From Chthonomonadales bacterium (GTDB lineage: Bacteria; Armatimonadota; Chthonomonadetes; Chthonomonadales; CAJBBX01): 47,507 nt of DNA. Positions 1 to 47,507 of the stretch are shown piece by piece. The notes beneath the pieces are model-generated. The model ran no database searches, was not told the origin of the DNA, and saw only the letters and a list, made by a program, of their open reading frames with translations. Both the position numbers and the translations under genes were made by a program. The first letter of the stretch is position 1, and every line of letters starts with the position of its first letter. The stretch covers positions 116,039 through 163,545 of the forward strand of contig JADLGO010000052.1 in assembly GCA_020849275.1 (NCBI GenBank), written 5' to 3'.

Positions 1-1179
1 CGCGACCTGGATGCGGCCGAGGCACAGGCTGGCGCGAACCTGCGTGCGGCACAGGCCGGCTTCGGTAGCGCGAGGGTAGCGGCCACGATGGAGCGCGCGA
101 CCACCTCGGCCCAGGTTGCCGGTGCGGACGCGCGAGTGCTGCAGGCCCAGGCAGCGCTGCAGGCCGCCACGGCGCGCCGACAGCTGGTGCAGACCGGGCC
201 GCGCAGGCAAGAGCGGGCTCAGGCTTCTCTGGCCGTCGCCCAGGCGCAGGCCGGGTTGGCGCTAGCCGATAGCAACTTGCGCCGCATGGAGAGCCTCGCC
301 GCGGAGGGCGCCATCTCGCAGCAGCAGCTTGAGGCGACGCGCACGGCGCGAGAGGTGGCCAGGGCGCAGCACGAGACGGCCGTACAGGCGGAGAGCATGG
401 CGGCCGAAGGCAGCCGCGCCGAGGAGGTGCGCGAGGCCGACGAGGCCGTTCGCCAGGCCAGCGCGGCTCTCTCCCTGGCTCGGGCAGGGCTTCGCGAGAT
501 GGAGGCCGCCGCGCTTCAGGTGGCGGTGCGCGAGCAGGACATCCAGGGCGCGCGCGCCCGCGTGGGCCAGATGCGGGCCGGCCTGGAGATGGCGCGGGCG
601 ACGCGCCGCTACGGCCTCATCAGCGCCCCATTCGACGGAGTCGTCAGCGCGCGACTGGCCGACCCGGGCACGATGGCGGCCCCCGGCGCGCCGCTCCTGC
701 GGCTTCAGGGCGGCGTCCTGCGGCTGGAGGTGACGGTGCCAGAGAGCGCGCTCGCCCACGTGCGCCTTGGAGCGCCTGCGGCGGTGGCGATCGACGCGCT
801 GGCCGGGCGGAGCCTGCCGGGGCGCGTGGCGGAGATCGTTCCGCAGGGCGACCCGGCAAGCCACACCTTCACGGTGAAGGTCGCCGTTCCCGGCGGTCAC
901 GGGGTCTACGCCGGCATGTTCGGCCGTGCGCGCTTCGCCGTGGGCCGATCGCGGCGGATCATGGTGCCCGCCGCGGCCGTTGTGGAGCGGGAGGGACTGC
1001 GCTTCGCCTACGTCGTGGACGCCCGGGGCGTGGCGCGCATGCGGCTGGTCACCACGGGCGAGTCGGTCGGCAGCCGCGTTACGGTCCTGTCCGGCCTCGA
1101 GCCCGGAGAGACGGTGGTCGCGAGCGGCCTCGACGAGGTGACGGACGGCGGGCGGGTGAAGGCGGCGGGAGGATTGTGA
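1..1179 (+). CDS. RND efflux periplasmic adaptor (HlyD/AcrA family), 5'-truncated
   Basis: The reading frame is open to base 1, so this is the C-terminal 392 residues of a longer protein. The first half is an Ala/Gln/Arg/Glu-rich helical hairpin of the kind adaptors use to contact the outer-membrane channel. It is followed by a lipoyl/barrel-sandwich half motif (YGLISAPFDGVVSARLADPG), a beta-barrel stretch (SLPGRVAEIVPQGDP) and a membrane-proximal segment ending in GLDEVTDGGRVKAAGGL. Such proteins bridge an inner-membrane RND pump to a TolC-like channel. The RND pump starts about 50 bases downstream, which supports the call. The signal peptide or lipobox and any upstream outer-membrane gene lie outside the window, and the substrate cannot be read from the sequence. 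Confidence 0.93.
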   Translation, partial: RDLDAAEAQAGANLRAAQAGFGSARVAATMERATTSAQVAGADARVLQAQAALQAATARRQLVQTGPRRQERAQASLAVAQAQAGLALADSNLRRMESLAAEGAISQQQLEATRTAREVARAQHETAVQAESMAAEGSRAEEVREADEAVRQASAALSLARAGLREMEAAALQVAVREQDIQGARARVGQMRAGLEMARATRRYGLISAPFDGVVSARLADPGTMAAPGAPLLRLQGGVLRLEVTVPESALAHVRLGAPAAVAIDALAGRSLPGRVAEIVPQGDPASHTFTVKVAVPGGHGVYAGMFGRARFAVGRSRRIMVPAAAVVEREGLRFAYVVDARGVARMRLVTTGESVGSRVTVLSGLEPGETVVASGLDEVTDGGRVKAAGGL

Positions 1180-1230
1180 GGGGACGGCGCGCTAGGGCGC
1201 GCCGAACACCGAGTGCAAGAGGAGCGGGCG

Positions 1231-4200
1231 ATGCGCATTGGGTTCGCTGGACGGCTTGCCGCGGCCTTCGTCAACAGCAGGCTCACGCCACTGGTGATCG
1301 TGGCTTCCGTGGCTGCGGGCGTGTTCGCGGTGGTGCGGACGCCCCGCGAGGAAGAGCCGCAGATCGTCGTCCCGATGGCGGACGTGATCGTGCAGATGCC
1401 GGGCGCCTCGGCGCGGGAGGTGGAGCGCCGGGTCACCGCGCCGATGGAGAAGCTGATCTGGGAGATCCCGGGCGTCGAGTACATCTACTCAACCTCGAGC
1501 CCGGGCTCGTCGATGGCCGTGGTTCGCTTCCTCGTGGGCCAGAACCAGGAGGCCGCGTTCGTCCGCTTGCGCGAGAAGCTACAGTCGCACTTCGACCGGA
1601 TCCCTTCGGGGGCGTCGCAGCCGATCATCAAGCCCCGGTCGATCGACGACGTGCCGATCCTCGCGCTGACGCTGCATGGCCCCAATCATACGCCGCTCGC
1701 GCTCCGGCAGATCGCCTCGCGGGTCGAGGACGCGATCAAGCAGGTCGACGACGTATCGGAGACAACGATCATCGGCGGAGCGCGGCGGCAGGTGCGTGTC
1801 CTGCTCGACCGCTCGCGCCTGGCGGGCTTCGGGTTGACGCCTGACGGCGTGGCCACGGCGCTCGGCGCCGCCAACCGGCAGGAGCAGTCCGGAGCCTTCT
1901 CGCAGACCAATGCCGAGGTGGCGGTGCGCACGGGCGACTTCCTGCGCGACGCGCGCGATGTGGGACAGGTGGTGGTGGGCGCCGCCGGCGGGCGCCCCGT
2001 CTTCGTGCGCGACGTGGCCAGGGTGCACGACGGCGCGGAGGAGCCGGCGAGCTACGTTCTCTTCGGCTACGGACGCGGCGCCGGCCGCGAGGCGCCGGCG
2101 GCGCCCGACTCGGCCGGCCGCGCGCCCGAGCCAGGCACCGTGGAGCCGGCGGTCACCATCTCCGTCGCGAAGCGCCAGGGCAAGAACGCCATCACCATCG
2201 CCAACCGCGTGATCGCCAAGGTGAGCTCGCTGAAGGGCGCCGTCATCCCTTCGGACGTGCGAGTGACGGAGACGCGCAACTACGGCCAGACGGCCAGCGA
2301 GAAGTCCAACGAGCTTCTCTACCACATGTTGATCGCGATCGTGTCCGTCACCGCGTTGATCGCGGTCGCCCTCGGCAGGCGCGAGGCCCTCGTGGTGCTC
2401 GTGGCGATCCCGGTGACCCTGGCCATTACGCTCCTCGTGTTCTACCTGTATGGCTACACGCTCAACCGCATCACGCTGTTCGCGCTCATCTTCTCGATCG
2501 GCATCCTGGTGGACGACGCCATCGTAGTGGTTGAGAACATCGTGCGTCACCGCCGGATGCCGGCCGAGGTGCGCAAGCCTCCATTGCAGTCGGCGGTCGA
2601 GGCCGTGGACGAGGTGGGCAACCCGACCATCCTCGCGACCTTCACTGTGATCGCGGCCATCCTGCCGATGGCGTTCGTCGGCGGCCTGATGGGTCCGTAC
2701 ATGCGGCCCATCCCGGTCGGCGCATCGGCCGCCATGCTCTTCTCGCTCATCATCGCCTTCGTCGTGACGCCCTGGGCCGCGATCCGGCTACTGAAGGACG
2801 GGCGCCACGGCCGGGCCGAGCACGCCGAGGGCGACGACTACCTGACGCGACTGTACCGACGCGTCATGACGCCTCTGCTCCGCCGGCCGCTCGTCCGCTG
2901 GGGGTTCCTGGGTGGGGTCGTCGTGCTGCTGCTCGCCGCCATGTCGCTCGTCTGGCTGCGCGCCGTGACGGTCAAGATGCTGCCATTCGACAACAAGAAC
3001 GAGTTTCAGGTGATCGTCGACATGCCGACCGGGACGACGCTCGAGCACACGGCGGCGGCGACCCGTGCGATCGGCGACTACCTGGCCACCGTGCCCGAGG
3101 TGGCCAACTACCAGATGTACGCCGGCGCGGCCAGCCCATACAACTTCAACGGGCTGGTGCGCCACTACTTCATGCGCCGCGGCGCGAACCAGGGCGACAT
3201 CCAGGTGAACCTGGTCGGCAAGCACGAGCGCTCCGTCCAGAGCCACGCCATCGTCAAACGCATCCGGCCGGGCGTGGCGCGCATCGCGGAGGCCTGGGGA
3301 GTCCGGGCCAAGGTCGCGGAGGTGCCGCCCGGCCCGCCGGTGCTCGAGACGCTCGTGGCCGAGGTCTACGGCCCCACCGAGGCGGTCCGCACGCAGGTCG
3401 CGCGGGAGGTGAAGGGGATCTTCTCGACGACCGAGGGCGTGGCCGACGTGGACTGGTACATGGACGACGACCAGCCGACCTACCGGTTCGTCGCGGACAA
3501 GGAGAAGGCGGCGCTGGCCGGAGTCGACCCCGAGGCGATCGGCCGCACGGTTACGATGGCGCTCAGCGGGGCGCCCGTGGGCCTGGCGCACGACGAGGCG
3601 GCGCGCGAGGACGTGCCCATCGTGCTGCGGCTGCCCCGGCAGGAGCGCAGTGGGCTGCGCGAGCTCGACCAGCTCAGCGTGGCCTCGCGCGCGGGCGCGC
3701 TCGTGCCGCTCCGCGAGCTGGTCAGACCCGTCGCCATCCCAACGGACAAGTCCATCTACCACAAGAACCTGCTGCCCGTCGTCTACGTCACCGGCGACGT
3801 CGTCGGGAGGCAGGAGAGTCCGGTCTATGCCATCCTTGCCATGAACCGGGCGATCGCCGACCTGCGCCTTCCGCGGGGCGGCAAGCTGAACGTGCTCACG
3901 ACCCACGTGCCCTTCACGACGGACACGGCGCAGATGAAGTGGGACGGCGAATGGCACATCAGCTACGAGGTGTTCCGAGATCTCGGCATCGCCTTCGCGG
4001 CCGTGCTCGTGCTGATCTACATCCTGGTGGTCGCCTGGTTCCAGTCGTTCACAACGCCACTGGTGATCATGGCGCCGATCCCGCTCACGCTCGTAGGGAT
4101 CCTCCCGGCGCACGCCCTGCTCGGGGCGTTCTTCACGGCGACGTCGATGATTGGCTTCATCGCGGGGGCGGGGATCATCGTTCGCAACTCGATCATTCTG

Positions 4201-4503
4201 GTGGACTTCGTGGAACTGCGCCTGCGGCAGGGGATGCCGCTGGAGCAGGCGGTGATCGACGCAGGCGCAACGCGCTTTCGCCCGATGCTGCTCACGGCGG
4301 CCGCGGTGATCGTGGGGTCCTCGGTGATCCTGTTCGACCCGATCTTCCAGGGGCTGGCCGTGGCCCTGATGGCCGGCGAGGTCGCCTCCACGCTACTGTC
4401 GCGGCTGGCCGTGCCCGTTCTCTACTACATGGTGCGTGGCCGCGAGGTCGGGGAGCCTGCGACGGCCGTGGCGCCCGCACCGCCGACGCCGGCCGGCGCG
4501 TGA
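1231..4503 (+). CDS. RND family efflux transporter (AcrB/HAE-like)
   Basis: Encodes about 1090 residues, close to the usual RND pump length. One hydrophobic segment sits at the N-terminus ([18 protein letters not shown]). Two membrane clusters follow, around residues 360-520 and 900-1080, with large periplasmic loops between. The TM4 signature [14 protein letters not shown], with the paired Asp of the proton relay, lies near residues 424-437. The ATG at 1231 is chosen because AAGAGGAG sits 6 bases upstream; an in-frame GTG at 1213 lacks such a site. The periplasmic loop near residues 280-310 carries an Ala/Pro/Gly-rich insertion ([16 protein letters not shown]). It probably works with the adaptor just upstream as a proton-driven tripartite exporter. 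Drug versus metal specificity is not clear; the DDAIVVVEN motif favours the HAE (hydrophobe/amphiphile) branch. Confidence 0.95.
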
Positions 4504-4530
4504 GCCGCGCCGCCGAGGAGACTGCTCCAA

Positions 4531-4746
4531 ATGACGACCGAACGGTGGCTTCGCCTGATCGCGGGCGTTTTCGTGGGAGCGACGGCGGCGCTCGCCGCCC
4601 TGATGGACATGCGCTGGCTGTGGTTCACGGGCTTCGTGGCGCTGAATCTCGTGCAGTCGGCGTTCACCGACTGGTGCCCGATGAAGTGGCTTCTGGAGCG
4701 GCTGGGCGGGCGCTCGGCCACCCAGCAGGCGCCCCGGCACGGGTGA
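4531..4746 (+). CDS. DUF2892 (YgaP-like transmembrane) small membrane protein
   Basis: A 71-residue protein with two hydrophobic segments (LIAGVFVGATAALAALMD and WLWFTGFVALNLVQSAFT), followed by a cytosolic tail with DWCPMKWLLERLG. The pattern of hydrophobic hairpin, then N-x-x-Q-S-x-F-T-x-x-C-P-x, is the DUF2892 signature also found as the membrane part of YgaP-type rhodaneses. It starts 27 bases after the RND pump and is probably the last gene of the efflux operon. Its function is unknown. The conserved Cys-Pro suggests a link with sulfur or metal handling, but that is inference. Confidence 0.85.
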   Translation: MTTERWLRLIAGVFVGATAALAALMDMRWLWFTGFVALNLVQSAFTDWCPMKWLLERLGGRSATQQAPRHG

Positions 4747-4747
4747 C

Positions 4748-4780
4748 GCGGCCGCTCGCGCGCAGCGGCCGCTCGCGCGC
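4748..4780 (+). repeat. tandem 16-bp direct repeat upstream of the tRNA-Met promoter
   Basis: GCGGCCGCTCGCGCGC occurs at 4748-4763 and again at 4765-4780, separated by a single A. Each unit contains the palindrome GCGGCCGC. The second copy abuts the -35 box of the tRNA-Met promoter. It could be an upstream activator site or a replication-slippage duplication; the sequence alone does not decide. Confidence 0.85.
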
Positions 4781-4809
4781 TTGACAGGGGGGATCGGCAA
4801 CAGTATACT
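4781..4809 (+). promoter_or_regulatory. sigma-70 promoter of tRNA-Met
   Basis: TTGACA (4781-4786) and TATACT (4804-4809) are separated by exactly 17 bases. The predicted start near 4816 lies just upstream of the mature tRNA 5' end at 4822. This is one of the strongest housekeeping promoters in the window. Confidence 0.9.
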
Positions 4810-4821
4810 AGGCGTTGCCGC

Positions 4822-4893
4822 GGCGGGATAGCTCAGCGGTAGAGCAAACGGCTCATAATCGTTAGGCCGGGGGTTCGAATCCCCCTCCCGCTA
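4822..4893 (+). tRNA. tRNA-Met (CAT anticodon, elongator type)
   Basis: A full cloverleaf folds: acceptor GGCGGGA/TCCCGCT with a G-U first pair, D stem GCTC/GAGC, anticodon stem AACGG/TCGTT with loop CTCATAA (anticodon 4854-4856), T stem GGGGG/CCCCC with loop TTCGAAT, and discriminator A at 4893. The D stem has C11:G24 and the anticodon stem lacks the three consecutive GC pairs of initiators, so it is an elongator rather than fMet tRNA. A lysidine-modified tRNA-Ile(CAU) cannot be fully excluded. The 3' CCA is not encoded (the sequence continues CCG). Confidence 0.95.
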
Positions 4894-4903
4894 CCGCCCG
4901 ATG

Positions 4904-4932
4904 GACGGAGCCCTGCCGTGGGGGGCTCCGTC
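4904..4932 (+). terminator. hairpin terminator after tRNA-Met
   Basis: A perfect 10-bp stem, GACGGAGCCC/GGGCTCCGTC, with a 9-base loop begins 10 bases after the tRNA. No T-tract follows, as is common in very GC-rich genomes, so the efficiency is uncertain. Confidence 0.65.
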
Positions 4933-5076
4933 GCCGCACCTCCGGCCTCGCTAAGTACACCCTCGCTCGCTCCCGCGCTCTGGAACCTTGCCATTCCCGC
5001 TACCGCCTTATATGCGCGCGAGACACTGCCCGGGCCGCTGGGCGGCTCGGAACACGACGGCGAAGCGAGGTGGCAG

Positions 5077-5688
5077 ATGCGAGATCGAACGATAGTCACG
5101 GTGGCGGTGGCCGCCGTCGGCCTGCTGCTGGCGGCCACGGCTGCCCACGCGCGCGACGAGGGGCCGCTCACCGCTCAGGAGTTTGTGACGAAGGCTACCC
5201 ACGGCAGCGCCGCGGAGGTCGAGTTGGGGCGGACGGCCGCCGACCAGGGCTACGTCGGCATGGTGAAGGACTTCGGCCAGCGCATGGTACGTGACCACTC
5301 GCGGCTGAACGCGGAACTGGCGGCTCTCGCGACTCGCGAAGGGTGCATGGTTCCCACCGGCCCGAGCGACATGCAGATGATGGAGATCGGAGAGCTGGCT
5401 AGCCTGGGCAAGAGCGTCTTCGGGTTGGCCTATGCACGCAACCAGGTGAAGGGTCACGAGCAGACGATCGCGCTGTTCAAGCGTGCGGCGAACGAGTTGG
5501 CCGACCCTGACCTGCGCCTCTGGGCCTCCAGGACGATTCCAACGCTCGAGCACCATCTGAGCATGGCCCGCGACCTCTATCGCGACGTCATCTGGCGGCG
5601 CCGCGCGAACCTGGGGTTCGGCGGACGCTACGACCCCGACAACATCTACGCCGAGCGGACGCCGGCGGGCCCGAGGTCCGTGTACTGA
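5077..5688 (+). CDS. DUF4142 family secreted protein
   Basis: A 203-residue protein with a Sec signal peptide (VAVAAVGLLLAATAAHA, cleavage after about residue 25), then LTAQEFVTKATHGSAAEVEL and GMVKDFGQRMVRDHSRLNAE, typical of DUF4142. This is a ferritin-like helical bundle found in the periplasm of many bacteria. The second half (NQVKGHEQTIALFKRAANEL, TIPTLEHHLSMARDLY) supplies the remaining helices and the conserved H residues. The start is the ATG at 5077, followed by charged residues and the hydrophobic core; the frame is open further upstream but without signal features. The biochemical role of DUF4142 is not established. It stands alone between tRNA-Met and a gene with its own promoter. 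Confidence 0.88.
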   Translation: MRDRTIVTVAVAAVGLLLAATAAHARDEGPLTAQEFVTKATHGSAAEVELGRTAADQGYVGMVKDFGQRMVRDHSRLNAELAALATREGCMVPTGPSDMQMMEIGELASLGKSVFGLAYARNQVKGHEQTIALFKRAANELADPDLRLWASRTIPTLEHHLSMARDLYRDVIWRRRANLGFGGRYDPDNIYAERTPAGPRSVY

Positions 5689-5701
5689 TCTGGCAGCGCG
5701 C

Positions 5702-5730
5702 TTGACGCTGCGCGGCATGTGCGCTACGAT
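5702..5730 (+). promoter_or_regulatory. sigma-70 promoter for the frameshifted gene at 5789
   Basis: TTGACG (5702-5707) and TACGAT (5725-5730) are 17 bases apart. The predicted transcription start (about 5737) falls inside a perfect inverted repeat at 5732-5757. Confidence 0.7.
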
Positions 5731-5731
5731 A

Positions 5732-5757
5732 GGCCCGGCGGCTCATGCCGCCGGGCC
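5732..5757. repeat. perfect 11-bp inverted repeat over the predicted transcription start
   Basis: GGCCCGGCGGC (5732-5742) and GCCGCCGGGCC (5747-5757) are separated by TCAT. It could terminate the upstream DUF4142 transcript (44 bases after its stop), act as an operator on the promoter at 5702-5730, or form a 5' mRNA hairpin. There is no T-tract after it. Confidence 0.8.
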
Positions 5758-5788
5758 GTAGCACGTGCGCCGATCGGGAGGGACCGCC

Positions 5789-6783
5789 ATGCGCCGCTGC
5801 CAGATTCTCCTGTTCGCCCTCGTCACCGTGCTGGTATCTGCGCGCTGTGTGGCGGCCGAGGAGGTCATCTGGACGACCGGTCGCGTCCTGGACGCCGGCA
5901 GTGGCCGGCCCATCGGCGACGCCGTCGTGGCGGTGTACGACCAGAAGCAGCGCGTGGTGGATTACGCGCGGACTGATGCCGATGGCTACTACGCCCTCGC
6001 CGTCCTGCGAAGCGCCCTTGCGCTGAAGGGCAAGTCGAGCGGGGGCTTTCTGCACGAGGTGACGGCCGGAGTCTCCCGGTTCGTCGGAGGCGTTGGCCGG
6101 GTGGCCGCGCTTCCCCTCAAGGTGGGCATCAAGGTTGCGGCGTCGGCCGCGGGGGCGTCGGACCCTCTCATCGGCGCCGGGGTCGGGGTGGTGCCGGCCT
6201 GGCCGGCACCGTGGTCGATGGAATGTCGGGCAGGAAGGGCAGGCAGAAGGTCCAGCCGGAACCGGGAACGGTCCTCATGAAGGTGTCGGCGCCGGGCCAT
6301 GGCGACGTGGTGGCGCTGGCCAGCGTCTACTGGATGCAGCGCGAGCGGGTGCGCGTAGAGGGGAAGGAGCGCCAGGTGCTGACGGCCTGGTTCGATCCGG
6401 CCCGCATGGCCGCTCCAGGCGGCGAGGAGCCATCGACCATTCGATTCGACTGCCTGGTGTTCACCGGCGCCACGCTGGAGCCCAGCATCGCCGAGCCCGG
6501 TCAGTCGGTCACGCTCACGGCGGCGCTGCCATCGCCGCCGGAGCCCGCCGCGCCCGTCGTGGTGTTGGCGCGCCTCCCCGATGGCAAGGTGCTGGAGCTC
6601 GTGCCGGTCGGCTCGGGCCTCTACCGCGCGCGGTTCACGGTGGACAGGCGGTACCCGAGGAACGACAGCGCCGTGACGGTCCTGGCCTACGCGCGTCGGA
6701 ACTCGGAGGAGGGCCGCGTCCGGAAGGCCGAGGGCGCCGTCAAGAGCGCCGGGTTCTGGGACGCGCGCAAACCCTATGTGTAG
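5789..6783 (+). pseudogene. secreted protein with carboxypeptidase-regulatory-like domain, interrupted by a frameshift
   Basis: From the ATG at 5789 (GGGAGGGA upstream) frame 2 encodes a signal peptide (ILLFALVTVLVSARCVAA) and a CarboxypepD_reg-like beta domain (TGRVLDAGSGRPIGDAVVAV ... TDADGYYAL). That frame ends at 6280. The rest of the protein continues in frame 1, readable from about 6181 as GAGLAGTVVDGMSGRKG to VKSAGFWDARKPYV at 6783. It includes an Ig-like stretch (GATLEPSIAEPGQSVTLTAA). The downstream part has no RBS or signal peptide of its own. The simplest reading is one gene with a one-base deletion (equivalent to -1), probably in a G run at 6148-6190. It may be a sequencing error or a true pseudogene. 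The function is unknown; the protein is probably envelope-associated. Confidence 0.75.
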
Positions 6784-6874
6784 GACCCTCTGCGGGTGGC
6801 GAGTCGCAACCGCGCGGTGGTGATCCTGACGGTCGTGCAGCCTGCCCGCCGGCCGTAGCGGCCTGGCGCGGCGT

Positions 6875-6904
6875 TTGACGGCGTTCGAGCGCGCATTGTA
6901 TAAT
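6875..6904 (+). promoter_or_regulatory. strong sigma-70 promoter upstream of the GH42-like gene
   Basis: TTGACG (6875-6880) and a consensus TATAAT (6899-6904) are separated by 18 bases. The next start codon is at 7227, so a transcript from here carries a leader of about 315 bases. Confidence 0.85.
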
Positions 6905-6910
6905 GGGGCC

Positions 6911-7226
6911 GGGACGCCCGCTCCCGGGCCGTGCGCGTGCCGCTGCGCGCCCCGTGGCCAGTCGACCGCGAACGAGTCGCCAGGGCCACCGCGAGCGCCG
7001 CGGAGATGGCCGGTGAGCGTCGGTGCGCGGCGCTCCAGGTCGCATGGAGCGCGCGGGCGCGCGGACCGCCATACACGTTTTGCAGGCGAGCCGTGGAGGC
7101 AGGATGGCGGATCCAACCGCGATACGCCGGCTCCTCGGGGCCGCCACGCTATAGAGCCAGGACCGGCGCTGCTGTGCAGCGGTTCCGCCGTCTGCGCGCG
7201 CGCGGCCGTGGCCTCAGGAGATCCAG
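6911..7226 (+). other. long GC-rich 5' leader of the GH42-like gene
   Basis: This stretch between the predicted start near 6911 and the ATG at 7227 has no convincing gene. Short overlapping frames lack ribosome sites and homology. It is very GC-rich and rich in potential stems. I could not match it to a known riboswitch. A Shine-Dalgarno-like CAGGAG lies just before 7227. The 90 bases from 6784 to 6874 also hold no feature I can support. Confidence 0.6.
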
Positions 7227-10200
7227 ATGACTACCGACGAGTCCCCGGCGGACGTCGCCGCCCACGACGCCGCCGCGCCGGGTGACGGCGCGCCGCCCGC
7301 TTCCCCGCCGCTAGATGCGCGGTCCGCGCCGGCCCGTCGTCGCTCCGGCACACCGCGTTCGCCGCGCGCGCGCACGAAGGCGGCCGCCGCAAGCGGCGAG
7401 ACGGCGGCGCCCGCAACCGGCGAGGGGCAGACCGTTCAGGCGCCCGTGTCGCCGCCCGCCGAGGAGCCGGTACCATCGGCGCCAGCGCGCCAGAGCCGCG
7501 CGCGCCGCTCCGCCCAGCCTCCAGAGCCCACCTCCGATCCGGACGAGGGGGCCGCGCCGCCCCGGACCGCCGCCGAGACGCCGGCATCCCCGCGCCGGCG
7601 GCCTACGCGGCGCTCCTCGGCCGCAGTGGCGACGGCGCCGGCGGAGGCGCTCCCCAAGGTAGCTGACCCTGGCCCCGTCACGGCCGCGTCGGCGGTCCCG
7701 GCCGCCCCGCCGGCGATCGCGCCCGCCGAGGAGCGTGCCCTTCTCGCGCCCGCCGAGGAGCAGGTCCCGATCGCCGGCGCGGCGGGGGAGTCGGCGGCGG
7801 CCGGCGGCGATCTCGCCGCGCCAGCCAGGACGAGGCGGACGCGCTCGCCGCGACGGGACCGCAAGACGGCCGAGGCCGCCATACTCGAGCAGGCCACGGA
7901 GCCGGAGGCCGCCGTCCCGGCCGTGGAGGCGGTCTCCGCGGAGGAGCCCGCCTTCGCGCCCGCGCCCGCGCCCGAGCGGCCAGCGCGGCGCCAGCGCGCT
8001 CCCGGCCGCAAGGTCGGGGAGGCGCCAACGGCGCCGCCGCCGGTTGCGCGCGTGGTCGTGCGGCGCGGCATGCCCGAACTCCAGATCCGCGAGGTCCCCG
8101 TCGCCCCCGTGTACTTCTTCGGCAACGTCGCCGGCACCCGTCAGCTTCGCCATGTTGCCTCGGAGGTCGCTCGCGCCGCGCGCGAGGGCCTGCACCTGCA
8201 CTCGACCCTGGTCGAGCTGGTGTGCCCGCAACCGGCGGACGACAGCATGCAGGAGATGCTGGACGCGCGCGTTGCCGCCATCCTGGACGCCGATCCGCAG
8301 GGTTACGTCTTGCCCCGGGTGGTCTTCGTGCCCGCGACGGGATGGCGCCAGCAGTACCCGGACGAGGTGAACCACTACGCCGACGGCACGAGCGACGACC
8401 CGTCCATCGCGAGCGACCGCTTCTGGCTGGAGGCCGGTCACTGCCTGCGGTCGATGGCGGCCCACGTTGAGCGCACCACGTATGCCCAGAACGTCATCGG
8501 CTACCATCTGGAGCGCGGAGAGTGGTTTCATCCCGCCGACGCGGGCTTCGATCGCTCGTTCGCCAACCGGGAGGCCTTTCGCCAGTGGCTCCGCGCCAAA
8601 TACCACAACAGCGAGGTCGCCTTGCGCGCCGGGTGGTACGACGGCAGCGTCCAGTTCTACACCGCCGACATCCCTCCGCTGCCCACGAACGGACGCTCCG
8701 AGCTAGCCTTCTTCGGCCCGCGCAAGGAGCGGCGGTGGATCGACTTCCTCGAGTTCACGTCGGAGACGACCGCGGATCGCCTGGTGGCCCTGGCGCGCGT
8801 GGTGAAGGAGGCGACGCTGGGGCGCGCGCTCGTCTCGGTCTGCTACGGTTACACCTTTGAGTTCGGCCACACCTACTCCGGCCACCTGGCGCTCGGTCGT
8901 CTCCTGGCGGATCCCGCCATCGACATCGTGACCGGGCCGCCCTCCTACCGCGACCGCCAGGTCGGCGGCGCGGGCGCCTTCCCCGGGCCCGTCGACTCGG
9001 TCGCCGTTCACGGGAAGCTCTGGATCTCGGAGGACGACACCAAGACGCACCTGGCGCCGCCGGGCGATGATCCTGACGACTTCAACCCGCGGATCGAAAC
9101 CAGGGCCGCCACGGAGCAGGCGCAGCTTCGGAGCATGGGCGCCGCCCTGGCGCACCAGTCCGGCGTGGGGTGGATGGACCTCTGGGGAGAGGGCTGGCTC
9201 GACGCCGACGACATCTGGTCGCGCATCGGTGAGTTCTCCCGGCGGTACGAGCGCTACCTGAGGCTCCGTCGCCCGCAGTCGCCGGACGTTGTCGTCCTGG
9301 TGAACGAGCGCAGCCTACTGCACTTGCGGCGCGGCGAGGACTTCGTGCGCCGCCTGCTCGCCGGGCAACGCGATGCCATCCTCCGGTGCGGCGCCTCCGT
9401 CGGCTTCTACCTGCAGAACGACGTGACCGCTCGCGCCTTCCCCACCGACGCCAAGCTCTACCTCTTCCTGACGCCCTACCGGCTGACCTTCGAGCAGCGC
9501 ACCGCCATACGCGAGAGGCTCCACGGTGGAGGGCGAACGCTCGTATGGATGTACGCCGTCGGCGTCTGTGAGGACCGAGGGGAGACCGAAGAGAGCGCGC
9601 ACGACGTGACGGGCCTGATGCTGCACCAGCAGTCGTGGAACGCCGAGGTCGGCACACGACTGACCGACACGCGCCATGCGATCACCCAGAGCGTGACCGA
9701 TCGCGCACTCGGCGTGCGTGAGCGGCTCAATCCGTCGTTCTACGTGGACGACGATGAGCCGGGCGTCGTCGTGCTCGGCGAGTACCAGCAGAGCGGGTTG
9801 CCATCGGTTGCCGTCCGGAAAATGGAGGGCTGGAGTTCGGTGTTCATCGGCGAGCCCACGCTCAGCGCCGATCTGCTGCGGGGGCTCTGTCGCCACGCCG
9901 GGGTGCACCTGTACGTGACCGGTGGCGACGACTACGTCTACGCCGGCAACGGGTGGGTGACGCTCCACGCCACGCGCGAGGGGCACCGCACGCTGATGGT
10001 GCCGCCCAACCGCGCGGTCTACGACATCACGGAGGAGCGCCTGCTGGGCGACGACCTGCGCGAGTGCCGCGCCTTCATGCGCGCGCGCACGACGCGGGTC
10101 TTCTTCATCGCGCCCATCGAGGAGATGCGCAAGCTGGGACTGCGCGGCCTGGACGCGCCGCGCGAGTCGCTCGAGCGGGATCGCCCGAGGCGGAGCGCGC

Positions 10201-10478
10201 CCGAGGGCGTGGAGAGCGAGGCAGCCGCCGCGCCGCTGGCGAACGCGCTTGAGCCGGTCATCCCGGGGGCCACGGTTACCTCCGACGGCCTGGGCGATTC
10301 CGACGACGGTGGTGACGAGGTGGTTGGGGCGGCCGAGCCCGCGGATCTGGTCGCGGCCGATGTGGTGAAGAGCCGCCGCCGGCGGCGCGGCGGCCGGGGA
10401 CGCGGCAGACGCCGCGCCGCGCAGGGCACCGCGAGCGTCGACGGAGCGGGGGCACCCCCGCCGCCGGAGGAGGGTTAG
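7227..10478 (+). CDS. GH42-like (beta-galactosidase-type) protein with disordered Arg/Pro-rich N- and C-terminal tails
   Basis: The 1083-residue protein has three parts. Residues 1 to about 280 are a low-complexity Ala/Pro/Arg/Glu tail without a signal peptide. Residues about 282-680 look like a GH42-type TIM barrel: NVIGYHLERGEWFHP supplies a candidate acid/base Glu432, and GKLWISEDDTKTHL a candidate nucleophile Glu602. Residues about 685-930 match the beta-galactosidase trimerisation (GATase-fold) domain (PDVVVLVNERSLLHL, LYLFLTPYRLTFEQR, GGGRTLVWMYAVGV). The last 35 residues are strongly basic (SRRRRRGGRGRGRRR), like RNase E or other RNA-binding tails. Barrel, domain order and the two Glu are read from the sequence; the substrate and the role of the tails are unknown. 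It probably forms an operon with the two genes downstream. Confidence 0.75.
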   Translation: MTTDESPADVAAHDAAAPGDGAPPASPPLDARSAPARRRSGTPRSPRARTKAAAASGETAAPATGEGQTVQAPVSPPAEEPVPSAPARQSRARRSAQPPEPTSDPDEGAAPPRTAAETPASPRRRPTRRSSAAVATAPAEALPKVADPGPVTAASAVPAAPPAIAPAEERALLAPAEEQVPIAGAAGESAAAGGDLAAPARTRRTRSPRRDRKTAEAAILEQATEPEAAVPAVEAVSAEEPAFAPAPAPERPARRQRAPGRKVGEAPTAPPPVARVVVRRGMPELQIREVPVAPVYFFGNVAGTRQLRHVASEVARAAREGLHLHSTLVELVCPQPADDSMQEMLDARVAAILDADPQGYVLPRVVFVPATGWRQQYPDEVNHYADGTSDDPSIASDRFWLEAGHCLRSMAAHVERTTYAQNVIGYHLERGEWFHPADAGFDRSFANREAFRQWLRAKYHNSEVALRAGWYDGSVQFYTADIPPLPTNGRSELAFFGPRKERRWIDFLEFTSETTADRLVALARVVKEATLGRALVSVCYGYTFEFGHTYSGHLALGRLLADPAIDIVTGPPSYRDRQVGGAGAFPGPVDSVAVHGKLWISEDDTKTHLAPPGDDPDDFNPRIETRAATEQAQLRSMGAALAHQSGVGWMDLWGEGWLDADDIWSRIGEFSRRYERYLRLRRPQSPDVVVLVNERSLLHLRRGEDFVRRLLAGQRDAILRCGASVGFYLQNDVTARAFPTDAKLYLFLTPYRLTFEQRTAIRERLHGGGRTLVWMYAVGVCEDRGETEESAHDVTGLMLHQQSWNAEVGTRLTDTRHAITQSVTDRALGVRERLNPSFYVDDDEPGVVVLGEYQQSGLPSVAVRKMEGWSSVFIGEPTLSADLLRGLCRHAGVHLYVTGGDDYVYAGNGWVTLHATREGHRTLMVPPNRAVYDITEERLLGDDLRECRAFMRARTTRVFFIAPIEEMRKLGLRGLDAPRESLERDRPRRSAPEGVESEAAAAPLANALEPVIPGATVTSDGLGDSDDGGDEVVGAAEPADLVAADVVKSRRRRRGGRGRGRRRAAQGTASVDGAGAPPPPEEG

Positions 10479-10481
10479 GAG

Positions 10482-10697
10482 TTGGCGACCGCGGCCGAGC
10501 TCATCGCGTACAAGGTCGGCGCGCGCGCTCGCAAGCTCGCCGGCGAGGATTGCGTGGTGGAGGCCTACGAGCTCCTCTACGGGGCCATCGGCGAGGCCCG
10601 TCGCGACGGCAAGGCGGAGATGGAGGCGCTCCTGCGCGATCAGCTCGCGCGGTTCGAGCGCAAGTTGGAGGAGGGCTTCGAAGAGGACGAGGAGTAG
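10482..10697 (+). CDS. small hypothetical protein, acidic C-terminus
   Basis: A 71-residue, mostly helical protein (MATAAELIAYKVGARARKLA ... EEGFEEDEE) starting at TTG 10482, 3 bases after the GH42-like stop. GGAGGAGGG at 10466-10474 lies at a normal distance and overlaps the end of the upstream gene. The stop is 4 bases before mtaB, so the three genes are probably co-transcribed and translationally linked. I do not recognise the family. Confidence 0.7.
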   Translation: MATAAELIAYKVGARARKLAGEDCVVEAYELLYGAIGEARRDGKAEMEALLRDQLARFERKLEEGFEEDEE

Positions 10698-10701
10698 GGC
10701 C

Positions 10702-12144
10702 ATGCCGGTCGCCGCGTTCGCGACGCTCGGGTGCAAGGTCAACCAGTACGAGACGCAGCGTATCCTGGACAGTTTTGAGCAGCGCGGTTTCGCGATCGCG
10801 TCCTTCGGGGACTTGGCGGACGTCTACGTCATCAACACCTGCTCAGTGACGCAGACTGCCGAGCGCAAGTCGCGCCAGATGCTGCGGCGCCTGGCGCGCC
10901 AGAACCCCCAGGCGATCGTCGTGATGACCGGCTGCTACGCCGAGATGGCGCGCCTTCGCGGCGAGAGCGTCGCGGAGGCTACGCTCGTGGTGCCGAACCC
11001 CGAGAAGCTGCGCGCGCTCGACCACCTGCTCGCCGCCTACCCGCGCCTGCTCGACGCGCTGGCCGGGGCCCCGCCGGCGCGCGCGCGCGCGAGGCCCGCC
11101 GGCCGCACGCGCGCCACGGTCAAGATCCAGGATGGCTGCAACGTCGGTTGCGCCTTCTGCTCCATCCCCTACACACGCTCCAATATGCGGTCGCGGCCCG
11201 CGGACGAGGTGATCGCGGAGGTGGAGCGGTTCGTGTCCGATGGTTACCGCGAGGTGGTCGTGACTGGCGTGCTCGTTGGCTCCTACGGGCCGGCCACGGG
11301 CTCCGGCGGCGCCGGTCTCGCCGACCTGCTGGCGCGAATGGCGGCGGTTGAGGGAATCGAACGGATCCGTCTTTCGTCGATCGAGCCAACGCATGTAACG
11401 GATCGGCTGCTGGATGCGTTCATGGCGGCCCCGACTCTGGCCAATCATCTGCACATCCCGCTTCAGAGCGGCGACGGCGCGGTCCTGCGCGCCATGAATC
11501 GCCCCTACGGACGCGAGGATTACCTCGGCCTCTGCGAGCGGGTCGCCGCTTCGCTCCCGGACGCAGCGATCACCACGGACATCCTGGTGGGCTTCCCCGG
11601 CGAGAGCCGCGCGGCGTTCGACAACACCGTGGACGTGGTGCGGCGTGTCCGGTTCGCGCGCGCGCACATCTTTCGCTACTCGCCGCGGCCGGGCACGCCG
11701 GCGGCCAGCATGGCGCACCAGGTGCCGGAGGAGGAGAAGGAGGCGCGCGCGCACGAGTTGGCGGCGGAGTGCCGGGCCGCGCAGGCCGGCTACATCGGGC
11801 GCTTCCTCGGCCGGACGCTTCCCGTCCTGGTGGAGGCCAAGGGCGGAGCCGGCGGCCTGCTCTCCGGCTACACGGAGAACTACATTCGGGTGCAGTTCGC
11901 CGGCGGGACGGGCATGGTCGGTACGATGGCGCCCGTGCGGCTCCTGGAGCCAATGCAAGACGGGGCGGTGGGCGAGGCCGTCTCCAGCTACCAACCGGAG
12001 GCCGACATCATTCCCGTGGCGCTCGTCTCCGGTGTTGCGTCGACCGGACGGCCGCGCTCAGTCCACCAGCCCGGCGATGGCCTGGGGATCTACGCGATCG
12101 AGCCGCGGCCCGAACTGGCCCACGACGAGCGATGCCGTGTATGA
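10702..12144 (+). CDS. mtaB: tRNA t6A37 methylthiotransferase MtaB
   Basis: A radical SAM methylthiotransferase that converts t6A37 to ms2t6A37 in ANN-decoding tRNAs. The N-terminal MTTase domain has Cys11 (TLGCKVNQYE), Cys47 (NTCSVT) and Cys78 (TGCYAE) for one 4Fe-4S cluster. The radical SAM motif C-x3-C-x2-C is at Cys146, Cys150 and Cys153 (CNVGCAFCSIPYTRS). The LGCKVNQYET start and the SIPYTRS motif favour MtaB over MiaB or RimO. A TRAM-like segment (LPVLVEAKGGAGGLLSGYTE) ends near residue 430. The last 45 or so residues are an extra tail that runs into the convergent PfkB gene (87-base overlap). GAGGAG just inside the upstream gene serves as RBS for the ATG at 10702. Confidence 0.93.
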   Translation: MPVAAFATLGCKVNQYETQRILDSFEQRGFAIASFGDLADVYVINTCSVTQTAERKSRQMLRRLARQNPQAIVVMTGCYAEMARLRGESVAEATLVVPNPEKLRALDHLLAAYPRLLDALAGAPPARARARPAGRTRATVKIQDGCNVGCAFCSIPYTRSNMRSRPADEVIAEVERFVSDGYREVVVTGVLVGSYGPATGSGGAGLADLLARMAAVEGIERIRLSSIEPTHVTDRLLDAFMAAPTLANHLHIPLQSGDGAVLRAMNRPYGREDYLGLCERVAASLPDAAITTDILVGFPGESRAAFDNTVDVVRRVRFARAHIFRYSPRPGTPAASMAHQVPEEEKEARAHELAAECRAAQAGYIGRFLGRTLPVLVEAKGGAGGLLSGYTENYIRVQFAGGTGMVGTMAPVRLLEPMQDGAVGEAVSSYQPEADIIPVALVSGVASTGRPRSVHQPGDGLGIYAIEPRPELAHDERCRV

Positions 12145-13038
12145 GGCCACGCGGCCCGTGACCGCCAGCGGCATGCCGCGGGTCAGGCCGTAGAGCAGCC
12201 CCGCGGCATACATGTCGCCGGCGCCCGTCGTGTCCACGGGGTCGATCGGGTACGTCGGCACCTCCACGATCTCCTCGCCCCGGCAGAGCAGCGAGCCCCT
12301 CTCATCCATCGTCACGGCCGCCACATCGCTCAGCGCGGCCAGGGCGCGCACGGCCTCGCGCGGCGTGCCCGTGTCGGTGAGGGCCTGCGCCTCGTCGGCG
12401 TTGCCCACCAGCACGTCGACATGGCTGCGCATCAGGTCGAGGAGGTCGGCCTTGTGACGCGCGACGCAGAACGGGTCCGAGAGGCTCAGCGCCACCTGCA
12501 CGCCCGTTCGGTTGGCCTCCCGCATCGCCAGCAGAACGGCCTCCTTCTGGTTGTCCGTGTCCCAGAGATAGGCGGTCACGTATAGGTACTGGCTGTCGCG
12601 GAGGTCGCTCAGCCGCACGTCGCGGGCCTCCAGGGCGCGGCTGGCGCCCAGGTAGGTGCACATGGTGCGCTGGGAATCCGGCGTGATTAGGATCAGCGAG
12701 GTGCCGGTGCGGCCCTCGCAGGTCCCGAGGTTGGGCTGGACATCGCGGGTGAGCAGGGAGCGCCGGTAGAGGTCACCATACTCATCGCTGCCGACGCGGC
12801 TGGTGTAGCACGCGCGCCCGCCGAGCAACGAGACGCCGCTCATGGTGTTGGCGCCCGAGCCGCCGGCCTCGATATTGACGATGCTCTCGACGACGCACGG
12901 AAGCAACTCCTCGTACTGGGCGCGGTCCAGCAGCGACATGCTGCCCTTGGCCAGTCGGAGCTCCTCCAGCGTCTGATCGTCCACTTCGGCCTGCAGGTCC
13001 ACCAGCGCATTGCACATCCCGAACACGTCGAAGCGCAT
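12058..13038 (-). CDS. PfkB family carbohydrate/nucleoside kinase
   Basis: A 326-residue ribokinase-type kinase. It has the N-terminal GGSGANTMSGVSLLGG motif of the substrate lid region (NIEAGGSGANT), and near the C-terminus the PfkB signature DTTGAGDMYAAGLLYG with catalytic base Asp275. MRFDVFGMCNALVDL resembles adenosine-kinase-like and other sugar kinases that begin with a short beta strand and GNALVD, so adenosine or a sugar is a possible phosphate acceptor. Start ATG 13038 is preferred because AAGAGGA lies 8 bases upstream; an in-frame GTG at 13044 is too close to it. The 3' end overlaps mtaB by 87 bases. The conserved FGPRL end of the kinase lies in the overlap. Confidence 0.9.
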   Translation of the reverse strand: MRFDVFGMCNALVDLQAEVDDQTLEELRLAKGSMSLLDRAQYEELLPCVVESIVNIEAGGSGANTMSGVSLLGGRACYTSRVGSDEYGDLYRRSLLTRDVQPNLGTCEGRTGTSLILITPDSQRTMCTYLGASRALEARDVRLSDLRDSQYLYVTAYLWDTDNQKEAVLLAMREANRTGVQVALSLSDPFCVARHKADLLDLMRSHVDVLVGNADEAQALTDTGTPREAVRALAALSDVAAVTMDERGSLLCRGEEIVEVPTYPIDPVDTTGAGDMYAAGLLYGLTRGMPLAVTGRVASYTASLVVGQFGPRLDRVDPQAIAGLVD

Positions 13039-13114
13039 GCACACGTCCTCTTCTTGCCGGCGGCTCCGGCGCCGCCCCGTTCAGGTTACCCGATCCGCGA
13101 ACACGCCCGCGCAA

Positions 13115-13148
13115 GCGAACGGGCCGCCTGTCATGGCGGCCCGTTCGC
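13115..13148 (-). terminator. 14-bp perfect hairpin between the lipoprotein operon and the PfkB gene
   Basis: GCGAACGGGCCGCC (13115-13128) and GGCGGCCCGTTCGC (13135-13148) enclose a 6-base loop. On the minus strand it follows the lipoprotein stop by about 130 bases and is followed by TTGCGC. It likely ends the prepilin-lipoprotein transcript. Confidence 0.75.
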
Positions 13149-13235
13149 CTCGTTCGGCGAGCAGGGGTCATCCGGCGCGGTTCGGCCGATCGCGAAACGG
13201 CAGCCTTGCCGCGGGCGACACCGGCAGATGCGGCA

Positions 13236-13255
13236 CGGGTCTTGCGCAAGACCCG
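13236..13255. repeat. 20-bp perfect palindrome downstream of the lipoprotein gene
   Basis: CGGGTCTTGCGCAAGACCCG is fully self-complementary with no spacer. It lies 24 bases after the lipoprotein stop on the minus strand. It can form an 8-bp stem with a GCGC loop and may be a first terminator before the stronger hairpin at 13115-13148, or a protein-binding palindrome. Confidence 0.8.
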
Positions 13256-13278
13256 CGCCGCCGTCCGCGTGTTGGCGG

Positions 13279-13500
13279 CTAGTTGCCGCCGACCCGTGAC
13301 CCGACGCCGCCGCCCGGCGCGCCCCGGTAGTTGGGGTTGAGCTCGGGCTCCGGAGCGCGCGCGGCGTTACCCTTGGCTCCGGACGCCTGCACCTGTGGTG
13401 AAGCCGCGTCCCTGGCGGCGTCCTCGGACTTGCCGCAGCCGGCCAGCAGACCCAGCGACAGGGCCATGGTCGCCACCATCGCCAGCTCGAGACGCCTCAT
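13279..13500 (-). CDS. small lipoprotein
   Basis: A 73-residue protein with a lipoprotein signal peptide (MVATMALSLGLLAGC, lipobox LLAGC, lipidated Cys about residue 22). The mature part is short, Ala/Ser/Pro-rich and Gly-rich at the end (NYRGAPGGGVGSRVGGN). Its ATG overlaps the prepilin stop as TGATG, so it is translationally coupled to the gene before it. Small lipoproteins of this sort often follow DUF1559-like prepilin genes in Armatimonadota-type genomes. No function is known. Confidence 0.8.
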   Translation of the reverse strand: MRRLELAMVATMALSLGLLAGCGKSEDAARDAASPQVQASGAKGNAARAPEPELNPNYRGAPGGGVGSRVGGN

Positions 13501-14345
13501 CACAGCTGGTCCCACATGTACCTGCTGCGGTCGGTGATGGTCGTCGTGTCGGAATCGGTCTCCCACGACCAGTTGGTGCCGGCCGCGCCCGCGCCGGGCG
13601 ACATGAACTTGGCATGGCCGTCGCAGAAGGTCAGGTTCAGCATGAGGCTCTTGCGCAGCGAGTTGCCGCCCGTCCAGCCGCCGGCTTCCTTTGTCTTCAG
13701 CAGGCCCGAGTAGTCGTTGGTTCCGCCCACGCCCCAACCGGTGAAGCACCACACCGGGATGTCGGCGCAATCCGGCGGGTCGGCGGTGCCCAGGGTGGAG
13801 AGGGTGCCCGCGCCGTACCACCAGATGCCATCGATCTCCTCGGACGTATGCTTGCCGGAGAGCATCACGGTGTCGGCGGGTTGCGCGATGGCGCCGAGCG
13901 CGGTCGGTGTACGCGCCCACGGGGCAGCGCCGAAGTCACCGCCATAGGGGCTGAGGACCGTGTAGTTGTAGCCGTAGTGGATGAAGTACGGCCACCAGGG
14001 CATCACGGCGCGGTTGATCGTGCCCGCCATCGGGTCCGCGTAGATGTTGGCGGTCTTGATGTAGGGCAGGATGTCCCACGACCAGATGGTGACCGGGGTG
14101 CCGCCGAGCAGAACGGGCGCGGTCGAACTGCCCCACTGATGGTCGAGGGGATAGACCTCGTCGTAATCGCCGACGTACATAAGGATGCCGAGCGTCGTCT
14201 GCTTGAGGTTGCTCTGCGACGACGCGCCTCTGGCGGCCTGGCGGGCCTGCGCGAAAACCGGGAACAGGATTGCGGCTAGGATCGCGATGATCGCGATGAC
14301 AACGAGGAGCTCGATCAGGGTGAACCCACGTTTTCGAATGGACAT
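13500..14345 (-). CDS. type IV prepilin-like protein (DUF1559-type, N-terminal methylation motif)
   Basis: A 281-residue protein with a short basic leader and a prepilin peptidase site ([20 protein letters not shown]), then [13 protein letters not shown]. The remainder is a large extracytoplasmic domain with many Trp and Tyr, ending in the C-terminal motif FCDGHAKFM (the x-DGH-x-K element of DUF1559-like proteins). The start ATG 14345 is chosen because AAGGAAGGAAAG precedes it; the frame extends upstream without sense. It is expected to be processed by a PilD-type peptidase and held in the inner membrane as a pseudopilin or surface protein. It is followed directly by a lipoprotein gene and preceded by a leader of about 277 bases. 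Confidence 0.92.
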
Positions 14346-14622
14346 CTTTCCTTCCTTTACATGGAGCGGCACATGAAGAGCCCATGCTGTAGTACACAAG
14401 ATGTCCCGAAGCGCTCAGCCCGAAGCGTTTCGTCGGCGCTCGCGCGCCGCCCACGATCCCTCCTTTCGCTCACCGACTCTTCGGGAGAGAGCCTCGGTCG
14501 GATGCGTCGTGTCCGCCGTTCGCATACGCCGGACGCCGGCAATGTCCGAAGGCGCCGCGCCGTAGCCGTGGGCAGGCCGCCTCAGGCCGGTTACAGAGCG
14601 TGCGCCCTTCGAGACACACCGA
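14346..14622 (-). other. long 5' leader of the prepilin-lipoprotein operon
   Basis: About 277 bases lie between the predicted transcription start near 14622 and the prepilin ATG. One GTG at 14454 has a good AAGGAGGGATC site, but its frame runs through the prepilin start in another frame with no recognisable protein, so I do not call it a gene. I looked for c-di-GMP and other common riboswitch cores and saw none I could defend. Confidence 0.5.
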
Positions 14623-14629
14623 TTGCGTC

Positions 14630-14658
14630 AGTCTATCGGGAAGCCCTGGGCACGTCAA
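14630..14658 (-). promoter_or_regulatory. sigma-70 promoter of the prepilin-lipoprotein operon
   Basis: On the minus strand TTGACG (14658-14653) and TAGACT (14635-14630) are 17 bases apart. The -35 box overlaps the stop codon of the DUF1501 gene, so the two minus-strand units are packed end to end. Confidence 0.75.
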
Positions 14659-16034
14659 GGTGCAGATTTGTCTACAATTTGCGCGCGCTTCGCGGAGTCA
14701 GGCCGGCGCCAGAGGTCGGGCCGTGGGTCCACGAGCCCGGGGAACACCGAGGCGACCTCGGCGCCGGGAGCGAGCTCGGCGAGCGCGGCGGCCAGCACGG
14801 AGCGGTAGTCGGTGGTTACGCGCAAGTCGCCCGGCGGCTCGAGGGCGCCCTCGGCCAGGCCCGGCCATCGCGCCAGCACGCGACCGCCCCGCACGCCGCC
14901 CCCGATCACGAGCATCGCGCTTGCGCGGCCGTGGTCGGTGCCGAGGGCGCTGTTCTCGGCGGCGCGCCGGCCGAACTCCGTCATCACGATGACCGTCGTT
15001 CGCTCAAGCAGCGAGCCGATGTCGCGAGTGAAGGCCGCGAGCGAGCCGGCCAGGTCGGCGAGGGCGGCCGCCATCCAGCCGCCGGCGCTGCCCTGCGCCA
15101 CGTGCGTGTCCCAGCCGCCGCGATCGATGAACGCCGTCTCGAGGCCGACCTCGGCCCTGCGCAGCGTGGCCACCTGGCGCAGGGCGCGCCCCAGGTCGCT
15201 GTCCGGGTACGCCCCTGTCTCCGGGCCCGCGGCGGCCGCCGCCCGGCCCACCGTGTTGAGCACGGCGAGCGTCTCGCGGCCGGCCTCGCGCACCGCGTCG
15301 CTTCCCGTGCCGTAGAGGCTGGAGAGCGCGGAACGCACGAGCGCAGCGCTGCCGCCGGCCGGGTGCTCCAGGCGGTAGTCGGCGATGGAGCTCAGCGCGG
15401 TGGCCTGCGGCGCGCCCCGCAGCGAGTCGGGCATGACGCTCGTGAGCGCGACGGCTCGGAGCGGACTCGGGTGCACGGGCGGCGACGCGGCCAGGTAGCG
15501 GGCCATCCAGCCGCTGGCGGCGCCGGCGGGGTCCGCCGCGAGGCCGCGCTCCATCGTGCGCATCGCCTCGAAGTGCGACCGGCTCTGGTCGCCAGACCCG
15601 CACGCGTGAACGGCGGCCATCTGGCCCCGAGCGTAGAGCGGTCGCAGCAGGGCCAGCGCGGGGTGGAGGCCAAAGAAGCCGTCCAGATCGAGGGCTCGAT
15701 CCGCCGCGCCCGCTCCGCGGTCGCCGGGCGCTGCCAGGCGCAGCGTGGGCCGCAGCGCGTGGTATCCATCGTCGCCATACGGCACGATCATGTTGAGGCC
15801 GTCTGCCCCGCCGCGCAGAAACACGACGATGAGCGCGCGGCCGGAGCGCGGCCCGGACGGCGGCGCGAACACGCTCTGCGCGAGGGCCGTGTCGGCGCGC
15901 GCCAGCCAGGCGGCCGCGGCGCCCGAGGCGACGCCCAGGATCTCGCGGCGTGAGACGCGGCCCCCTCTCAGCGGGACAGCGTTCCGGTCGGCGCGCTCGC
16001 GCTCCGTTCCGCCGCACGTAGTCCACGGGACCAT
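14655..16034 (-). CDS. DUF1501 protein (Tat-exported, sulfatase/phosphatase-like fold)
   Basis: A 459-residue protein. Near residue 28 there is a twin-arginine signal (VSRREILGVASGAAAAWLA), followed by VVFLRGGADGLNMIVPYGDD, the hallmark start of DUF1501. Further family features are DLDGFFGLHPALALL, HACGSGDQSRSHFEA, DRGGWDTHVAQG and MTEFGRRAAENSALGTDHGR, which supply metal-binding-like Asp and His residues in an alkaline-phosphatase-type core. ATG 16034 is preferred because GAGGGAGGG precedes it and it falls 19 bases after the DUF1800 stop. DUF1501 and DUF1800 genes are paired across Planctomycetes, Proteobacteria and Armatimonadota; their joint role is not established. Confidence 0.92.
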   Translation of the reverse strand: MVPWTTCGGTERERADRNAVPLRGGRVSRREILGVASGAAAAWLARADTALAQSVFAPPSGPRSGRALIVVFLRGGADGLNMIVPYGDDGYHALRPTLRLAAPGDRGAGAADRALDLDGFFGLHPALALLRPLYARGQMAAVHACGSGDQSRSHFEAMRTMERGLAADPAGAASGWMARYLAASPPVHPSPLRAVALTSVMPDSLRGAPQATALSSIADYRLEHPAGGSAALVRSALSSLYGTGSDAVREAGRETLAVLNTVGRAAAAAGPETGAYPDSDLGRALRQVATLRRAEVGLETAFIDRGGWDTHVAQGSAGGWMAAALADLAGSLAAFTRDIGSLLERTTVIVMTEFGRRAAENSALGTDHGRASAMLVIGGGVRGGRVLARWPGLAEGALEPPGDLRVTTDYRSVLAAALAELAPGAEVASVFPGLVDPRPDLWRRPDSAKRAQIVDKSAP

Positions 16035-16053
16035 GCCGCACCCTCCCTCGAAG

Positions 16054-17511
16054 TCAGCGCCATTGGAATGCCGGGCTGGCCAGGGCGAGCCCGGCCAGGT
16101 CGGCACGCGATGGACGCATTGCGCCGCCGGCTCGCGCGACATGGCGAAGCAGTACGTCGGCCGCGGGCACCCCGCCCTCTCCGTGCCCGGCAAGGATCGC
16201 GCGCGCCAGGGCGTCGTCGGTCTCGCGCGCCGCCGCCGGCACGCTCGTGCCCGGAATGCCGCCGCCGGCCAGGGCGAGCGCGAAGTTCCAGCGGGCGAGC
16301 ATCGACCCGGACCACGGCGCCGACGCGTCCGGGTAGCCGTCCGGCATTGGCCATTCGTGCAGCGGTTGACCCATTCGGGCCAGGTGCTCGTGCAGCGCGG
16401 GGCCGCCGTCGGTGTCAGCGCCGGTGACGCGGAGGGCCGAGACGACGAGATCGAACGGCCGCTTCAGGATCGGCGGCCCGGAGAGGAGCTCGGGCGCCTG
16501 GAGCAGCAGGCTCACCATCTCCCGGATGTCGCCACCGGTCCGCTCGTAGATGGCGGCCACGCGGCCGGTCCATGCCTCGCCCGCCTCGCCGAGGAAGCAG
16601 CGGGCCAGCTTGCCGCCCACGTGCCGCGCGGTTGCCGGGTGCGCGGCCAGGATGCCCAGCACTCGCTCGCCGTCGCGCCGGCCGCCGCCGGGGGCGATGC
16701 GGTGGCCGAGCACGGTCTTCTCGCCATCGTCGTGAAGCTCGGCCTCGAAGCGGAATCGGCCGCGCGCGCGCAGGAAGCGCCGCTCCACGGTCCACCCGGT
16801 GAAGCAACGGGCCACCTCCAGCACGTCGCGCTGCGTATACCCGGCGTCGACGCCGAGCGTGTGCAGCTCCAGCAGCTCCCTGCCGTAGTTCTCGTTCGGG
16901 CGGCCGCGGCGGTTCACGTCGTTGTCCAGGTAGCCCAGCATCGCCGGGCTGTGCGCTGAGGCGCGCAGCATCGCCGGAAACGTGCCGAGGGCGTGCGGTC
17001 GGACGACGTCCAGGTCGTCGCGAGGCTTCAGCGCGGCGCCGAGGCGCTTCCGCGCGTAGATGTTGAAGTGGTTCGTCCAAAAGTCGACCAGGCGCTCCAA
17101 GAGCTGGTTCGGGCTGTAGACCGCCTGGAGGAGCGTGGCCCTCTGAAGGAGGGCGATCGCGGCGTTCTCGGGAAGCTCCCGCACCTCCATGCCCGGAACG
17201 TCCAGCGCGCGCGCCGGGCGCAGCCGCGCCGCCTGAGCAGCCGACGGCCGCGCGGAGGCGGCAAGTTGCATCTCGACCCAGCGCTCCGCCCCGAGCTCGG
17301 CCGCGAGCGCGAGGTCGCCCGGGCCCGGGCCGAACCCGGCTCGGGCGAGCAGGCGGGTCAGGCGGCCGAGGCGGCCGACGGCGATGCCCGGCGGCGGCTC
17401 AGCAGGCGGGAGAGGCAGTGCGCGGTCGACGACGCGGGCGCAGCCGCTCAGCATCCCGGCCGCGCCCGCGGCGGCGCTCGCGGCCAGCCACTCGCGTCGG
17501 CTCGCCCTCAC
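16054..17511 (-). CDS. DUF1800 family protein
   Basis: A 485-residue protein starting at GTG 17511, which overlaps the upstream stop by 4 bases (GTGA). The N-terminus carries ASRREWLAASAAAGAAGMLSG, a Tat-like or lipoprotein signal with a Cys after SG. The body has the DUF1800 landmarks LLARAGFGPGPGDLALAAEL, LVDFWTNHFNIYARK, NDVNRRGRPNENYGRELLEL, HTLGVDAGYTQRDVLEVARC and FTGWTV. It is made with DUF1501 19 bases downstream. The family is exported, largely helical and of unknown function. The apparent frame extending to 18585 overlaps the membrane protein gene and is not part of this protein. Confidence 0.9.
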   Translation of the reverse strand: MRASRREWLAASAAAGAAGMLSGCARVVDRALPLPPAEPPPGIAVGRLGRLTRLLARAGFGPGPGDLALAAELGAERWVEMQLAASARPSAAQAARLRPARALDVPGMEVRELPENAAIALLQRATLLQAVYSPNQLLERLVDFWTNHFNIYARKRLGAALKPRDDLDVVRPHALGTFPAMLRASAHSPAMLGYLDNDVNRRGRPNENYGRELLELHTLGVDAGYTQRDVLEVARCFTGWTVERRFLRARGRFRFEAELHDDGEKTVLGHRIAPGGGRRDGERVLGILAAHPATARHVGGKLARCFLGEAGEAWTGRVAAIYERTGGDIREMVSLLLQAPELLSGPPILKRPFDLVVSALRVTGADTDGGPALHEHLARMGQPLHEWPMPDGYPDASAPWSGSMLARWNFALALAGGGIPGTSVPAAARETDDALARAILAGHGEGGVPAADVLLRHVARAGGAMRPSRADLAGLALASPAFQWR

Positions 17512-18035
17512 GACGCCACCGTCTCGGCAGGCGACGCCGCCGGGGCCGGCACCGTCCGACGACCCAGGAGCGCGTGGGCGCCCGCCCCCAGACCGGCCAG
17601 GCCGACGGTGGGCGCCACCAGGAACCAGCCGGCCGCCGGCACCAGGCAGGCCACGGAGAGAAGCCCGCCCGCGCGCAGGAGCAGACCGAACCGGGCGATG
17701 CCGCGCTCGTTGGCGCCGATGCGCTCGGCGAGCAGGGACACGAGCCCGGCGACGCCAACGAGCGTGAGCGCCAGAAGGGCCAGCGAGGCGCTCATCCCGA
17801 TCAGGCGCACCAGCCCATTGGGGCTCTGTGCAAGGGCGAGCGCTAGCAGGCCGGCCACGACGCCCGTGGCCACTCCCCAGCCCAATGCCTTCCACGGAGC
17901 AGCGGCCAGGTAGGCCCTCGAGCGCTCGACCGGCTCCGCGAACAGCACCGCGGCCCCGACGAGAAGCGCAGTGATCGACACGCACAGTCCGACGATGACC
18001 GCAACCACCGCCAGAACGTCCCCGCTGATCAGCAT
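17508..18035 (-). CDS. hypothetical membrane protein, about four TM helices
   Basis: A 175-residue protein with about four hydrophobic helices (VLAVVAVIVGLCVSITALLV, WGVATGVVAGLLALALA, LIGMSASLALLALTLVGVAG, LLSVACLVPAAGWFLVAPTV). It starts at ATG 18035 with GGAGGG upstream and ends in GTGA, overlapping the DUF1800 start, so it is the first gene of the membrane protein-DUF1800-DUF1501 operon. I do not recognise the family. Co-translation suggests a membrane partner for the exported pair, which is inference. Confidence 0.75.
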   Translation of the reverse strand: MLISGDVLAVVAVIVGLCVSITALLVGAAVLFAEPVERSRAYLAAAPWKALGWGVATGVVAGLLALALAQSPNGLVRLIGMSASLALLALTLVGVAGLVSLLAERIGANERGIARFGLLLRAGGLLSVACLVPAAGWFLVAPTVGLAGLGAGAHALLGRRTVPAPAASPAETVAS

Positions 18036-18228
18036 GGCAGTCCCTCCTTCGTCGCGCCGCGCCGGCGACGCGCGATGTACTCACTACTCGCCCGCCGGTG
18101 CCCGGGTTTCGGCGGCTGGTCACGCCGTGCGCGCCCGACGGGCAGGAACCGCCCGGCGAGTCGTGTAACTGTCGGGCAAGCCGGCCGTGCGCGACCGCAG
18201 CCGGCACGCACCCGCGAGGAGAGGATCC

Positions 18229-19023
18229 ATGACGACCTACCCGCTCTCGGAGGAGCAGGTTCGCTTCTACCAGGAGAACGGCTATATCCAGTTGTTCGAC
18301 GTGCTTCCGCCCGACGAGCTGGCGCGCACGCGCAGCGCCCTCGATGACGCCAACCGCCTCACGCTGGACGCCCGGCACCACACGAGCGCGGCCAACCCGG
18401 AGTACGAGCGGGTCTTCGTCCAGAAAGTCAACTTGTGGCGCGTACACGAGGGGATGCGGCGGTACGTCCTGAACGCTCGCGTAGCCGAGATCGCTCGGCG
18501 CCTGGCCGGGGCGGAGCGGATTCGGCTCTGGCATGACCACGCGCTCGTCAAGATGCCCGGCGACAGCCGTGAGTCGCCCTGGCACCAGGACCTGCCGTAC
18601 TGGCCGATGAACGAGAGCGGCGCGCTATCCTGCTGGATGGCGCTGGACGATGTGGATGAGCGCAACGGTTGTATGCAGTTCGTGCCGCGCTCGCAGTCGT
18701 GGGGGCAACTGGAGCCGATCCGCCTGGTGAACGCGCAGGATCTGTTTGGCCTGGTGACCGAGCCGGAGACCAAGGACTTCACGCCCGTCGTAATGCGGAT
18801 GCCGGCGGGGAGCTGCACGTTCCACCACGGCCTGACGTTCCACTATGCCAGCGCGAACTCCACCGACCGGCCCCGTCGCGCCATCATCACCATCTACATG
18901 CCCGACGGGACGACCTACAGCGGCAAGCCGCACGTGGTGACTGACGGGCTCGGTCTTGTTCCCGGCCAGGCGTTCGAGGGGCCGATGTTCCCGGTGCTGG
19001 CCGGCGAGACGGTGCCCGCGTAA
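18229..19023 (+). CDS. phytanoyl-CoA dioxygenase (PhyH) family protein
   Basis: A 264-residue Fe(II)/2-oxoglutarate-dependent oxygenase. The iron facial triad is visible: His119-x-Asp121 (SPWHQDLPYW) and distal His205 in FHYASANSTDRPRRA, which also gives the Arg that binds 2-oxoglutarate. The start is ATG 18229 with GAGGAGAGG upstream. It opens a plus-strand run with the Spo0M-like and aldo/keto reductase genes (22- and 37-base gaps). PhyH family members hydroxylate very different small molecules, so the substrate here is unknown. Confidence 0.9.
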   Translation: MTTYPLSEEQVRFYQENGYIQLFDVLPPDELARTRSALDDANRLTLDARHHTSAANPEYERVFVQKVNLWRVHEGMRRYVLNARVAEIARRLAGAERIRLWHDHALVKMPGDSRESPWHQDLPYWPMNESGALSCWMALDDVDERNGCMQFVPRSQSWGQLEPIRLVNAQDLFGLVTEPETKDFTPVVMRMPAGSCTFHHGLTFHYASANSTDRPRRAIITIYMPDGTTYSGKPHVVTDGLGLVPGQAFEGPMFPVLAGETVPA

Positions 19024-19045
19024 CGAGTGTCAGATGAGGGAACGC

Positions 19046-19840
19046 ATGAGCTTTCTGGGCCGTGTTGGGGCGGCGGTTGGCATTGGCGCGGCCCGGGTCA
19101 GCGTGGTCGCTGCCGGGCAGAGCCAGTATCGCGGCAGCACGGTGCGCGGTAACTGCACGCTGGAGGGTGGAACCGTTGAGCAAGAGATACGGGCGCTCAC
19201 GGTCGACCTGGTGGAGTTCTGGGTCACCGGGAGCGGCAAGAACCGTACGCACCACCAGCGCAGCCACGGCCGCCAGACGCTCGCCGAGGGGTTGACGGTG
19301 GCGCCCGGCTTCCGCCAGGAGTTTGGCATCGAGCAGGGTCTTCCCGCCGACGCGCGCTGCTCTCGGCGGAGCGACGGGTGGCTGCTGCGCGCGGAGGCCC
19401 ATGTCCCGTGGGCGGTCGATGCGCGCGCCGACTACCCGCTGCGGGTGGTGCCGCACGCCGAGGTCCTGGCGGTGCAGCGCGCCGCGCGCGACGCACTGGG
19501 CCTCGTGCCGGCGGCCTGGGACGGTTCGGGCGCGCGCGTGCGCTACGACTTCGCCAGCCCGCCCTGGCTCAAGGACCGGCTCGACGGCGTCTCGTTCCGC
19601 CTGGAGGTGATCGGTGACGTGGTGGTGGGCGACATGGTGCTCAACCGCCAGGAGCATGGCTTCGGAGACGTCCTCCGGTCCGCCATCGGCGCCGACCGCG
19701 AGTCGATCCCGCTCCAGATCCCCCGCGCCGAGCTGCGGCATGGGAGCGGGAGCCCGAAGCCTGCCGGGGCGTACCCGTACCTGAAGCAGTTGTTCGAGGA
19801 GCTTGGCGTGGTGGTGCCGGGCGACGTCGCGGCGGGCTGA
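19046..19840 (+). CDS. Spo0M-like (SpoOM/arrestin-like) protein
   Basis: A 264-residue protein beginning MSFLGRVGAAVGIGAARV, the hallmark start of the Spo0M family, followed by arrestin-like beta strands (QYRGSTVRGNCTLEGGTVEQ, HHQRSHGRQTLAEGLTVAPG). Bacillus Spo0M modulates sporulation and interacts with the cytoskeleton; the family is widespread in non-sporulating bacteria, so the name does not imply sporulation. ATG 19046 is preferred over ATG 19034 because it matches the family start and has AGGGA at normal distance. It lies in an operon with the PhyH and aldo/keto reductase genes. Confidence 0.88.
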   Translation: MSFLGRVGAAVGIGAARVSVVAAGQSQYRGSTVRGNCTLEGGTVEQEIRALTVDLVEFWVTGSGKNRTHHQRSHGRQTLAEGLTVAPGFRQEFGIEQGLPADARCSRRSDGWLLRAEAHVPWAVDARADYPLRVVPHAEVLAVQRAARDALGLVPAAWDGSGARVRYDFASPPWLKDRLDGVSFRLEVIGDVVVGDMVLNRQEHGFGDVLRSAIGADRESIPLQIPRAELRHGSGSPKPAGAYPYLKQLFEELGVVVPGDVAAG

Positions 19841-19877
19841 CCCCGGCGCTGAGGGGCCGCGGGTAGGAGGCGCATCG

Positions 19878-20846
19878 ATGGTGGAGAGGCGGAGGCTCGG
19901 GCGCAACGGCCCGGAGTTGACAACCGTCGGGTTCGGCGCGTGGGCCGTCGGCGGTCCCTGGCGGTTCGGCTGGGGCCGTCAGGACGATCGTGAGTCGGTT
20001 GCCGCGATCCGGAAAGCCGTCGACCTCGGGGTGAACTGGATCGACACCGCGGCAGTCTACGGCGTCGGGCATTCGGAGGAGGTGGTTGGCGAGGCGCTGG
20101 GGCAACTCGGCGCCACGGACGCCTACGTCGCCACCAAGTGCGGCCGCGCGGTTGGCGCCGACGGCACGCCGCACGGCGACCTGCGGCCCGCCAGCATCCG
20201 CGCTGAGATGGACGCGAGCCTGCGCCGCCTCGGGCTGGACCACGTCGACCTTTACCAGATCCACTGGCCGGAGACCGAGACCGGCACGCCACTCGAGGAA
20301 TCCTGGCAGGCGATGGCGGACCTGCAAGACGAGGGCAAGGCGCGCTGGATCGGGGTGAGCAACTTCGACGTTGCCCAACTCGAGCGCTGCGAGGCCATCC
20401 GCCACGTCGACTCGCTTCAGCCGCCGCTCAGCCTGCTGCGGCGCGAGGCAGCCGACGAGCTCATCCCCTGGTGCCTCCGCAACGGCACGGGCGTCATCGT
20501 CTACAGCCCGATGCAGGCGGGGCTGCTCTCCGGCTCCTTCCGCATCGGGCGCGTCGCCGAGGACGACTGGCGCCGCCGCAACCCGCTCTTCCAGGGGGCG
20601 GCCCTGGCGGCCAACCTGGCCTTCGTCGAGCGCCTTCGGCCCATCGCTGAGCGGCACGGGCGGACCGTCGGGAACCTGGCGGTCGCCTGGGCGCTCGGCG
20701 TGCCAGGCGTCACCTCGGCCATCGTCGGGGCGCGCCGGCCCGCCCAGGTCGAGGAGAACGTGGGCGCGATGGGCCTGGCGCTCTCGCCGGATGACCTGGC
20801 CGAGATCGGGCGCGCTTACGCCGAGACAGCCGCCGAGCGCTCCTGA
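19878..20846 (+). CDS. aldo/keto reductase
   Basis: A 322-residue NAD(P)H-dependent (beta/alpha)8 oxidoreductase. The catalytic tetrad reads Asp56 and Tyr61 (DTAAVYGVGHSEE), Lys87 (VATKCG) and His129 (LYQIHWP). The opening RRLGRNGPELTTVGFGAWAV and the C-terminal nucleotide-binding part (VTSAIVGARRPAQVEENV) are typical. ATG 19878 follows GTAGGAGG. Its last 31 bases overlap the convergent macrodomain gene. The substrate is unknown. Confidence 0.95.
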   Translation: MVERRRLGRNGPELTTVGFGAWAVGGPWRFGWGRQDDRESVAAIRKAVDLGVNWIDTAAVYGVGHSEEVVGEALGQLGATDAYVATKCGRAVGADGTPHGDLRPASIRAEMDASLRRLGLDHVDLYQIHWPETETGTPLEESWQAMADLQDEGKARWIGVSNFDVAQLERCEAIRHVDSLQPPLSLLRREAADELIPWCLRNGTGVIVYSPMQAGLLSGSFRIGRVAEDDWRRRNPLFQGAALAANLAFVERLRPIAERHGRTVGNLAVAWALGVPGVTSAIVGARRPAQVEENVGAMGLALSPDDLAEIGRAYAETAAERS

Positions 20847-21520
20847 GGGCTGCCGTCGCGGAGCCGCTCCATCTCCTCGCGGTAGACGGACGCGAGCGCC
20901 TCCTGCCATACCCACACGCGGATCGTGTCCATCTCGCCGTGCGTCGCGATGATCGCGTCCACGATGGCGTGCGCGATGGGGCGGCATGTCGCGCGTCGCT
21001 CCTCGTCGGAGATCGTCTGCGGGCGCCGAAGAAGGTCGTCGGTGATGTCCGGGACGATCGCCCTCGTTGCGCCCTTGCTCGCCGCCAACGACAGCCCGCG
21101 CCGGATCGCGGCGACGATCCACGCATCCGAAACGCGCTTCTGGTCGTCCATCACCACCGCCAGCGCGGTGTGCTCGAAGCGGTAGCGCGCGCCGCCAACC
21201 AGCAACGCGTCGCCGGGCGCGAGCGGAGCGGCCGCCCGGGCCTCCTCCTGAGCTCTTCCGGCCGTCGCGTCCCGGATCCACTTCGCGATCCCGGCGGGCA
21301 TGCGCAGGTCTGGCGCAACCGGCGCCACGATGACGTCGGCTGCGGCCGGGAACCGGTTCGGCCGCACCCAGAGCTCCACGCGCGTGCCCTCGGCACGATA
21401 GCGCGCGACCGGCCCGGGCCGAACGAGGCCGTAGACGACCGCGATAATGAGCGCTGTTAGCGGCAGGAGCATCAGCGCGAAGCAGATCCAGACCCACACT
21501 GGCGTTCCGTTGAGCAGCAT
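20816..21520 (-). CDS. membrane-anchored macrodomain-like protein
   Basis: A 234-residue protein with one N-terminal TM helix (VWVWICFALMLLPLTALIIA), a short charged linker and a domain resembling a divergent macrodomain: ADVIVAPVAPDLRMPAGIAK, GDALLVGGARYRFEHTALAV and GLSLAASKGATRAIVPDIT follow the order of the three macrodomain nucleotide-binding segments. The canonical Asn and Gly-rich loop are replaced, so ADP-ribose binding may be altered. It starts 56 bases after the nicotinate phosphoribosyltransferase gene and probably shares its transcript. The TM anchor places the domain in the cytoplasm or the periplasm depending on topology (the basic residues after the helix suggest cytoplasm). 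Confidence 0.65.
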   Translation of the reverse strand: MLLNGTPVWVWICFALMLLPLTALIIAVVYGLVRPGPVARYRAEGTRVELWVRPNRFPAAADVIVAPVAPDLRMPAGIAKWIRDATAGRAQEEARAAAPLAPGDALLVGGARYRFEHTALAVVMDDQKRVSDAWIVAAIRRGLSLAASKGATRAIVPDITDDLLRRPQTISDEERRATCRPIAHAIVDAIIATHGEMDTIRVWVWQEALASVYREEMERLRDGSPQERSAAVSA

Positions 21521-21576
21521 GGCTTACCCGCCTTCCCTTGCGTTCCGGCGCGCCCGTCCCCGGCGCGCCCCGGGCA

Positions 21577-22932
21577 TCACTCGACGACCAGAAGATCGGC
21601 GTTCTCGCTGGCCTGTCTGCCGACCTTGGCCATGTCGTACCACTGTCCGTGTATCCTCGCGCGAACGATGTCGGCGGTGAAGTCGCTGTTGGTTCCGCAC
21701 CGCGGGCAGTTCGAGAAGAGGTAGGAGCCTACCCCGTAGACGTCAGCCGGCACGCCCTGCGCCTCGAACTGCCGGATGCGGTCCGGCGTGAACCCGCCCG
21801 TCACGATGATTCGCACGTCGCGGCACCAGCGGCGAGCGCGATCGACCCAGCGCGCGGGCAGGTCCCAGCGCTCGAAGGCCGAGTCGATGGCGCGGCGCAT
21901 CAGAAAGCACAACCGCGGGTTCACGCCGTTGTCGAGGTTCGGGTCGCCGAGGGGCTCGACGTTGCGGTCGCGCATCGTGCCGCCGGTGTCCGGACGCACC
22001 CCGAAGAGCGCGTAGCGCGCGGCCTCCTCCTCCCGGCCCGCATCCACCAGTTCGCGGTAGCGCGCGAACATGCGCTCCATCACCGCCAGCGAGGTGCCGA
22101 CGCAGTCGTTGCGGAAGTCGACGAGCGCGATTCGCGGGACTGCCGGTGAAAGCACCGCCGCGAATGCCATCATCGTCTCGACCGTATCGCCCAGGAAGCA
22201 GGCGATCGCGGCGTGCGCCACCGTGCCGCCGCCGGCGCCGCCCCACCAGTCGCCCTGCTCGTCGGTCGACACCAGGTGGCGCGACTGGCGGTCGTGCGTC
22301 GCGTTGTAGCGCTGCACGGCGATGTAGTAGGCGTAGCCGTCGGCGGCCTGGACCTCGTGGGCGTCAAATCGCGCGGGGAAGAAGAGGACGTCCTTGCCGC
22401 CCGCCGCCTCCAGGACGCTGTAGACGTTGGTCGCCACGCGCGTGCCGCGCGTCAGGGCCCCGAGCGTCGGCGTCTCCAGCATCGCGAAGTCGCGATAGCG
22501 TCCGCGGACCTTCATCACCGGGGCCACCTGGCGCGCGTCACCGCCGAACTGCGCGATCGCGCCATCGTGGACGGCGCGCACCTCAAGCTGGTCCCAGGTG
22601 CCGCGCCACTCGCCCGTGGCGTCGAACGTTCCCGCGCACTCACGGAGTATCGCCAGACACTTGTCAATGCCGACGACGATCGACATCGGGCGGCGCCGGC
22701 TGAACCACTGCATCTCGACCTCGACGTTGCCCGTGTCGATGTTGGCCAGGTCGACCCCGAGGTCCGAGAGGTCCTCGTTTTGGCCGCCGAAGCGGTAACC
22801 GCGCTTCGCAAGCTCGGTCAGGAGCGTAACGACGTTGGTGAAGTACTTGTCCGAGTACCACCCGCCTCGCATCCGTTCAACATCGAGCCGGAAGGTGGAG
22901 ACCGGCAATCGTCGGCAGTCGAACACGCTCAC
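21577..22932 (-). CDS. pncB: nicotinate phosphoribosyltransferase-like protein
   Basis: A 451-residue PncB-type enzyme. It starts at GTG 22932 with GGAGGG upstream. GGWYSDKYFTNV near residue 23 is the NAPRTase N-terminal motif. IALVDFRNDCVGTSLAV and the C-terminal IIVTGGFTPDRIRQFEAQGV match the phosphate-binding elements. The end carries a short Cys pair (NCPRCG). The enzyme makes nicotinate mononucleotide from nicotinate and PRPP in NAD salvage. Its length and motifs fit the family; the exact substrate (nicotinate or another pyridine/quinolinate-like base) cannot be read. It is followed by the macrodomain-like gene. Confidence 0.85.
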   Translation of the reverse strand: MSVFDCRRLPVSTFRLDVERMRGGWYSDKYFTNVVTLLTELAKRGYRFGGQNEDLSDLGVDLANIDTGNVEVEMQWFSRRRPMSIVVGIDKCLAILRECAGTFDATGEWRGTWDQLEVRAVHDGAIAQFGGDARQVAPVMKVRGRYRDFAMLETPTLGALTRGTRVATNVYSVLEAAGGKDVLFFPARFDAHEVQAADGYAYYIAVQRYNATHDRQSRHLVSTDEQGDWWGGAGGGTVAHAAIACFLGDTVETMMAFAAVLSPAVPRIALVDFRNDCVGTSLAVMERMFARYRELVDAGREEEAARYALFGVRPDTGGTMRDRNVEPLGDPNLDNGVNPRLCFLMRRAIDSAFERWDLPARWVDRARRWCRDVRIIVTGGFTPDRIRQFEAQGVPADVYGVGSYLFSNCPRCGTNSDFTADIVRARIHGQWYDMAKVGRQASENADLLVVE

Positions 22933-22963
22933 GCGGTGGCCCTCCGCGCCGCGGAATGACCTG

Positions 22964-22972
22964 ATTGTAGCA
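22964..22972 (-). promoter_or_regulatory. extended -10 promoter candidate for the NAPRTase gene
   Basis: On the minus strand TGC-TACAAT is an extended -10 element 32 bases before the GTG start. No good -35 box is visible at 17-18 bases, consistent with an extended -10 promoter. The divergent sigma-54 element for the PEP-CTERM gene begins 32 bases away at 23004. Confidence 0.55.
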
Positions 22973-23003
22973 CACCGGGACGGCCGGCTATTGCCCCTCG
23001 GAA

Positions 23004-23019
23004 TGGCACGGATCATGCA
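23004..23019 (+). promoter_or_regulatory. sigma-54 (-24/-12) promoter of PEP-CTERM gene 1
   Basis: TGGCACGGATCATGCA matches TGGCAC-N5-TTGCA except for one base in the -12 box. The -24 GG and -12 GC dinucleotides have the required spacing. It lies about 60 bases before the ATG at 23079. The same element precedes the other two PEP-CTERM genes in this window. Confidence 0.82.
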
Positions 23020-23078
23020 TTCGACACGGGCGAGGCACACGCCGTTCCGTGTCCATCATCGCCAGGAGGGTATGGCCC

Positions 23079-23762
23079 ATGTTCGTGCGTCTTCGTCTTG
23101 CGGTCGTGGCGGCGGCGCTTGCAGCGCTGGCCCTCGCCGTACCGCCGCGGCCCGCGGCCGCCCAGATCACCTTCGACTTCGAGGCTCAGGCCGCCACCGC
23201 GCTGCCGCGCCTCGGCGCGCTCACCTCGCTGAGCATCACGGAGAGCGGGCTCACGATCACCATCACCCGCACCAGCGGGGCCGCCTTCGACATCGTGGAG
23301 AACAGCGCTGCCACCGGGCAGGACGGCAAGCCGGCCGGCTGGGCGCTGCACTCGCTGGATCCGTTCTTTGACTCGGTCACAGCGGACGCATTCCTTGTTG
23401 ACTTCTCCATGCCGGTGACGGGCGTTTCGGTGGAGACCGGCGACTATGGCGGCGACATCGACGACGTATCGCTCCTGGCGTACGCGGGAGCGGGCGGCAG
23501 CGGCGCCCTGCTCGGCAGCGACAGTGGCACGTACTCGGGCGCGTTCACCAGCATCGTCACTCTCAGTACGGGCGTCTCGGGCATCATGAGCGTTGTGCTT
23601 GCGGGCGGGTCGCCAGGGTCGTTCCCGAACAGCATGTTCTGGGATAACCTGGTCGTCCTCGACGCGGGCACGCCGGTCGTTCCGGAGCCGGGCACCCTGG
23701 CCCTGGTCGGCGCGCTCGTGCCGGCCGCTGGCCTGATGGCTCTGCGCCGTCGCGCCCGGTAG
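23079..23762 (+). CDS. PEP-CTERM sorting-domain secreted protein
   Basis: A 227-residue exported protein: signal peptide (VVAAALAALALAVPPRPAAA), a beta-rich middle starting FDFEAQAATALPRLGALTSL, and a C-terminal PEP-CTERM signal (VVPEPGTLALVG, hydrophobic helix, LRRRAR). PEP-CTERM proteins are cut and anchored by exosortase, often to exopolysaccharide. ATG 23079 follows AGGAGG at 9 bases. The sigma-54 element at 23004-23019 is expected to drive it. A palindromic terminator follows at 23803. No enzyme motif is visible. Confidence 0.93.
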   Translation: MFVRLRLAVVAAALAALALAVPPRPAAAQITFDFEAQAATALPRLGALTSLSITESGLTITITRTSGAAFDIVENSAATGQDGKPAGWALHSLDPFFDSVTADAFLVDFSMPVTGVSVETGDYGGDIDDVSLLAYAGAGGSGALLGSDSGTYSGAFTSIVTLSTGVSGIMSVVLAGGSPGSFPNSMFWDNLVVLDAGTPVVPEPGTLALVGALVPAAGLMALRRRAR

Positions 23763-23802
23763 GCGACCGGCCGGGCGGTGCGCCGCGCGCGGCAAGCCAA
23801 AT

Positions 23803-23829
23803 GGGGGGCGCCCACCGTGGGCGCCCCCC
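23803..23829. terminator. bidirectional terminator between PEP-CTERM gene 1 and the MFS transporter
   Basis: GGGGGGCGCCCA (23803-23814) and TGGGCGCCCCCC (23818-23829) form a perfect 12-bp stem with a CCG loop, followed by TT on the plus strand. It lies between two convergent genes and can serve both. Confidence 0.85.
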
Positions 23830-23857
23830 TTCGCTGACTGTCGCTCGGTCGCCTCGG

Positions 23858-25105
23858 TCAGGCTGCGGCCCTCGCTCCCTCGGGAGCGCGTCGACTCTCG
23901 CGGAACGTCGCGAGGAAGATCAGCAGGATCACACCCGCGGCGATGCACGGGATCAGCCAGACCGAGCTCCACGCCACGGTCTCCGCGGGAGTGCCGGCGC
24001 CGACCGTGTTGGCTTTGACCAGCAGCCCCGCCACCTGCGCGCCGATAAGCATCCCGACCCCCTGCGTGACCAGCACCAGGAAGCCCTGGGCCTGCCCGCG
24101 GATCCGAACCGAGGCCACGCGGTCCACGTAGATCTGCCCGGTGACGAAGAAGAAGTCGTAGCAGATGCCGTGCAGCACGATGCCCGCGATGACCAGCCAG
24201 AGGATGTGCGGGTTGGCGGCGGCCGCTGCGGCGAAGAAGCCGTAGCGCGCGACCCATGCCAGCATCCCCACCCCGAGCATCCACTTCACGCCAAGCCGCG
24301 CGAAGAAGAACGGCATCACGAGCATGAAGAAGAACTCGGACATCTGGCCAAACGACATGTTGAACGCGGGGTCCTTAAAGCCGATCGCCTTGACGAAGAC
24401 GGGAGCGTAGCTGTAGTAGAACGCCAGTGGGATGCAGATCAGAAACGAGCAGACCATGAAGATGGCGAACGCCGGCTGCTTCAGCAGTGCCAGCGAGTCC
24501 ATCCCCAGGATGTCGCGAAACGTCGCCTTCTGCCCGGCCGCAGGCGGCGGGGTGTGTGGCAGCGTCAGGCTGTAGAACCCCAGCAAGAGCGCTCCTCCAC
24601 CCGCCACGTAGAACTGCACGGCGGTGGTGTCGCCATGCAGCACGGCGCTGATCAGGATGCCCGCGGCGATCCAGCCGATGGTCCCAAACACGCGGATCAG
24701 CGGGAACTGCTTCTCGCGGTTCGTGAGGTGGTGGAAGGCGAGCGTGTTCGTCAGGCCGAGGGTCGGCATGAAGAAGAGCGTGTGGAGCAGAAGCACCAGG
24801 ATAAACGCCGTGCCCGAGAACCGCGGCGCCGCCAGCAGACAGACACCGCCGAGCAGGTGCATCAGGGAGAGCACGCGCTCGGTGGCGAAGAAGCGGTCGG
24901 CGACCATGCCGAGGAAGAATGGCGAGATGATCGCCGCGATCGGGCAGAGGGAGTAGGCCCATGGAATGGCGTCCGTCATCCCGTGGGCGCCCATGTAGTT
25001 GCCGACGGTGACGTACCAGCCGCCCCAGACCAGGAACTCCAGGAACATCATCGCCGACAGACGGGGCCCGATCCAGGTTTCGGGGGCACGCGTGGCGCTG
25101 CTCAT
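23858..25105 (-). CDS. MFS transporter, nucleoside:H+ symporter (NupG/XapB)-like
   Basis: A 415-residue protein with 12 predicted membrane segments. The opening MMFLEFLVWGGWYVTVGNYM, followed by SPFFLGMVADRFFATERVLS and later ICIPLAFYYSYAPVFVKAIG, is typical of the nucleoside:H+ symporter branch of the major facilitator superfamily. ATG 25105 has GGAG at about 8 bases. It lies on the same strand 224 bases after the GH127 gene. Substrate: nucleosides are the family default, but related carriers in sugar clusters move sugars, and the neighbouring GH127 makes an L-arabinose-type substrate possible. Confidence 0.85.
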   Translation of the reverse strand: MSSATRAPETWIGPRLSAMMFLEFLVWGGWYVTVGNYMGAHGMTDAIPWAYSLCPIAAIISPFFLGMVADRFFATERVLSLMHLLGGVCLLAAPRFSGTAFILVLLLHTLFFMPTLGLTNTLAFHHLTNREKQFPLIRVFGTIGWIAAGILISAVLHGDTTAVQFYVAGGGALLLGFYSLTLPHTPPPAAGQKATFRDILGMDSLALLKQPAFAIFMVCSFLICIPLAFYYSYAPVFVKAIGFKDPAFNMSFGQMSEFFFMLVMPFFFARLGVKWMLGVGMLAWVARYGFFAAAAAANPHILWLVIAGIVLHGICYDFFFVTGQIYVDRVASVRIRGQAQGFLVLVTQGVGMLIGAQVAGLLVKANTVGAGTPAETVAWSSVWLIPCIAAGVILLIFLATFRESRRAPEGARAAA

Positions 25106-25329
25106 CGTTGCGCTCCGTGAGCGGGCCGACGGGAGAGCCGGCCCGTGAAGTAGATGTGCTCGCCGGCCCCGGCGCCGCGGGCGCGGTCGGTCTCGGGCTT
25201 CCGTGCGCCTCATGGCGCGCCGCGCAATGGGCGGCCCGGGCCCCCGGGGAGAGGGTGCGAGGTCGGGCTATGCTTCTTCGCGGTCCTGGCGTTCTCCTGC
25301 GGCGTCCGGTTCGGCTCGCATGAGCGGGC

Positions 25330-27171
25330 TCATCCTGTTACCCGAACGCGCCGCAGCGGGTTCGTCCGTGTGAACGGCGCGGGCTCCGCGCCGCGCATCG
25401 GCAGCCAGGACCGGTACGGGTTGCCGGCGCCGCCGGCGCTCGCAAAGTCGCACAGCGGCAGCCGGCCATCGCCAGCGGGTGCGCTCGTCAGCAGGAGCGG
25501 AGTAGGGCGCGGCGTGGAGCCCGGCCGCTCCGGCGCGCACGCGCCCGTTGTGCCGGCTTGGAGCTCGGGCAGCTCCTCCGGCGAGAGAACGCCGAACCGC
25601 GGATCGTAGGCGAGCAGCAGCGGGCCCCGGTAGATGGACGCCTTGCCGGCCGCCTCGCGCTCGCCCACCCACAGCCACGGGCGCATGTCCAGACGCAGAT
25701 CGAGCTTGTCGCCGGGTTCCCAGCGCCTCTCGATCTCCAGGTACGCCCCGGGCTCGGGCGGCGGCAGCGCGCGTCCGTTGAGCGATGCCTCGGTGCGCTC
25801 CGACCAGCCGGGTACGCGCACCCGGAGCGCGAGGTCCTCGGGTCGGCTCAGCGATAGGAGCAGCCGGATTCGATCGCCAATGGGGTAGTCGGTTTGCTGC
25901 GCGAGCGTCAGCCGGTTGCCGGAGGCGAGCCGAGCGGTGCACGCCCCTGGGCCGAGGTGATTGACGACGAGCGCCGCCCCGGCCGCCATGAAGCCCCAAT
26001 CCGCGACCATCGCGAGCGCGCGCGGCCCGTTCACGGAGCAGCAGTTGAGCTCCGGCGTGCCCGGCCGGGCCTGAAACACGATGTCGTGCGCCGAGGCACG
26101 GCGCTCGCCGTCCATCGGGGTGTTGTAGGTCCACCAGCGGCCATCGGCGTTCTGCGCGCCAAGCACCGCGTTCCACGTGGCGATCTCCAGCTCGTCGGCC
26201 GCCAGCGAGGAGCCGGACATCCTCAGGTAGTCCACCGTGAGCGCCATCCACGCCACCGTGCAGCACGTCTCGATGGCGCCCGCATTGTAGGGGTTGCCGG
26301 TCGCTTGCTCGCCTGACGAGAAGCCGCCCGTGTTGTGGCGGTCGCCCTCAACGATGCTCCACCATATCCGCTCGAACGCCTCCCGGTAGCGGGGCTCACC
26401 GGTGAGGAAGGCGAGCTCGGCGACCGCCTGAACGGCGTGCAGGCTCTCCCAACGCGGCCTGGGCGTCTGCCAGAAGGACAGTCCGGCGAGCGCGGTACGC
26501 ACGTAGTCGCCGGAGGGCGGCGTCTCCCAGTCGGCCTCGATCTCGCGCAGCATCTGCAGGTAGCGGGGCTCGCCGCTGGCGCGGTAGAGCAGCGCGAAGG
26601 CGTGTGCGCATGACTGGTTCATCTCCTCGGAGCCCGCATCGCGCACGCGCCGGCCGCCCGAGAGGAACTCCCGGCAGAAGCGGTCGGCGCACCGCGTCGC
26701 GGCGTGCCACGCCGCGCGGTCGCCCGTCTCCTCGTGCCACATGAGCAGGCCGAGCATTACGTGGTACTGGCCCCAGAGGTCCCATCGTCCCGGTCCGGTC
26801 ATCCGCTCGACGGCTGGAAACGGGCCCAGGTAGCCGTCGGCCGCCTGCGTGGCCACCAGGTCGCGCACGAATCCGCGCAGATGGGCCGCGAGCCCGGCTG
26901 GACGCCCGGCTCGCAGCGCGGTGACTCCCGCGGTGAGGTACTTGCCGGCGAACTCGCCGGCCCAGGGCATCAGGTCGCGCGGCGGGGTTCGGTTCCGGTC
27001 GCGGAACATCTGGAGCATGCCGGGATTGGCTTCGGGCGCCGTTAGCAGCCAGTTGCGCGCGTTGGCCTGGAGGCGCTCGCCGAGCGGCCCGCCGAGGCGG
27101 AGCGCGGCGCGCGCGGCGGGCTCGAGAACGGGCTGCACACTGTAGCGGGGGTGGTGGACCGGACGTGGCAT
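25330..27171 (-). CDS. GH127-like (DUF1680) beta-L-arabinofuranosidase family protein
   Basis: A 613-residue protein with an alpha/alpha-barrel followed by beta domains. Family landmarks are PWAGEFAGKYLTAGVTALRA, DGYLGPFP, GQYHVMLGLLMWHEETGD, Glu301 in AIETCCTVAWM and the Cys pair Cys377-Cys378 in LNCCSVNGPR. In characterised GH127 enzymes a Glu and a Zn-bound Cys cluster, including a Cys nucleophile, sit in these two motifs. No signal peptide is seen, so it is probably cytosolic. ATG 27171 has GGGAG at about 5 bases; an ATG at 27183 lacks an RBS. Its co-directional neighbour is a transporter. Confidence 0.9.
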   Translation of the reverse strand: MPRPVHHPRYSVQPVLEPAARAALRLGGPLGERLQANARNWLLTAPEANPGMLQMFRDRNRTPPRDLMPWAGEFAGKYLTAGVTALRAGRPAGLAAHLRGFVRDLVATQAADGYLGPFPAVERMTGPGRWDLWGQYHVMLGLLMWHEETGDRAAWHAATRCADRFCREFLSGGRRVRDAGSEEMNQSCAHAFALLYRASGEPRYLQMLREIEADWETPPSGDYVRTALAGLSFWQTPRPRWESLHAVQAVAELAFLTGEPRYREAFERIWWSIVEGDRHNTGGFSSGEQATGNPYNAGAIETCCTVAWMALTVDYLRMSGSSLAADELEIATWNAVLGAQNADGRWWTYNTPMDGERRASAHDIVFQARPGTPELNCCSVNGPRALAMVADWGFMAAGAALVVNHLGPGACTARLASGNRLTLAQQTDYPIGDRIRLLLSLSRPEDLALRVRVPGWSERTEASLNGRALPPPEPGAYLEIERRWEPGDKLDLRLDMRPWLWVGEREAAGKASIYRGPLLLAYDPRFGVLSPEELPELQAGTTGACAPERPGSTPRPTPLLLTSAPAGDGRLPLCDFASAGGAGNPYRSWLPMRGAEPAPFTRTNPLRRVRVTG

Positions 27172-27262
27172 GTCGGCTCCCATACGCGGTGGGCTGGGCG
27201 ACCGCCGATGGGGCGGGCGGAGCATCGCGGCCGGAGAGCATCCCGCCGCCCGATCGCGCGAA

Positions 27263-27282
27263 AGCCCCGCGTGCGCGGGGCT
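27263..27282 (-). terminator. terminator of PEP-CTERM gene 2
   Basis: AGCCCCGC (27263-27270) and GCGGGGCT (27275-27282) pair around a GTGC loop, and the minus-strand transcript continues TTTCGCG. It lies 24 bases after the stop of the gene at 27307-28299. Confidence 0.8.
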
Positions 27283-27306
27283 CTCGCAGAGGCAGTACGC
27301 GGCGGA

Positions 27307-28299
27307 TCAGGTCCGGCGGCGTCGGAGGCCGAGGGCGCCCATCGCGAGGCCGACGAGCATCAGCGCCGCGGCTCCGGGCTCGGGCACGGCCGTGACGCGC
27401 ACTACGTACGGCGCGACGAAGGTGTCGCCGCTGAAGCCGTCGCGGTCCCATCCGAGCGGCCGGTCGAAGACCAGGTTCCAGTTGTAGAAGCTGCCGTAGT
27501 TGATCCCGAACTCGTCGTAGCTGCCGAGCGCCACGTAGTAGCGTCCGGCGTCGAGGTGGCGCTCGATGCGCGACCACAGGTTGCCGCTCGCCGGGTCAAT
27601 GTCATCGTTGCCGCCGATGGTGTTGCCGTTGGCGTCGAACAGGGCCAGTTCCGTGTCCCACAGGTCCGACCCCTCGGTGTCGATGATCACGTCCAGGGGC
27701 GTGTCAAGGTCGAATCCGTACCACTCGCCCGCACCTGGCTGGTTGGTGCCGGTCGCCTCGTGCACGCCGCGGCCGAGCAGGCCGAGGTCGGTGACCGGCG
27801 TGTCCTCGCGGGTGACCGTGAGGGCATAGTTGAACTCGCCGAGCGTGTCGAAAGCGGAGATGTCGACGCCCCACACGCTGTTGGCGCCGGTCGTGTCGAA
27901 GTGGTCGAACACGATCCGGCTGTCGAACTGGCTTCCCGGCTCACGGTCGTCGTTGATGCCGAGGTAGAAGGGTAAAGTCGTGTGGAGGCCCTGGTCGAAC
28001 AGGACCAGGAAGCTGTCCTCGCCGCCCGCGTCCAGGTCGAACACGTAGCGGTAGATGCCCGGAGAGCCCGCGCCGGCGAAGGTGAGATAGTGCAGGTCGT
28101 AGTCGGTGGGCGAGGGGAAGGCCGGGCCGTGCAGGGAGATGGAGCCCACCAGCCGATCACCGCTCTGGAAGATCGGATTGCCGGTCAGGAACTGGGCGGG
28201 GTAGTCGTCGTTGTACTCCTCCTCGAGATAGTCCGTCTGCGCCTGCGCGGGCACCGCGAGCACCAGCGCCAGGGCCCAGACGAGACGCGGCATCCTCAT
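27307..28299 (-). CDS. PEP-CTERM protein with two pre-peptidase C-terminal (PPC)-like domains
   Basis: A 330-residue exported protein: signal peptide (LVWALALVLAVPAQA), a first beta domain beginning EEEYNDDYPAQFL (the ExExND start of PPC domains), a second similar domain with DTELALFDANGNTIGGNDDI and AGRYYVALGSYDEFG, then PEP-CTERM signal VPEPGAAALMLVG, hydrophobic helix and LRRRRT. The acidic D-x-N-G-x repeats may bind calcium. ATG 28299 follows AGGAGG at 8 bases. A consensus sigma-54 promoter lies at 28440-28455. It is probably exosortase-anchored; no catalytic domain is visible. Confidence 0.93.
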   Translation of the reverse strand: MRMPRLVWALALVLAVPAQAQTDYLEEEYNDDYPAQFLTGNPIFQSGDRLVGSISLHGPAFPSPTDYDLHYLTFAGAGSPGIYRYVFDLDAGGEDSFLVLFDQGLHTTLPFYLGINDDREPGSQFDSRIVFDHFDTTGANSVWGVDISAFDTLGEFNYALTVTREDTPVTDLGLLGRGVHEATGTNQPGAGEWYGFDLDTPLDVIIDTEGSDLWDTELALFDANGNTIGGNDDIDPASGNLWSRIERHLDAGRYYVALGSYDEFGINYGSFYNWNLVFDRPLGWDRDGFSGDTFVAPYVVRVTAVPEPGAAALMLVGLAMGALGLRRRRT

Positions 28300-28439
28300 T
28301 CGGTGTTCCTCCTGTTCCTCGGGCTGCACCGCCGCGGCGGGCGAGCAGACCGATCGGTCGGGAACGTGCCAGGCCGTCACGGGCCGCGCGCGCACGGCCC
28401 TTCGGGGCGCGGCGGCGGACCCCTTCCTCGGTAGTCGCG

Positions 28440-28455
28440 TGCAAGATTCGTGCCA
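28440..28455 (-). promoter_or_regulatory. sigma-54 (-24/-12) promoter of PEP-CTERM gene 2
   Basis: On the minus strand TGGCACGAATCTTGCA is a perfect match to TGGCAC-N5-TTGCA. It lies about 140 bases before the ATG at 28299, in the gap between pyrD and the PEP-CTERM gene. Confidence 0.9.
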
Positions 28456-28517
28456 TCACGGGATGTCGAGGGGCAAGCATCGACGCGGGCGCTGAGCGAC
28501 GGAAGAGGGGAGGCGGG

Positions 28518-29447
28518 TCAGCGAGCGGCGACAGCGCCAATGATCTCGCCGACCGAGGCGAAGCCCTGATCAACGAGGTAGCGCTCGATGCCGTCGATGA
28601 TCTCCACGGGCGCCATCGGATTGATGAAGTGAATGGTCCCGGTGGCCACGGCGCTCGCGCCGGCCAGCAGGAACTCGACGGCGTCGGTGGCGTCGGCGAT
28701 GCCGCCCATGCCGATGATCGGCAGTCGCACGGCCTGCGCGACGCGCCACACCATGTAGAGGGCGAGCGGCTTGATGCACGGGCCGGAGAGGCCCCCCGTG
28801 CGGTTGGCCAGGCGGAAGCGGCGCTCGCGCGAGTCGATCGCCGTCCCGACGAACGTGTTGACGAGCGAGAGGATGTCGGCGCCGGCATCGGCGGCCGCCC
28901 GCGCGATCGTGGTGATGTCGGTGACGTTGGGCGATAGCTTGACGATCAGCGGCAGGCGCGTGCGCGCGCGGACCGACGCGACCACCTGCGCCGTCAGCGC
29001 CGGGTCGACGCCGAACTCCAGGCCGCCGCAGGCCTGGTTAGGGCACGAGATGTTTAGTTCCAGCGCCGCGACGCCGCCCACGTCGTCCAGGCGCTCCGCC
29101 AGCGCATCAAAGTCCTCCACGCGATCGGCGGCGATGTTCACGATCACCGGGCAGTCGAAGCGGCGCAGGTAGGGCAGCTTCTCGGCAAGGAACCCTTCGA
29201 GGCCGGGGTTCTGCAGGCCAATGGCGTTGAGCATGCCGGCGGCCGTCTCCACCGTGCGCGGCATCGGGTTGCCCGCGCGCGGCGTCACGGTGACCGCCTT
29301 GACGGTGATCGCCCCGAGCCGACTCAGGTCGAAGAAGTCGGCCCACTCGCTGCCGAAGCCGAAGGTGCCCGACGCGGTGAGCACGGGGTTGCGTAGGCGC
29401 AGCGGCCCGAGTTGTACGCTCATGTCCGGGCGCCCCGGCGCGCTCAT
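28518..29447 (-). CDS. pyrD: dihydroorotate dehydrogenase, class 1B catalytic subunit
   Basis: A 309-residue FMN enzyme oxidising dihydroorotate to orotate in pyrimidine synthesis. Motifs: NPVLTASGTFGFGSE, VNIAADRVEDF, the active-site Cys135 in LNISCPNQACGG (Cys is the class 1 base), VKLSPNVTDI and IIGMGGIADATDAVEFLLAG. Class 1B fits because pyrK, its electron-transfer subunit, is encoded in the same operon. ATG 29447 overlaps the nitrilase stop as ATGA. It is the last gene of pyrK-nitrilase-pyrD. Confidence 0.95.
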   Translation of the reverse strand: MSAPGRPDMSVQLGPLRLRNPVLTASGTFGFGSEWADFFDLSRLGAITVKAVTVTPRAGNPMPRTVETAAGMLNAIGLQNPGLEGFLAEKLPYLRRFDCPVIVNIAADRVEDFDALAERLDDVGGVAALELNISCPNQACGGLEFGVDPALTAQVVASVRARTRLPLIVKLSPNVTDITTIARAAADAGADILSLVNTFVGTAIDSRERRFRLANRTGGLSGPCIKPLALYMVWRVAQAVRLPIIGMGGIADATDAVEFLLAGASAVATGTIHFINPMAPVEIIDGIERYLVDQGFASVGEIIGAVAAR

Positions 29448-30349
29448 CGGTTCGTGCCCGGGTCGTTCGGAGAGGCCGAGGCGAGACGAGCGTACAGGCC
29501 GGGCCGCCGGTCGCCCGTCGCGTCGAGTTCCCATTCGCCCGGCTCGATCACGACGCGCTTGCGGTGGGTCTCGGCGAGGTCGAGGTCGGCCACGAGCACG
29601 CGCTCCTCGTCCCGGCCGGCTTCGGCGAGCACTTCGCCGGACGGCGCGACGATCTGGCTGCGGCCAATGAAGCGCCTCCCGCGCTCGACGCCCACGCGGT
29701 TGGCGGCCAGCAGGTAGAAGCGGTTCTCCCAGGCGCGCGCCCGCGTGATGAAGTCCGGACTGCTCTCGGCACCCTCCGGCCAGTTCGTGGGTAGTGCCAG
29801 CACCTCCGCGCCGTCCAGCCCGAGCACCCGCGCGGCCTCCGAGAAGCGCACGTCGTAGCAGATGAGGGTGCCCAGGCGGGCCGCCGGCGCGTCGATGGCC
29901 GATAGCCGGTCTCCGGGCGTCACGAACCGGTCGACGCCGAGGATGGGGAGGTGTGTCTTCCGGTAGACGGCTCCGCCACCCGGCCAGAGGATCGCCGCGC
30001 TGTTGTAGCAGCCGGGCGCTCCGTCCGTCCGGCGGTCTTGCTCGCCGGGGCGCTCCAGGAAGCCGACGACGCAGGTGATGCCAAGGCGCTCCGCTTCCTC
30101 GGCGAGCCGCCGGAGGTTGTCCCCGTGCAGTGGCTCGGCGTATGGCAGCGCCTCCATGAGGCTGCCAAAGCAGTAGCCGGAGAGCGAGCACTCCGGGAGC
30201 ACGACGAGGCGGGCGCCGGCCGCGGCGGCCTCGGCCATACGCTCCGCGACGCGCTCGCAGTTGGCGGCGTTCGCGCCGATAGCCACGTCCATCTGTACGA
30301 CCGCCGCCCGGAGCGCAGTGGCCCGGGCGGCGTTGGGGTTCAGTCCCAT
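29444..30349 (-). CDS. carbon-nitrogen hydrolase (nitrilase superfamily)
   Basis: A 301-residue amidase-type enzyme with the Glu53 (LVVLPECSLSGY)-Lys131 (VYRKTHLP)-Cys164 (GTLICYDVRFSE) triad. It hydrolyses a C-N bond (amide, N-carbamoyl or nitrile); which one cannot be read. It overlaps pyrK by 10 bases and pyrD by 4 bases, so it is part of the pyrimidine operon. One plausible role is an N-carbamoyl amino acid or ureidopropionate-type reaction next to pyrimidine metabolism, but an omega-amidase-type repair enzyme is also possible. Confidence 0.9.
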   Translation of the reverse strand: MGLNPNAARATALRAAVVQMDVAIGANAANCERVAERMAEAAAAGARLVVLPECSLSGYCFGSLMEALPYAEPLHGDNLRRLAEEAERLGITCVVGFLERPGEQDRRTDGAPGCYNSAAILWPGGGAVYRKTHLPILGVDRFVTPGDRLSAIDAPAARLGTLICYDVRFSEAARVLGLDGAEVLALPTNWPEGAESSPDFITRARAWENRFYLLAANRVGVERGRRFIGRSQIVAPSGEVLAEAGRDEERVLVADLDLAETHRKRVVIEPGEWELDATGDRRPGLYARLASASPNDPGTNR

Positions 30350-31146
30350 ATCAGTCTGTCCGCCCGGAACACCGGGCCCTCGTGGCAGGCGCGCAGATAG
30401 GCGAACCCGGCCTGGGCGTCCGGGTCACGCGCCTTGACGACACAGCCCATGCAGACGCCGAGCCCGCACGGCATGACGGTCTCCAGGGACACATCGCACG
30501 GGACGCCGCGCTCGGAGCAGATGGCGGCAACCGCCTTCATCATCGGAGTCGGCCCGCACGTGTACACGTGTGTGGGGCCGACGGCCTCCGCGAGCAGCGG
30601 GGCGAGCGCGTCGGTCACCAGGCCACGCTCGCCGAACGAGCCGTCGTCGGTGGTGCAGCGCAGGTCGACGCCGAGCTCGGCGAACTCGGGAAAGCCGATG
30701 AGCTGTGACTCGGTTCGAGCGCCGTTCACCACCGCGATGCTGCGAATGCCGGCATCAACCATGACGCGCGCAAGGAAACAGAGCGGGGGCGCGCCAACGC
30801 CGCCCGCGACGAGCACATGCGTCGATCCGGGCTCGGCGGCCGGCTCAAAGCAGGTCCCGAGTGGTCCAACGATCGAGAGGCGCTCGCCGGGACGCTTGCC
30901 GCGGAGGCCCCGAGTGAAGACGCCGCGGGCCAGGTAGACGATCGATACCTCGCCGCGCTCGAGGTTGACTCGAAACACGCTGAACGGGCGCCGCGTGAAG
31001 GGACGGTACGTCTCGTCGTAGAGGATGTGCAGGAACTGGCCGGGCCTGGCGGCGAGCGCTACCTCGGGGGCGCGCACCGTCAACTCGAACTGTGAGTCAG
31101 ACACCTGATCGTGCGCCAGGATCGGCGCCTGAAGCTGGTAACGCAT
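30340..31146 (-). CDS. pyrK: dihydroorotate dehydrogenase electron transfer subunit PyrK
   Basis: A 268-residue iron-sulfur flavoprotein that passes electrons from PyrD to NAD. FAD-binding RRPFSVFRVN and FTRGLRGKRPGERLSIVGPL, NAD-binding VLVAGGVGAPPLCFLARV and GPTPMMKAV are present. The 2Fe-2S cluster is bound by Cys227, Cys232, Cys235 and Cys254 (C-x4-C-x2-C-x18-C: MPCGLGVCMGCVVKA, LRACHEG). ATG 31146 begins the operon with a sigma-70 promoter at 31184-31213. Confidence 0.95.
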   Translation of the reverse strand: MRYQLQAPILAHDQVSDSQFELTVRAPEVALAARPGQFLHILYDETYRPFTRRPFSVFRVNLERGEVSIVYLARGVFTRGLRGKRPGERLSIVGPLGTCFEPAAEPGSTHVLVAGGVGAPPLCFLARVMVDAGIRSIAVVNGARTESQLIGFPEFAELGVDLRCTTDDGSFGERGLVTDALAPLLAEAVGPTHVYTCGPTPMMKAVAAICSERGVPCDVSLETVMPCGLGVCMGCVVKARDPDAQAGFAYLRACHEGPVFRADRLIWD

Positions 31147-31183
31147 CCGGTTTCCTGGCCGGCGGACTCGGCGGGCCAGCCCT

Positions 31184-31213
31184 GTTGTACCCCCGTGCAC
31201 GCCCCGTGGTCAA
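31184..31213 (-). promoter_or_regulatory. sigma-70 promoter of pyrK-nitrilase-pyrD
   Basis: On the minus strand TTGACC (31213-31208) and TACAAC (31189-31184) are 18 bases apart. The predicted start is about 30 bases before the pyrK ATG. No PyrR-type attenuator or long leader is seen. Confidence 0.65.
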
Positions 31214-31227
31214 CGGCCTGGCCTCGG

Positions 31228-33837
31228 TCAACGCTCGGCGCGCAGCGTGAGCGTCTGGCCGGCGCGCAGCGTGACCGGCTCGGCAAACCGTACCAGGTCG
31301 CCCGTGAGGCTGGCAGCCGCCGGGGCGCCGGCCGCCTCCGCCATCACCCTCGCCGCCGCTCCGACCGGCAGGCGGAGGGCACGCAAGTCGATGTGGCCCC
31401 AGCGCACCTCAACCGCGGCCTCGTAGGCGCCGGCCTCGCGCCGCTGCCGGAAGGAGCCCCACGCCGTGCCCGCCGAGTAGAAGCAGCGGAAGTCCTCGGG
31501 GCTCACCCGCGGGTCGAACGCCAGCAGGCCGCGCGAGGCGTCGTAGTGGTAGCCGCTGAGCGCCAGGATCAGGCTCCAGGACGACATCGCTCGCGCGTAG
31601 TGATGGCCGCACTCGAACTCGTCCCACGGGTTCCGGCGCTCGCCATCGTGGCGGGCGCGGGCACCCATCACGATCGCCATGCCCTCGTCCACGAAGCCCT
31701 CGTAGATCAGGTGTGCCGCCACCTGGTACTCGATGCCCGTCCATACCTCGTCAGCGTAGGGGAATGGGTACCGCGGCCTCCCCCCGGTCGGCCACGTGCA
31801 GAGGAGCAGCCCGGACTCCTCGTTCAGCGCGTAGACGCGCTGAACCGATGCGTGCTCGCTCAGGTCGTCGCGGAAGTTGTGACGGTAGACCGCGTGGATC
31901 GCGCTGCGCACCATCTCGGGCGGCAGCAGGTCGCCCAGGCCGACCACGCGGGCGAACCACTGCCCGAGCAGGTGGTCCGAGAGACATCCTGGACCGTACT
32001 GGTAGCGCGGCTCCGCCTCGCCGGCCTGCAGGGAGGCTGGTGCGGACGCGTGCACGCCCTCGCCGCCCTCGACCGACGCCGGCGGCACGACGCGCTGCAC
32101 GAAGTACTCGCCGTTCCAGAGCGTCTCGGCGTGGCGCGCCCGGCCGCTCTCGTAGACGGCGCGGTAGCGCGCGGCGGCGTCGCCTAGGCCGAGCGCGTCT
32201 GCCATCTCCTCGGCGGCGCGCAGCGCGCCCAGGTAGAGCGTGCCCATCATCGTGTTGGGGCCGTAGAACTCAATGTCGTAGGTGTTGTGCTGCTCGCCCT
32301 CCATCACGCCGTCGCGGTTCGGGTCCCACCCTCCCGGCCGCCAGGCGAACTCCAGTGCGCGCTCGACGCCCGGCCACATGCGCTCAAGAAACGCGCGGTC
32401 GCCGCTCTGCAGCCACTCGCGGTAGACCTTCATGATCGTGCCCATCTGGCCGTCGGCGGCGGGCTTGAACGCCCACAACTCGCCGATCAGCGGCAGGAGG
32501 GTGCGGAACGCCATGCTGCCGTCGGACCGCGTGTTGTGGCCGAAATCCGTCTCGCGCACGGTGCGCTCCAGCGTCGGGAACAGGTGGGCGACCGTCTGCT
32601 CGTAGTTCCAGACGTGCGTGCAGTTCATCGGGCAGCAGCCGACGCTATCGCCGCAGCCCTCGAAGCCGTTGAGGCGCCCGTCCTCCGTTCGGAGCACCGT
32701 CGTCGTCCGCAGGATGGAGGCGTTGGCCGACGCCGCGTCGATGGCGGCGGGCGGCAGCGTGCTGGACGCCATGCACTCAATGTAGGCGCGGGTCTGCGCC
32801 TCCAGGCGTGCGCCGGTGGCGTGCAGGTCGGCGAGGACGGCCCAGGCATCGGGCCACTGCCGGGCATACCAGTTCCCCAGACGCCGCCCCTTGACGGCCT
32901 GCTCGGTGTTCCAGTGGTTCGCGAGGTTGGGGAAGTGCCAGGCCAGCGAGAAGGGCACCGCGACGGTCGCGCCGGGATGCACCACGACGCGCGCGGCGAT
33001 GGAGCCCACGTCGGTCTGGCCATCGGGCGAGGGATCGGGCTCGGGGCCATCGGGCAGCCCGCCGTCGGTGGCGAAGTCGTCCCAGAAGCTCTGAACGTCG
33101 TCCCACCAGCCGGCGCGCTCCCAGCGCGTCAGCCATGTGACCTCGGGGGCGGGAGTGGCGATCGCCATCGTGCCGAAGCACGGGTCGTCAGCAGCCGGGT
33201 GGTCCCGACGCAGGGCGAGTCCGGCGAGGCCGTCAGCCCGCCGAAACTCGTTCACGTTGGCGCCGAAGAGTGGGTTGTGGCGGTTACCGAGCGGGTCGGT
33301 GCCGTTGTAGCCGCATGCGTTGAGGAGGCTGAAGCAGACGGCAGCCTCGGTTGGCTCGGCGCCGTCGTTGGTGAGGAGCCATCGAAACACCGCCGCGGGC
33401 ACGCCGCTGGCACGGTCGTCCATGGGGACGAAGGGGTTCCATGCCTCCAGCGCGATCCGCAGCGGCACCGTGTCGTCCTCGAAGTCGATGCGGGCAAGCG
33501 GATAGATGGCGCGGAAGGTCGCCTCGCGCAGGCGCGGCAGGCCGCTCACCAGGGCGGTGGGAAGGCCGAACCCGGAGCTGTACGGGGGCAGCAGTTGCCG
33601 CTCGAGCACTCGCGCGACCGGCGGATGGCCCCGGCGGCGCGCCCACAGCGCGAAGAAGGTGTACGGCAGTATGCGCCCCTTGCCGGGCCGGTTGAAGATC
33701 TCCCAGTCGCGCAGGTTCCCACGGCCGCCGAGCGAGACGGTGCCGGTGCCGATGCCGCCGAGGGGGAATGCGACCTCACGCAGGTACTCGCCGGTAAACG
33801 AACGGGCGCCGCCGAGGAGCGCCAGGGTGTCGGCCAT
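31228..33837 (-). CDS. GH116-like glycoside hydrolase (beta-glucosidase/GBA2 family)
   Basis: An 869-residue protein. An N-terminal beta domain opens with FPLGGIGTGTVSLGGRGNLR (the conserved GBA2/GH116 start). A catalytic alpha-barrel follows with CTHVWNYEQTVAHLFP (candidate nucleophile Glu413) and HNTYDIEFYGPNTMM (candidate acid/base Asp521), the spacing seen in GH116. There is no signal peptide, so it is probably cytosolic or membrane-associated, as GBA2 is. Substrates in the family are beta-glucosides or beta-xylosides including glucosylceramide. The C-terminal 270 residues complete the alpha-barrel and end in a short beta region (LRAGQTLTLRAER). The direction is the same as pyrK, which follows 80 bases downstream with its own promoter. 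Confidence 0.9.
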   Translation of the reverse strand: MADTLALLGGARSFTGEYLREVAFPLGGIGTGTVSLGGRGNLRDWEIFNRPGKGRILPYTFFALWARRRGHPPVARVLERQLLPPYSSGFGLPTALVSGLPRLREATFRAIYPLARIDFEDDTVPLRIALEAWNPFVPMDDRASGVPAAVFRWLLTNDGAEPTEAAVCFSLLNACGYNGTDPLGNRHNPLFGANVNEFRRADGLAGLALRRDHPAADDPCFGTMAIATPAPEVTWLTRWERAGWWDDVQSFWDDFATDGGLPDGPEPDPSPDGQTDVGSIAARVVVHPGATVAVPFSLAWHFPNLANHWNTEQAVKGRRLGNWYARQWPDAWAVLADLHATGARLEAQTRAYIECMASSTLPPAAIDAASANASILRTTTVLRTEDGRLNGFEGCGDSVGCCPMNCTHVWNYEQTVAHLFPTLERTVRETDFGHNTRSDGSMAFRTLLPLIGELWAFKPAADGQMGTIMKVYREWLQSGDRAFLERMWPGVERALEFAWRPGGWDPNRDGVMEGEQHNTYDIEFYGPNTMMGTLYLGALRAAEEMADALGLGDAAARYRAVYESGRARHAETLWNGEYFVQRVVPPASVEGGEGVHASAPASLQAGEAEPRYQYGPGCLSDHLLGQWFARVVGLGDLLPPEMVRSAIHAVYRHNFRDDLSEHASVQRVYALNEESGLLLCTWPTGGRPRYPFPYADEVWTGIEYQVAAHLIYEGFVDEGMAIVMGARARHDGERRNPWDEFECGHHYARAMSSWSLILALSGYHYDASRGLLAFDPRVSPEDFRCFYSAGTAWGSFRQRREAGAYEAAVEVRWGHIDLRALRLPVGAAARVMAEAAGAPAAASLTGDLVRFAEPVTLRAGQTLTLRAER

Positions 33838-33997
33838 CTACGTGCCTCCAGGTGGGATGCGGGTGCGCAGCAGGATTCGGGGCACGGCCCGGGATCCCCT
33901 CCGGGCCCCCGAGCGGCGTGCCGAGCCCGCAAAGCGGCGACGCGAAGCGGCGCGCTGATCCGTATAGAGAACGGGTGCGCGCGGGCTACCGCGCGCG

Positions 33998-34026
33998 TTG
34001 ACAACGATCCGGGCGCGCAGTACACT
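33998..34026 (+). promoter_or_regulatory. sigma-70 promoter of the MoxR-DUF58-transglutaminase operon
   Basis: TTGACA (33998-34003) and TACACT (34021-34026) are 17 bases apart. The predicted start is about 30 bases before the MoxR GTG. Confidence 0.85.
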
Positions 34027-34060
34027 GATGGGGCCTCGTCGGCCGAAAGGAAGCGCTCCA

Positions 34061-35035
34061 GTGGACATCTCGGTCATCGCAGCACAGGCCAGGCGCATCG
34101 TCGACACCGTCGAGACCGCCGTGGTCGGCAAGCGGCCCGTCGTGAAGTCCGCGCTCGCCACGCTGCTCTCGAACGGCCACCTGCTCATCGAGGACATCCC
34201 CGGCGTCGGGAAGACGACCCTGGCCAAGGCGCTCGCCCGCGCGCTTGGCTGCGAGTTCAAGCGCATCCAGTTCACGCCGGACCTGCTGCCGTCGGACGTT
34301 ACCGGAACGTCCATCTTCAACCAGAAGGAAGGCGAGTTTCAGTTCCGCGCCGGCCCCGTCTTCGCCAACATCGTGCTGGCGGACGAGGTGAACCGCGCCA
34401 CGCCCAAGACTCAGGCCGCCCTGCTCGAATGCATGGAGGAGCGGCAGGTCACGGTGGACGGCGTCACCTACCCCCTGCCGTCGCCCTTCTTCGTCATCGC
34501 GACGCAGAACAACATCGAGCTCAGCGGCACCTATCCGCTGCCCGAGGCGCAACTCGATCGCTTCACCGCGCGACTGGCGATCGGATATCCTGGCCGCGAG
34601 GACGAGCTGCGCGTCCTCGAGAACCAGATGCATACCCGGCCGGTCGATGCCATCCAGCCCGTGATGTCCGGTCCGGACGTGGTCATCCTGCAGCATCACA
34701 TTCGCGACGTGCATGTGGACACCGCCCTGCGCCAGTACGTGATCGATATATCCGAGGCCACGCGCTCGCATCCGGCGATCGCGCTTGGGGCCAGCCCTCG
34801 CGGCTCGCTGGCGCTCCAGTACGCCAGTCAGGCCGTGGCGCTGATGGCGAGTCGAGACTACGTGGCTCCGGACGACATCAAGAGCATGGCGGTTCCCGTG
34901 CTTGCCCACCGGATCATCGTGCGCCCCGAGCAGCGCATCCGGGGCCTGACGGCTCGCGAGTGCGTGGCGGAGATCCTGGAGCGTGTGCCCGTTCCGGTAG
35001 GGGCGGAGCGCGCCGCGGGCGCCGCGAGGCTGTAG
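34061..35035 (+). CDS. MoxR family AAA+ ATPase
   Basis: A 324-residue AAA+ ATPase: Walker A GVGKTT with Lys51, Walker B LADEVNRATPKTQAALLECM (Asp108-Glu109), sensor/arginine-finger region FFVIATQNNIELSGTYPLPE and LDRF, and a C-terminal lid. The MoxR group helps mature or load metal and redox proteins and von Willebrand-domain proteins. GTG 34061 has AAGGA about 9 bases upstream; an ATG at 34028 lacks an RBS. The next two genes are a DUF58 and a transglutaminase protein, the usual MoxR-DUF58-transglutaminase set. Confidence 0.95.
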   Translation: MDISVIAAQARRIVDTVETAVVGKRPVVKSALATLLSNGHLLIEDIPGVGKTTLAKALARALGCEFKRIQFTPDLLPSDVTGTSIFNQKEGEFQFRAGPVFANIVLADEVNRATPKTQAALLECMEERQVTVDGVTYPLPSPFFVIATQNNIELSGTYPLPEAQLDRFTARLAIGYPGREDELRVLENQMHTRPVDAIQPVMSGPDVVILQHHIRDVHVDTALRQYVIDISEATRSHPAIALGASPRGSLALQYASQAVALMASRDYVAPDDIKSMAVPVLAHRIIVRPEQRIRGLTARECVAEILERVPVPVGAERAAGAARL

Positions 35036-35120
35036 CCTCTGAGTCGAGCGCGCCGGCCGTGCGCCTCGCTGGCCGGCGGCCTTCCTCGCGCGCCCGCGCG
35101 CGCACCCGGGACTCTCCGCT

Positions 35121-36365
35121 ATGGGATCCATCAAGCTGATCGCCATCTTCACCGCGGCCGTCTACCTCATCATCGCCGCAACCATCGTCAACGCATATCA
35201 GCTCTTCTACATGGCCGCGCTCCTGCTGGCGCTGCCCGGCGTCTCGTATCTCGTCGGTCGCTTTGCCCTGCGCGACCTGGAGTTTTCCCGCGAGGTGCCG
35301 GGCACTGGCTGGAGTGGCGAGACGGTCACGTTCACGCTGACCGTGAGGTCGCGCTCGCGCCTACCACGCCTCTTCCTCCAGGCGCACGACGACCTTCCCC
35401 GTTTCCTACGCCTGGCGGACTCAGCGCCGCCCCACTTCCACGCCGCGCCGGGAGGGGCCACGCATGTGCCCTACGAGGTGCAACTGCTGAAGCGAGGCGC
35501 GTATACCATACCGGGGCTCACGGTCAGCGCCGTCGATCCGCTCGGCATGTTCACGTTCCGGACGCGTGTGCCGCTCGAGTCGGAGATGCTGGTCTACCCG
35601 ATGCCGGAGGAGATCGGCGACATGGTGCTGAGCGGGGCCGAGCGATATGGCTCGCGCGACCTGCCGATCGCGGCGGCGCGGGGAAGCGGGGTGGACCCCG
35701 ACGGCGTGCGGGAGTACGTTCCAGGCGATCCGCTGCGCCGCATGCACTGGAAGTCCGTCGCGCGCACGGGCAAGCTGAGCGTGATCGAGTTTGAGGAGTC
35801 GCGCGCGCTGAACGTCGTGCTCGTGCTGGACCTTCACTCCGGCACCGACGTCGGGGAGGCGGCCGAGACGACCATCGAGTACCTGGTGCGCGCCGCCGCG
35901 TCGATCGCGCAGCTCGCCGTGCGGCAGGGAGCCAGCGTGCGACTGGTTCGATCGGACGAGCCCGATCCCGCGCAGTCGCCCGGGCGCGGCACGGAGCACC
36001 TGTTCCTGATACTGGCCAGCCTGGCGCGCGCCGAGGCCAACGACTCCGAGCCCTTGAGCGCTCGCCTCGTGCAGCGAGTGGGCGTGCTGCAGCCGGGCAC
36101 GACGCTGATGGTGCTGACGGCCGATGCCGACCCGAACCTCCCGGGGGCCCTGGCGCACTACACCTCGGGAGGTGCCCAGGTGTTCGTGCTGTACGCCGAC
36201 GCGCTGGCCTTTGGGCGCGCGCCGCACCTCACACGCCAGGCCCAGGCCGTCTTTCTGGAAGGGTTGTACGCCGCGCGGACGGCGCCAAGCGTGCTGCGGC
36301 GCTCGCCAGACGGTCGCTTGAGGCCGGAGACGGCACAGAATGCCGGTTACTTCACCGCAACCTGA
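35121..36365 (+). CDS. DUF58 domain membrane protein
   Basis: A 414-residue protein with an N-terminal hydrophobic hairpin (IAIFTAAVYLIIAATIV, LFYMAALLLALPGVSYLVG), a beta-rich region (RDLEFSREVPGTGWSGETVT) and the DUF58 core GVREYVPGDPLRRMHWKSVA (conserved R-E-Y-x-x-G-D-x-x-R-x-I/M-x-W-K), followed by a vWA-like fold with EFEESRALNVVLVLDL. It lies 85 bases after MoxR and its 3' end overlaps the transglutaminase gene by 26 bases. DUF58 proteins are thought to act with MoxR ATPases at the membrane; the client is unknown. Confidence 0.93.
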   Translation: MGSIKLIAIFTAAVYLIIAATIVNAYQLFYMAALLLALPGVSYLVGRFALRDLEFSREVPGTGWSGETVTFTLTVRSRSRLPRLFLQAHDDLPRFLRLADSAPPHFHAAPGGATHVPYEVQLLKRGAYTIPGLTVSAVDPLGMFTFRTRVPLESEMLVYPMPEEIGDMVLSGAERYGSRDLPIAAARGSGVDPDGVREYVPGDPLRRMHWKSVARTGKLSVIEFEESRALNVVLVLDLHSGTDVGEAAETTIEYLVRAAASIAQLAVRQGASVRLVRSDEPDPAQSPGRGTEHLFLILASLARAEANDSEPLSARLVQRVGVLQPGTTLMVLTADADPNLPGALAHYTSGGAQVFVLYADALAFGRAPHLTRQAQAVFLEGLYAARTAPSVLRRSPDGRLRPETAQNAGYFTAT

Positions 36366-38589
36366 AGCCGCCGCTCGTTGCGCCGCGCCAGCGGCCGAGC
36401 CGGCCCCCACACTCGCCATGTACGTGGCCGGGCTGATCGTCACCTTGTGCGGCCTTCAGGCGGTGCACCTCGGCATCGGAACACCCGACGACGGCTCCTT
36501 CGGCCTCGTGGTGCTCGTGCTGACGCTCATCGGGTTCGCCGTGAGCTACCTGAGCGTCTACCAGAACGTGCCCGCCCGGACGATCGAGCTGCCGGCCTAC
36601 ATCGCCTTCGCCAGCGTCTGCGTGCTCACCTTCCTCGCCGGCGACCAGCTTCCGCTCCTCGCGCCCGCGGGCGTGGCCGACGACCGGCCACGCGCCATGG
36701 CGGTCTTCCTGACCTGGCTGGTCGTGCTTCGCAGCTACACGCTGACCACGAACGCTCGTCTGCTCTTCGCGGCGGTACCGACCATGGCCCTGATCGGGCT
36801 GGTCGGGACGATGCAGACTGATCCGGCGCTCATCACGCTGTTCATCGTCTTCGCCTGCGCCGCCACCTTCATGGTGGTCCACGAGCACGCGGCCCGCACG
36901 CGCGCGCCGCTGCCCGCGGCGCGCCGTGAGAGTGCGCGCCGTGGCCTTCTTGTGGGCCAGCTCCAGCTTGCGGCCGTCTGCAGCATCGGCGCCGTCGTGC
37001 TCGGCCGACTGCTCGCCCCGCCGCTCCATGCCATGGGCTCTTCCTTCGTGCTTCCAGGCATCCCGGCTCCGCCGGCGCGCACCAGCGAGTCGCGCGCCAC
37101 GACGACGGTCACCGCGGTCGCCGAGCGAAACGAGGTGCGGGTGGCCACCGGCCCGGTCCAGTTGAGCGACGAGATCATGATGCGCGTGCGCGCGGAGCAC
37201 GGGGCCTACTGGCGCGGCGCCACGTTCGACGAGTACACGGGCACCGGCTGGCGCTCCACGCTTGACCCGACCCTGCCGCTCCGCTCGCAGCGCGGGTCGG
37301 CGCGTGCCGAGAGCTACTTCGAGATGGAGGGGCCGGCCGGATCGCTCATCCTCAACGTACCGCCGACCGAGCTCACGCAGGTCGGCGCGCGATCGCACCG
37401 CCTGCGCCAGCTCGTTCGCCTGGAGAGCAACCGGCGGTTCTCGGAGATCTACGGGGCGGCGGAGCTGCGCTCGTTTCGCGTGAGCGACATCCGCGGACCG
37501 CTGGGCGGGCCGACGTGGGCATCGACCGACGGCGCCGGCAGGGTTCATCTGTCGCGCCCGCTGTACGCCACCGAGTACGAGGTGGACTCAGAGATTTCGG
37601 AGTGGACCCCGGCGACACTCCGCGCCACCAGCACGCGGTACCCCGATGATATCCGGGCGCTCTATCTGCCGCTCGACCGCGCCGACGCGAGTTCCGTCGC
37701 GCGCATCCGCGAGGCAGCCATGCAGGCGACGCGCGGAGCCCTGAACCCATATGACCGGGTAGTGGCGCTTAAGGAGTGGATCGCTGGCAGGTGCAAGTAC
37801 AACACCGGCGCCCAGGCGGCGGCCCCGGACGAGGACGTGGTCGAGAGCTTCCTCTTCACCGAGAAGCAGGGCTACTGCGACTCCTTCGCGACCGCGCTTG
37901 CCGTCATGTGCCGCACGCTCGGCATCGCGGCGCGTGTCGCGTCCGGCTTCATCACCGGCGACCTCGACCCCGAGACCCAGTGGTACGTCGTTCGCGAGCG
38001 CCACAAACACCAGTGGACAGAAGTCTACTTTCCGGGAACCGGATGGGTCACCTTCGACGCCACGGATGGCGCCGAGGACATCAGCGCGCAGCGCGCGGCG
38101 GGGGCGGCCCACCGCCCGCGCTCGCTCCTCGCCTTTCTGCTGGGCCGCGGATGGCTGCCGCCCATCGCCCTGCTGGCCTTCCTCTCGATGCTGGCCTATG
38201 TTCTCAAGGTGGAGGTCTGGGATCGCTTCGCCCGTCGCGTCGCGAACGGCGGTGCCTGGGCGCTGGCGCCGGAGAACGCGGCGATCGTGGCCTCGTACGA
38301 GGCGCTGTGCTGCCTGCTGGCGCGCAAGGGGCTCGGGCGTGCTCCCGCCGAGACGCCCTGGGAGTACGAATCGCGCCTACGCGATCCGCTCTCGCAGTGC
38401 CGATCGGCGGCCGAGGCCGTGGTGGCGCTGACCACGCTGGTCGTCGCGGCGCGTTACGGCCGCGCGGTCGCCACGACGGGCGACGTGAGTCGGGCGGCCG
38501 CGGCGCTGGAGGCTGCCCGGGCAGCGCTGCGCCACTCGCCGCGCCTGCGGCCCGCATCGGGCCCCCGAGTCGCGGCCGGCCAGGCGTAG
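36340..38589 (+). CDS. TgpA-like membrane transglutaminase (transglutaminase core plus DUF4129-like tail)
   Basis: A 749-residue protein. Several TM helices at the N-terminus (MYVAGLIVTLCGLQAVHLGI onward) precede a periplasmic transglutaminase-like domain with Cys513 (KQGYCDSFATALAV), His557 (RHKHQWTEVYF) and Asp573 (TFDATDG). One TM helix (WLPPIALLAFLSMLAYVLKV) and a C-terminal cytosolic region with R-K-x-x-x-x-P-x-E-T-P-x-E-Y (RKGLGRAPAETPWEYESRL) resembling DUF4129 follow. TgpA in Pseudomonas is an essential periplasmic transglutaminase-like protein. It is the third gene of the MoxR operon and is followed 2 bases later by holA. Confidence 0.93.
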   Translation: MPVTSPQPEAAARCAAPAAEPAPTLAMYVAGLIVTLCGLQAVHLGIGTPDDGSFGLVVLVLTLIGFAVSYLSVYQNVPARTIELPAYIAFASVCVLTFLAGDQLPLLAPAGVADDRPRAMAVFLTWLVVLRSYTLTTNARLLFAAVPTMALIGLVGTMQTDPALITLFIVFACAATFMVVHEHAARTRAPLPAARRESARRGLLVGQLQLAAVCSIGAVVLGRLLAPPLHAMGSSFVLPGIPAPPARTSESRATTTVTAVAERNEVRVATGPVQLSDEIMMRVRAEHGAYWRGATFDEYTGTGWRSTLDPTLPLRSQRGSARAESYFEMEGPAGSLILNVPPTELTQVGARSHRLRQLVRLESNRRFSEIYGAAELRSFRVSDIRGPLGGPTWASTDGAGRVHLSRPLYATEYEVDSEISEWTPATLRATSTRYPDDIRALYLPLDRADASSVARIREAAMQATRGALNPYDRVVALKEWIAGRCKYNTGAQAAAPDEDVVESFLFTEKQGYCDSFATALAVMCRTLGIAARVASGFITGDLDPETQWYVVRERHKHQWTEVYFPGTGWVTFDATDGAEDISAQRAAGAAHRPRSLLAFLLGRGWLPPIALLAFLSMLAYVLKVEVWDRFARRVANGGAWALAPENAAIVASYEALCCLLARKGLGRAPAETPWEYESRLRDPLSQCRSAAEAVVALTTLVVAARYGRAVATTGDVSRAAAALEAARAALRHSPRLRPASGPRVAAGQA

Positions 38590-38591
38590 CG

Positions 38592-39680
38592 ATGGAGGTC
38601 GTCTACTCCCCCGCGCGCGCGGCGGCCCTGACGAGCCCCTTGCGCCCTCTCTACCTCGTGCACGGCGAGGACGCAGTTCGGAGGGAGGAGGTCGTCGCGC
38701 TGCTGCGGACGGCGATGGTGGACGACGCGTTCGCGGACTTCGACTACGAGGTGCTCGACGCGACGACCGCCACGGCGGGACAGATCGCCACGGCTGCCGC
38801 GGTCGTACCCCTCGCCTCGGAGCGCCGCCTGATCGTGGTGCGCCACGCGGAGGCACTGCGGCGGCGGGAGCGACAGGCCGATGCAGAGGCTCTGGCCTCG
38901 GCGCTCGAGCGGCCTGGCGCCGCGTGCGTCGCACTGGTCTGCGGAGGTGAGGAAGCCGGCCGCGGCAAGTCCGTGCTGACGGGCCGCATCGATGCGCTGG
39001 CGCGCTCTACGGGATGCATCGTCCATTGCCGCGCGCTCGACGCGGAGGGCCTGGTCGATGCGCTCTGCGCCCAGGCGGCGGCGGCTGACAAGGAGCTTGA
39101 GGAGGGCGCGGCCCGGCGGCTCGCCGCGGCCGGACACGGTGATCGCGTGCTCCTCGCCGGCGAACTGGAGAAGGCCATCTGCCACGCGGGGGACGCGCCG
39201 CGCGTCACGCTCGCTGATGTTGAGGCGGTGTGCTGCAACTCGGCAGAGGACGTGGTTTTCCGCCTGGTGGACGCCGTGGGCCACCGGAGCGCCGAGCGCG
39301 CGCTCGCGCTTCTGCACGAGGCGCTGCGCTACGAGCCCAAGGCGCACTCCGTCGCCGGGCGGCTCCTGGCGCTGCTGGGTCGGCAACTCCGGCTGCTCTG
39401 GCAGGCGCGCGAGCTGTCCGCGCGGCGTGTGGACGCGGCCGCGCTCCGGAGCCTGCCGGACGAACTGGCGGAGGAGTTGCCGTCGGAGGCGAGCATTAAG
39501 TCGATGGCCTGGCGGGCGCGCGAGCTCTATGCGCAGGCCAGGCGGTGGGACCGCGTGGCGCTCGCGGCAGGCTTCCAGTGTCTGGTGGAGTGCGACGTGG
39601 CGAACAAGGGGGGCGAGCAGGGCAGCGCGGACGTCGTGACCAACCTGGAGGTCCTCGTCGTGAGGTTGTGTCGGGGTTGA
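38592..39680 (+). CDS. holA: DNA polymerase III subunit delta (HolA)
   Basis: A 362-residue clamp-loader subunit. It has the N-terminal LYLVHGEDAVRREEVVALLR motif of delta, a helical middle (LAAAGHGDRVLLAGELEKAI) and a C-terminal collar (SADVVTNLEVLVVRL). ATG 38592 lies 2 bases after the transglutaminase stop, so holA is translated from the MoxR operon or a weak internal promoter. Its product opens the beta clamp together with gamma/tau and delta'. The delta subunit shows little sequence conservation, but the motifs and the convergent rpsT gene support the call, because holA-rpsT neighbours are common. Confidence 0.9.
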   Translation: MEVVYSPARAAALTSPLRPLYLVHGEDAVRREEVVALLRTAMVDDAFADFDYEVLDATTATAGQIATAAAVVPLASERRLIVVRHAEALRRRERQADAEALASALERPGAACVALVCGGEEAGRGKSVLTGRIDALARSTGCIVHCRALDAEGLVDALCAQAAAADKELEEGAARRLAAAGHGDRVLLAGELEKAICHAGDAPRVTLADVEAVCCNSAEDVVFRLVDAVGHRSAERALALLHEALRYEPKAHSVAGRLLALLGRQLRLLWQARELSARRVDAAALRSLPDELAEELPSEASIKSMAWRARELYAQARRWDRVALAAGFQCLVECDVANKGGEQGSADVVTNLEVLVVRLCRG

Positions 39681-39686
39681 CGCGCA

Positions 39687-39712
39687 GGGGCGGGCCGCGA
39701 GCGACCCGCCCC
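39687..39712. terminator. bidirectional terminator between holA and rpsT
   Basis: GGGGCGGG (39687-39694) and CCCGCCCC (39705-39712) form an 8-bp stem between the convergent holA and rpsT genes. No long T-tract is present. Confidence 0.65.
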
Positions 39713-39721
39713 GTCCGACGC

Positions 39722-40000
39722 CTAGGCTCCGCCGCCGGCCTGCGCTCTGTGGGCGCGGCGCATCAGCCGGGACTTCCGGCGCGCGGCGGCGTTGCGATGG
39801 ATGATGCCGCGCTCCGCCGTCTTGTCGATGACGCTGAGAGCCTCGCGCATCGCAGCTGGCACGGCGGCGGCGTCTCCGCCCTCGATGGCGGCCTTCGCCT
39901 TCTTGATGTGGGTCTTCATCGCGGACTTGGCGGCGACGTTGCGCAGTCGGTTCTTGCGCGACTTCTTCACATCCTTGATCATGGACTTGATGTTCGGCAC
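39722..40000 (-). CDS. rpsT: 30S ribosomal protein S20
   Basis: A 92-residue basic protein: MPNIKSMIKDVKKSRKNRLR opens it, and GIIHRNAAARRKSRLMRR is the conserved S20 motif near the end. S20 binds 16S rRNA helix 9/44 and is needed for early 30S assembly. The start is GTG at 40000, with a near-perfect AAGGAGGTGA at about 10 bases. It has its own promoter at 40029-40058. Confidence 0.97.
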   Translation of the reverse strand: MPNIKSMIKDVKKSRKNRLRNVAAKSAMKTHIKKAKAAIEGGDAAAVPAAMREALSVIDKTAERGIIHRNAAARRKSRLMRRAHRAQAGGGA

Positions 40001-40028
40001 GAGCGTGTCACCTCCTTGACGCCGGCAG

Positions 40029-40058
40029 ATTGTACCCCGGCGGCCGGCCGCCGCGCAA
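40029..40058 (-). promoter_or_regulatory. sigma-70 promoter of rpsT
   Basis: On the minus strand TTGCGC (40058-40053) and TACAAT (40034-40029) are 18 bases apart. The -35 box lies directly after the stop codon of the J-like gene. Confidence 0.65.
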
Positions 40059-40060
40059 CC

Positions 40061-40549
40061 TCAGAGCTCGAGCTTGTCGAATCGCCCCGCGGTCGGGTCG
40101 AGGGCGTCGCGTAGCTCATTGTAGGCTACTTCCACGCGCGCCAAGATGTCGCGGGCCGTCCGCTGTTCCTCGGATCCCTCGTCGAAGCGCTCCGGAGCAC
40201 AGCGGGCGGCAAGCCTTCGGTACTTGGCCTCGACCTCGGAGAGGTCGGCGCCCTCGTCGAGGCCCAGGACGCGGTAGTGTTGCGCGAGTGGGCCGACGGG
40301 CGCGACCGATTCCGGCTGCGGCGAGTCGGGCGAGGCGGCCGGCTTTCCGGCGGCGATCTCCTCCGGGGTTCGCGTGGGCTGCCGCGCCGCGCCCTCCCGC
40401 ATATCGCGCTCGTACTCGCGGCGGGCGTCGCGCTGGGCATGGCGCACATCGGCCTCGGCGGCCGCCTCGGCGTCGAGGCGGTCGAGCCGGTCCCTGATGG
40501 CGTTGATCTGCGTGAGCGCGATCGCACGCAGACGGCGTGATAGGCTCAT
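40061..40549 (-). CDS. J-domain-like protein without HPD motif (PspA operon)
   Basis: A 162-residue protein. The N-terminal 60 residues are charged helix (RLDRLDAEAAAEADVRHAQR). Residues about 88-150 resemble a J domain (HYRVLGLDEGADLSEVEAKY then RRLAARCAPERF), but the Hsp70-activating HPD tripeptide is replaced by CAP, so DnaK stimulation is unlikely. ATG 40549 has GGAGAGGA upstream and lies 30 bases after the coiled-coil membrane gene. It is probably the third gene of the PspA operon. The function is unknown, possibly a PspA adaptor or scaffold. Confidence 0.7.
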   Translation of the reverse strand: MSLSRRLRAIALTQINAIRDRLDRLDAEAAAEADVRHAQRDARREYERDMREGAARQPTRTPEEIAAGKPAASPDSPQPESVAPVGPLAQHYRVLGLDEGADLSEVEAKYRRLAARCAPERFDEGSEEQRTARDILARVEVAYNELRDALDPTAGRFDKLEL

Positions 40550-40579
40550 CGGTCCTCTCCGGCGCCGCGCTCGTTGCGC

Positions 40580-41416
40580 CTAGGGGTTCTGGCGCAGCGG
40601 CGCTGGCTCCTCGGCGGCCAGGGCCTCCGTGACGCTGGTATCCAGCAGGTCGATGTCGCTGTTGAGCGTTTCCAGCTCGCGGTAGAGCCCCTCGCTGACG
40701 CTGGCGGCGGCGGACATGTCGACCGTCTTAATGCGGAGGACCTTGGCCTTCCAGCTCGCGAAGGTCGCTTCGACGTTCTCGAGCTGGCTGTCGATGCGTG
40801 CCGTCGCCTGCGTGATCGCCTGATAGGTGTTGAGCTCCGCCTCGCGGGCCTTGAGCGCCTGTTCGTACTGAGCGCGCGCCACGCTGTCCGTCGTGCCGTC
40901 GATGCGCTGCCGCAGGTTGGCGCAGTAGCTGCGCAGTCCCCGCTCGTCCACGTGATGCAGGTAGCGCGCGAGCTGCTGCTTGCGCGTCGCCAGGCTGACC
41001 GCCCGCCGCACGAGCGCCGGCATCTGCGAGGCGATACGGTCCATGTCTCGGCGGGTGTACTCCTGCACATCGGGGGCCCGCGCCTCGCGCACGATCTCCT
41101 TCTGAAGCTGCAGCACGTAGCGCACGCGCTGCCGCGTCTCGAAGTCCATGCGCTCGAGGAGCTCCTCCACCTCCTGTTCGGTGATCTGCTCCTCGCGCTC
41201 CTGACGCTCCAGGAAGATGCGCCGCAGGTACTCCTCGTCGTGCAGGCGGCGCAAGAGCAGCGCGCCCTGCGCGATGGCGGCGACCACCAGGTACAGCCAC
41301 CAGCCGGTCACCAACGAAATGACCCCTCCCGCTGCCCAGAGTGCCAGCGAGAGGGGCGACCTCAGAACGTGCCTGGCGACGTACGAGAACTTCCCGGTGG
41401 TGGAGAGCTCTTGCAT
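40580..41416 (-). CDS. membrane protein with long coiled coil, PspA-operon partner
   Basis: A 278-residue protein. Residues about 20-55 contain two TM segments (SLALWAAGGVISLVTGWWLY, LVVAAIAQGALLL), followed by a long charged coiled coil (RRIFLERQEREEQITEQEVE ... EALKAREAELNTYQAITQA) to the end. It begins 6 bases after the pspA stop, so the two are very likely co-translated. I do not recognise a named family. The layout suggests a membrane anchor for PspA or a second ESCRT-III-like remodelling component, which is inference. Confidence 0.7.
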   Translation of the reverse strand: MQELSTTGKFSYVARHVLRSPLSLALWAAGGVISLVTGWWLYLVVAAIAQGALLLRRLHDEEYLRRIFLERQEREEQITEQEVEELLERMDFETRQRVRYVLQLQKEIVREARAPDVQEYTRRDMDRIASQMPALVRRAVSLATRKQQLARYLHHVDERGLRSYCANLRQRIDGTTDSVARAQYEQALKAREAELNTYQAITQATARIDSQLENVEATFASWKAKVLRIKTVDMSAAASVSEGLYRELETLNSDIDLLDTSVTEALAAEEPAPLRQNP

Positions 41417-41422
41417 CGGTGC

Positions 41423-42196
41423 CTACTGCCGGTTGAGCTTCTGCTCGAGCTCCCGGAGTTGCTGGTCGATGTCGTCGTCGCGTTTGGCCTGCGGGGCAGC
41501 GGTCTGCGTAACGACCGTCTGTGGCGCCCCGGCCCCCAGCCCGAGCTTGCCCTCCAGCTCGGCGAGAGCTTGGTCGGTACTGGCATCGACCTGGCTGTCC
41601 TCGAGGGAGTCCATACGAGACTGGAGGCTCGTTTTGGCGACCTCGGCCCGGGCCTGCGCCTCGGACTGCATGGACTGGATGCGCTCCTGGGCGCGGGTGA
41701 AGCTCTGGGACGAGTCGTCGCTCTGAAGGCCGTCCAGTGCCTTGTTGATCGCGATCTGGATCTGAGCCTGTTTCATGTTCGCCTTGAGCGTGAGGGCCTC
41801 GGCGGTGCGGATCTGGAAGCGCTCCTCCTCGCGACGCATCGCCTCCTTGATGGCCTCGGAGGTCTCCTCGGCCTGTTTGAGCGAGACGCGCAACTGCTCG
41901 AGAGTCTTGTCGTGGATCGCCTTTTCGCGGAGGATCTGCCGGGCGAGCTCACGGTTGCCCTGCTGAAGCGCCTGCGCGGCCTTCGCCTCGAGGTTGCGGC
42001 TGCGCTTCTCCTCCTGATCGACCATGGCAAGGAGGTTGTTCTTCTGCGTGATCGCTTGAACAGCGCGCTCGCGGTTCTTCGCCTGGTTCTCTCGCATCTC
42101 CCGGACGGACTCGTTGATGATGACCTCAGGGTCCTCCCACTGGTCCAGCTTGCCCATGATGAGCGCCCGAAGATAGCGGAAGAAACGCTTGAACAT
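41423..42196 (-). CDS. pspA: phage shock protein A / IM30 family (ESCRT-III-like)
   Basis: A 257-residue helical protein starting MFKRFFRYLRALIMGKLDQW, an amphipathic helix and PspA/IM30 motif, followed by EDPEVIINESVREMRENQAK, KNNLLAMVDQEEKRSRNLEA and heptad-rich coiled coil to the end. IM30/PspA proteins bind stressed membranes and polymerise like ESCRT-III to keep the proton gradient. ATG 42196 has GGAGGAG at 6 bases. It leads an operon with the membrane coiled-coil and J-like genes under a sigma-70 promoter at 42269-42297. No pspF or sigma-54 element is seen here, unlike enterobacterial pspA. Confidence 0.92.
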   Translation of the reverse strand: MFKRFFRYLRALIMGKLDQWEDPEVIINESVREMRENQAKNRERAVQAITQKNNLLAMVDQEEKRSRNLEAKAAQALQQGNRELARQILREKAIHDKTLEQLRVSLKQAEETSEAIKEAMRREEERFQIRTAEALTLKANMKQAQIQIAINKALDGLQSDDSSQSFTRAQERIQSMQSEAQARAEVAKTSLQSRMDSLEDSQVDASTDQALAELEGKLGLGAGAPQTVVTQTAAPQAKRDDDIDQQLRELEQKLNRQ

Positions 42197-42268
42197 GAGG
42201 TTCTCCTCCCGGTCGGCATGGCGCAGCCGAGCCCGCGGAGCGGGTCCCGGCGCCGGAATCCGCAAGAC

Positions 42269-42297
42269 ATTATCTCACGTTTTCGGTGCCCTGTCAA
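42269..42297 (-). promoter_or_regulatory. sigma-70 promoter of the pspA operon
   Basis: On the minus strand TTGACA (42297-42292) and GATAAT (42274-42269) are 17 bases apart. The predicted start is about 65 bases upstream of the pspA ATG. Confidence 0.85.
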
Positions 42298-42363
42298 CGA
42301 CCCTACAGGCGGCTCAGGCGTGTCAGACCGGGCTCATCAACGGGCCGGTGACGAGCGCGGCGA

Positions 42364-42645
42364 TCACGGCTGCATCGCGCCCTCCAGGTATCGTCGGATC
42401 GCCTCCTCGATGCCGTCCGCGCGCGTCCATTCCATGTGTTCACCCCGGCCTACCGCCGCGCGATGCGACTCCGTGAAGTAGGCCACATCGAGTGGGGGCT
42501 CGTCGGAGCGACCCTCTACGTGGACGCGCGCGCACTCGACCGGGACCTGCTCGCCACCCTCCGTGATCGTCCAGGCGCGCAAGTCGCCGAGCGGAATGAG
42601 CTCCCACGTATAGCGGGGCAGGGTCCGCGTGCTGGTTGGGTCCAT
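42364..42645 (-). CDS. small hypothetical protein
   Basis: A 93-residue protein (RYTWELIPLGDLRAWTITEG ... AIRRYLEGAMQP) with mixed strand and helix and no TM segment or signal. Candidate starts are ATG 42645, ATG 42654 and GTG 42672. The first has AAAGGG at about 10 bases and is preferred, but the choice is uncertain. It is single, between the pspA promoter and the beta-propeller gene. I do not recognise the family. Confidence 0.6.
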   Translation of the reverse strand: MDPTSTRTLPRYTWELIPLGDLRAWTITEGGEQVPVECARVHVEGRSDEPPLDVAYFTESHRAAVGRGEHMEWTRADGIEEAIRRYLEGAMQP

Positions 42646-42760
42646 GATGGCCATGCCCTTTCCGGCGGCCACCCGATGTGAGCGGCCAGCCGTGCGTTAC
42701 TTCGCATAGTAAGTCGTCCGCGGGGGGCGATGTGCTCCGTGCACACCCGTGCTCGGAAAG

Positions 42761-42787
42761 GCGCGCGGCGTCCGGCGTGCCGCGCGC
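42761..42787 (-). terminator. hairpin downstream of the beta-propeller gene
   Basis: GCGCGCGGC (42761-42769) and GCCGCGCGC (42779-42787) form a 9-bp stem with a 9-base loop about 45 bases after the stop at 42831. There is no T-tract, so confidence is low. Nothing else is supported in 42646-42830. Confidence 0.4.
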
Positions 42788-42830
42788 GGGCGCGGCCGTC
42801 TCGGTTCCGGTCGGTTCCGGCCGGGCTGAG

Positions 42831-44288
42831 CTACGCGGCCGCCTGGACGAACCGGAGTGCATACAGATCGGCGTCGCGCAGTTCGAACCGCAGACGGACA
42901 GGGCCGCCGGCCACGCGCGCCAGACTGGCCCCTGGCCTCCATGCGACCCGGCGCTCCGTCTCATCGCCGTAGATCGGTTGGCAGTCGGCCATCGCGAACC
43001 CGGGGAGTGGGCCTCCGGCCGCCGACCGCACCTCGACCCGCACGCTGCCGACAGCCGAAGTTGCGGCGTTCACCTCAAGCGCGCCGCCGCGGAAGGCGAG
43101 GGGAGGCGTGAGCATCTCGCCGCCCTGGTATGGGCCGGCGACGGACGCGAGACGGTCGACGACCACGGTGCCGCGGCGCAGGCGAGGGGCCGCCACCGCG
43201 TTCTCGGTCCAGTACATCGAGAGCTCGCCGGGAGCGGTGGCGAGGAGACCCCAGGCCATCGTGTTGTTGCTGTGCCCGCTACCCCAGTTGGCCGCGTTGG
43301 GGCCGGGCCGAAGGTATGCCTCCAGGAACGTGCGATCGAAGCGCACGCCGTCGCGGCTCGACATCAGGATCCCGTCCGATAGCGGCCCGAGGTCCTCGCC
43401 GTTCGGGCCCACGGCGTGCCTCTCCGGCACAAAGCGCATTGGGAAGGCCAGGTAGAGGCCTGGGGCGCGCGCATATCGTACGACCGCGTTGGTGTAGAAC
43501 TGCTCCACGGGTGCGTGGCCAGTCTCGATGGGTACAGGCTCCGTCCAGTGGAGGAAGTCCGGCGAGGTAGCGCGGGCAAAGCTGCGCACGCCGCTGCGAC
43601 CGATCCGCAGGTAACAGACATAGCGCCGGAGGCCCGTGTCCCAGAAGGCCGTGTTATGCGAGTCGAACGAGCCCTCGGTGATGATGGGCTCCTCGCGCAG
43701 CCGACGCCAGCGCAGCCCGTCAGGGGAGCCCATCGCGACGAGAGTCCTCCGGCGGTCGCCGGTGGCCGGATCGGTCTGGCGTCCCAGCGCAAGCGCCTTG
43801 TAGCGCGCGGCGGGCGGAGTGGCCGGGTTCGCGTCGATGAAGGGCGTCATGTTGTGCGACTCCGCGTAGCCCTTCGTGCGTCCGACCCAGACGATATTGT
43901 TGCGCTTGCTGCCGTCGTGTTCGAACATGCCGAAACTCGGGCGACGCCACCGGACGCCGTCGGCGCTCTCCGCCATGCAAGTCACCTCTCGGGTCTGATC
44001 GCCGCCGCCGCGATAGTACATCCGGTAGCAAGCGCCGTCCTGCAGCACGGTGACGTACCCGCTCTGAGGCCCCTCCCACGGCGCATCGAACGTCAGCGCC
44101 ACCTCGCGCGGCGCGGGGGGGTTGAGGCGTCGCGTGGCGCCGCGCAGGCGCGCGACGAGCCAGTTGTCCACCAGGAGCTGTCGGCCATCCTCCACGCCAC
44201 GGATCGGCTCCGCGAGGCTCTGCTCCACGCGGGGAGCGGCCGGCGCCGCGCCGGCCATCAGGAATGCGCGTCTCGACACCTCGACCAT
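42831..44288 (-). CDS. Tat-exported five-bladed beta-propeller protein (GH43/GH32 superfamily-like)
   Basis: A 485-residue protein with a short Tat-like N-terminus (SRRAFLMAGAAPAAP) and repeated beta-propeller blades: YVTVLQDGACYRMYYRGGGD, CMAESADGVRWRRPSFGMFE, SHNTAFWDTGLRRYVCYLRI, FYTNAVVRYARAPGLYLAFP and ILMSSRDGVRF. The pattern W/Y-x-x-A-x-S-x-D-G with blade repeats is that of GH43/GH32-like proteins common in Planctomycetes and Armatimonadota. The C-terminal 100 residues form a separate beta domain. ATG 44288 has AAGGGGGG upstream. It is probably a secreted glycoside hydrolase, but catalytic acids cannot be assigned with confidence. Confidence 0.75.
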   Translation of the reverse strand: MVEVSRRAFLMAGAAPAAPRVEQSLAEPIRGVEDGRQLLVDNWLVARLRGATRRLNPPAPREVALTFDAPWEGPQSGYVTVLQDGACYRMYYRGGGDQTREVTCMAESADGVRWRRPSFGMFEHDGSKRNNIVWVGRTKGYAESHNMTPFIDANPATPPAARYKALALGRQTDPATGDRRRTLVAMGSPDGLRWRRLREEPIITEGSFDSHNTAFWDTGLRRYVCYLRIGRSGVRSFARATSPDFLHWTEPVPIETGHAPVEQFYTNAVVRYARAPGLYLAFPMRFVPERHAVGPNGEDLGPLSDGILMSSRDGVRFDRTFLEAYLRPGPNAANWGSGHSNNTMAWGLLATAPGELSMYWTENAVAAPRLRRGTVVVDRLASVAGPYQGGEMLTPPLAFRGGALEVNAATSAVGSVRVEVRSAAGGPLPGFAMADCQPIYGDETERRVAWRPGASLARVAGGPVRLRFELRDADLYALRFVQAAA

Positions 44289-44519
44289 CACTTACCCCCC
44301 TTGCGCTCGTGCGCCACGGAGGCCTGTTGCCGTGCTGGCGCGCGATCTCCTCTATCGGCTTGCTCGGTGGGTCGGGCCTCTGGCGAGCCGCTTGCCACCA
44401 CGGGTCCGCCCGCACTGGAGCGATCGCGTGCAAATGGGGCGGTCGACTGGCAGGCGGCCCTCCCGGCGGCCAGCGAGTGGCCAGGGGTTTGCGCAATGGC
44501 CTTGGCCATCGGACCGATG
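44289..44519. other. intergenic region between the beta-propeller and PEP-CTERM gene 3
   Basis: No gene is supported in this divergent gap. It contains a 14-base palindrome, ATGGCC-TT-GGCCAT at 44496-44509, ending 11 bases before the sigma-54 -24 element at 44520. No good sigma-70 promoter for the minus-strand beta-propeller gene was found. Confidence 0.6.
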
Positions 44520-44535
44520 TGGCATGGATCTTGCA
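44520..44535 (+). promoter_or_regulatory. sigma-54 (-24/-12) promoter of PEP-CTERM gene 3
   Basis: TGGCATGGATCTTGCA matches TGGCAC-N5-TTGCA with one substitution and correct GG/GC spacing. It lies about 70 bases before the ATG at 44604. Confidence 0.85.
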
Positions 44536-44603
44536 ATGCTCGCCTGCTATGCCCAGGGCGGTGCTCTGGGCCCCCAGTCCCGATGCTCAGGAGGGAACCG
44601 GCC

Positions 44604-45356
44604 ATGCGAAAGTACGTGGTTCTGGCGCTGGGGATCGCCATCCTTGGCGCGTTTGCGGCTCCGGCGCGGGCGCAGGAAACGCCGCTGCCGGAGGCCACGG
44701 TCATCGTCGACGGAGTGTCCTATAGCCTGGACGTGCTCCGCGATGGCAAGCTCTTCATCATCGACCAGGCGCGCATCGTCACGCAGGGAGGAGACATCGT
44801 TGAGGTCGCCATGACTGGCGACCCGGACCCGAGCATCGCCTACGCCATCGGCGTGGTCGATATCGGATTGCCCAGCGCGTTCGGGTTCGCGTTCGGCATC
44901 CCGATCGTCTGCCCGGAACCCGCCACGATCGTCAGCTCCTCCATCGGCTACACGCTGACCGACGCCGGCGACGGCGCAGTCTCGCTGACGCCCCTGCCTC
45001 CGCCGGGGTTCGTGCCGGTGGACGGCGATCTGGCGACGGAGACCGCCGTGGGCACGCTCAGCCCGGACGGCGGCTTCACGCTGGTGAACATGGGTGTGGA
45101 CGTGGGGCTTGCGGCGGCCGCCGGGGGCGGCACCACGGTGCACGGTCCGTTCGCCGCCGGACCAATGGCCGGCCCGGCCGGTCCGTTCGATTCGCTGTTC
45201 GCGGACATCAACTTCCTGGGGTCTGGCGGAGGCGACGCCCTCAGCCTGACGGGCGCCCTCACCGTGGTATGCGTGCCGGAGCCGGGCTCGCTGGCGACGC
45301 TGGGCGTCGGGCTTGTCGCGCTTGGCGTGCTGGCGTACCGGCGCCGTAAGCCGTAG
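44604..45356 (+). CDS. PEP-CTERM sorting-domain secreted protein
   Basis: A 250-residue exported protein: signal peptide (YVVLALGIAILGAFAAPARA), a beta-rich, Gly/Pro-rich body (DLATETAVGTLSPDGGFTLV ... AAAGGGTTVHGPFAAG), and a C-terminal PEP-CTERM signal (VVCVPEPGSLATLG, hydrophobic helix, YRRRKP). ATG 44604 has CAGGAGGGA upstream. It is preceded by a sigma-54 element and followed by a hairpin terminator, so it is a single-gene unit. It is probably anchored by an exosortase encoded elsewhere. No catalytic motif is seen. Confidence 0.93.
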   Translation: MRKYVVLALGIAILGAFAAPARAQETPLPEATVIVDGVSYSLDVLRDGKLFIIDQARIVTQGGDIVEVAMTGDPDPSIAYAIGVVDIGLPSAFGFAFGIPIVCPEPATIVSSSIGYTLTDAGDGAVSLTPLPPPGFVPVDGDLATETAVGTLSPDGGFTLVNMGVDVGLAAAAGGGTTVHGPFAAGPMAGPAGPFDSLFADINFLGSGGGDALSLTGALTVVCVPEPGSLATLGVGLVALGVLAYRRRKP

Positions 45357-45386
45357 CCCGCCACCGCTGGGTCGGTCCGACCATCG

Positions 45387-45414
45387 CGCCACCCGGCCAA
45401 CCGGCCGGGTGGCG
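45387..45414 (+). terminator. terminator of PEP-CTERM gene 3
   Basis: CGCCACCCGGCC (45387-45398) and GGCCGGGTGGCG (45403-45414) form a 12-bp perfect stem with an AACC loop, followed by TTT. Confidence 0.9.
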
Positions 45415-45481
45415 TTTGGCGTCTCTGCCTCCGCGCGCATGTGATCTACGCCGCCGTTCACGGAACGATCACCTGACAGAC

Positions 45482-45497
45482 CGGCACGATCCTGGCT
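45482..45497 (+). promoter_or_regulatory. weak sigma-54-like element upstream of the small secreted protein at 45551
   Basis: CGGCACGATCCTGGCT keeps the -24 GG and -12 GC at correct spacing but has mismatches in TGGCAC and TTGCW. It lies about 55 bases before the ATG at 45551. Confidence 0.4.
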
Positions 45498-45550
45498 CCA
45501 CGCTGGGGTGTTAGGCCGGCCTGCCCTGAGCGCACATGAGGAGGTAGACC

Positions 45551-45952
45551 ATGCTATCCTGGAGACACGGGCTGAGATTCGCGATCGGTACCGCCGCCGC
45601 GGCCGGCGCGCTTTCCGCCGCCACGGGGCTGGCGGCCCAGAGCGCGGACCTCGCCCCACCGCAGATCTCGTTCGGCGCGCTACGCCCTGGAGCCACGGTC
45701 CGCGCGGACGCGTACGGCCGCGTGTTCGTCGCGGCGCGCGCCACCGACGACCGGGGCATCCGCGCCGTCGTCCTGAGCGTGCCCCATGCCAGCGCGGTCC
45801 TGACGCCGAGCCCGCCCACTCCGTGGGCCATGGCGCGCGCCATGTGGGACTCGCGGGAGGACCCGGCGGGGCCCTACACGATCACGTGCACCGCGACCGA
45901 CACAGCCGGCAAGGTGACGACGCAGGCGCTGCCCATCACGCTGGTGAAGTGA
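45551..45952 (+). CDS. small secreted Ig-like protein, paralog A
   Basis: A 133-residue protein: signal peptide (IGTAAAAGALSAATGLAAQ), then one beta-sandwich-like domain (PPQISFGALRPGATVRADAY, GRVFVAARATDDRGIRAVVL, TITCTATDTAGKVTTQALPI). Its body closely matches the product of 46456-46854 (shared motifs ISFG-L-P, V-L-SVPHA, ATLTPS-P, MWDS, YTITCTA-D-GKVTT--LPITL), so the two are tandem paralogs. ATG 45551 has GAGGAGG upstream. The single domain resembles Ig-like or HYR-type modules. It is probably periplasmic or surface-exposed; the function is unknown. Confidence 0.8.
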   Translation: MLSWRHGLRFAIGTAAAAGALSAATGLAAQSADLAPPQISFGALRPGATVRADAYGRVFVAARATDDRGIRAVVLSVPHASAVLTPSPPTPWAMARAMWDSREDPAGPYTITCTATDTAGKVTTQALPITLVK

Positions 45953-46050
45953 TCGGCGGCCCGCCAGAGGGGCGCGGCGCAGTTCGCGGGCGTCTCGCGC
46001 AGGGCGATGCTCCCGTGTGCCGCTCCGCCGCCAGCTTCTGGGTTGGGCTT

Positions 46051-46072
46051 CAGGGGGCCGATCGGCCCCCTG
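46051..46072 (+). terminator. 22-bp palindromic terminator after paralog A
   Basis: CAGGGGGCCGA (46051-46061) and TCGGCCCCCTG (46062-46072) are perfectly complementary, followed by TCGTTT. It lies about 100 bases after the paralog A stop. Confidence 0.8.
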
Positions 46073-46455
46073 TCGTTTCGCTGTCCTCGCCGACCGCCCC
46101 ACATCGCCCGCAGGCAGACGTCCATCTCTAACGCGCTCCTGGCTCGGAGGAGAAGACGGCCTCCGCGGCGAACTGGGCGGCGACCTGGCACGACCATCGG
46201 GATCGCTGGCTGCCCGCCCGGTGGGTCCTCCCACGTTGACCCGCTGATCCTGTCGAGCATCCTCGCCCGGTCACAGCCGCCGTCGCCCAGTTGCTTCCCG
46301 TCCTCCCGCGCGGCGCGAAGGTCTGGTGTCAGCGCGCCCTGCGCGCGACGACCCACGAACGTCGGGGTTGCCCCCATTCCATCTTACTCCGCGTGACATA
46401 GCTGGACCCCGGCAGATCGCCGCCCGCGTCACCGGAGACAAGGAGTTGAGTCGCG
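46073..46455. other. intergenic region between the two paralogs
   Basis: I see no gene, RNA or convincing promoter here. Frames in this stretch are short and low-quality. AAGGAG at 46440-46445 serves the next gene. Confidence 0.6.
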
Positions 46456-46854
46456 ATGTTGTTGGTAGTAAGCACGCGGACGGCGCTGGCGGTGGCCTCG
46501 CTGACCGCGATACTCTGTACGGCGACCGTGGTGAGCGCGCGAGCCGCCGAGACGCAGGCCCCGCGGATCTCGTTCGGTTCGCTGACCCCCTACGCCGTAG
46601 TCCGCCCCGACGCCTACGGGCGGATCTACATACCGGTCCGAGCGACAGACGACACGGGCCTCCAGAGCGTGGTGCTGTCGGTGCCGCACGCGACCGCGAC
46701 TCTGACGCCCAGCAACCGGCCGCCGTGGGCCCTGGTTCGGGCGATGTGGGACTCGGGCGACGACGCCGTCGGGGTTTACACGATCACCTGCACGGCGGTC
46801 GACGTTACCGGCAAGGTGACGACGGAGTCTCTGCCGATCACGCTGGCCAGGTAG
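46456..46854 (+). CDS. small secreted Ig-like protein, paralog B
   Basis: A 132-residue protein with a signal peptide (TALAVASLTAILCTATVVSA) and a domain homologous to paralog A (APRISFGSLTPYAVVRPDAY, GRIYIPVRATDDTGLQSVVL, YTITCTAVDVTGKVTTESLP). ATG 46456 is used because AAGGAG lies 10 bases upstream. It stands about 500 bases downstream of paralog A, with its own terminator at 46906. The function is unknown. Confidence 0.8.
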   Translation: MLLVVSTRTALAVASLTAILCTATVVSARAAETQAPRISFGSLTPYAVVRPDAYGRIYIPVRATDDTGLQSVVLSVPHATATLTPSNRPPWALVRAMWDSGDDAVGVYTITCTAVDVTGKVTTESLPITLAR

Positions 46855-46905
46855 GGGCCGGAAGCGGCAACGGGCGGGCCGCGCCCGTTCCGAACCGACA
46901 GCAAG

Positions 46906-46934
46906 CACGGGGGGAGCCTGGCGCTCCCCCCGTG
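46906..46934 (+). terminator. terminator of paralog B
   Basis: CACGGGGGGAGC (46906-46917) and GCTCCCCCCGTG (46923-46934) form a perfect 12-bp stem with a 5-base loop. Confidence 0.85.
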
Positions 46935-47109
46935 TGGCGTCCACGCCTTCCGAGATGAGGGGGGCGGCGGGCTCGAGGCGCCCGGCCAACGACCGCGAGC
47001 GTGAGCCCTGGACGCGAGATGCCGGGGGCCACCGTGGACGAGGCGCTCGGCGTGTGCAGGGCAAGCGGCCGGGCTGGCCGAGCCGCGAGTCGGCGGGGTA
47101 GATGCGAAC

Positions 47110-47137
47110 AGGGGCGCCGAAGGCCTTCGGCGCCCCT
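47110..47137 (-). terminator. terminator of tRNA-Ala (minus strand)
   Basis: AGGGGCGCCGAAGG (47110-47123) and CCTTCGGCGCCCCT (47124-47137) are perfectly complementary, making a 12-bp stem with a GGCC loop. It begins 5 bases after the tRNA 3' end. Confidence 0.8.
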
Positions 47138-47141
47138 GAGA

Positions 47142-47215
<74 letters not shown>

Positions 47216-47230
47216 CCGAGCGACCGGCGT

Positions 47231-47260
47231 ATATTACCACACCATGCCGGAGCATATCAA
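47231..47260 (-). promoter_or_regulatory. sigma-70 promoter of tRNA-Ala
   Basis: On the minus strand TTGATA (47260-47255) and TAATAT (47236-47231) are 18 bases apart. The predicted start is about 10 bases before the tRNA 5' end. Confidence 0.75.
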
Positions 47261-47387
47261 GGTGGCCGAAGCGCCGACGAGGTACGGGCGGCAGCGCTAC
47301 TCCCGAGGCGAGCGCACGCCGACAATGGTACTGGGCGCGCCCGCGCGGCGGCAGCGACCCTCCCGCCGGGCCCGCTTCGCGTGTTCC

Positions 47388-47429
47388 TGCTCAGCGATAA
47401 TGTCCACATATTGCTCAGCGATAATGTCC
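47388..47429 (+). repeat. two 18-bp direct repeats with 24-bp period
   Basis: TGCTCAGCGATAATGTCC occurs at 47388-47405 and 47412-47429. The unit is less GC-rich than its surroundings. It could be part of a mobile element terminus lying mostly beyond the window, or a short regulatory repeat. No transposase is visible here. Confidence 0.75.
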
Positions 47430-47507
47430 GCGGGTGGTTGGTGTAAGCGGCGCTCCGGCCCCCACTGCCCCCGCGCCCTTGCTCGCAGTAGGTAGCGAGA
47501 CGCGGGG

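What the first reader, a model, noticed from the sequence alone, without database searches (positions are those of the whole stretch)
40061..42196. PspA operon with a membrane coiled-coil partner and an HPD-less J-like protein
PspA (ESCRT-III-like) is encoded 6 bases before a protein with two TM helices plus long coiled coil, then a degenerate J-like protein. None of the classical PspB, PspC or PspF partners is present. This may be a variant membrane-repair module in which a dedicated anchor and a non-Hsp70 J adaptor replace them.
Basis: partly seen in the sequence, partly recalled or inferred. Interest (0 to 1): 0.6.

Follow-up and report, generated by a model that had tools for sequence, protein, structure and literature searches.

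The report
PspA operon with HPD-less J partner
In the little-studied bacterial phylum Armatimonadota, the membrane-repair protein PspA is encoded beside a dedicated J-like protein that has lost the motif needed to drive Hsp70, and often beside a membrane-anchored helical protein, which suggests an unusual way of controlling a bacterial relative of the ESCRT-III machinery.

Summary
On the minus strand lie pspA (41423-42196), a two-TM helical-bundle gene "CC" (40580-41416, 6 bases downstream) and a J-like gene with APE in place of HPD (40061-40549), then rpsT. The genome (Armatimonadota, Chthonomonadales) has one PspA and no PspB or PspC; its five other J proteins all keep HPD.

The trio is conserved in order in all 13 family/sister-family genomes that carry CC, and again in more distant families. 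Directly adjacent or one-gene-apart PspA-J occurs in every listed genome of five families, even where CC is absent or replaced. CC-J pairs persist in two families where PspA lies elsewhere. Within one family, six genomes have all three genes and nine have none. HPD is lost in 42 of 44 homologues; the two exceptions sit in a distant PspA-CC-J trio. The PspAs concerned form one clade with a Vipp1-like C-terminal helix.

I read it as a variant Psp module: PspA as effector, CC as membrane anchor, and the J-like protein as an Hsp70-uncoupled regulator of PspA assembly, derived from something working like chloroplast CDJ2-VIPP1. The module is well supported. Physical contact and mechanism are inferred, not shown.

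The parts
41423..42196 (-). pspA: PspA/IM30 (ESCRT-III superfamily) with a Vipp1-like C-terminal tail helix (DDIDQQLRELEQKLNR)
   Evidence: Pfam PF04012 E 1.5e-35; aligns over residues 1-256 to Synechocystis Vipp1 sll0617 including its tail IDQELDDLRRRLN
40580..41416 (-). CC: two N-terminal TM helices plus cytoplasmic helical bundle, proposed membrane anchor of PspA
   Evidence: AF2 pLDDT 85; hydropathy; no curated family; conserved in all 13 listed trio genomes of its family and sister family
40061..40549 (-). HPD-less J-like protein: basic N-terminal helix, linker, J-fold domain (residues about 89-150, APE in place of HPD), conserved C-terminus RFDKLEL
   Evidence: Pfam DnaJ 29.1 bits; J-domain structure matches; alignment
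39722..40000 (-). rpsT (ribosomal protein S20), next gene downstream, same strand; conserved neighbour in the family, probably not part of the module
   Evidence: Pfam PF01649 E 7.9e-27

Best explanation
The locus encodes a variant phage-shock (Psp) membrane-maintenance module. PspA is the polymer-forming effector. CC sits in the inner membrane through a TM hairpin with its helical bundle in the cytoplasm and recruits or nucleates PspA there. The J-like protein is a dedicated PspA partner that uses its J fold and conserved RFxxLEL tail as a binding surface to regulate PspA assembly without stimulating Hsp70. It descends from a PspA-linked J co-chaperone that still had HPD, as two distant trios do today; that ancestor would have worked like chloroplast CDJ2, which with HSP70B assembles and disassembles VIPP1. 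Shown here: gene linkage, co-occurrence, HPD loss, predicted J fold, predicted TM-hairpin topology, Vipp1-like PspA tail. Inferred: all protein contacts, the membrane-stress role, and assembly control by the J-like protein.
For: PspA and J lie within 2 kb on one strand in all listed genomes of f1 11/11, f2 2/2, f3 16/16, f6 8/8 and f24 5/5 (coordinates). CC-J are adjacent in f14 10/11 and f28 3/3, where PspA is elsewhere. In f19, six genomes have PspA, CC and J and nine have none. Across 188 genomes of the J-bearing families: both 155, PspA only 13, J only 5, neither 15 (not corrected for phylogeny). HPD is kept in 2 of 44 homologues, while all five other J proteins of this genome keep it. The PspAs with J form one clade, support 99/98, and carry a C-terminal tail helix that aligns with Vipp1's. 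HSP70B/CDJ2/CGE1 catalyse VIPP1 assembly and disassembly (PMC10602608). An HPD-less J-like domain, CJD1, failed to bind Hsp70 or replace DnaJ yet bound another protein (PMC3196505).
Against: No contact or function was measured, and no complex prediction was possible. PspA tail and J share a single origin on the tree, so their correlation is one event. In 11 f14 genomes PspA is present with no recognisable J, so J is not always needed. In f14, and in most f29 genomes, J is not next to pspA. The CC fold match is only a generic helical bundle, and CC evolves fast and is missing in f3. The amphipathic character of the J N-terminal helix is mostly not significant against shuffles.
Confidence: 0.5

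Rival explanations
1. The J-like protein still works through Hsp70 indirectly: like Pam16 with Pam18, it pairs with a canonical HPD-bearing J protein of the cell and so places or restrains DnaK at PspA.
For: J-like/J pairing is known for Tim16-Tim14, and CJD1 binds ARC6 through J-like regions (PMC3196505). The genome has five HPD-bearing J proteins.
Against: No canonical J gene was seen in the cluster.
Confidence: 0.2
2. The J-like protein and CC form their own unit (CC is the receptor of J) that serves a membrane process other than Psp, such as protein insertion, with PspA only co-regulated with it.
For: CC-J pairs occur without pspA next to them in f14 and f28, next to other genes such as a hisS-like gene.
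Against: PspA-J adjacency persists in f3 and f24 with no CC, and across an unrelated inserted gene in f6 and f15. The three genes co-occur or are missing together in f19.
Confidence: 0.2
3. Ordinary co-transcription: the genes are neighbours by descent in a slowly rearranging phylum, with no joint function.
For: rpsT, holA and a transglutaminase gene are also conserved neighbours in the family.
Against: Linkage is kept across families while the other neighbours change, the pair survives insertion of unrelated genes, and joint absence occurs.
Confidence: 0.1

Closest known systems
Chloroplast VIPP1 with co-chaperone CDJ2 and HSP70B (Chlamydomonas; PMC10602608)
   Same: A PspA/Vipp1-family polymer with a dedicated J-domain partner; the PspA here has a Vipp1-like C-terminal helix.
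   Different: CDJ2 acts through HSP70B; here HPD is lost, the gene is operonic with pspA, and a membrane helical-bundle partner is added. Orthology of the J proteins was not tested.
Bacillus subtilis pspA-ydjGHI (PMC8581546)
   Same: pspA operon whose membrane proteins (YdjG, YdjH) anchor a PspA complex.
   Different: No SPFH or zinc-ribbon protein here; CC was not compared directly with YdjG or YdjH and matches no curated family; no J-like protein is involved there.
Classical enterobacterial PspF-PspABC system
   Same: PspA as effector; membrane partner(s) encoded downstream.
   Different: No PspB or PspC in the genome and no PspF above its cut-off.
J-like (HPD-less) proteins such as Pam16/Tim16 and CJD1 (PMC3196505)
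   Same: J fold without HPD, linked to membrane machinery.
   Different: Different partners; here bacterial and linked to PspA.

Membership tests
PspA/IM30 family | Match to PF04012 above the gathering score | tested here: met
   123.3 bits against 33.9
PspA/IM30 family, Vipp1 type | C-terminal extension helix after a linker | tested here: met
   Tail aligns with sll0617; present in PspAs of the J-bearing families sampled, eroded in a few. The tree used Armatimonadota sequences only, so orthology to Vipp1 was not tested
Classical Psp system | PspB and PspC partners | tested here: not met
   PF06667 and PF04024 absent from the 99.9% complete genome
Classical Psp system | PspF activator | tested here: not met
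   Best TIGR02974 match 283.9 bits against cut-off 443.6
J-domain co-chaperones (DnaJ family) | J fold | tested here: met
   Pfam DnaJ above cut-off; predicted structure matched mainly by J domains, Foldseek probability up to 1.00, though no E below 0.001
J-domain co-chaperones (DnaJ family) | HPD tripeptide between helices II and III | tested here: not met
   APE here; HPD in 2 of 44 homologues
CDJ2-type VIPP1 co-chaperone | Binds the PspA/Vipp1 protein and stimulates Hsp70 | not testable with these tools
   Only gene linkage is shown; HPD loss argues against Hsp70 stimulation
PspA/ESCRT-III paralogue (for CC) | Profile similarity to PspA | tested here: inconclusive
   hhalign probability 0.7%; no relation detected

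The most novel reading that the evidence does not exclude
A bacterial ESCRT-III-like protein is controlled by a dedicated J-like protein that has cut its tie to Hsp70, together with a TM-anchored helical-bundle receptor: an ATPase-independent regulator of PspA assembly that took the place of a CDJ2-like Hsp70 co-chaperone.
Probability: 0.35. Interest if true: 0.75.

Novelty: new variant of a known kind. Interest (0 to 1): 0.58.

Why it matters
A recent survey of Psp systems states that it is unknown how PspA homologues without an associated AAA ATPase regulate their assembly (PMC11237479). A J-like protein that travels with PspA across a phylum, with distant relatives that still carry HPD, gives a direct way to test whether an Hsp70-type cycle was the original assembly control and how it can be dispensed with. 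The main texts of the two Psp surveys read here do not mention DnaJ, J-domain or Armatimonadota; their supplements were not read.

Tried and rejected
CC as a divergent PspA paralogue: profile comparison gave 0.7% probability. CC fold by Foldseek and VIA-align: only designed helical bundles, BAR-like and other long-helix proteins, Z up to 13, below what counts for helical bundles; a BAR-like reading was not adopted. Gene fusions among the trio as contact evidence: the long open frames around PspA in the f14 cases checked were extensions with no similarity to CC or J, so no fusion was found. Phage or defence families: none. Cross-phylum search: two alignments were too variable for the genome-contig scan; the scan that ran gave seven loci, five titled Chthonomonadales, Chthonomonas or Armatimonadetes and two titled only 'bacterium', so occurrence outside the phylum is untested. 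PspA tail and J presence as independent evidence of interaction: rejected, since both map to one clade. Three early calls failed because I gave reversed coordinates.

Full report
Observation. PspA is a clear PF04012 member and J-like just passes the DnaJ cut-off. CC has no curated family in Pfam, NCBIfam, PHROGs or PADLOC.

The genome. The window is the end of a contig of a 4.8 Mb, 99.9% complete genome. Several of its relatives appear in public records as Chthonomonadales, Chthonomonas or Armatimonadetes, so the phylum is Armatimonadota. It has one PspA, no PspB or PspC, and no PspF above cut-off. It has six DnaJ-type domains; the other five carry HPD and only this one lacks it.

Conservation of the trio. 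In the window's family and a sister family (f1, f2) all 13 genomes with CC have PspA-CC-J in that order. The same order recurs in the more distant f19 (L041, L117), f31 (L107) and f9 (L042, L127).

What is the core. A search of 291 Armatimonadota genomes, with adjacency computed from the listed places, shows that PspA-J linkage is the more general feature. In f3 (16/16) and f24 (5/5) J directly follows pspA with no CC between. In f6 (8/8) a gene for a secreted, outer-membrane-like protein lies between in the two genomes read, and in some f15 genomes a class II glutamine amidotransferase-like gene does (these two names are read from the sequences, not from a family search). In f14 and f28 pspA is elsewhere but CC-like and J genes stay adjacent (10/11 and 3/3). 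CC is also next to pspA in f20, f13, f22 and f43, on either side. The match lists for PspA and J were cut at weaker scores, so these counts cover the listed genomes only.

Co-occurrence. In f19 six genomes have all three genes and nine have none. Over 188 genomes of the J-bearing families, counting J at E 1e-11 or better, I tallied by hand 155 with both, 13 with PspA only, 5 with J only and 15 with neither (Fisher p 7e-11). This is not corrected for phylogeny or genome incompleteness, and where the genes are adjacent one assembly gap can remove both.

HPD loss. At the HPD site 42 of 44 homologues differ, most reading D-P-x followed by R-F; the two with HPD are f9 (L042, L127), which are also PspA-CC-J trios. 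The f9 PspAs fall outside the clade of PspAs linked to the HPD-less J. The simplest reading is an ancestral HPD-bearing PspA-linked J protein that lost HPD in the main lineage; the root of the tree was not established, so this is inference. The J-bearing lineage gained or kept a C-terminus of the form RFxxLEL that f9 lacks.

PspA type. PspAs of the J-bearing families form one clade (99/98) and carry a linker plus a tail helix of the form DxDxQLxELExKL, eroded in a few, which aligns with the tail of cyanobacterial Vipp1. PspAs of families without this J lack it in the sampled cases.

Structures. CC is predicted well (pLDDT 85): two TM helices (21-37, 41-59), then helices to 267. Basic residues flank both ends of the hairpin, so the bundle should be cytoplasmic (inference from sequence). 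Fold searches found nothing specific. The J-like model (pLDDT 74) has a long N-terminal helix 2-53, a disordered linker, and a J fold that matches mainly J domains. The N-terminal helix resembles PspA's helix alpha-0 in pattern, but its amphipathicity is mostly not significant against shuffles, so membrane binding of J is only a suggestion.

Mechanism. I propose that CC recruits PspA to the membrane and that the J-like protein regulates PspA assembly as a binding protein without Hsp70. In chloroplasts HSP70B/CDJ2/CGE1 catalyse VIPP1 assembly and disassembly (PMC10602608). In B. subtilis membrane proteins YdjG/YdjH anchor PspA (PMC8581546). An HPD-less J-like domain (CJD1) neither bound Hsp70 nor replaced DnaJ, but bound another J-like protein (PMC3196505), which also motivates the rival in which J-like pairs with a canonical J protein.

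Novelty. Two Psp surveys do not mention DnaJ, J-domain or Armatimonadota in their main texts, and a full-text search for Armatimonad with PspA found one paper, on an unrelated gene family. Subscription papers and supplements were not available. I rate this a new variant of a known kind.

Noticed in passing
L193 1173-2192 (G193:C49): An HPD-less J-like domain of this type (CDPSRF) is fused to what reads as an adenylate/guanylate cyclase catalytic domain, so the HPD-less J fold is also used as a module outside the PspA locus.
   Followed up: partly
window 45551-45952 and 46456-46854: Two similar small secreted proteins (about 132 aa, Ig-like look) in tandem on the plus strand, a likely duplication.
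   Followed up: no
window about 44580-45356: Protein ending in a PEP-CTERM-like sorting signal (VPEPGSLATLGVGLVALGVLAYRRRKP).
   Followed up: no
L042 7465-8253, L127 4246-5025, L043 4989-5759: PspAs of f9 and f20 end in RNLEL, RNLEI or RNIEV, reminiscent of the RFDKLEL end of the J-like protein in other families; f9 J proteins lack that end. Possibly coincidence.
   Followed up: no
L119 5583-6380: PspA-like fragments in several frames upstream of an intact CC-J pair: a broken pspA or assembly errors.
   Followed up: no
L110-L112: In f14 the CC-like and J genes follow a hisS-like gene and one further gene, away from pspA.
   Followed up: partly
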